This document shows positions 1 through 36,959 of a stretch of DNA of 36,959 nt, piece by piece; position 1 is the first letter of the stretch, and the number at the start of each line of letters is the position of its first letter. The translations under genes were made by a program, and so were the position numbers. The notes beneath the pieces are model-generated. The model did no database searches, was not told the origin of the DNA, and saw only the letters and a list, made by a program, of their open reading frames with translations. The stretch is from Anaerolinea thermophila. GTDB taxonomy: Bacteria > Chloroflexota > Anaerolineae > Anaerolineales > UBA4823. Location: positions 1 through 36,959 of the forward strand of contig DYGV01000018.1 of NCBI GenBank assembly GCA_020724505.1. Reading direction: 5' to 3'.

Positions 1-706
1 GTCCGTCAACGCCGCCCAAATCTACAAAAGCGCCGAAGTCTAAAATTTTCACCACGCGACCGGTCAACACTTGACCTTTCTTCAATTCGCGCAATCGTTG
101 CTCAATTTTTTCTTTCTGCGCGGCTTCGGCAGAAAAGATTAACCGATTGCGCGAGCGATCTACTTCGGTGACCTTAGCCAGGATTGGTTTGCCAACCAGG
201 CTATTCTTGATTTCATCCGCCCGTTTCGGGCTGCGAATCCCTTGCAGTTCAGGCACCAATGAGAAGGGGAGGAAACCACGTAAGCTTTCAAAGCGGACGA
301 TTAACCCGCCGCGGTTGTGACCCAGCACATCCAGTTCCAGGATCGTTCCATCGGCGAGGTACTTTTCAGCTTTTTCCCAAACTTGATTTTCCAAACCCTT
401 GCTCAATGAGAGTTGCAGTTCACCGCTATCTTCGGCTTGGCCGATTACATAGACGGGGATTTGATCTCCGGGGGAGAGGCTGTCAATGAAAGATTGACCG
501 AGGCGTAAATAGTCCTTGGCTGGGATGGTTACGTCGCGTTTGATGCCAACATCAACTAGGATGCCCTCCTTATCTACCTGGATGATGGTGGCTTGCATCA
601 CTTCGCCAGCTTTGGGCGGTTGATGATCATATTGGGTGAGTAAATTCTCAAACCATTCGGCTTGTTGTTCGGTTGGTTGATTATTCTGCTCGGGGATTTG
701 ATCCAT
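1..706 (-). CDS. rpsA: 30S ribosomal protein S1 / S1-domain RNA-binding protein (partial, 3' part outside window)
   Basis: Reverse-strand translation from ATG at 706: MDQIPEQNNQPTEQQAEWFENLLTQYDHQPPKAGEVMQATIIQVDKEGILVDVGIKRDVTIP...GRVVKILDFGAFVDLGGVDG. Repeated S1 domains; open at the left window edge, so missing from the ORF track. Confidence 0.9.
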   Translation of the reverse strand, partial: MDQIPEQNNQPTEQQAEWFENLLTQYDHQPPKAGEVMQATIIQVDKEGILVDVGIKRDVTIPAKDYLRLGQSFIDSLSPGDQIPVYVIGQAEDSGELQLSLSKGLENQVWEKAEKYLADGTILELDVLGHNRGGLIVRFESLRGFLPFSLVPELQGIRSPKRADEIKNSLVGKPILAKVTEVDRSRNRLIFSAEAAQKEKIEQRLRELKKGQVLTGRVVKILDFGAFVDLGGVDG

Positions 707-746
707 ATAGAATTCTACTAAATCTTAACAAAATTATGATTGGTTG

Positions 747-775
747 AATATATCAAAAAAAGGTCAGACTGTCAA
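747..775 (-). promoter_or_regulatory. Putative sigma70 promoter for rpsA-like gene (TTGACA-17-TATATT)
   Basis: Minus strand: TTGACA (770-775), 17-nt spacer, TATATT (747-752), about 40 nt upstream of the S1 ATG. Confidence 0.6.
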
Positions 776-790
776 TTTTTGATTGTCTGA
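755..790 (-). terminator. Putative intrinsic terminator after thiolase gene
   Basis: Minus strand TCAGAC-AATCAAAAATTGACA-GTCTGA stem-loop followed by CCTTTTTTTG. Confidence 0.5.
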
Positions 791-806
791 AAATGGTCAG
801 CTTTTA

Positions 807-2030
807 TCAATCCAGCCATTCGATAATGAGCGCTTCGCCTTGGCCTACACCGACGCATAGCGTAGCCAGCCCGTAAAAGGGTCGAGGCGCGGTGTTGGCG
901 CGGCGACGCATTTCGTGTAGCAAAGTTGTCAAAATGCGCGCGCCCGAACAGCCCAGCGGGTGCCCCAAGGCAATCGCGCCGCCATTTACATTTGTGATCT
1001 CATGCTTTAGTCCTAATTCCTTCATGACAGCCAGCGCCTGTACGGCGAATGCTTCATTCAATTCAATCAAGTGAATCTGCTCAACGGTTAAACCAGCTCG
1101 CGCTAGCGCTTTTTGCGTTGCCGGAACAGGTCCTAGCCCCATGATGCGCGGCGGAACACCAGCGGCGGCGGCAGCCACAACGCGAGCCTGTGGTTTTAAA
1201 CCTAGTTGAACAGCTTTTTCCAGACTGGTCAGTAATACAGCGGCAGCCCCATCGTTTAACCCGGAGGAGTTGCCGGCGGTAACTGTGCCGTCCTTGCGAA
1301 AAGCCGGCCGTAAACGCGCCAGGCTTTCCATAGACGTATCCCGACGCGGCCGTTCATCGGTGGTCACGAGTATCGGATCGCCTTTTCGTTGAGGAATTGG
1401 TACAGGTACGATTTCCTCGGCAAATTTGCCCGCATCTATTGCAGCGATCGCACGCTGGTGTGACGCCAACGCGAAAGCGTCTTGCTGCTCGCGGGTAATC
1501 TCCGGCATCATCGCAGCGATGTTCTCAGCGGTTTCACCCATGGATTCGGTGCCATAAAGCTCTTGCATTTTGGGATTCGGATAGCGCCATCCCAGCGCGG
1601 TATCCCAGGCCGTTAGATTGCCAAATGCATATCCCGTTTCCGCTTTAGGAAGCGAATAGGGCGCCCGGCTCATACTCTCCACGCCGCCGGCGATGTACAC
1701 ATCGCCATCGCCGGCGCGGATGGCGCGGGCTGCAGTGTTGATGGCCGCCAACCCAGAAGCGCACAAACGGTTCATGGTAACGGCGGGGATTTCCACCGGC
1801 AATCCAGCCAGTAAAGTTGCCATCCGGGCGACATTTCGATTATCTTCACCGGCTTGATTCGCGCACCCCATATACACTTCTTCGATTAAAGCAGGGTCTA
1901 TCCCGGTCCGTTGAACGAGCGTTTTAAGAACCAAAGCGGCCAGATCATCGGGGCGAACGGCGGCCAAAGCGCCGCCCAGCGCGCCAATCGGAGTGCGAAT
2001 TGCATCTATGATTACGGCTTCTTGCATCAA
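807..2030 (-). CDS. Acetyl-CoA acetyltransferase / 3-oxoadipyl-CoA-type thiolase
   Basis: 407 aa with thiolase motifs [39 protein letters not shown]. Confidence 0.92.
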
Positions 2031-2146
2031 ATTGTCTCCTGATTATGTATGAATGAATAATACATCGGCGCTCTCTTACTGATTCTCTCGATAAATTCGT
2101 AGAATTTCGTCTCCACCTCTTCCCCAAACCTCCTTCCGAACACCCC

Positions 2147-4280
2147 TTAATGGGTTTGGCGGAGGGATGGTTGTCCATACACAGATTGCCAGGTGGGGTG
2201 TTCTTCATCTTCGATGGGTAAGCTAAACAAGAATGTTGTGCCTCGATGATCTTCACTTTCGACCCAAATTTTTCCTTGATGCGCCTCGACTGCCAGACGG
2301 CAAAACGCAAGCCCTAAACCAGAGCCGCGTCGTGGAGAGGGACCAGTGATGAATTTTTGAAACAATGATCCCTTTAACTCTGGAGGGATTCCAGGGCCGT
2401 TATCGTGAACAGAGACGATTACGGCATGATTCTCTGGATCAGTTTTAGCCGTAATTTCAATGTTGCTACCCTGAGCGGTGAATTTAATAGCATTGTCAAC
2501 CAAATTTTGTAATACGCGGCTGATCAGCACTCGATCAATCAGTACGCGTGGCAGGTCATAAGGTACGTCATTCAATATCAATATCTCGCGGCGCTGCGCG
2601 AGCAAAGACTGTGAATGGATCGTCTGCTCTACCAGCTCTGCCAGAATTACCGGTTCGCGCATTAATGGCATGCTACCATGTTCAAGACGACTGAGGTCCA
2701 ACATTGAATTAATCATGCCCAACATACGCCAGGCGTTGCCGCGACTGATCTCCACCATTGAGAGTATCTCGGCTGGAAGATTTTCTGCGCCGGGTAATGT
2801 CTGGATCATGTCCATCGAAAATAAAATTGAATTTAATGGATTGCGCAGGTCGTGAACAATAGCCTGCATAAGATCATCGCGCATTTTTTCCAATTCCTTA
2901 CGGGCGGTTATATCCTGTTTAAGCGCGACAAAATGTGTGATTTCATTTTCTTCGTTAAAAACGGGGGAAATCATGGCATCCTCAATATACAGGCTGCCGT
3001 CCTTTCGCCGATTGATAAGCTCTCCATGCCAGTCCTCACCCGCCAGGATGGTTTGCCACAGATTCTGGTAAAACTCAGGTTCTTGTTTACCGGACTTTAA
3101 AATGCGCGGGTTTTTGCCGATCACTTCTTCCAAACTATAGCCGGTCAATTCTGTAAAGGCTGGATTGACCCATTGGATATTGCCTTGCCGATCGGTGATC
3201 ATTATAGAGTTGGGAGCGGAAGATAGAGCGACGCTTTGTAAACGCAATTGCTCGCTGGCTGATGTCTCGCAGCAGGATTAAACGCCCTGCAGCGCGTCCT
3301 TGCGTACGATATAAAGGGTCTAATTGAATCTCGATATATCTTGGCGGAACGTCGTCCGTTCTGATCTCGCTCCGACGAATGTTATGGTCTAAGGCATTCT
3401 GGACGATAGGCCCGATTTTCAGGCTAATTTTTTCGAAGGAGAGATGGTCATTCTTTTCAATTTTTAGGATACTTCGAGCGGCTGGGTTGAGGTATAAAAT
3501 TCTCATCGCCTCATCCACTACCAGCACCCCATCGCTCATGCTTTCGATGACTGCATCTTGGGCAAAAGGTATAAGATCAAATAAGTGCAATCGAAACACT
3601 TCAATTGAATAAATCGCCCCGGCAATAACGAATGCCACCGGTGTGAGATCAATCCCCGGGATCAGGCGAATATTGGCGAGATATAAAAAGTTAGCCGCCC
3701 AGGGGATCAACGCGCCAATGATCAGGGCGATAGATTGGCGACGATAGAACTGTGAGAAGCGGAGAATGCTCCAACCCAGTGCAGTAGTTCCAAAGAAAAG
3801 CAGAACATAACTGTAGATTGCGCCAACCCAGAACCAGACGTCATGATGATAATCCACCAGGAGGCGAGGTGTTGACTGAAGGATCGCAATCTCCCTCCAG
3901 ATCAATCCATGGCGTTCATTCGTGATTGCTAAAATCAACGTGATCGTAGGGATAACCCACAATAGATAGATAGCCCGACGTGCTGATGAACTTAGGCGTG
4001 GCAAAATCTGGCTATAGTCTAAAGCGAAGAGCAACCAGAATACGGGCAAAGGGGCGATGCCCAAATATTGGATTTTTGACCAGTAGATTTTGACCGGGTA
4101 AGAGTCGACTGCGTATTCAAATGCCGAACTTAATGTCCAGATTGCTACCGCCAACATCATCCAGGCGAAATATCTGGCGCCAGGGGTTGCGCGGCGTTGC
4201 CAGGATGCTTGCATAGCCGCGATAGCAATCGCCGCAGCGATGAACAATAAGACGGTGATCAGAAAGGTCTGCCAGACCAT
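2147..4280 (-). pseudogene. Membrane sensor histidine kinase (7TM-PAS-PAS-HisKA-HATPase), apparently split by a frameshift near 3254
   Basis: Upstream ORF (to 3135) carries an N-terminal multi-TM region plus PAS. Downstream ORF 2147..3247 carries PAS (MITDRQGNIQWVNPAFTELTGYS), HisKA (IVHDLRNPLNS) and HATPase (DNGPGIPPE, GSGLGLAFC). Dropping one nt at 3254 joins them as RDISQ-EQLRLQSVALSSAPNSIMITDR. Confidence 0.8.
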
Positions 4281-4446
4281 GAGTACTCTAAGATATGGTA
4301 TAAGTTTAACATAAATCATAGCCTCTAACGTTTAAAACTTCAATTTCTACTGTGAAATCATTTCATCTTCATCTGCGCGACGAGCGGCGAGACCTATTGC
4401 ACCATCCTTGAATCCTGCACTTCTTGCCGTCGAGGAGGAGTGGGTT

Positions 4447-4920
4447 ATGAAGCAATATACACATCAGACCTATTTGAAAGCCTCTATTGACCATGTAGCT
4501 AAATTTCATCATGACCCACAGGCGATTAAATTTCTCACCCCTCCACCTGTCTTTGTTCAGATACATAGGGCTGAGCCACTAGCTGAGAACTCTAAAGCGG
4601 AATTTACATTTTGGTTGGGTCCGATCCCAGTGCGATGGAAGGCTTTGCATACCAGAGTAGATCTGATGCATGGCTTCACGGATACTCAAGTTGTGGGTCC
4701 TTTTCAATTTTGGGCGCATCGTCATGCTTTCACAGAATTGGGTGCGCATTCCACGTTGGTGATTGATGAGATCCAGGCAGAGTATGGAACTAATCTGTGG
4801 TCAGGGTTAATTAGCCGAATTATGTGGCTGAATTTACCCATTTTGTTTGGTTATCGTGGATGGGTCATGAAACGGCTCCTGGAGAAACATTCTAGTGAAA
4901 ATGGTTACCAGGGAGAATAA
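4447..4920 (+). CDS. SRPBCC-family (polyketide cyclase/ligand-binding-like) protein
   Basis: ATG at 4447 after GAGGAGGAG; protein MKQYTHQTYLKASIDHVAKFHHDPQAIKFLTPPPVFVQIH... resembles the START/SRPBCC fold family. Confidence 0.6.
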   Translation: MKQYTHQTYLKASIDHVAKFHHDPQAIKFLTPPPVFVQIHRAEPLAENSKAEFTFWLGPIPVRWKALHTRVDLMHGFTDTQVVGPFQFWAHRHAFTELGAHSTLVIDEIQAEYGTNLWSGLISRIMWLNLPILFGYRGWVMKRLLEKHSSENGYQGE

Positions 4921-5033
4921 ATGCAAGAGGACGTTCTATTTATTTCTCTAATAAAGGTTGACCATTCGTTCAACAGACCAGGTTGTTATTTATAATAATA
5001 ATGTTCGTATACTATCTTTCTCACCCATTTGCT

Positions 5034-5784
5034 CTAGCTCTCTGGGGGCAGGGTTAGGGTTGAAGGGAATTTCTGGACGCTTTCTTTATAACCTCTATAA
5101 CCCCCAAAGATTGCATGACCGGCTTTTAGCCAATATACATCTATTCCTGAGTAACCAATGGCCCTCAGCCAATCGAGCATATCTGTCATTCCACCTAAGC
5201 TGCTGGAATTTTTCGAAGACATCCAGGTCTCCATTGAGGGCTAACGCTCGCTGTTGCACTGCTTCATCGTATGCGTTGGCTGCAAGAGTTCGCGCCTCTT
5301 CGCTAGCCGGCTCTATGAGGTCCGCGATCACTAGCAAGCCGCCGGGCGCCAGCATGTGGAAGCAATCCTCGAACAGCGACCGTTTTTGCTCGTCTTCCAG
5401 ATGATGAATGGCGAGCGAGGAGACAATAGCATCTAGTTCGTGATATTCGTGGCGCCAATTGTTTTGAGAGAGGTTAAACATATTGGCGCGAAATCGCTCC
5501 CCATAGATGGCGAGATCCTGACGCGCTTTCTTTATCATGGTCGGGGAGCCGTCGAGGCCAATGACCTGACAATTTGGTATCCGTTCCAGGAGCGAGGCTG
5601 CTAGTAAACCTTCCCCACAACACAGTTCGAGAACGCGATAAACCCGACCTTGCGCAAGTAGCAAGGAGCAAATGATTTCAATTTGCTCCTCTCGATCAGG
5701 AACGAAATATTTCCCATATTGGACGAAATCTGATGAGTTTTCCTCACTCCAGGAAGGATTATTGGTGCGGCTGTCTTCATTCAT
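5034..5784 (-). pseudogene. Class I SAM-dependent methyltransferase, apparently frameshifted near 5181-5190
   Basis: ORF 5095..5784 has VLELCCGEG, GLDGSPTMI and LAPGGLLVIADL. The expected hydrophobic C-terminus (MLDWLRAIGYSGIDVYWLKAGHAIFGGYRGYK) is in a different frame in ORF 5034..5234. Confidence 0.65.
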
Positions 5785-5811
5785 GAAATTTCAACCTGAG
5801 CTCACCAAGGG

Positions 5812-7947
5812 CTAAAAGAAGGGAATTATCGCTCCTAAGAAGCCAAGCGCCGTCACACAAAAGAGCACAGCGATGGCCAAGAATGTGTAATAGACGCGGA
5901 TGGCAATGGACTTTTCTTGACGCCGCCAGAGTTGTATGCAGGCTACAACCATGCCAAGGCTAACAAGCAAGAACATCCATACGAGGAGAAACCAAGGTCG
6001 GATTTCTCCGGCGACGCCGTAAAACAGGCGATTGTCATTTTCGACCACCATGCGCACCAACGTTATGGCAAGGATGGTCAGAAACAGGCTTAATAAAACA
6101 CTTGCTAAAGGGGGAAGCCAGCTTGAGATCTTGATCAAAGAGGGAGTTTTTCTCTCTGTCTGGGAGAAGTTCGATGCTGTAACACTAAAGTCGTTTGAGG
6201 AAGGGGGTGTGATTGGTGAAATCGTGGTGGGTGCGGGTGCTGAGGCAGGGCGTTGACTTCGGCGGATAACCCAGGCAATTGGGAAAATGATCCCAGAGGT
6301 CCACAAAAATAGCAAGGCGATGATCAAGCCCAGCAACGTTAGGCTGGGGAGAGGTTCGAGATTAAGTAATCGCAATATAACCGGCATATCTACGACTGTT
6401 GAGCGAGTATAAAAGATCGGTTGGCGAATGCTTTCGATGCAGCTTGAATCAGGTGATTGGTAGGGGTTATCCAGGAAGGATTGAATAATCTGGATTTGAC
6501 AATCGCCATCCAAAGCTTGCCCATGCCCGCCAGCAGGAAATATTACAGAATAGGAGTTCGTCAACGTCTTTGCTGCCGCCTGGGCATATACGGGCGGTGT
6601 GATCGGGTCAAATTCACCAGAAAGGACCAGAGTTGGGATGTCGCTGTGCACTGGCTCATCCACAGACGGGTCTAAGGGAGGTACATCCCACATCTTACAG
6701 GTGTTGAGAAAAGCTTGAGGTGAGCGCTTTTCAGCCTCGGCAATCTGCGGCCTTACGCCGGTTAAGTTTTGATCGGATGGGCTGAAATCGGCATCTTCGG
6801 CACAAAGCACAGAATAGTACATACCATAGCTAGTGCTGCGATCAAAAACAATGATGGCCAAAATGCGCGCGAATACTTGCAGATCTCCGCGATGTGCATC
6901 GTAAATCATGCGTGGCAGAGCTGGGATCAAATTAGTGGCATATAACATCTGGAAGATGCCTGCCAAAAATGTGTCGCCATCAATGAGCGATTCGGGATAA
7001 ACTTCACCTGTTTCGTAGTCGGTCAGAGCTACACGCGATGGTGAGCGATTGAGTTGATCTACAACCTCGGTGAATACTTTTTCCAAATGTGGATATTCCC
7101 GGTTACATGCTTGATCTTCTTGACAGGCATTGAACAATCTGGTGAAAGCTTGATCCTGCGTCGCCGCTACGTTCGGGATAAAGTTTATCTGTGGGGGAAC
7201 AACGCTATCCAAAATGACGCTGCGCAGACTGGAGGGAAACAGGCGCATATAATGTAAAGCTAACAAAGTTCCGTAGGAAACGCCATATAGATTGATCTTT
7301 TCATAGCCCAAAGCCAAGCGAAGCGCTTCAATATCGGCTGCATTTTCCAGGCTGTTGAAAGCCGATAAGTTGACACCCTGACTTTCTAGTCTTTTTCGAC
7401 AGGCAGACAACGCGTTATAGCTAAGACGCTCGCTCTCCTCCGGGGTTAAGTCCTGATCCAGAGTCTCAATAGTCAGCCGATCTATTTCTGTGCAATAAAG
7501 ATTAGGCTTTGAATATAACGTCCCACGTTGATCGAATAAAACAATATCTCGATCTTTCAACAGGTCGTTGCCGGAAAGCAATGTTTGCGCGTAAGAATCT
7601 ATGGTTGAGCCCCCTGGTCCGCCTTGCGCCATGAAGAGAGGGTCTGGTTTGGGGTTTTCCGCCTGGCTCTTTAATATTGCTACCGCAAGCTGAATCTTTG
7701 GCCCATCTGGGTTGGCATGAAATTCGGGTACGCTAATATACCCGCATCGAACTTGTTTGCCATCCTCGATGCCAGAGGGCAACTCAAACATGCATGTGAC
7801 GGGTTGGAAAGGGGTAATTTCTTCTGCTAAATCTGTGCGAGAAGAATTATTGCCAGAATGAAGGGGTTGGAGGGGCAATATCAGAGAAAAAATAAGTGCT
7901 ATCAGTACCCAGTTTCGCATAAATGCCACCTCCAAATATTTGATCAC
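5812..7947 (-). CDS. Secreted/membrane alpha/beta hydrolase with TAP-like C-terminal domain (proline iminopeptidase/tripeptidyl aminopeptidase-like) plus C-terminal TM segments
   Basis: Signal-like N-terminus; FMAQGGPGGS, DIVLFDQRGTLYS, LYGVSYGTLLAL (GxSxG), PTLVLSGEFDPITPP, FPAGGHG; several hydrophobic segments in the last ~170 aa. Confidence 0.85.
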   Translation of the reverse strand: MIKYLEVAFMRNWVLIALIFSLILPLQPLHSGNNSSRTDLAEEITPFQPVTCMFELPSGIEDGKQVRCGYISVPEFHANPDGPKIQLAVAILKSQAENPKPDPLFMAQGGPGGSTIDSYAQTLLSGNDLLKDRDIVLFDQRGTLYSKPNLYCTEIDRLTIETLDQDLTPEESERLSYNALSACRKRLESQGVNLSAFNSLENAADIEALRLALGYEKINLYGVSYGTLLALHYMRLFPSSLRSVILDSVVPPQINFIPNVAATQDQAFTRLFNACQEDQACNREYPHLEKVFTEVVDQLNRSPSRVALTDYETGEVYPESLIDGDTFLAGIFQMLYATNLIPALPRMIYDAHRGDLQVFARILAIIVFDRSTSYGMYYSVLCAEDADFSPSDQNLTGVRPQIAEAEKRSPQAFLNTCKMWDVPPLDPSVDEPVHSDIPTLVLSGEFDPITPPVYAQAAAKTLTNSYSVIFPAGGHGQALDGDCQIQIIQSFLDNPYQSPDSSCIESIRQPIFYTRSTVVDMPVILRLLNLEPLPSLTLLGLIIALLFLWTSGIIFPIAWVIRRSQRPASAPAPTTISPITPPSSNDFSVTASNFSQTERKTPSLIKISSWLPPLASVLLSLFLTILAITLVRMVVENDNRLFYGVAGEIRPWFLLVWMFLLVSLGMVVACIQLWRRQEKSIAIRVYYTFLAIAVLFCVTALGFLGAIIPFF

Positions 7948-8045
7948 GCGCGGGTTATTATACTGTAAGCGGCTAGCGGCGGCATATCGAAGTTCAAATG
8001 TGTATATTAGGGGCGTATTCGGGGCAAATTTGCAAATGAAAGAAT

Positions 8046-8076
8046 CAACGGGATGAGGCGTTTCCTCATCCCGTTG
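8046..8076 (-). terminator. Strong hairpin, probable terminator of the 8102-8992 gene
   Basis: CAACGGGATGAGG-CGTTT-CCTCATCCCGTTG: perfect 13-bp stem, followed on the minus strand by ATTCTTTCATTTG. Confidence 0.65.
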
Positions 8077-8101
8077 GTTCCGATCGTTAGGCGAAAATAT
8101 T

Positions 8102-8992
8102 TCACCCGCGTCGACGCGAGATGGATGTTTGTGCTGAATGGGGATCGTTTCTAGCTAAGACTGAACTATTTAGCCGATTTGGCTGGCGGGCAGCAAGCGG
8201 GAGCGGCGAATAGACTGGCTCTTCTAGTTGCGTCTCTTCGTAATCCAACGACTCGACGAGCGAAGGCCTTTGTGCCTGATGGGTGGTTGGGGAAGTGGAA
8301 CGGGAGACGGTAGCACGTTCGATGGAGCCGCGTGTTCTCATAGATGGGGTGGGCGCTCTAACATGGCTGGTCGGTAAGCGCGTAGAATGAGACTGCGTCA
8401 GAGGTTGCGTTGTATGTATAGAAGCGCGCGGGGTTTGCGTGAGTAAAACCCTACGAAGTTGCTCATCGTTCAAGATGAAGAGGCGTTCTCCGGCGATAGA
8501 GAACGCGCCAATAATCAGAACGCGGATCAACCAGATCAAGACTGCTACAAATACTGGTCCAACTCTCAGCATAGTCTCGCGCCCAATAACGGCCTCGCCA
8601 GCCGTCTGATGATTAAGGATCGCCAGCGAAACACCCCACCAGGTGAGGATCGCATTCATGGTAGCTGCTAAGAGCCAGGCGCCAAAGAGAAACCAGTTTT
8701 CGTTATGAGCCTGACCATCTTCTGGGGTGAACAATCGGGCTATGCCGGCAAAATCTATACCGCAGAAAGCAATAGCCAGAATAGTAGCCCAACGAATTCC
8801 CATGAATTTCAAATCCCCTAGTAGATCGGTCAAGGCGTAATCCGTCGTGCCGTAATTGAAGATTTCGAAGGCGAAGAGAGCGGTAGTGATCAATGCGCCA
8901 AACACCAATCCTCGATGAATGCGAAATCGTCCGGCCAGATACAATCGTTCGAAACGGTTAACAAGGTCGGTCGGATAAGGGTTTACAGCCAT
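8102..8992 (-). CDS. Multi-TM membrane protein of unknown function with Ser/Thr/Pro/Arg-rich C-terminal tail
   Basis: ATG at 8992 preceded by GGAGGAGGTGCCT; MAVNPYPTDLVNRFERLYLAGRFRIHRGLVFGALITTALFAFEIF...; about four hydrophobic helices then a ~120-aa polar tail. Confidence 0.75.
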   Translation of the reverse strand: MAVNPYPTDLVNRFERLYLAGRFRIHRGLVFGALITTALFAFEIFNYGTTDYALTDLLGDLKFMGIRWATILAIAFCGIDFAGIARLFTPEDGQAHNENWFLFGAWLLAATMNAILTWWGVSLAILNHQTAGEAVIGRETMLRVGPVFVAVLIWLIRVLIIGAFSIAGERLFILNDEQLRRVLLTQTPRASIHTTQPLTQSHSTRLPTSHVRAPTPSMRTRGSIERATVSRSTSPTTHQAQRPSLVESLDYEETQLEEPVYSPLPLAARQPNRLNSSVLARNDPHSAQTSISRRRG

Positions 8993-9050
8993 AGGCACCT
9001 CCTCCTGACGTTGAGATACGTCAGGATAACCAACTAATTTGCGCACATTT

Positions 9051-9079
9051 AATATAGAACAATTGTTCTATATTGTCAA
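9051..9079 (-). promoter_or_regulatory. Sigma70 promoter containing a LexA/SOS-like palindromic operator
   Basis: Minus strand TTGACA (9074-9079), 17-nt spacer, TATATT (9051-9056). A perfect 24-bp palindrome AATATAGAACAATTGTTCTATATT spans 9051-9074 with core GAAC-AATT-GTTC at 9057-9068. Confidence 0.65.
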
Positions 9080-9286
9080 GGGTTAATTTTTCTACCTTGC
9101 GTAACTTCTGAGTTTGTAACAGTTCAGGAGAAATCTGTTCAGCCAACTCAGCGTGGGTTACCAACGAGGCTATTCTGGCGAATTCAAGTGAAATAAGATG
9201 TGAGCTAATAATTCATACCAGATTAACCCGTGGGAGGATAAGTAGTGAGCTTATAATATTCAGAGAGGTAAGAAGGCAGGTGAATC

Positions 9287-11980
9287 ATGCAGGGAAAAAC
9301 TAAAATCAGCTCAATTCTTCGCACAGTCCTGGCGACAATCCTATTTATTTCTGCGTGTAAGCTAGCAGATGCCCTGGTTGCACCATCCACTCCAGCTGAA
9401 GTTATTTCGGAGACTGCCCTAGCCGTTACAACTTCGCCATCTGTGGCGGTTGAGAAGACGGCAACGCCGCAGCCCGCATCGTCGGGAAGTTCAGGACCGC
9501 GATTTGCAGCCTTCGAAGAAACCCCGGGCGATGTCTCCCCGCAAATCAAGCACGAGACTATTGCTGCCGACCTTGGGAATGTCCAAAACCCTTTTGCGCT
9601 GTCCACAGCTCAAATCGAACATCTGGCGCGTGATGGTTTTGTCATCACTCCAGGAAACGAGAAAGAGTTTTTCTCTCTTTATGAAAAAGCGCGATATGAC
9701 AATGTCCCCATCTTTGCGACATCAGATGCATTGTTGCATTCATATCATTTACTATTTGACAAAGTGCTACGCACCGCTGAACTGGAGCGTTTCATCCCGA
9801 AGCTGCGCAACTTTAATCGGGCAATGCTCATCGAGGCAGACAACCAATATCAACGACTGGTTGGTACAAGTTGGGAGGATGCCGCACGCCGAACGGTTGC
9901 TTATCTCGGCGTGGGCAGCTTGTTGTTGGATTCGCAAGCGGTTATTCCACCTTATGCCAGCGAACTGGTTTCTCAGGAGATAGCCCTGATACAGTCAGCC
10001 AGCGGCATCTTGCCTTCCCCTATCTTTCCAGGACTGGCGTTTGGCGAAGATTATACCCAATACATCCCACGTGGACACTATACGCACAATGAGGAACTCA
10101 AAGCGTATTTTCGCTGCATGATGTGGTATGGGCGGATGACTTTTCGTTTGAAAGGCGAAAATACTGAAGTGGGGCGTGCGGAAACGCGTTCGGCGCTTTT
10201 GCTTATGCAAGCGTTGCGGTATGCGCAGGTAGATGGAAAGCCGGCAATCGAAGCCTGGGCTGAGCTTTATGCGCCGACGGTGTTTTTCATTGGACGTAGC
10301 GATGATCTTACGGTGATGCATTATAACGATGTGATGGACATGGTTTTTGGCGAAAACGCCGACCTATCCGTGGTGGCAAATGACAGCAAGTTAGATCAAT
10401 TCATTGATCTGGCATATCAATTGCCCCCGCCGCGCATCCTGGGAATTGTGATCAGTGATACAGAAGATGAACAACAAGCAACTAAGGGACTGCGCCTGAT
10501 GGGTCAACGGTTTGTCCCCGATGCATATATCTTTCGCCAATTGATCTATCGCAATGTAAGCACGCGAGAAAATCGGCGAGGTTTGCCGCGTGGGTTGGAT
10601 ATCTTGGCTGCAATGGGTTCAGAACGCGCTTATCAACATTTGGAGGCACTTGGCGATACTGGTTTTGAAAACTATCCACAGCAAATGGAAAAAATTCGCT
10701 CCTGGTTGAGCGGGCTGAGCGTGGATGAATGGACTGAGACGTTATATAACACCTGGCTATACTCTTTCTTCCCGCTGCTGCAAATTCCCACAGAAGGCTA
10801 CCCTATCTTCATGCAATCACCTGGCTGGTTGGATAAACAGCTCAATACTGCATTGGGCAGTTGGGCGGAGCTGAAACATGATACGATCCTGTACGCAAAG
10901 CAGGTATACGCCGAGATGGGCGGCGGACCGCCGCCTCCGCCGCCGGTACCGCCGCGTGGTTATGTGGAGCCGGTTCCGGTGTTCTATGCTCGCCTGGCGG
11001 CGCTAACCGCTATGACGCGCACTGGTCTGGAAGAGCGCGGCTTGCTAAATGAAATTGATCGGGAGAGTTTAGTAAAACTCGAAGAGCTAGCGCGCGCATT
11101 CCAGGAAATATCAGAGAAAGAGCTGCGTGGTCAACCCTTGACCGATGAAGAGTATGAGCGCATCCGCTACTTTGGCGGCGAATTGGAAGATATTGTGATG
11201 CGTTCCGCGGATGTTGAGAGCGCCGGTGATGCCATTGGCAATCCGGTGTTTATGACCGAAGACCAACAAGCAGCGGTAATAGCCGATGTAGCAACGGATC
11301 CCGATCCCACCGGAACCGGCGCAGGTGGACCGGTGGTGTTAGAGGTGGGTGTGGGCAGGATCAATGAAATTCATGTAGTAGTCCCTGTGGTGAATCCGGA
11401 TGGCTCGTTGCAGTTACAGGTCGCAAAAGGCGGCGTCTTTTCGTATTATGAATTCCCCTGGCCGGCAGAGGATCGCTTGACGGATGAAAAATGGCGTGCA
11501 ATGTTGGAGCAAGGCCAGGCGCCGCCACTGCAAGAATGGATGAGCAGCTTTTTTGTGCCAGAAGGTGAAAACAGCCTGTGGCGGGATGTTATCCGTCAGT
11601 TTCAGAATCAAGTGACACTGATGTATTGGAGTCCCCTGGATGCGGTTAATTCCTTTTATGAAGCAACCGAATGGTATCGCTCAGAAATCACGCAACTGGC
11701 TTCTCAGCGGCAGTATGTAGGCCATCAACTGGTGAGTGTTGATTTCCGCTCCTTTGATCGGCAGAACGAACGCACGGTTGTGGTCACTGCACGCGAAGTG
11801 TGGCAAGATACCCTGCATAGCTTTACGGGCGATTATCCGAATTATGATGAGCCCGCGGTTGCAAGTCGCGGTCCTTACACCCTGGACGTAACTTATACAT
11901 TGGTTCAAGTCCCAGAGCAAAGCGGCTTTGTCTGGCAGGTTAGACTGGCAGTTTACGCTAACCAACTACCCGGATGGTGA
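9287..11980 (+). CDS. DUF3160 domain-containing putative lipoprotein
   Basis: N-terminal lipobox-like LFISAC; DUF3160-like LARDGFVITPGNEKEFFSLYEKARYDNVPIFATSDALLHSYHLLFDKVLR; 897 aa. Confidence 0.8.
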   Translation: MQGKTKISSILRTVLATILFISACKLADALVAPSTPAEVISETALAVTTSPSVAVEKTATPQPASSGSSGPRFAAFEETPGDVSPQIKHETIAADLGNVQNPFALSTAQIEHLARDGFVITPGNEKEFFSLYEKARYDNVPIFATSDALLHSYHLLFDKVLRTAELERFIPKLRNFNRAMLIEADNQYQRLVGTSWEDAARRTVAYLGVGSLLLDSQAVIPPYASELVSQEIALIQSASGILPSPIFPGLAFGEDYTQYIPRGHYTHNEELKAYFRCMMWYGRMTFRLKGENTEVGRAETRSALLLMQALRYAQVDGKPAIEAWAELYAPTVFFIGRSDDLTVMHYNDVMDMVFGENADLSVVANDSKLDQFIDLAYQLPPPRILGIVISDTEDEQQATKGLRLMGQRFVPDAYIFRQLIYRNVSTRENRRGLPRGLDILAAMGSERAYQHLEALGDTGFENYPQQMEKIRSWLSGLSVDEWTETLYNTWLYSFFPLLQIPTEGYPIFMQSPGWLDKQLNTALGSWAELKHDTILYAKQVYAEMGGGPPPPPPVPPRGYVEPVPVFYARLAALTAMTRTGLEERGLLNEIDRESLVKLEELARAFQEISEKELRGQPLTDEEYERIRYFGGELEDIVMRSADVESAGDAIGNPVFMTEDQQAAVIADVATDPDPTGTGAGGPVVLEVGVGRINEIHVVVPVVNPDGSLQLQVAKGGVFSYYEFPWPAEDRLTDEKWRAMLEQGQAPPLQEWMSSFFVPEGENSLWRDVIRQFQNQVTLMYWSPLDAVNSFYEATEWYRSEITQLASQRQYVGHQLVSVDFRSFDRQNERTVVVTAREVWQDTLHSFTGDYPNYDEPAVASRGPYTLDVTYTLVQVPEQSGFVWQVRLAVYANQLPGW

Positions 11981-12047
11981 AATAGAGAAATATTCGGCAG
12001 CGAAAACCTTACAGGCGTTCCTCGGCAAATTTTATTGGGTACAACCG

Positions 12048-13703
12048 ATGATTACGCGCCGGATATTTGTCACCACATTGTTTCTACTGACGGCGACTCT
12101 GGTAAGTTTTCTGGCGATGGACGGCGCTCCATCTCCTCGGATAGAGAGGAGCGACGCGGACATACCGATCAATTCATTCACCGGAAGATTGTATCAACGG
12201 GAGGCAAGCTCTTGGGGTAGCCAGATTGCTCAAGCTGTTCTGGTGGGCGATGTCATGTTGGGGCGCGGGGTTGCCGGACGTCCAGATGTTTTTGAATATG
12301 TTGCAGAAGAACTGATCCATGCGCCGCTTTTAGTTGGGAATTTAGAAGGCGCGCTGGTTGCTGAAAGTAGCTCTTTCAATATTTCTGAAGGTAAGCCAGA
12401 AGATCATCACTTGCTCCTATTTCCTTCAGCTTTTGCTTTATTGCAACGCGCCGGATTTGACATGATGAGCGTAGCGAATAATCACATTTATGATGGCGGG
12501 CAGACGGGAAAGGCACGCACTGAAATTTATCTGCGACGATATGGGATTACACCGCTTGGCGTGCATCCGCAACAGATCGCGTTTCGCACGATCAACGGCG
12601 TTCGACTGGCCTTTCTGGCATATAATGCAGTGGCTATTCCCGCGGGTCACGAGTATCTGTGGCGCAAACAAGATGCAATTCAAACAGTTCATCGGGCGCG
12701 CAACTCGGCAGATGCAGTGATTGTGCTGATGCACTGGGGCGATGAGTTTGCTTCTCGCGCCAGTCCCAGGCAGCGGCAAGCCGCGTTAGAGCTGATCGAA
12801 GCGGGGGCGGATCTGGTAGTCGGCCATCATCCGCATGTTCTGCAAGAGACGCAAGTCATTCAGGCCTCGGATGGGCGACCTGGATTCGTAGCTTATAGCC
12901 TGGGGAATTTTGTGTTCGACCAATATGATGAGGGCTCTCGGATGGGCGCTGCGTTGCGCGTTCTTGTTGATCGCCAGGGGTTGTTGTTGGTCGAAGGTAT
13001 TCCAGCGCAGCCGGGAGTTCTTCCGCGGTGGTTGACGGGTGAGAATGCTGAGGCGGTGCTCGGTAAGATTCAGCCGCAGCCGCTGCGCCTGGCGTTTCGA
13101 TGTAACCACACAGGTTGCGAGGAAACCGAAGCAACACAGCGATTTACGGGAGGTGAATTTTGGAATGGTTCGATAGATCTAACCGGCGACGGCATTGCTG
13201 AACGAGTTGAACTTCGTAACGAACGACTGTTGTTGTTCGAAGGGCAGCGTAAGGTCTGGCAAAGCCCGCCAGAGTGGCGCGTGTTAGACGCAGCGATGGG
13301 AGATCCAAACCTGGATGGGCGAAATGAAATTATCATTGCCCTTGAAAAACCGGATCGAGATGGAGTGATGCGTAGTCACCCGTTTATCATCGGTTTTCGC
13401 GGCGGCGTTTATCGGGATGTTTGGGGCGGTTCCGCTGTGGCGGATCGCATTGCGGAAGTCGAACTGGCGGATATTGATCAGGACGGAGAGGAGGAATTGA
13501 TCGTCATCGAAGAGAAATGTACCCATGACGGGCTTAAAAACTTTGACGGAGAGGTGCCCTGCAAGCGGGCTATTGCAGTTTGGGATTGGAACGGTTGGGG
13601 GTTTAGCTTGTTCTGGCGTAGCTTCAGCGATCGCTATCAAAACCTAAGCCTATGTCATGCGCCTGGTGCGGTGCTGTTACTGTGTGTCGAACGTCTTTGG
13701 TGA
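12048..13703 (+). CDS. CapA family protein (poly-gamma-glutamate synthesis-like, metallophosphatase fold)
   Basis: Signal-peptide-like MITRRIFVTTLFLLTATLVSF; VLVGDVMLGRGV, VANNHIYDGGQTG, VLMHWGDEF, GADLVVGHHPHVLQ, YSLGNFVFDQ. Start assigned to internal ATG 12048. Confidence 0.85.
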   Translation: MITRRIFVTTLFLLTATLVSFLAMDGAPSPRIERSDADIPINSFTGRLYQREASSWGSQIAQAVLVGDVMLGRGVAGRPDVFEYVAEELIHAPLLVGNLEGALVAESSSFNISEGKPEDHHLLLFPSAFALLQRAGFDMMSVANNHIYDGGQTGKARTEIYLRRYGITPLGVHPQQIAFRTINGVRLAFLAYNAVAIPAGHEYLWRKQDAIQTVHRARNSADAVIVLMHWGDEFASRASPRQRQAALELIEAGADLVVGHHPHVLQETQVIQASDGRPGFVAYSLGNFVFDQYDEGSRMGAALRVLVDRQGLLLVEGIPAQPGVLPRWLTGENAEAVLGKIQPQPLRLAFRCNHTGCEETEATQRFTGGEFWNGSIDLTGDGIAERVELRNERLLLFEGQRKVWQSPPEWRVLDAAMGDPNLDGRNEIIIALEKPDRDGVMRSHPFIIGFRGGVYRDVWGGSAVADRIAEVELADIDQDGEEELIVIEEKCTHDGLKNFDGEVPCKRAIAVWDWNGWGFSLFWRSFSDRYQNLSLCHAPGAVLLLCVERLW

Positions 13704-13741
13704 TAGGATTTTTGAAGTTATCGTATCGTATATGGAGATTG

Positions 13742-14245
13742 ATGATTATGAAGATTCCGTATTTGCCCATTCTGAGTTTCGTTTTTATTATTGTGCTGGC
13801 GGCTTGCTCAAGTTCGGTAACGCCAGCTATAGAAATTAGCGGGGCCTGGGTGCGCGCTGTTGCCGGTGATGGTCAGCCTGGTCAAGGCGCGATGATGACG
13901 CCAGAAGGTGGCAACATGTCCCATACGGAGCTGGGGATGAATTCGGCGGCATATCTGAGCATCAAAAATCGAGGTGGCGCCGATCGTTTATTGCGCGTAG
14001 AGAGCAACATTGCGCAAGCGGTTGAATTGCATGAGAGTATGATGGAAAATGATATTATGACCATGCGACCGGTAAGTTTCATTGAGATTCCAGCCGGCGG
14101 AGAAGTTGAATTGAAGCCGGGCGGCCTACACATCATGCTGATCGGCCTCAACGAAGCACTGGAACCGGGCGCGAAAGTGCAGCTAACGTTGGTATTTGAG
14201 AAAGCTGGTAATCTGACGGTTGAGGCGGAAGTTCGAGCACCTTAG
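13742..14245 (+). CDS. PCu(A)C copper chaperone family lipoprotein
   Basis: Lipobox LAACSSS; AWVRAV, AAYLSIKNRGGADRLLRVES, VELHES, Met-rich MMENDIMTMRPV, LKPGGLHIMLIGL. Confidence 0.85.
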   Translation: MIMKIPYLPILSFVFIIVLAACSSSVTPAIEISGAWVRAVAGDGQPGQGAMMTPEGGNMSHTELGMNSAAYLSIKNRGGADRLLRVESNIAQAVELHESMMENDIMTMRPVSFIEIPAGGEVELKPGGLHIMLIGLNEALEPGAKVQLTLVFEKAGNLTVEAEVRAP

Positions 14246-14288
14246 CCGAGCGTGATGCATCGTCTGGCGTGCTACATCTTACGAGGAT

Positions 14289-15425
14289 ATGGGGCGTCCA
14301 TTTCGTGATATGCGTTGGCAGTGGATAAGTAAACTGGCGCTGATTGGGGTGTTGTTTCAGGCTGCCTGCCAGGCAAAGCCAACTCAAGCGCCGATTTTAC
14401 CTAATTTTGGCGCGACGCCCATGTTGACGGTTGCGCCTCTACCTACGGCTACCGCGACAGTTGTAGCTACTGCTACCCAGCCGGCGACGCCGACCGGAGT
14501 TCAAATTCTGCCAGGTCTGCAGGGCGCGCGAGATGAATGCCGGGATGATCTAAAAGTTCTGTTGCAACTCAGCCCATTGAAGGGTTCGTCCAATGCGCCG
14601 CCAGTCATGCCGATTGGAAACACAATGACAATCGGTTGGCGAGTGCAGAACATTGGCGAGTGTATTTGGGATAGTTCCTACACAGTTGCCCTTGCCTCTG
14701 CTGCCTCGCCAGATTGGCCAAAAGATACTCCTCCGATCATGCTTCAAGGGCGGGTGAAGCCGGGCGGCTTTTATGATCTTTGGGTGGAGACGCGCCTTCC
14801 TTCGACGCCTGGAGAACATCAAGCAGTTTGGGAACTGCGCGATGGACGAGGAAAACCAATTGGTGAACGAATGGAGTTTGAAGTTTTTGTCATAGGAGCG
14901 CCAACCGACACAGCCTTGCCTGAGGTGATTTTACGTGCCTCTCCAGAGGTGGTCTATCCCGGCGGGCAGACGGCAATATCGTGGAACGCTCCTCGTGCGA
15001 AGGCGGCATATTTTTATACCCTAGGTCAGGCCTGGCGAGAAAACCCGGTAACCATACAAGGGGAACGCTACGAATATCCTCAAAGGACGACCATTTACGA
15101 ATTGCGCATAGTCAATGGAGATGATTCGGTTGAATATTATCGAGTGACCGTTATCGTAAAGCCATTTGATCCACCGCGCATCGTATTATTCCGAATTCGA
15201 CCGCGGGGACCAGTGGCAAGTGGCCAATGTGTTGAAATTGAATGGGAAACTCGAAATCCGGTGAACCGGCTGGATATCTATCGAAACGGTTCGTTGATTT
15301 GGACAGGTAAATTGAGCAGTGGAACGCTCAGACACTGCCCGCCGACCGGAGAAAATCTTTACATGCTTTCTGTGATTGGGCCTGGGGGAAGCGATACAGC
15401 GGAACGATCATTGGAAGTGCGTTAA
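14289..15425 (+). CDS. Putative lipoprotein with NBR1-type Ig-like domain
   Basis: LFQAACQAK lipobox-like start, PTATATVVATATQPATPT linker, MTIGWRVQNIGECIWDSSYTVAL...GEHQAVWELRDGRGKPIGERMEFEVFV. Confidence 0.65.
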   Translation: MGRPFRDMRWQWISKLALIGVLFQAACQAKPTQAPILPNFGATPMLTVAPLPTATATVVATATQPATPTGVQILPGLQGARDECRDDLKVLLQLSPLKGSSNAPPVMPIGNTMTIGWRVQNIGECIWDSSYTVALASAASPDWPKDTPPIMLQGRVKPGGFYDLWVETRLPSTPGEHQAVWELRDGRGKPIGERMEFEVFVIGAPTDTALPEVILRASPEVVYPGGQTAISWNAPRAKAAYFYTLGQAWRENPVTIQGERYEYPQRTTIYELRIVNGDDSVEYYRVTVIVKPFDPPRIVLFRIRPRGPVASGQCVEIEWETRNPVNRLDIYRNGSLIWTGKLSSGTLRHCPPTGENLYMLSVIGPGGSDTAERSLEVR

Positions 15426-16099
15426 TCTATCAGCGTCACGTAGATTTGGCGGGTGATTTGGGGGCCAAGCACGATAACCTGTTCTTGATTTTCAATGCGT
15501 ATAGTCAGATTGCGATCGAAGGGAGAATAGTCAAGTACACTTAGACACGCGTGTGGTGTCAATCCCCGGCTGCTCAGATAACGTAATAACTCTGCATTCG
15601 CGCTGACTACCCGGCTGATGATAGCCTGCTGGGGGGGACGCAGATCTATCAGCATTCGATTCGATGTTTCGGGCATTTGTAGATCTCGATTGGGGATGGG
15701 ATCGCCATGTGGATCAAGCGATGGATTGCCTAATGCGGAAGCCAAACGTTCTTCGAATTCTTCTGAGATGACATGTTCTAGCCGATCTGCTTCTTCGTGA
15801 ACTTCGTCCCAATCAAACCCCAGGATTTGATGTAAAAACAACTCCAGCAATCGGTGGTGCCGCAAGATTTCTAAAGCCGCCTGATTGCCATAAGGTGTGA
15901 GAACCACGCCGCGATGGCGTTGATATTCAACCAACGGCGGGTTCGTCTTGGATAATTTTTTGATCATCCCCGTCACAGATGCGGGCGCGACTTTCAAGGC
16001 TTCGGCGATTTGATTGGTGGTTGCACGCTCATGAGAGCGGGTAATCATGTAGATAGTCTTGAGATAATCCTCAATGGGTTGGGTGAGATTCTTGCGCAT
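15422..16099 (-). CDS. DtxR/MntR-family metal-dependent transcriptional regulator
   Basis: IEDYLKTIYMITRSHERATTNQIAEALKVAPASVTGMIKKL; YQRHRGVVLTPYGNQAALEILRHHRLLELFLHQIL; DPHGDPIP; C-terminal FeoA-like region. Confidence 0.9.
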   Translation of the reverse strand: MRKNLTQPIEDYLKTIYMITRSHERATTNQIAEALKVAPASVTGMIKKLSKTNPPLVEYQRHRGVVLTPYGNQAALEILRHHRLLELFLHQILGFDWDEVHEEADRLEHVISEEFEERLASALGNPSLDPHGDPIPNRDLQMPETSNRMLIDLRPPQQAIISRVVSANAELLRYLSSRGLTPHACLSVLDYSPFDRNLTIRIENQEQVIVLGPQITRQIYVTLID

Positions 16100-16129
16100 C
16101 AGAAATATTCCAGGAGATTCTTACGGAAC

Positions 16130-17371
16130 TCAGGTAATTCCATTCTGAGCCAACAAACGCAAGATGGCAACAATGTTCAAGATGGTTTTAGGTACAAAGG
16201 AGGAAACTAGGACATACTCTTGATCTTTTGAGCCATCTTCGCTGCGTTCGGAGCAGTGAGCATTGTTGCCGGTTGGACCTAATCCATCCAGAGTGGGAAA
16301 TCTTTGCCAGAGTAAATTGCCATCGCTCAAGCCGCCGCGCTGCTCGGTAAGGGCGTTCAGCCCCAAATTGCGAGCAGCTGCACTCCAGATCTCAAATAAT
16401 CGGTCGGTGGCTGGATTGCGCGGCCAGGGGGGCGTCTGTGAGCGCATCTCAATGCTCACCTGGCACGGATAACCGTCCTGGCTGGAGATTTGTGATTTAC
16501 CCTCCAATGACAAAATACTTTCAACGCCACGCTCGAATACAGTAGGGTCAAATGCGCGCATTTCCACGACGGCCTGGGCGTGATGAGGCACACGATTTGC
16601 CACGCTGCCGCCTTGAATAAAGCCAACATTGAAGGTTAAGTTATTTGCGTAATCCGTCAGCTCCGCTATTTGTTGAACCGTGTGCGCCAGTTGGACAATA
16701 GCATTAGCTCCTTGGCGATGGTAGTTGCCAGCATGAGCGCCGCGTCCCGAAACGTTGACAATGAATTCGGCGCGGCCTTTCCGCGCAACTACGATAGGGA
16801 AACCGTTCGGATTGGGTGTTCCGCCTTCGAAAATCAGGCAGGCTAAAGTACGGTCAATTGGCAAACGAGCGACGCAATGTCCCCCAAAGTCGTTGGAAAT
16901 CGTTTCTTCCGTTGCATCTAAAGCCACCAGCCAATGAGTCTTTTCAAATGCAGAAGGATAGAATCTCTGAATAGCGTCGAGGGTCATTAACGCCAGGACG
17001 GTGCCGCCTTTAATGTCAACAGCGCCGGGGCCGTAGGCGCGTTCACCGGCGATGCGCCAGTGAAAATCATTTGCTTTTTCCTCTTCTGGTGAGAATACCG
17101 TATCCAGGTGGGAGATCAGAGCAATAGTTGGCTGGTTGTTTGGGTGCCATTGTCCCGATGAAGATAAAAATAGATGCTTACCGAATTGCGGGTTGACCGA
17201 TGGAATGAATTCAGCCTGAAAACCAAGCTGGTGAAACGCTTCTGCAGTGAGTTGGCCGAGTAAATTCACGCCTTCTGCATTGGCGGTGAACGAATTGATT
17301 TCGATCATCTGGCGGAGAAGATCAAGATATTCTGGGAGTTTTTCGTTTAAGTAGCTTTTGATGTTATCCAT
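16130..17371 (-). CDS. M20 family metallopeptidase (glutamate carboxypeptidase-like)
   Basis: ALISHLDTVF, GPGAVDIKGGTVLALMTLDAI, GRGAHAGNYHRQGANAI, QRGGLSDGNLLW, DGLGPTGNNAHCSERS. Confidence 0.88.
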   Translation of the reverse strand: MDNIKSYLNEKLPEYLDLLRQMIEINSFTANAEGVNLLGQLTAEAFHQLGFQAEFIPSVNPQFGKHLFLSSSGQWHPNNQPTIALISHLDTVFSPEEEKANDFHWRIAGERAYGPGAVDIKGGTVLALMTLDAIQRFYPSAFEKTHWLVALDATEETISNDFGGHCVARLPIDRTLACLIFEGGTPNPNGFPIVVARKGRAEFIVNVSGRGAHAGNYHRQGANAIVQLAHTVQQIAELTDYANNLTFNVGFIQGGSVANRVPHHAQAVVEMRAFDPTVFERGVESILSLEGKSQISSQDGYPCQVSIEMRSQTPPWPRNPATDRLFEIWSAAARNLGLNALTEQRGGLSDGNLLWQRFPTLDGLGPTGNNAHCSERSEDGSKDQEYVLVSSFVPKTILNIVAILRLLAQNGIT

Positions 17372-19365
17372 TATATAAACTCTGATGTGCGGCGTTGAGC
17401 GTTCAGCCAGTCTAGGGTGAGATTGTGTTCATTCAACTGAATTTCGATTTTTTCTGGAGGAAAGGGCGCTTGGACGTAAGGGCTGGCGTAACGTGGATAC
17501 TCGTTCAGAGGAATCTCGCGCCCATCCTGGCGTAGTGGTCTACGCCAACCAAATTCCAGAACACCCTGAGAGGGCGAGTGATATACAACATTCGAGCCGG
17601 AAAATAGCACCTCTGCCTGTAAGATACGCTGGATGAATTGTGAAAAATCCCCATCCACCTCGCGGCGGCCGAGTTCGCATAACCAGATGTTCCGTTTTGC
17701 GGGTACTACGATTTCCCGCCCCTGATCTTCACCGGGCAACTCACGCCATTCATACGGGTTTTCGGAGAGAAGAGCCAGATAACCATCTCCATGCCGGGCA
17801 AAGATCCAACCCTCGCGCTCTAGCACCTCTTCGAATTGATCACGAGGCAACCAAGCATGTGTAAAGGGCAACGCTTCTTCAACCGTCAATGAAGGAAAGC
17901 GCTCGAGACGATAGATGGCGATGACCACGTTCTTGATTTGCGCGACGCGGGGCAGGCAGCCAGAGCCGCTCCAATAATTCGGCGGTTGCCCTTGGCGGCG
18001 AGCTGGATGGGTGGTAAAGCAAACCGCATTAGGACCTAACGTGGCTTGCCAGACATGCTGTTGTTCTCCGCCGTAGCCTTTGCGGTAATCTTGCGCCGAA
18101 CTGAGCATATAATCTGGCGTTCGATAGGTATAGATATTGACTTCTTCGCGTGCGCTTCGGCTGACATCCCGAAGATAATGGCGGGCAGCCCACGGTAGAA
18201 GACCCAGCGCGTTGAGCAGCTTAATAAGCCGCCGTTTCTTCTGGAAAGGATGGAAATACTCGTTCTCCCACCAGCCGAAAGTATCCAACATCTTCACAAA
18301 CAAACGCGCGGTGTGTGGATGTAGGTAGGATTCATACGTGAGCAGTAACATGCCATTTTCGAAATCCTTCGGTTCTAGATCCCACCAGTCGGATGCATCA
18401 ATACAAATCCCTGAACGCTGACGTTGAAGCAACTCGGGACGGTTTAAATCATTGGCGATTTCGTATAAAACGCGCGGGGTACGATAGCCAGCGCTGAGCG
18501 CAAACGCCGCGGCACTCATATTATCTGTGCCGGAAAAGACGCCGCGGCCAAATATTAGTTTGCATGTATCAATCGTGCTTTCCTGAGCGACCCATTTTTT
18601 CGATTCTTCGTAAGAGCGTCCGTTTGCGCTTCCGAAGACGCCCAAATAATTGTTGGCTGCCATCTCAAATAAAATCAAGTCTATCAAAATTGCTGCGCGA
18701 ACCCGGATTTCCTCGTCTTTACAAAAATCAACCAGGTTTAGCAGCGCGGTTAGGTGCTCGTCGTATGTGACATGGGAAAGCCATTCGCTAAAGCCGGTAA
18801 AAAAGCGCAGGTTCATCCAACGCAACAAGCGCGGGCGATGGCGCTCCATAAGTTGTTCGCCGCTAAGACCCGAATTGATAAAAGTCTTATCGGGAAACAA
18901 TTGGCCGGCCAGATAAGCCGCTGAAGCGAACAATAGGTAATGGCTTTCTGTCCAGGTGCACATTGAGTCAGTGCCGGGTTCGTCCGGCCAATATTTGAAA
19001 TTTAGAATGCTTTCCTCGGAGCGATCCAGAACAGGTTGGGAAATTCGCTGATGATGACGGTATTGGTAAAGCAGGCGCAAGATTGCGTGGAGAGAAAAAT
19101 CGGCGCAGTCTTGACGAGCGTCTATATAATCCAGCGCCCCGAGCAATATGCCCTCATGCGGCTGGCTGCCAGAAGCAAGTCGCGCTAATTCGAACCAGGG
19201 CGCTTTTGGGCTCGGCGGTGCCGGGTTGCGGCGGACGAAATCGAAAAATGCTCTTCTGCGAGATTCGAAATCCGCTGCAAACGGTTCGCTTGCATAATCG
19301 TCTGGCGTAGATGTGTATGGGTAATCTGCCGGGGCAGGGGAGTGAGAAGCGATAAGAAGATCCAT
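17371..19365 (-). CDS. Conserved hypothetical protein, 664 aa
   Basis: Long uninterrupted ORF whose stop overlaps the start of the M20 gene (TAATG); Trp/Tyr-rich, no family recognised with confidence. Confidence 0.75.
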   Translation of the reverse strand: MDLLIASHSPAPADYPYTSTPDDYASEPFAADFESRRRAFFDFVRRNPAPPSPKAPWFELARLASGSQPHEGILLGALDYIDARQDCADFSLHAILRLLYQYRHHQRISQPVLDRSEESILNFKYWPDEPGTDSMCTWTESHYLLFASAAYLAGQLFPDKTFINSGLSGEQLMERHRPRLLRWMNLRFFTGFSEWLSHVTYDEHLTALLNLVDFCKDEEIRVRAAILIDLILFEMAANNYLGVFGSANGRSYEESKKWVAQESTIDTCKLIFGRGVFSGTDNMSAAAFALSAGYRTPRVLYEIANDLNRPELLQRQRSGICIDASDWWDLEPKDFENGMLLLTYESYLHPHTARLFVKMLDTFGWWENEYFHPFQKKRRLIKLLNALGLLPWAARHYLRDVSRSAREEVNIYTYRTPDYMLSSAQDYRKGYGGEQQHVWQATLGPNAVCFTTHPARRQGQPPNYWSGSGCLPRVAQIKNVVIAIYRLERFPSLTVEEALPFTHAWLPRDQFEEVLEREGWIFARHGDGYLALLSENPYEWRELPGEDQGREIVVPAKRNIWLCELGRREVDGDFSQFIQRILQAEVLFSGSNVVYHSPSQGVLEFGWRRPLRQDGREIPLNEYPRYASPYVQAPFPPEKIEIQLNEHNLTLDWLNAQRRTSEFI

Positions 19366-19581
19366 TGGAGTAATATTTTACCCAATTATTTGATTTTCCT
19401 AAGGGCGAGGATCTGGATATACCCATTAAAAATATCCTCGTTCTTGCTGAAGTCTTGCGTCACAAAACAATTGTCCTATCGTCATAGGAATTGAACGAAT
19501 GCGACAATTTGCTTCCATCGGCCAGCCAACTTTAAGAAAAGGCGGTATTTACGATCTGGTCGAAACATGTGTGAGTGAGCA

Positions 19582-20589
19582 ATGAACTGGCAAACCGTCC
19601 TGGTCATTCTGTTTGTATTTTTAATCGCAGAAGCGATGACGGTTTGGACTGTAAGGCGACTCTGTCAACACGAAGCCAACGCGAAAAAGCAGAAGCCGGA
19701 GCAAGCCAGGCTGTCTTCCATCCAACGCCGAAAACGTTTGAACCGCGTGCTATTTCTACACGACACCAGGGCTGAGAAATTGGTCGAAGAGGCTATTTCG
19801 TTAGCACAGGCGAAGACTGAATTTTTGGCAAAGGTGTCTCATGAATTGCGGACGCCTCTGACAAGCATTCTGGGGGTAAGCGAAATGCTAGATTACGGCG
19901 TTTATGGCCCGCTATCGCGCGAGCAAAAAGACGCTGTTAGGATCATCGCAGATTGTACTCAGCATATGGCGCGTTTGGTGGCGGATCTGCTGGAGCAGGC
20001 TCGGCTGGAACGCGGTAACTTTAAATTAGAGATGGCAGATTTTGTTTTAGAGGATGTAATCGTCCGTCTGAAGCGATACAACGCCCCCCTGGCACGAGCA
20101 AAGGGTTTGACATTGGACTTCGAAATCTCTCCGGAAGTGCCGCCCATTCTCCACGGAGATGCACAGCGGGTATATCAGATTATGCACAACCTGGTTGAGA
20201 ATGCGATAAAATACACTCCGTCTGGCGAGGTGAAGGTACGTATTTTTGTAGAGGACGGCGCCCGTTGCGCGATCCAGGTGAGTGACACAGGCGTTGGCAT
20301 CCCAAAGGAACTCCAGTCAAGAATTTTTGATCCATTTCTCCAGTTGAACAACGGAAGCAATGGGAACGGGAATGGAAATGGGAATGGGAATGGAAGAGCA
20401 AGAACCAATGGCAACGGGTCTAAAGCCGAGCAATACCACCCGTCGAATGGCTTTGGTTTGGGGTTGTCCATTGTTAAACAGCTAGTATCTCTGATGAATG
20501 GTGAGATTCGACTAAAGAGCGAGGACGGTAAAGGAAGCATTTTTACGGTTGTTCTACCCATCTTGATTACATCGGAGCAGTCTGCGTGA
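19582..20589 (+). CDS. Membrane-anchored sensor histidine kinase with Asn-Gly repeat insert
   Basis: One N-terminal TM; KVSHELRTPLTSILG (HisKA), NLVENAIKYTPSG, VSDTGVGIPKEL, GFGLGLSIVKQLV (HATPase). Confidence 0.92.
   Translation: MNWQTVLVILFVFLIAEAMTVWTVRRLCQHEANAKKQKPEQARLSSIQRRKRLNRVLFLHDTRAEKLVEEAISLAQAKTEFLAKVSHELRTPLTSILGVSEMLDYGVYGPLSREQKDAVRIIADCTQHMARLVADLLEQARLERGNFKLEMADFVLEDVIVRLKRYNAPLARAKGLTLDFEISPEVPPILHGDAQRVYQIMHNLVENAIKYTPSGEVKVRIFVEDGARCAIQVSDTGVGIPKELQSRIFDPFLQLNNGSNGNGNGNGNGNGRARTNGNGSKAEQYHPSNGFGLGLSIVKQLVSLMNGEIRLKSEDGKGSIFTVVLPILITSEQSA
20348..20420 (+). repeat. Hexamer-like GGNAAY repeat encoding (NG)n
   Basis: aacggaagcaatgggaacgggaatggaaatgggaatgggaatgga... encodes NGSNGNGNGNGNGNGRARTNGNG. 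Confidence 0.9.
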
Positions 20590-20963
20590 GTTCACCAATC
20601 GCCTTAATCATCGAAGATGACGAAACTATTGGGGAAATTTTTACAATCGCTTTGAAAGAAGCGCAATATGACCCTATTTATTTGCGGAACGGCAGAGAAG
20701 CATTGGAGCGCTTGAGCCTTCTTCAACCCAATTTGGTTGTATTGGATCTGCACTTGCCCAGATTGCCAGGCGCAATGATATTGCGAGCTATTCGGAGCGA
20801 CACACGCTTGAGCCGCACCCAGATAATCGTGGTGAGCGCAGATGAAGCCCTGGCCGAGGATCTGCGCGGCGATGCAGATGCGGTCTTAATTAAGCCGGTG
20901 GGTTTTTACCAGGTGCGCGACCTAGCCCACCAAATGAAAATGGCACGGTCAGATATAGAGTAG
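20586..20963 (+). CDS. Single-domain response regulator (REC only)
   Basis: GTG start overlapping the upstream kinase stop; LIIEDDETIGE, VVLDLHLPRLPG, VVSADE, LIKPVG. Confidence 0.9.
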   Translation: MSSPIALIIEDDETIGEIFTIALKEAQYDPIYLRNGREALERLSLLQPNLVVLDLHLPRLPGAMILRAIRSDTRLSRTQIIVVSADEALAEDLRGDADAVLIKPVGFYQVRDLAHQMKMARSDIE

Positions 20964-20974
20964 CGCTCAGCTCA

Positions 20975-22720
20975 TCACGGCGTTGGGGTTTCACGCGGGC
21001 TGCCCAGATCCATAATGAGCACCCAGCCAATGACCGATCGCTCTGTCCCCTGATATTCGACTAATACACACTCGCGGTTGAAATTATCAAACCGTCGTTC
21101 TGATGGTAGAAAGCGCACCAGACCATCCCTGGGGATGCGCCCGATGGCGTTGAAATCTTCGTAACAGCCGCTGCGCGCCCAAATGTCCCTGAGCGCAACT
21201 CCAGATGTGGGTGTGGGCGTTGCTGTGGGGGTCAGCGTTGCAGTAGGGGTAAGTGTAGCGGTGGGGAGAGGTGTGAATGTAGAAGTCGTGGTAGGGGTGA
21301 GCGTCGAGGTGGCAGTGGGGGTGGGGGTAAGGGAGAGTAAATAAGCCTGAAACCGCCTCACACCAGCGAAGATCGCTAATCCGAATATGAGGACAATCAA
21401 GATGACCAGCGCAATTTGTAATGCACCGCGCAGAAAGCGAAATGGGATCAACATGCGATTCAGGCGCACGACTTTGGGGTCATTGGGATAACGCTGACGC
21501 ACTTCTTGCAATAATCGGTGCGCCTGAACCGGCCAATTGCGGTGATTTTCAAAGTAGGCGTAAGCCTGCGCCAGCTCGTCTTCAAACCGAGCGACATCTT
21601 TCAAGAGGCGGTCAATTTCATTTTGCAACAGGTCCAGATTCTCATCCATGCCGGCAAGATTGCGTATCTGGTCTAGCTGCGCCTTTGCCTGTTTCCCTAA
21701 ATAGAGTGCTTCTTCCAGAGTAGTAGCGCGCTCAGCCTGCGCTTTCAGCGCCCGGGCTTGTTCCTGCAGTGGTGCTGCTGCGCGGGGGATGACCGACTCC
21801 AGCCGAGAGCGCAAGCGCAATAAAGCTGGGTTTTCACCATAATCGGCAAATAACAAATCCAAATCGGCTTTTGCCTGCGCTGCATTTTTGGGGTCCACGT
21901 TCGGGGCGCTCAGCGTTTCGTTGATTAAGCGAATAGTTTCTTTGACCCTGCGAAATACCTGGGCGCGGTCATTATATTTAGGCAATCCGGTTGTGCGGGC
22001 AGCGGTTTCGACGCGTTCGATGGCTTCATCTATTTTTCCCTGGTCGAAAAGTTGAAGACCCTCGTTAAAAGCATTCTCCGCATCAATGTTTTCTTGTAGC
22101 TTTTGTTCGAATTCCAAACCTTCTTGCCAGCGTTGAATGCCCAGATCGCGCAGAATACTTTGAGCTTTGGCGAGTAAATTTAGTGCGTCGTTATAGCGGC
22201 CTACCCGTGCTGCAGACTGCGCCTTGCCGAAGGCTGATGCGGCTTCTGCGGGCAGAGCAACGGGTGGGATGTAGCCGGTGCGTAGATAGTTCTCTGATTC
22301 GGCACGATGTTGGCGCGGGCGATCCCAAGATGGTTCTAATTGAATAACGCGATCGAAGAGTTTAATCGCTTCGGCATAACGACCGCTATAAAAGAGTTTC
22401 TCTGCGTCTTCCATCTGTTGTTCGGCAAGGGGATTACGCGGCTTGGTTGGCGGTCTGGTGCCGGTTGAGGGCAGATCTGCTAAAGGAATATCCGAAGCAG
22501 GCGCCATTTGTTGTTGGTCGTCATACTCGCGTAGACGCGCCTTGAGCTCACGGCGTAATTCTTGCGCGCGATTGCGTTCTTCAGTTGATAAAGCATCAAA
22601 GTCAGCCGAGGCGAGAAAATCCTCGATTTCCAGCAAGACTTTGCGCAATTCGGCAGGTGGGACTAGTTCCTGCTCTAGCAAATGAGCGACTTGATCGTGT
22701 AATGTTTCGAATGCAGTCAA
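20975..22720 (-). CDS. TPR-like cytosolic region, single TM, extracytoplasmic Thr/Pro-rich linker and small C-terminal domain
   Basis: TPR-like AEKLFYSGRYAEAIKLFDRVIQLEP; TM ALQIALVILIVLIFGLAIFAGV; SLTPTPTATSTLTPTTTSTFTPLPTATLTPTATLTPTATPTPTSG. Confidence 0.75.
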   Translation of the reverse strand: MTAFETLHDQVAHLLEQELVPPAELRKVLLEIEDFLASADFDALSTEERNRAQELRRELKARLREYDDQQQMAPASDIPLADLPSTGTRPPTKPRNPLAEQQMEDAEKLFYSGRYAEAIKLFDRVIQLEPSWDRPRQHRAESENYLRTGYIPPVALPAEAASAFGKAQSAARVGRYNDALNLLAKAQSILRDLGIQRWQEGLEFEQKLQENIDAENAFNEGLQLFDQGKIDEAIERVETAARTTGLPKYNDRAQVFRRVKETIRLINETLSAPNVDPKNAAQAKADLDLLFADYGENPALLRLRSRLESVIPRAAAPLQEQARALKAQAERATTLEEALYLGKQAKAQLDQIRNLAGMDENLDLLQNEIDRLLKDVARFEDELAQAYAYFENHRNWPVQAHRLLQEVRQRYPNDPKVVRLNRMLIPFRFLRGALQIALVILIVLIFGLAIFAGVRRFQAYLLSLTPTPTATSTLTPTTTSTFTPLPTATLTPTATLTPTATPTPTSGVALRDIWARSGCYEDFNAIGRIPRDGLVRFLPSERRFDNFNRECVLVEYQGTERSVIGWVLIMDLGSPRETPTP

Positions 22721-22784
22721 GGGGCGTCAGCTCCTGAGAGATAATTTGTAAGCCGTCTTATAGCGATGAAGAATCGTTGAGCGC

Positions 22785-25763
22785 TCAGGCAAGTTCGGAT
22801 AATTTCCGATAAATAACCACTAATTCGTCGCGCAGATCTCTGGCGCTGAAGAATTCTCCAGCCAGCACCGCCTCCAGTAAATCTTTGATAACTTTTGGCA
22901 ACCGTTGATCGTCGTAAGTCCATTGAACGGTATAACTGTGATCGGCGGACTCGACTTCTTCAAGACGGTTGGCGCTTATCGGCAACGCTCCTGGCGCTGC
23001 GCGACCTGTAAATAAGTAATGAAGTGCACGCGCCCCAAATTGCACCAGGTCAAATTGGATGTCGGCAGGTGATAAGCCCTCAGGGAATCGTCGGGCGATG
23101 TTCCAATCTATCATGAATACCCCATTATATTCGCTTTGCCAGTAATAATGCAGAATTTTATGGTCACGATATACGATATCGCGACTATGGGCAATATCAA
23201 GGATGTCACAAATTTGGATTGCAACGATGAGCGCCTCGAGAATCGGCATGAATCGTCCATGCGTATATCCGACATCGCAAAGTAATAACAAATTATTGGA
23301 GCGCTCTTGCTTTTCCAACGCCAAATAAGGCAACCAACCCTGGGCGGCTCGCTTTTCCAGATCGTTCAAAAATAGATGCACTGAATCGACGCCAAATCGA
23401 ATTGCCTTGCCACTCAATTCACGAGCGCTGGCATGGCGATCTTCGGGGGGCAGATTCGGTTGATCTAACTTAAGAAAACCGCATTCTAGCAGCTTATTCA
23501 CGCCGGGTGTATCTTGCAACTGGGTGAGGATGCGCGCTTCTTCACTAAAAAGAGGCATGGCGTATTCTGCCTGATCTGAGCGCATGATTTTAAACGCAGC
23601 CTGGCGACGCGCTCCTTTGGTTAGAGGCAGTTCTCCGATGAAAACACGCGCGGAAGAACCACGCGCCTCAGAGACCCAAGTATCTAATGGGTCGGATAGT
23701 AAAATGCCATCGTCAACGCCTAACGCGCTTTCTTTCGTTCCATACAGAACAGGGCGTTCTTCATCTGGAGTGGGGAATCTTTCTAGGCTTAAAGCGCGGT
23801 TAGAAGAAACCAGGAGTGGGCGCCGCGGCTCCAGGACGATTAACCAGGCTAATTCATCGCGCGCTTGTGGATGTTCCATCAGGACATCTGTGGGTTCGGC
23901 TCCCTTACGGAGTTGTTTGAATGAATCCAGCAGAGCGTCTAACCAGTTGGAAGGACCGATCTGATTACGGAACTCGCGCCCATCCAATTCAACGCGGGTG
24001 ATGAAATCTTGTAGTGGTTCATCTCCTGTTGGACCACTGCTCAGCATTGCCAGCCAAGCTGGGACGCTGTTCAAGGCTCTATCAGCCAGAAATACACGAT
24101 TACGGTCTGGGTCCCATGCGAGCAATTGCCGAAGCGCGCGACGAGCGGTTTCAAAATCCTTACGCTCCCAGGCATCTAGAACGATGTTTACCTGGGCGCG
24201 GGGTTGATCCAGTGAGTTCAATAAACTTTGACCGGCTTCCGGCACCAGAGAGAGAATAGCTTCGGAATATCTTTCGATTTCGGAGTATTCTAAACCTGAG
24301 TTTGGCGGGTCTGGTTCTAATTGTTGCCAGCGGGGTAGGATTTCTTCTCGCAGGCGTTGATAAAGTTCGGTATAGCGCTGGTCGTCGGGGTTTTTTTGAA
24401 TATTTGCCAAGAGCGAGTGAAGCACACGATTGAGCGCGACGAGAGGTCGTAAAGTTGTTGATCCGGTGATGCGAAAACGCAGCGAATCGATCAGATCATT
24501 TCGTGCGGGGTTGAATGGCGCATTGAGCGTTGCCAGGCACAAATCCCACATCGCAGCCAGCCAATCGCCAGCTAGTCCGGCTAATAAAACCTGGCGCAGG
24601 GCGTCTGTGGGAGCTGCGCTATCCGCAAGACGCCTCAAAAGCAAACACGCGTCCTTGTCAATCAGTGTGACGTTTTCAATCAGATCACACAATTGGGCGA
24701 CTTCACTTAATTGACGATCTTGCGCCAGGTTGGCGGCAAGGTTAAAGATGTACCGCTCTGCGGCGGGGTAATCTGGAAGCTCACCGCTGGAGAGGATTTG
24801 TTTTTGTACCCTTTGCAATTGGTCAAGTGATTGGAGACTGGGTTCTGTAGCTTGAAGGATTTGCGCCTCGCTTTCAAGTGCTTGGCGAAGTTGTTTGGTT
24901 TCCTCCGCCAAACGGGCAACAATACGCTCTTTCAAGGGTGTAATGCTGGCAGAGTAAACGTCGAGAGGAGGAAAATCTTGCGGCCAATTGAGTTCGCGGT
25001 GCAAATCTGGAGAGACTTCGGCTAAAAGTCTCCCCATCTCGCTCAAGAACTGTTGATAATCATCGAGGCGTGAATGCAAGCGATCTTTTGTAATTCCATC
25101 AGTCTCTAAAAATTTAGCATTACCCCAGTCAATTAACGTGAAACGTGAAGTAAGAGGCTCCCAGAAGATATGTTCAAGCTTGATGTCGTTCCAGAGGATG
25201 CCAAAAGCTCTGCCAGCAGGAGCATCTACCTCAACTGTATGGATCAGTTCCAGATAATCCAGGAGACCTGCACAAACGCGTAGCAACAATAAATTGGGAA
25301 TACGGCCGATTTCGGCGATATGCTGTATGATACGTTGTGAGCTTTCTGGTAAATTCTGATATTCGTCTTGGTCTTTTTTTGGATCCTGGTGCAAGCCAAA
25401 GCGGGCGATCCTGGCAAGGCTACCAAGGTGGATTCCCTTTGCAATTGATACTACAATAAAAAAGCGGTCGCTAAATTCGCTCCCGGCTTTGCTTTTATCC
25501 AGCAACGCCGGCGCGCGAAAAAACAAGCCTGGCGTTTGTATGCGAGCTAATGAACGCAGGACATGGGCTTCTTGTTCAATTTGCGCAGCCTGGCGAATAC
25601 TGTCGCTGGGGAATCCGCTGCGGCGAGGGCGCTTTAAAATGGCTATTTCATGCTCAATGAGGGATTCGACGCGAAAGACTTCGCCAGCGTCGCCTTCGCC
25701 CAATTTTTCCAACAGGTTCCAGGCGCGCTGCTCTCCGGCGGCGGTTTCTAATGTGGGGATCAC
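22785..25763 (-). CDS. Large protein with two atypical Ser/Thr protein-kinase-like domains
   Basis: GTG start. N-terminal kinase-like: LGEGDAGEVFRV, AILKRP, ILWNDIKLEHIFW, LIDWGNAKFLE. C-terminal kinase-like: SARVFIGELP, AAFKIM, SEEARIL, IVYRDHKILHYYW, MIDWNIARRFPEG. Confidence 0.8.
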   Translation of the reverse strand: MIPTLETAAGEQRAWNLLEKLGEGDAGEVFRVESLIEHEIAILKRPRRSGFPSDSIRQAAQIEQEAHVLRSLARIQTPGLFFRAPALLDKSKAGSEFSDRFFIVVSIAKGIHLGSLARIARFGLHQDPKKDQDEYQNLPESSQRIIQHIAEIGRIPNLLLLRVCAGLLDYLELIHTVEVDAPAGRAFGILWNDIKLEHIFWEPLTSRFTLIDWGNAKFLETDGITKDRLHSRLDDYQQFLSEMGRLLAEVSPDLHRELNWPQDFPPLDVYSASITPLKERIVARLAEETKQLRQALESEAQILQATEPSLQSLDQLQRVQKQILSSGELPDYPAAERYIFNLAANLAQDRQLSEVAQLCDLIENVTLIDKDACLLLRRLADSAAPTDALRQVLLAGLAGDWLAAMWDLCLATLNAPFNPARNDLIDSLRFRITGSTTLRPLVALNRVLHSLLANIQKNPDDQRYTELYQRLREEILPRWQQLEPDPPNSGLEYSEIERYSEAILSLVPEAGQSLLNSLDQPRAQVNIVLDAWERKDFETARRALRQLLAWDPDRNRVFLADRALNSVPAWLAMLSSGPTGDEPLQDFITRVELDGREFRNQIGPSNWLDALLDSFKQLRKGAEPTDVLMEHPQARDELAWLIVLEPRRPLLVSSNRALSLERFPTPDEERPVLYGTKESALGVDDGILLSDPLDTWVSEARGSSARVFIGELPLTKGARRQAAFKIMRSDQAEYAMPLFSEEARILTQLQDTPGVNKLLECGFLKLDQPNLPPEDRHASARELSGKAIRFGVDSVHLFLNDLEKRAAQGWLPYLALEKQERSNNLLLLCDVGYTHGRFMPILEALIVAIQICDILDIAHSRDIVYRDHKILHYYWQSEYNGVFMIDWNIARRFPEGLSPADIQFDLVQFGARALHYLFTGRAAPGALPISANRLEEVESADHSYTVQWTYDDQRLPKVIKDLLEAVLAGEFFSARDLRDELVVIYRKLSELA

Positions 25764-25959
25764 TCTAGGGCGTTATGTTACCACGGAATTTGTTTTCCGT
25801 GATAGCCGAGCAGGTTAGTTTGTTCTTAATGGTGGTTCAAAATCGCTCTACTCTGTAAATTCTGAATTCTCTGCCGCTCTGAAAAGCGCTTTGCTCTTTA
25901 GTAACGGCGCAAATTGCAATATTCATGGCTGACTTGTAGAAACTTACAAATTTGTTGGG

Positions 25960-26003
25960 TAAACGTAGAGGAAACGTAGGGCAAGCGTAGAGTAATCGTC
26001 AAG
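25960..26003. repeat. Four tandem 11-bp direct repeats (core NAACGTAGRG)
   Basis: taaacgtagag / gaaacgtaggg / caagcgtagag / taatcgtcaag, head to tail in a 410-bp intergenic region. Confidence 0.75.
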
Positions 26004-26067
26004 CAAGATTAGCTCATGTTTGATAAGATATGGTCGAAGGGCGATTTCTCTTCTTCTCCTCCTTAGA

Positions 26068-26096
26068 GAGAGCCGGGAGCGGCGTACCCGGCTCTC
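26068..26096. terminator. GC-rich hairpin (10-bp perfect stem), possible terminator without clear U-tract
   Basis: GAGAGCCGGG-agcggcgta-CCCGGCTCTC. Confidence 0.45.
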
Positions 26097-26173
26097 GCCG
26101 ATTTAATAGAGCCTTTTCGCCGGGGTGAGTAGTTAGGTTTTATGGCACTTTTAGGGATTCGATTTCGAACGCA

Positions 26174-26737
26174 TTAAATCTGCATGTAACGGTAACAATC
26201 CATTGTGTGATCGTTGACCATCCCTGTAGCTTGCATGTGGGCGTAGCAAATCGTGGAGCCAACAAACCGAAAGCCTCGTTGAGTTAGATCCTTGGACATT
26301 GCATCCGATTCAACTGTGCGGGCGGGAATCTCATCTACCGATTTCCAGGCGTTCTTTCTGGGGATGCCATCAACGAACTGCCAGATGTAGCGATCAAAAC
26401 TCCCAAATTGTTCTTGAACTTTCAAAAAGGCGCGGGCGTTTGTCACTGCAGCCTGCACTTTTAGGCGATTGCGGATAATTCCAGGGTTGGAAAGCAATTC
26501 GGCAATCTTCTGTTCGGTATAGCTAGCGATTACGATGGGATCAAAATTATCGAACGCCTGGCGGAAATTCTCGCGTTTATATAAAACTGTTCGCCAGCTC
26601 AATCCTGCCTGAAATCCTTCCAGAATTAAAAATTCAAATAATAAGCGATCATCATGTACCGGAACACCCCATTCTTGGTCATGGTATTCACAATATACTG
26701 GATCTTCGATGGGCACCCATGCACACCTGGTCAACAT
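26174..26737 (-). CDS. tag: DNA-3-methyladenine glycosylase I
   Basis: RCAWVPIEDPVYCEYHDQEWGVPVHDDRLLFEFLILEGFQAGLSWRTVL ... FRFVGSTICYAHMQATGMVNDH. Confidence 0.95.
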   Translation of the reverse strand: MLTRCAWVPIEDPVYCEYHDQEWGVPVHDDRLLFEFLILEGFQAGLSWRTVLYKRENFRQAFDNFDPIVIASYTEQKIAELLSNPGIIRNRLKVQAAVTNARAFLKVQEQFGSFDRYIWQFVDGIPRKNAWKSVDEIPARTVESDAMSKDLTQRGFRFVGSTICYAHMQATGMVNDHTMDCYRYMQI

Positions 26738-26762
26738 CTTTTACTCACAATCCTCGTGAAAG

Positions 26763-27140
26763 TCATTTGGCCGGATTGGAAGGTCCAGCCCATCCAAAGC
26801 GTTTTAGATCAATGCGTCCACGTTCATCAAAGAATACGCCTTCAGCTTCAAGAAGTTCACGCTGGCGTGACTCGCCGCCGCCGCGCAGACTAATCTTACC
26901 CTGGGCGTTAACCACACGTTGCCAGGGCACCCCTTCAGGGCAAGATGCCATGGCTCCGCCCACCCACCTCGGCGAGAATGCGCGATAATCGTTCTCTGTC
27001 ATGCCAGGTGGAGGTGGGATGAGCGCGGCAATTTGACCGTAGGTGGCGACTTTTCCAACAGGTATCTGCTTAACGATCTCCCAAACTTGCAGTTTGAAAG
27101 CCATTGGATCCGGCGGAGAGGAGTAAGCGGGCGTCATCAA
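26763..27140 (-). CDS. Alkyltransferase-like protein (ATL, MGMT-fold with Cys replaced by Trp)
   Basis: VWEIVKQIPVGKVATYGQIAAL...RWVGGAMASCPEGVPWQRVVNAQGKIS: PWQR in place of the PCHR motif of O6-methylguanine methyltransferases. Confidence 0.9.
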   Translation of the reverse strand: MMTPAYSSPPDPMAFKLQVWEIVKQIPVGKVATYGQIAALIPPPPGMTENDYRAFSPRWVGGAMASCPEGVPWQRVVNAQGKISLRGGGESRQRELLEAEGVFFDERGRIDLKRFGWAGPSNPAK

Positions 27141-27186
27141 TCACATCCTCCAAAACCAAACTTCAGATCAAGCAAATGACACAGGT

Positions 27187-27215
27187 ACTATACACGAACG
27201 TTTGTTCAGAGTCAA
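27187..27215 (-). promoter_or_regulatory. Sigma70 promoter with SOS/LexA-like box in spacer, upstream of ATL-tag
   Basis: Minus strand TTGACT (27210-27215), 17-nt spacer, TATAGT (27187-27192). The spacer contains GAACAAACGTTC (plus GAACGTTTGTTC, 27196-27207). Confidence 0.7.
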
Positions 27216-27259
27216 GCGTTTATTGGGGGCGAAACTCAATTGGTTTATAATCATGGTGC

Positions 27260-28840
27260 ATGGAGACCCGAACCACGTCTGCAAATCGCCAAATTGCCCG
27301 CGCGGCAGGTACCGTGATGGCAGCTTTTGTCATCAGCAATCTGGTGGGTTTAGTCAGACAGATATTCATCGCAAGAGCGTTTGGCACCAGCGCAGAAATG
27401 GAAGCTTTCAATGCGGCTAACCGCGTCGCCGAGACTTTATTCAATCTGGTCGCTGGTGGCGCTCTCTCTTCTGCATTTATTCCCACTTTTACTTCTCTTC
27501 TCAGCCACAATGACCACAAACGATCCTGGGGGTTGGCTTCCGCTGTTGCCAATTGGATTTTGATAATCTTGATTGGATTATGCCTCGCGGCTTTTGTTTT
27601 TGCGCCTTGGATTGTGCGCTATGTGCTTGCCCCAGGTTTTGTAGCCGAGCCGCAGAAAGAAGCATTAACAATTGCATTGATGCGCTGGATGTTGCCCTCA
27701 GCCGTCATTTTTGGTTTGAGTGGATTAGTGATGGGGATATTGAACTCCAATCAGGTGTTTCTCTATCCGGCTTTAGCGCCAGCGATGTATCAAACAGGTC
27801 TGATCCTGGGTGTGACTGTACTATCACCTCGCTTTGGCATCTATGGTCTGGCTTATGGCGTCCTTATAGGTGCCAGTTTACATCTGCTACTGCAATTGCC
27901 GTCGTTGATGAGATTGCGTGGAGAGTATTCTTTCACTTTGGATATTCATTCGCCAGACCTGCGCGAGGTAGCGCAACTGATGGCGCCTCGCTTATTAGGC
28001 GTGGCGGTGGTGCAGTTGAATTTTTGGATCAACACGCGCCTAGCTTCGCAGTTTGTGGAGGGCAGTGTAACCGGGGTTGTGCTGGCATTCAGCTTGATGC
28101 TGATGCCGCAAGCGGCGATTGCTCAATCCATTGCCATCGCAGCCATGCCAACCTTCTCTGCTCAGGTGGCTCTGGGAAAATTAGAGGAGATGCGCGCTTC
28201 TCTGGCTGCAAGCCTGCGGGGGGTGCTGTTATTATCCATCCCTGCTTCGATTGGTTTGATGCTTTTGCGCACTCCGCTGGTCGCTTTACTCTATCAAAGG
28301 GGCCAATTTGATGAAAGATCTACCGAACTGGTTTCCTGGGCGCTGCTTTGGTATGCTTCGGGACTGGTGGGGCACGCCATCGTCGAGATTCTCTCGCGTG
28401 CATTCTATTCTTTGCATGATACGCGGACGCCGGTAGCAGTGGGAGTGGGGGCGATGACCCTGAATCTAGTTTTCAGTTATGCCTTTTCTGCAATGTTCTT
28501 GGAAATTGGCTGGCTGCCGCATGGCGGTTTGGCGTTGGCAAATTCGGCAGCAACGGCTTTAGAGGCGTCTTTATTATGGTGGATAATGCGCCGCCGTTTA
28601 CAGGGACTGGCCGGTGGGCATATCTTAAGTGGGGCACTACAGGCTGGCCTGGCTAGTTTGGCGATGGCGGCCAGCGTTTGGACCTGGATGCTTCTCTCGG
28701 TAGGCCGTTTGCCAAGCTGGGAGGTCGCCTTAATTGGCATTGCTTTGGGAAGTTGCGTTTACGGCGCGTTGATTTTGTTGTTGGGCGTGAATGAAGTTCG
28801 TCTGGTCTTAAAGACTCTGCGGAGGCGTCTGGCGCGATGA
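27260..28840 (+). CDS. murJ: Lipid II flippase MurJ / MviN family
   Basis: 526 aa; RQIARAAGTVMAAFVISNLVGLVRQIFIARAFGTSAEMEAFNAANRVAETLFNLVAGGALSSAFIPTF; many TM helices. Confidence 0.93.
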   Translation: METRTTSANRQIARAAGTVMAAFVISNLVGLVRQIFIARAFGTSAEMEAFNAANRVAETLFNLVAGGALSSAFIPTFTSLLSHNDHKRSWGLASAVANWILIILIGLCLAAFVFAPWIVRYVLAPGFVAEPQKEALTIALMRWMLPSAVIFGLSGLVMGILNSNQVFLYPALAPAMYQTGLILGVTVLSPRFGIYGLAYGVLIGASLHLLLQLPSLMRLRGEYSFTLDIHSPDLREVAQLMAPRLLGVAVVQLNFWINTRLASQFVEGSVTGVVLAFSLMLMPQAAIAQSIAIAAMPTFSAQVALGKLEEMRASLAASLRGVLLLSIPASIGLMLLRTPLVALLYQRGQFDERSTELVSWALLWYASGLVGHAIVEILSRAFYSLHDTRTPVAVGVGAMTLNLVFSYAFSAMFLEIGWLPHGGLALANSAATALEASLLWWIMRRRLQGLAGGHILSGALQAGLASLAMAASVWTWMLLSVGRLPSWEVALIGIALGSCVYGALILLLGVNEVRLVLKTLRRRLAR

Positions 28841-29832
28841 AATTTTGGAAACAGGCGCCGCTAACCACAAAAATCTATCTTGTGGTCATTGGATTTTTGA
28901 CCATGGTATTCGCCGCGTTGATCCTGCTGCGCGCCTCGGTCGCTCCGGGAAGCGAATCGGCGCTGAGAGGCTGGTTGATGAAAGGAACCGCAGCATCGGA
29001 CCGGATTTCTCAAACCCCAAACGCCGCTGCCGGTATGTTAGAAACTCCGGCTTTCACTCCAGGGACGCCATGGTTGCGGGCAGCGGCGAATGCGCCGATC
29101 CGTCTCACGCCGGATAGCCAAGCAGCTCCGGCAGCGATTTTAGAGGCTGGTCAATTTTCTCAGATTGTTGGTGCAAGCCCGGATCGCCAGTGGTGGGCGA
29201 TCCCTGTTGAATACTTTGAGGGCGGGATTGGTTGGGTCTCTGCTGCTGATGTGATCGCTGAAAATGGGGAAAGTGCTCCTATCGTCCAGGTTGGCAGTTC
29301 AGTTGCAGCGACTCCTATCCCAACCGATCGCCTTCCTCTGGTGCAGGCGATTGCGAATGTCAATGTGCGTAGCGGACCAGATTTAAGGGCTGAGAAGATA
29401 GGAATCTTACAAAATGGACAGACAGCCGAGGTGGTGGGTAGAAGCGAAGATAATTTTTGGTGGGCAATTCGCTTACCGGAGGCCAGCAGCTCCATTGGCT
29501 GGATCTCTCGTGATTATGTAGTTGCGCGAAACGCGAATGATGTTCCAATCATCACTATGGAACCTCAGATCGTCAGCGGAGGTGTGCCATCCCCTCAGTC
29601 AGGGAAACCATTTCTGACGGCAGTCTGGAATGTAAACATTCGCGCTGGGCCAGGCACTGAATATGCAGTGGTGGGCACCTTGAATCAAGGGGCTTCTGCG
29701 GAAATTGTAGGGATCAGTGCAGATGGGCTTTGGTGGGCAATCCTATATGATGGAACACAAAATGGGCGCGGTTGGGTGGCAGCAGCCTATGTTCAGGCAA
29801 ACAATACCGCGAACGTGCCGGTGCTCAAGTGA
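28837..29832 (+). CDS. Membrane-anchored protein with three bacterial SH3-like repeats
   Basis: N-terminal TM; repeats containing NVNVRSGP...QNGQTAEVVGRSEDNFWWAI and WNVNIRAGPGTEYAVVGTLNQGASAEIVG; ATGA overlap with murJ. Confidence 0.85.
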   Translation: MKFWKQAPLTTKIYLVVIGFLTMVFAALILLRASVAPGSESALRGWLMKGTAASDRISQTPNAAAGMLETPAFTPGTPWLRAAANAPIRLTPDSQAAPAAILEAGQFSQIVGASPDRQWWAIPVEYFEGGIGWVSAADVIAENGESAPIVQVGSSVAATPIPTDRLPLVQAIANVNVRSGPDLRAEKIGILQNGQTAEVVGRSEDNFWWAIRLPEASSSIGWISRDYVVARNANDVPIITMEPQIVSGGVPSPQSGKPFLTAVWNVNIRAGPGTEYAVVGTLNQGASAEIVGISADGLWWAILYDGTQNGRGWVAAAYVQANNTANVPVLK

Positions 29833-29863
29833 ATATATCGTAATAGAGCAATCTTTTTGTAAA

Positions 29864-30319
29864 TTACGTCCAGAGTAACCAAAACAACTGCGCGATCCCA
29901 ATTCCCAATAAAGTGCCCGCTAAGGCTTCCAATGGCGTATGCCCAAGCACCTCGCGTAATTCCTCTTGTTTGAGGGGATGACCTGAAGCGAGATCGGTAA
30001 TCATCTTATTGATGATGCGGGCATGTTTCCCGGCCTGACGTCGGATGCCGGTAGCATCGTAGATCACAATCAGTGCCAGAGCAAAAGCGAGCGCAAATAG
30101 CGGCGAGCCAAACCCTTGAGATAAGCCGATTGCATGAGCCACGCCAGCCACCAACGCGGAGTGCGAGCTGGGCATGCCGCCAGCGCGCAACAATAATGAC
30201 CAGTTCCAATGACGGGTCTTTAGATAGTTCAGTGGTACTTTGATTGTCTGCGCAATTGCCCAACCGACAACAGCGGAAACCAGAGCATAATATGGGTAGG
30301 AAGTTGTAGTGGTCTCCAT
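29864..30319 (-). CDS. Divergent PAP2 family protein (DUF212/YuiD-like)
   Basis: LRAGGMPSSHSALVAGVAHAIG, IVIYDATGIRRQAGKHA, LGHTPLEALAGTLLG. Start METTTTSYPYY chosen over the longer ORF. Confidence 0.88.
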   Translation of the reverse strand: METTTTSYPYYALVSAVVGWAIAQTIKVPLNYLKTRHWNWSLLLRAGGMPSSHSALVAGVAHAIGLSQGFGSPLFALAFALALIVIYDATGIRRQAGKHARIINKMITDLASGHPLKQEELREVLGHTPLEALAGTLLGIGIAQLFWLLWT

Positions 30320-30355
30320 GACGACTTTTTGTTCGCGGCGCAGCAATGGGATAAT

Positions 30356-30604
30356 CTATGAGGGGGTGAAATCAATCAGATCTTCACCGGCTAACTGTTT
30401 TACGCGCAATTCGGCTTTGTCTAGCAGCGTGGCGCAGCGCTGAGCCAACGCCTGACCGCGTTCGAAAGCCGCCAGCGCAGTTTCTAAAGGCAAGGCGTTG
30501 GATTCAAGCAGGGAGGCAATGTTTTCCAATTCTTGGAGCGCTTCTTCAAAGGACAATTGATCCACGGGCGTCGCAGGGATTTCATAAGAGGTATTTTCGG
30601 TCAT
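30356..30604 (-). CDS. xseB: Exodeoxyribonuclease VII small subunit
   Basis: LSFEEALQELENIASLLESNALPLETALAAFERGQALAQRCATLLDKAELRVKQL. Confidence 0.93.
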   Translation of the reverse strand: MTENTSYEIPATPVDQLSFEEALQELENIASLLESNALPLETALAAFERGQALAQRCATLLDKAELRVKQLAGEDLIDFTPS

Positions 30605-31050
30605 AATGGTTCACCATCTGGAGGAGGATTATCAGGATGTTGGGGTAGAAATGCAGCTAGCATTGCAGTAGGAGGTAAGATTTGACGCGCGGCAGCTTCG
30701 AACTCTTCGGATGTGTAACCCTGGCGGCGCAAGGTGAGTTCGATTTCAGGGAGAATTTCGCGGAAGTATTTTTGGCGCATGGTATTACGGCGGGTGATCA
30801 TGGCAGCAAGATTGGCGAAGGCAATTAGCCCGATGAATGCCAATACGATGGCAATCGCTGCGCTTATTACACTAAAGCCTACAACGATAAACGTGATCGA
30901 GGCAAAGATAGCCGCCGGAGCGAGACCGACGAAACAACCTAGATTGAAGGCTCGATGTGTGGCTTCAATAACCGCTGCCTCCAATTTTTCATTGGCGCTT
31001 TCTGCCAGATTGGTAAGAGTAATGGGGGCTTTCTCGATTGGGGGTTGCAT
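30601..31050 (-). CDS. Small membrane protein of unknown function (two TM)
   Basis: 149 aa, FVGLAPAAIFASITFIVVGFSVISAAIAIVLAFIGLIAFANLAAMI; ATGA overlap with xseB. Confidence 0.7.
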   Translation of the reverse strand: MQPPIEKAPITLTNLAESANEKLEAAVIEATHRAFNLGCFVGLAPAAIFASITFIVVGFSVISAAIAIVLAFIGLIAFANLAAMITRRNTMRQKYFREILPEIELTLRRQGYTSEEFEAAARQILPPTAMLAAFLPQHPDNPPPDGEPL

Positions 31051-31121
31051 TTCAAACTAATTCTTCATCATCATATTGTGAATGTGTTTACACCCATGCA
31101 CAACGTTTGAGTGTTTGGGTG

Positions 31122-32387
31122 TCATTGCGATTTGCTCTCTTCATTCTGAATTTCTATCCATGTGTTCCCAATGACTTTTGGTCGGGCGAGAATCGGTACA
31201 CTTCCATCGGATAGCTGGGCGTTTAATAACGTGTTGGTTTCTATTTGCTGGACGCTCTTGATGACCTCGCCATCGGGTCGAGATAGGATGGCATAGCCTC
31301 GTTGAAGCACCGCCAGCGGATTTAGTGAATAAAGCTGTTTCATCAAGCTTTGTAAGCTCAAGCGACGCATCTGTAAGAGGTGCTCGAATTGGGTCCCAAT
31401 TTGACGGTTTAACTCATCAATGCGTTGGCGCAGAGATCGAATTTGGCTAAAGGGAGAACGCGCCTTGAGGCGGTTGTTTTCCCTTTGGAGGCGCATCCGA
31501 AAACTGAAAAGCCGCTCTGCAACGGCTTGTTTTATGCGTTTGTTTTGGTTGTCAATAGCGGCGAGCAATTCCTGGCGACTGGGAGTGGCCAGTTCGGCAG
31601 CCGCAGTGGGCGTTGGGGCGCGCAGGTCGCTAACGAAGTCGGCGATGGTGAAATCTGTCTCGTGACCAACGCCGCTGATCACCGGCGCAGTGGATGCAGC
31701 GATGGCGCGGGCAACTCGTTCATCGTTAAACGCCCAGAGGTCTTCAATTGAGCCGCCGCCGCGCACCACTAAAATCACATCGGGGTGGACATATTCATTG
31801 AGCGATTGCAATGCAGAGATAATGCCGGCTGGCGCTTCTTCTCCCTGTACCGCTGTGGGTGAAAGGACAACCTCTGCGATAGGAAAACGGCGACGTAGGA
31901 TGTTAAGCACATCCTGTAATGCTGCCCCAGTCGGAGAAGTAACAACGCCGATGCGCTTTGGCCAGGTGGGAATTGGTCGCTTGCGCTCTTCGTCGAATAA
32001 CCCTTCGGCTTCGAGGCGCGCTTTTAAGCGCATGAATTGCTGATATAGAGCACCTTCACCAGCCGGTCGGATCAAATCTACATAGAGCTGATATTGTCCG
32101 GCGGTTTCATAAACCCCAATACCGCCATGAACCTCCACTGCTTGACCTTCGCGCAAGGCATTAGAGAGGCGAGGTGCCGAGTTTCGCCAAATGACACAGC
32201 GCAGAGCGCTGCGGCTATCTTTGATGGTGAAATAGATATGGCCGGAGGTGGGTCGAGAGAGATTGGAAACCTCGCCTAAGACCCAAACGTCCTGTAAAAG
32301 TTCGTCGCTTTCCAGGATCTCGCGCAGATAACGGGTAATTTCGCTAACCGTCCAAACTGGGATAGAAAAAATGGGTAGCTGGGTCAT
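31122..32387 (-). CDS. xseA: Exodeoxyribonuclease VII large subunit
   Basis: SEITRYLREILESDELLQDVWVLGEVSNLSRPTSGHIYFTIKDS; IGVVTSPTGAALQDVLNILRRRFP; RGGGSIEDLWAFNDE; SGVGHETDFTIADFVSDLRAPTPTAAAE. Confidence 0.96.
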   Translation of the reverse strand: MTQLPIFSIPVWTVSEITRYLREILESDELLQDVWVLGEVSNLSRPTSGHIYFTIKDSRSALRCVIWRNSAPRLSNALREGQAVEVHGGIGVYETAGQYQLYVDLIRPAGEGALYQQFMRLKARLEAEGLFDEERKRPIPTWPKRIGVVTSPTGAALQDVLNILRRRFPIAEVVLSPTAVQGEEAPAGIISALQSLNEYVHPDVILVVRGGGSIEDLWAFNDERVARAIAASTAPVISGVGHETDFTIADFVSDLRAPTPTAAAELATPSRQELLAAIDNQNKRIKQAVAERLFSFRMRLQRENNRLKARSPFSQIRSLRQRIDELNRQIGTQFEHLLQMRRLSLQSLMKQLYSLNPLAVLQRGYAILSRPDGEVIKSVQQIETNTLLNAQLSDGSVPILARPKVIGNTWIEIQNEESKSQ

Positions 32388-32547
32388 GGCTGTTATCCAG
32401 ATGCACAGGATACTCTTGATTGGAAAGGCTGTCAACATCGTATTTCATGCTGTTAGTCTGTAGTTTATTCGAACCATTCCATTCAAGATGTTTTTTTGCT
32501 ACAATACAACCGGCGTGGGTTTGAACAATCATTTTATCAGCACATCT

Positions 32548-33054
32548 ATGGAGTTCAAGTTGGATCACATCTGGTCCCCGTGGCGTATGGAGTACATCCT
32601 CAGCGATAAAAAACAAGAATGCATTTTTTGTCAGGAACTGAGCCGCCCTGACGGGCCGCAGAATTTGATCGTTCATCGTGGTCAGCGAGCGTTTGTTATC
32701 CTTAACAGATACCCTTACACCAGCGGTCATTTAATGGTCGTTCCGAAGGATCATAAGCCATCCTTGGAGGATCTGGATGCGGAGACGCGCAGCGAGATCA
32801 TGGAACTGACCGTCAAAGCGATGACAGTATTGCGTGAAGAATACCGACCGCATGGGTTTAACGTCGGGGTCAATATCGGCGAAGCTGCAGGAGCAGGCGT
32901 ATTGGATCATGTTCATGTACATATTGTGCCGCGCTGGAGCGGCGACACCAATTTCATGGCTTCTTTGGCAGGGGCGCGTGTTCTCCCGGAAAGCTTGGAG
33001 GATACATATACACGTATCCTGAAAGCCTGGACAGGCGATTCTCCACCCAAGTAA
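32548..33054 (+). CDS. HIT family hydrolase
   Basis: [42 protein letters not shown] (HxHxHxx). Confidence 0.95.
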
Positions 33055-33091
33055 CAAAATAATCGTTCTTTATGAGCCAGGAGGAAGAAAA

Positions 33092-34297
33092 ATGGATGTT
33101 GATGGCAAAACTCCAGTTATTTTAAGTGCCGCCCGCACCCCTAGCGGACGCTTTCAGGGGAGCTTGAGCGGAATTCCAGCACCCAAACTGGGCGCGATTG
33201 TGCTTCAAGCCGCTCTAGCTCGCGCCGGCCTGGAAGACTTGAGCGAGATAGACGAAGTGATCATGGGGAATGTCGTTTCGGCTGGATTAGGCCATGCGCC
33301 AGCACGACAGGCAGCGATCTATGCCGGCATCCCGCCAAGCGTGGGCGCAACCACCATCAATAAGGTGTGCGGTTCGGGTTTAAAGACAATCATGCTTGCT
33401 GCGCAAGCCATACGCGCTGGCGATGGCGAGTTGTTCGCTTGCGGCGGAATGGAAAATATGAGTCGCGCCCCCTATCTGGTAGATGGGCGTACAGGGGCTT
33501 TACGTTTCGGGCACGTTCAATTGACCGACGCTCTCCTCCACGATGGTTTATGGGACTCGCTCGTAAATTGGGGGATGGGAGATGCAGCGGAATTTATTGC
33601 CAGAGAATTTTGCGTCACGCGCGAAGCCATGGACGAATTCGCCTACCAAAGCCATCGTAAGGCTATCGAAGCCAGCGACGCTGGCAGGTTTAAAGCCGAG
33701 ATCGTGCCTGTAGAATTGCCTGGGAAAAAGGGTACAACCATTTTTGAAATAGACGAAACGCCGCGTCGAGACACAACGCTAGAAGCCCTGGCAGGTTTAA
33801 AGCCGGCCTTTCAGAAAGACGGCAGGGTGACCGCTGGAAATGCGCCTGGCCTCAATGACGGCGCAGCAGCGGTTGTCGTTGCCAGCGCACGGAAGGCGCA
33901 GGAGTTGGGGATTGCCCCTATGGCGCGGATTGTTGGCTATGCCTAGGCGGCCACAGAACCGAAATATTTGTTCGACGCCCCCCGATTGGCGATCCCCAAA
34001 TTACTTAAAAAAGTTGGCTGGGAGCTAAAAAATGTAGATCTGATCGAACTCAATGAAGCCTTTGCAGCTCAAGTGTTGGCAAATGGTTATGGGTTGCAGG
34101 AAATGGGTTGGAATTGGGAGAGGGTGAACGTCAATGGCGGCGCGATAGCGCTAGGTCATCCTATTGGCGCAAGTGGGGCGCGCATCTTGACCACGCTGAT
34201 CCATGCCTTACACCAGCGCGGATTGAAGCGGGGCATTGCTTGCCTGTGCCTGGGTGGCGCAGAAGCAGTGGCGATGGCAGTCGAGGCTGAGCAATAA
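33092..34297 (+). pseudogene. Acetyl-CoA C-acetyltransferase (thiolase) interrupted by an in-frame TAG at 33944-33946
   Basis: VCGSGLKT in the first part; after TAG the same frame continues [42 protein letters not shown]...[17 protein letters not shown]...[16 protein letters not shown]. Confidence 0.9.
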
Positions 34298-34310
34298 ACA
34301 GGAGGCGGGC

Positions 34311-35159
34311 ATGAATATTCAACATATTTTTGTGGTTGGCGCAGGTACAATGGGCAGCGGTATTGCTCAAGTGGCTGCAACTTCTGGCTATCAAGTGACG
34401 CTTATGGATGTTGTGACCGAGCAACTGGAGAAAGCGAAGTTAAACATTGCCCGCTCCGTAGATAAACTACTGGAAAAAGAAAAAATCACCCCAGAACAAC
34501 GCCAAGCGGCTCTTGAGATCCGAATGACGGATAACCTGGAGATGGCTTCAGAAGCCGATTTGCTCATCGAAGCTGCTACAGAAAACCCACAAGTGAAATT
34601 CAAAATATTTGCCGAGCTGGATCAAAGAGCCAAGCCGGAAGCGTTGTTAGCTTCGAACACTTCTTCGATCAGCATCACCCGGATTGCCAGCGTCACTCGA
34701 CGAGCAGAGCAGGTTGTAGGAATGCATTTCATGAATCCGGTACCGTTGATGCGTTTGGTAGAGATCATTCGCGGGCTTGCTACCAGCGACGCGGTGACTC
34801 AACAAATAATGGATGTTTGTCGCCGCATGGGAAAAGAACCGGTGGAAGCGAAGGATTCTCCCGGTTTTATTTCAAACCGCATCCTTTGCCCGATGATAAA
34901 TGAAGCCATCTTTGCCTTGCAGGAAGGGATTGGCACGCCAGAAGCCATAGATACGGTCATGAAGCTGGGCATGAACCATCCCATGGGCCCTCTGGCACTG
35001 GCCGATCTCATCGGCTTGGACGTGGTGTTGAACGTGATGGAGGTATTGCAGCGAGATTTGGGTGAAGATAAATATCGTCCAGCGTACCTTTTGCGCAAGA
35101 TGGTAGACGCCGGACATTTGGGGAGAAAGTCGGGGCGAGGATTTTATGTGTATGAATAG
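34311..35159 (+). CDS. 3-hydroxybutyryl-CoA dehydrogenase (3-hydroxyacyl-CoA DH family)
   Basis: [80 protein letters not shown] 34311 after AGGAGG. Confidence 0.95.
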
Positions 35160-35162
35160 GGG

Positions 35163-36002
35163 CTATTTTACGAAAAAACCGACGCCTAAAATACCAGGAC
35201 CTCCGTGGGTGACAATCGCCGGTGGGACGTGAACGACTGGGATTTCAGCCTGACCAACCAGTTCGCGAAAATCTGAAGCCAGGGCAAGCCCCTGGCTTTT
35301 ATCGCCGGAGTACATTACGGTGAGGTACCCTGTACCGTCGCGTGGGATTTGTTCCAAGACGATTTCTTTCAATCGAGCAACAGCACGTTTATGTGTGCGT
35401 TCACGCTCATATTGATCTACTTTACCGTCGTTTAATCGCAAGATGGGCTTGATCTGTAAAACGCCACCTAAAAGGGCAGCAGCATTGCCAATCCGTCCGC
35501 CGCGGGCAAGATATTCCAGGGTATCCACCATAAAATATACCCGGCATCGGCGGCTCATTTCCATCACGCGCGCCACGATTTCGTCGGCGCTCACCCCAGA
35601 TTTTGCCCACTGATGCGCCAGTTGAACTAGCGTCCCTAATGGGCTGGCGATTAAACGGGTGTCGAGGACGCGGATATCCGCGTCGGGAAATTCCATGGCG
35701 GCGATGGTTGCCGAGCGAACAGTGCCACTGACTTCTGCAGAAGGATGTATGCAAATTATGGGTTCTCCTAAAGACACCAACCGCTTGAACTCCTCGATGA
35801 ATAATTCCGGAGGCGGAGCAGCAGTTTTGGGTAATTCCGATGAGGTTTTGAGACGTTGCATAAATGCCTCAATATCCAGATCAATCCCTTCATAGTAACT
35901 TTCGCTGCCGAAGTTGATAACCTGGGGAATGACCGGCACACCGGTCTGCTTTGCGAACTCCTGATCCAGGCAAGCGGTGGTGTCTGTGACAATTTTGACC
36001 AT
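35163..36002 (-). CDS. DegV family (fatty-acid-binding) protein
   Basis: VKIVTDTTACLDQEFAKQTGVPVIPQVINFGSESYYEGIDLD...LIASPLGTLVQLA...IVTHGGPGILGVGF. Confidence 0.93.
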   Translation of the reverse strand: MVKIVTDTTACLDQEFAKQTGVPVIPQVINFGSESYYEGIDLDIEAFMQRLKTSSELPKTAAPPPELFIEEFKRLVSLGEPIICIHPSAEVSGTVRSATIAAMEFPDADIRVLDTRLIASPLGTLVQLAHQWAKSGVSADEIVARVMEMSRRCRVYFMVDTLEYLARGGRIGNAAALLGGVLQIKPILRLNDGKVDQYERERTHKRAVARLKEIVLEQIPRDGTGYLTVMYSGDKSQGLALASDFRELVGQAEIPVVHVPPAIVTHGGPGILGVGFFVK

Positions 36003-36071
36003 TGGTTAAAATCCTTCTCTGTTCGATAATTGAGAGTGATAAGCGCGAAAAAACTAACGAACAATCATGGG

Positions 36072-36959
36072 TTAGCACGGAAAATAAGGCGCGTCTGCAA
36101 TTGGATCCAGCCCATTTTGGCGGATTACTTGGGAATACCATCGCCCACTTTCCTTGACTGTTCGTTGTAAGGTCTTGAAATCAACATAAACCAGCCCAAA
36201 GCGCATATCATAACCCCACGCCCATTCGAAATTATCCATCATAGACCAGGCGAAGTAGCCATGCAAAGGAACGCCGGCTTGTATTGCGCGATGACATTTG
36301 GAGATATGATCGCGTATAAATCGGATGCGGCGATAATCACGAATGCGGCCATCTGCATCCAACCCATCCGGGATGGCGGTTCCATTTTCGGTGATGTAAA
36401 TTTTCGGTGGATGATATTCATTCCACACCCGGATCAAAACTTCGTAGATTCCTTCTGGATAAATCTCCCACATTTGCGAGTATTCCCGGCCCTCTAAATG
36501 AGTTTCTTGCAAATTTACCAGGGGGATGTCTGGATCATGGTGGATTACCGTGCGGTTATAGTAATTCACGCCTAAGAAATCTAGCGGCGCATGAATGATT
36601 TCCAGATCTTCCGATTGAACGTGGGGGAAAAGGGTGCCAAACAAGTTCACCATATCTTCAGGATAACTTCCTCGCAGTACAGGATCGAGAAAGAGGCGAT
36701 TCTGAATTCCATCATAGCGGATAGCGGCGGCGCGATCAGCCTGGCTATCTGACGCTGGGTGGACGGTTGTTAAGTTGAGTGTGATACCTACATTGATTGG
36801 GTGCTGAACCTCGCTTCGAACTGCCTGTACGGAGAGGCCGTGCGAAAGCAGTAGATGATGCATTGCTTGCAACGCAGCTGCAAGATCGCGTGTCCCCGGG
36901 GCGTGCTCACCATAATAATGACCTACTAGCGCGGCGACAAATGGCTCGTTATGGGTGAT
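36072..36959 (-). CDS. Glycoside hydrolase family 1 beta-glucosidase (partial, N-terminal part outside window)
   Basis: Frame is open to the window edge (ITHNEPFVAALVGHYYGEHAPGTRDLAAALQAMHHLLLSHG...), with YITENGTA and GYFAWSMMDNFEWAWGYDMRFGLVYVDF. Confidence 0.95.
   Translation of the reverse strand: MTHNEPFVAALVGHYYGEHAPGTRDLAAALQAMHHLLLSHGLSVQAVRSEVQHPINVGITLNLTTVHPASDSQADRAAAIRYDGIQNRLFLDPVLRGSYPEDMVNLFGTLFPHVQSEDLEIIHAPLDFLGVNYYNRTVIHHDPDIPLVNLQETHLEGREYSQMWEIYPEGIYEVLIRVWNEYHPPKIYITENGTAIPDGLDADGRIRDYRRIRFIRDHISKCHRAIQAGVPLHGYFAWSMMDNFEWAWGYDMRFGLVYVDFKTLQRTVKESGRWYSQVIRQNGLDPIADAPYFPC

Follow-up and report, generated by a model that had tools for sequence, protein, structure and literature searches.

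The closest described counterpart of the operator reported here is the DinR/LexA box of Firmicutes and Actinobacteria, which has the same GAAC-N4-GTTC half-sites and spacing and likewise occurs at lexA, recA and repair genes (PMC3323433). That source mentions the Sphaerobacteraceae solely as one of the groups that have multiple chromosomes. Among the known SOS division inhibitors are membrane proteins whose target is the synthesis of the septal wall (PMC13396833, PMC4211646 and PMC6851548). YneA of B. subtilis, which has one transmembrane (TM) segment and an extracellular LysM domain, blocks FtsW and targets septal wall synthesis (PMC13396833), and SidA of Caulobacter and SosA of S. aureus are further SOS membrane division inhibitors (PMC4211646 and PMC6851548, respectively). 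In Streptomyces, which are also filamentous, the known regulators of SOS division were reported to have no clear homologues (PMC9380542), and lineage-specific solutions are therefore to be expected. Neither a LexA regulon for Anaerolineae nor an SOS division inhibitor for these bacteria was found in the literature, which is weak evidence because subscription journals were mostly outside the search.

The window (the whole stretch of DNA analysed, 36,959 nt) contains a candidate operator and promoter upstream of a membrane protein gene; the features are listed in Table 1. Read directly, the palindrome AATATAGAACAATTGTTCTATATT consists of the plus-strand parts AATATA, GAAC, AATT, GTTC and TATATT. 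On the minus strand, TTGACA, a 17-bp spacer (9073-9057) and TATATT form a sigma-70-like promoter, with the operator core located in the spacer and the outer arms of the palindrome overlapping the -10 box. Both the perfect 24-bp palindrome with a GAAC-N4-GTTC core and the TTGACA-17 bp-TATATT promoter around it had been proposed in the initial annotation and are exact in the sequence. The start of the open reading frame (ORF) listed at 9046 was merely the longest-ORF choice, and the ATG at 8992, which is preceded by a strong ribosome binding site and lies 64 nt from the operator core, was taken as the start of the gene. Across the operator, a plus-strand gene for a DUF3160 protein (9287-11980) starts 218 nt away.

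Table 1. Coordinates of the operator, promoter and gene features in the window.
Feature	Position	Strand	Basis
24-bp perfect palindrome, candidate LexA operator	9051-9074	.	Sequence, conservation, same core at lexA
Operator core GAACAATTGTTC	9057-9068		Inside the 24-bp palindrome
-35 element TTGACA	9074-9079	-	Sequence; TTGACA consensus in relatives' profile
-10 element TATATT, within palindrome	9051-9056	-	Sequence; 17-bp spacing
Ribosome binding site AGGAGGT	8997-9003 (about)	-	Sequence
Four-TM membrane protein, 296 aa, basic Ser/Thr/Arg-rich tail	8102-8992	-	ORF, family alignment, structure model, topology
Second LexA-type box GAACGTTTGTTC	27196-27207	.	In minus-strand promoter TTGACT-17-TATAGT
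Alkyltransferase-like gene (ATL/MGMT DNA-binding domain) behind second box	26763-27140	-	Pfam PF01035
tagI, 3-methyladenine DNA glycosylase, downstream of ATL gene	26174-26737	-	Pfam PF03352

The pattern GAACN4GTTC occurs twice in the window against 0.35 expected (at least two in 6 of 100 shuffles) and 47 times in the genome (4.1 Mb) against 36 for a reversed control pattern, with most of the 47 sites inside ORFs. Motif counting alone was uninformative and was set aside as evidence; the bare eight-base core is not rare in the genome, and chance was therefore judged by position and conservation. In a first set of relatives, the exact core was found 23-185 nt before the ATG of the membrane protein homologue in 28 of 29 loci. 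A second scan took in 80 named loci from Anaerolineales and further Chloroflexota, with the isolates Thermanaerothrix daxensis and Ornatilinea apprima among them, and yielded 75 usable upstream regions. In 63 of these the exact core lies no more than 250 nt before the start, whereas shuffles gave an expectation of 0.2. Because some genomes belong to both sets, the two are not independent. Nine of the 12 regions without the exact box, those of both isolates among them, have a one-mismatch version. Starts were picked by ribosome-site score on gene calls that were the longest ORFs, the data are mostly metagenome-assembled genomes, and related genomes do not supply independent loci.

The enrichment was confined to this motif, as only GAAC/GTTC was strongly enriched among the 256 four-base palindromes at spacing 4 (63 occurrences, the next having 7), and among spacings 0-11 only spacing 4 was enriched. 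The exact core was also present upstream of 33 of 730 neighbouring ORFs, mostly divergent neighbours with a common intergenic region. The operator-promoter profile of the relatives is approximately TTGACAAAATAGAACAWWTGTTCTATAWT, and their left arm is usually AAAATA; the conserved operator is therefore approximately TAGAACAWWTGTTCTA and not the full 24 bp. A paralogue in the same genome (contig C12) has the same promoter, with TTGACAAAATAGAACTTATGTTCTATATT. That the palindrome arose by chance and has no function, as the nearly equal genome-wide frequencies of the bare core and the control pattern might suggest, is already refuted by the conservation result, to which the promoter of the paralogue adds, and the probability left to it is negligible.

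The operator was compared with those of lexA, recA and repair genes, the upstream regions of lexA and recA being located by match coordinates. The lexA gene of the source genome carries GAACATTCGTTC (C120:2602), 63 nt before its start, and the exact box is present in 29 of the 30 lexA loci of the lineage, nearly all arranged as TTGAC-box-TAT, while a control palindrome was found in none of the 30. The recA gene of the source genome has a one-mismatch box, TTGACAGCTAGAACGTTTGTGCTAGACT, at the same promoter position. The form GAAC-N4-GTGC occurs in 18 of 30 recA promoters of the lineage and is apparently a conserved recA-specific variant. A different operator at lexA or recA, which the initial annotation had named as one finding that would speak against LexA, was looked for, and what was found was the same operator at lexA and a single mismatch at recA. 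The second box in the window, which had been said to control DNA-repair genes, lies in the ATL-tagI promoter, and a box is present at the ATL-tagI orthologue in 12 of 30 genomes, the source genome included. Compared with the DinR/LexA box, the operator of this lineage differs in its extended AT-rich arms (TA-box-TA), which are tied to the -10 element, and in the recA variant. For imuB-type polymerases (imuB/dinB), the source genome gave no IMS-domain match.

Two side observations concern these genes. The ATL gene and tagI behind the second box (26174-27207) form a putative SOS-controlled DNA-alkylation repair pair. The recA loci (L078, L196-L220) share the conserved asymmetric box in place of the exact palindrome, and this box is perhaps a weaker operator that keeps up basal recA expression.

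Short palindromes are used by other regulators too, a GAACGAACGTTCGTTC site precedes a TetR-like gene in the source genome (L011), and two box-bearing genes encode LuxR-type helix-turn-helix (HTH) proteins, all of which would be compatible with a regulator other than LexA that recognises a similar half-site. What speaks against such a regulator is that nearly every lexA locus has the same core with the same spacing and place in the promoter, that the recA box differs by a single substitution, and that ATL-tagI lies behind the same box; such a regulator is very improbable. The LexA reading of the initial annotation is supported by these boxes together with the conservation upstream of orthologues, which extends across the order. 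Judged from sequence, the membrane protein gene is with high probability controlled by LexA, and computationally this point is close to settled. The analysis defines a LexA operator for the order Anaerolineales, for which lexA, recA and repair genes served as controls. LexA would bind between the -35 and -10 elements, and bound LexA would therefore block RNA polymerase; upon DNA damage, RecA-triggered self-cleavage of LexA would free the promoter. Both steps, occlusion of the promoter by the repressor and its RecA-dependent release, are proposed here by analogy with the known LexA mechanism.

Homologues of the membrane protein were found in 116 of the 151 genomes searched, often two per genome, and the family, which has no Pfam or NCBIfam entry, is presented here as a faithfully conserved predicted SOS target. 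When 251 genomes sampled from the phylum were searched with a profile, the family turned up only in the order and in two genomes of the same class. Several genomes without a lexA match still carry the family; the comparison of lexA presence with family presence was uninformative, as most genomes without a lexA match are incomplete drafts.

The protein had been annotated from the sequence as a multi-TM protein with a Ser/Thr/Arg-rich tail and no recognised function. Hydropathy and charge predict four TM segments, and the N- and C-termini are predicted to lie inside because the N-terminus and the tail are basic. Searches of Pfam, NCBIfam, PADLOC and the PDB (by sequence) gave no match, and PHROGs gave nothing consistent; weak matches in the domain, family and structure searches came from one or two family members each. 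An AlphaFold2 model built with 66 sequences has four long helices, a short N-terminal helix and a disordered tail, with moderate confidence (pLDDT about 65-89 in most blocks), and a Foldseek search with this model returned no match below E 0.4. The family alignment shows strong conservation of the TM core, and charged or polar positions that do not vary lie within or close to the TM segments (E43, N46, D80, R86, N113 and R157). The tails vary, and a PxY motif, usually within RPEPTYHP (EPTYHP-like), is kept in 67 of 76.

Clustering of genes over the loci identified a gene for a membrane-anchored SLT lytic transglycosylase, a putative peptidoglycan-cutting enzyme, next to the membrane protein gene in 42 of 77 loci; for six of these neighbours, the domain assignment was confirmed with Pfam. 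In 26 loci the SLT gene is downstream on the same strand, with most gaps 5-50 nt, and in 16 it is divergent and lies across the operator-bearing intergenic region. The linkage is recurrent and was first recognised in the present analysis. About half of the loci, some because contigs end, are without an SLT neighbour, and the window copy is one of them. In genome G066 (locus L241), lexA is divergent from a box-bearing operon consisting of a tagI homologue, the membrane protein gene and the SLT gene, and in genome G053 the membrane protein and SLT genes are about 2 kb from lexA. In a tree of the family, the window copy stands beside the C12 copy, which has a divergent SLT gene, on a long branch. 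SLT-linked and unlinked copies of the same genome are close in several places of the tree (L105/L110, L106/L117, L109/L092, L137/L127 and L090/L089; the bootstrap had not fully settled), a pattern that suggests duplication or gene conversion on repeated occasions.

Farther out, the loci contain what we take, by sequence recognition, to be a two-component pair, secE-nusG-rplKAJL and, in some, HerA/NurA-like genes. The sensor kinase and response regulator were considered as partners and rejected as neighbours only, because they lie on the opposite strand and belong to a conserved region around the ribosomal operon.

The predicted LexA control and the adjoining membrane-anchored transglycosylase, often in one operon, could also be read as SOS-triggered lysis, in which the membrane protein would form a pore like a holin, the SLT protein would be its endolysin, and damaged cells would lyse or release DNA or vesicles. 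The endolysin of phage lambda is likewise a transglycosylase, and phage holin-endolysin pairs resemble the present module in having a membrane protein beside a lytic transglycosylase, with expression predicted on DNA damage. The module differs from them in its chromosomal housekeeping synteny with secE-nusG-rpl genes, in its TM-anchored SLT protein and in the lack of a consistent phage family match in PHROGs; the membrane protein is also bigger than typical holins, its larger core is strongly conserved and contains polar residues that do not vary, its tail keeps a conserved motif, and one copy is in an operon with tagI facing lexA. Lysis is therefore considered improbable.

Somewhat better placed, yet still unlikely, is a damage-induced channel, transporter or sensor (for example for ion flux or for nucleotide or drug export), for which the linkage to SLT would reflect shared regulation only. 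The invariant residues in or near the TM segments would suit such a function, as would the window copy and the many others without an SLT neighbour. On the other side, the SLT gene recurs on both sides of the membrane protein gene in independent arrangements, and no transporter fold was found by Foldseek with the moderate-confidence model.

The most likely reading is that the membrane protein belongs to an SOS-induced envelope module that serves as a division or cell-wall checkpoint. Like YneA, SidA and SosA, the family consists of inner-membrane proteins under LexA, as predicted here from operator and topology, and the likeness extends to the family member of L241 in the operon facing lexA. 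It differs from them in its four TM helices, its long cytoplasmic tail, its transglycosylase partner and its size, and has neither a LysM nor another Pfam domain; sequence, domain and Foldseek searches gave no homology or fold similarity to known division inhibitors. The differences in TM number, size and sequence exclude it from the YneA/SidA/SosA group, and by analogy it plausibly works like these proteins.

In the proposed envelope module, the product would be a four-helix inner-membrane protein whose TM core binds to a partner in the envelope, while the short conserved motif of its predicted cytoplasmic tail recruits a cytoplasmic partner. The inner-membrane protein would act together with the wall hydrolase, the transglycosylase acting on the cell wall, and the module would couple DNA damage to remodelling of the cell wall or septum. 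The envelope is probably remodelled upon DNA damage in these bacteria. An envelope or cell-wall role of the membrane protein is moderately probable, and a delay of division specifically falls somewhat short of even chances. A further, tentative proposal is a checkpoint of a new type found order-wide, in which the tail motif would hold or release the SLT protein or the division machinery and damage would lead to controlled cutting of peptidoglycan. With the SLT partner and the tagI operon facing lexA, a tie between DNA damage and wall growth or division becomes directly testable in largely uncultured bacteria.

The regulon was assembled from the searched sites only. Two small LuxR-HTH proteins (L021:208 and L024:2990; contigs C105 and C145) have a promoter-embedded box of the same kind, and the SOS regulon may therefore include transcription factors. 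Another box lies 18 nt before the gene of a 297-aa protein without a Pfam match (L032:2967, contig C174), which we take, by eye, to be FtsK-type ATPase-like. Further boxes were observed before genes for an FAD-linked oxidase (L038), a metallo-beta-lactamase-fold protein (L045) and a protein resembling TcmP (L005).
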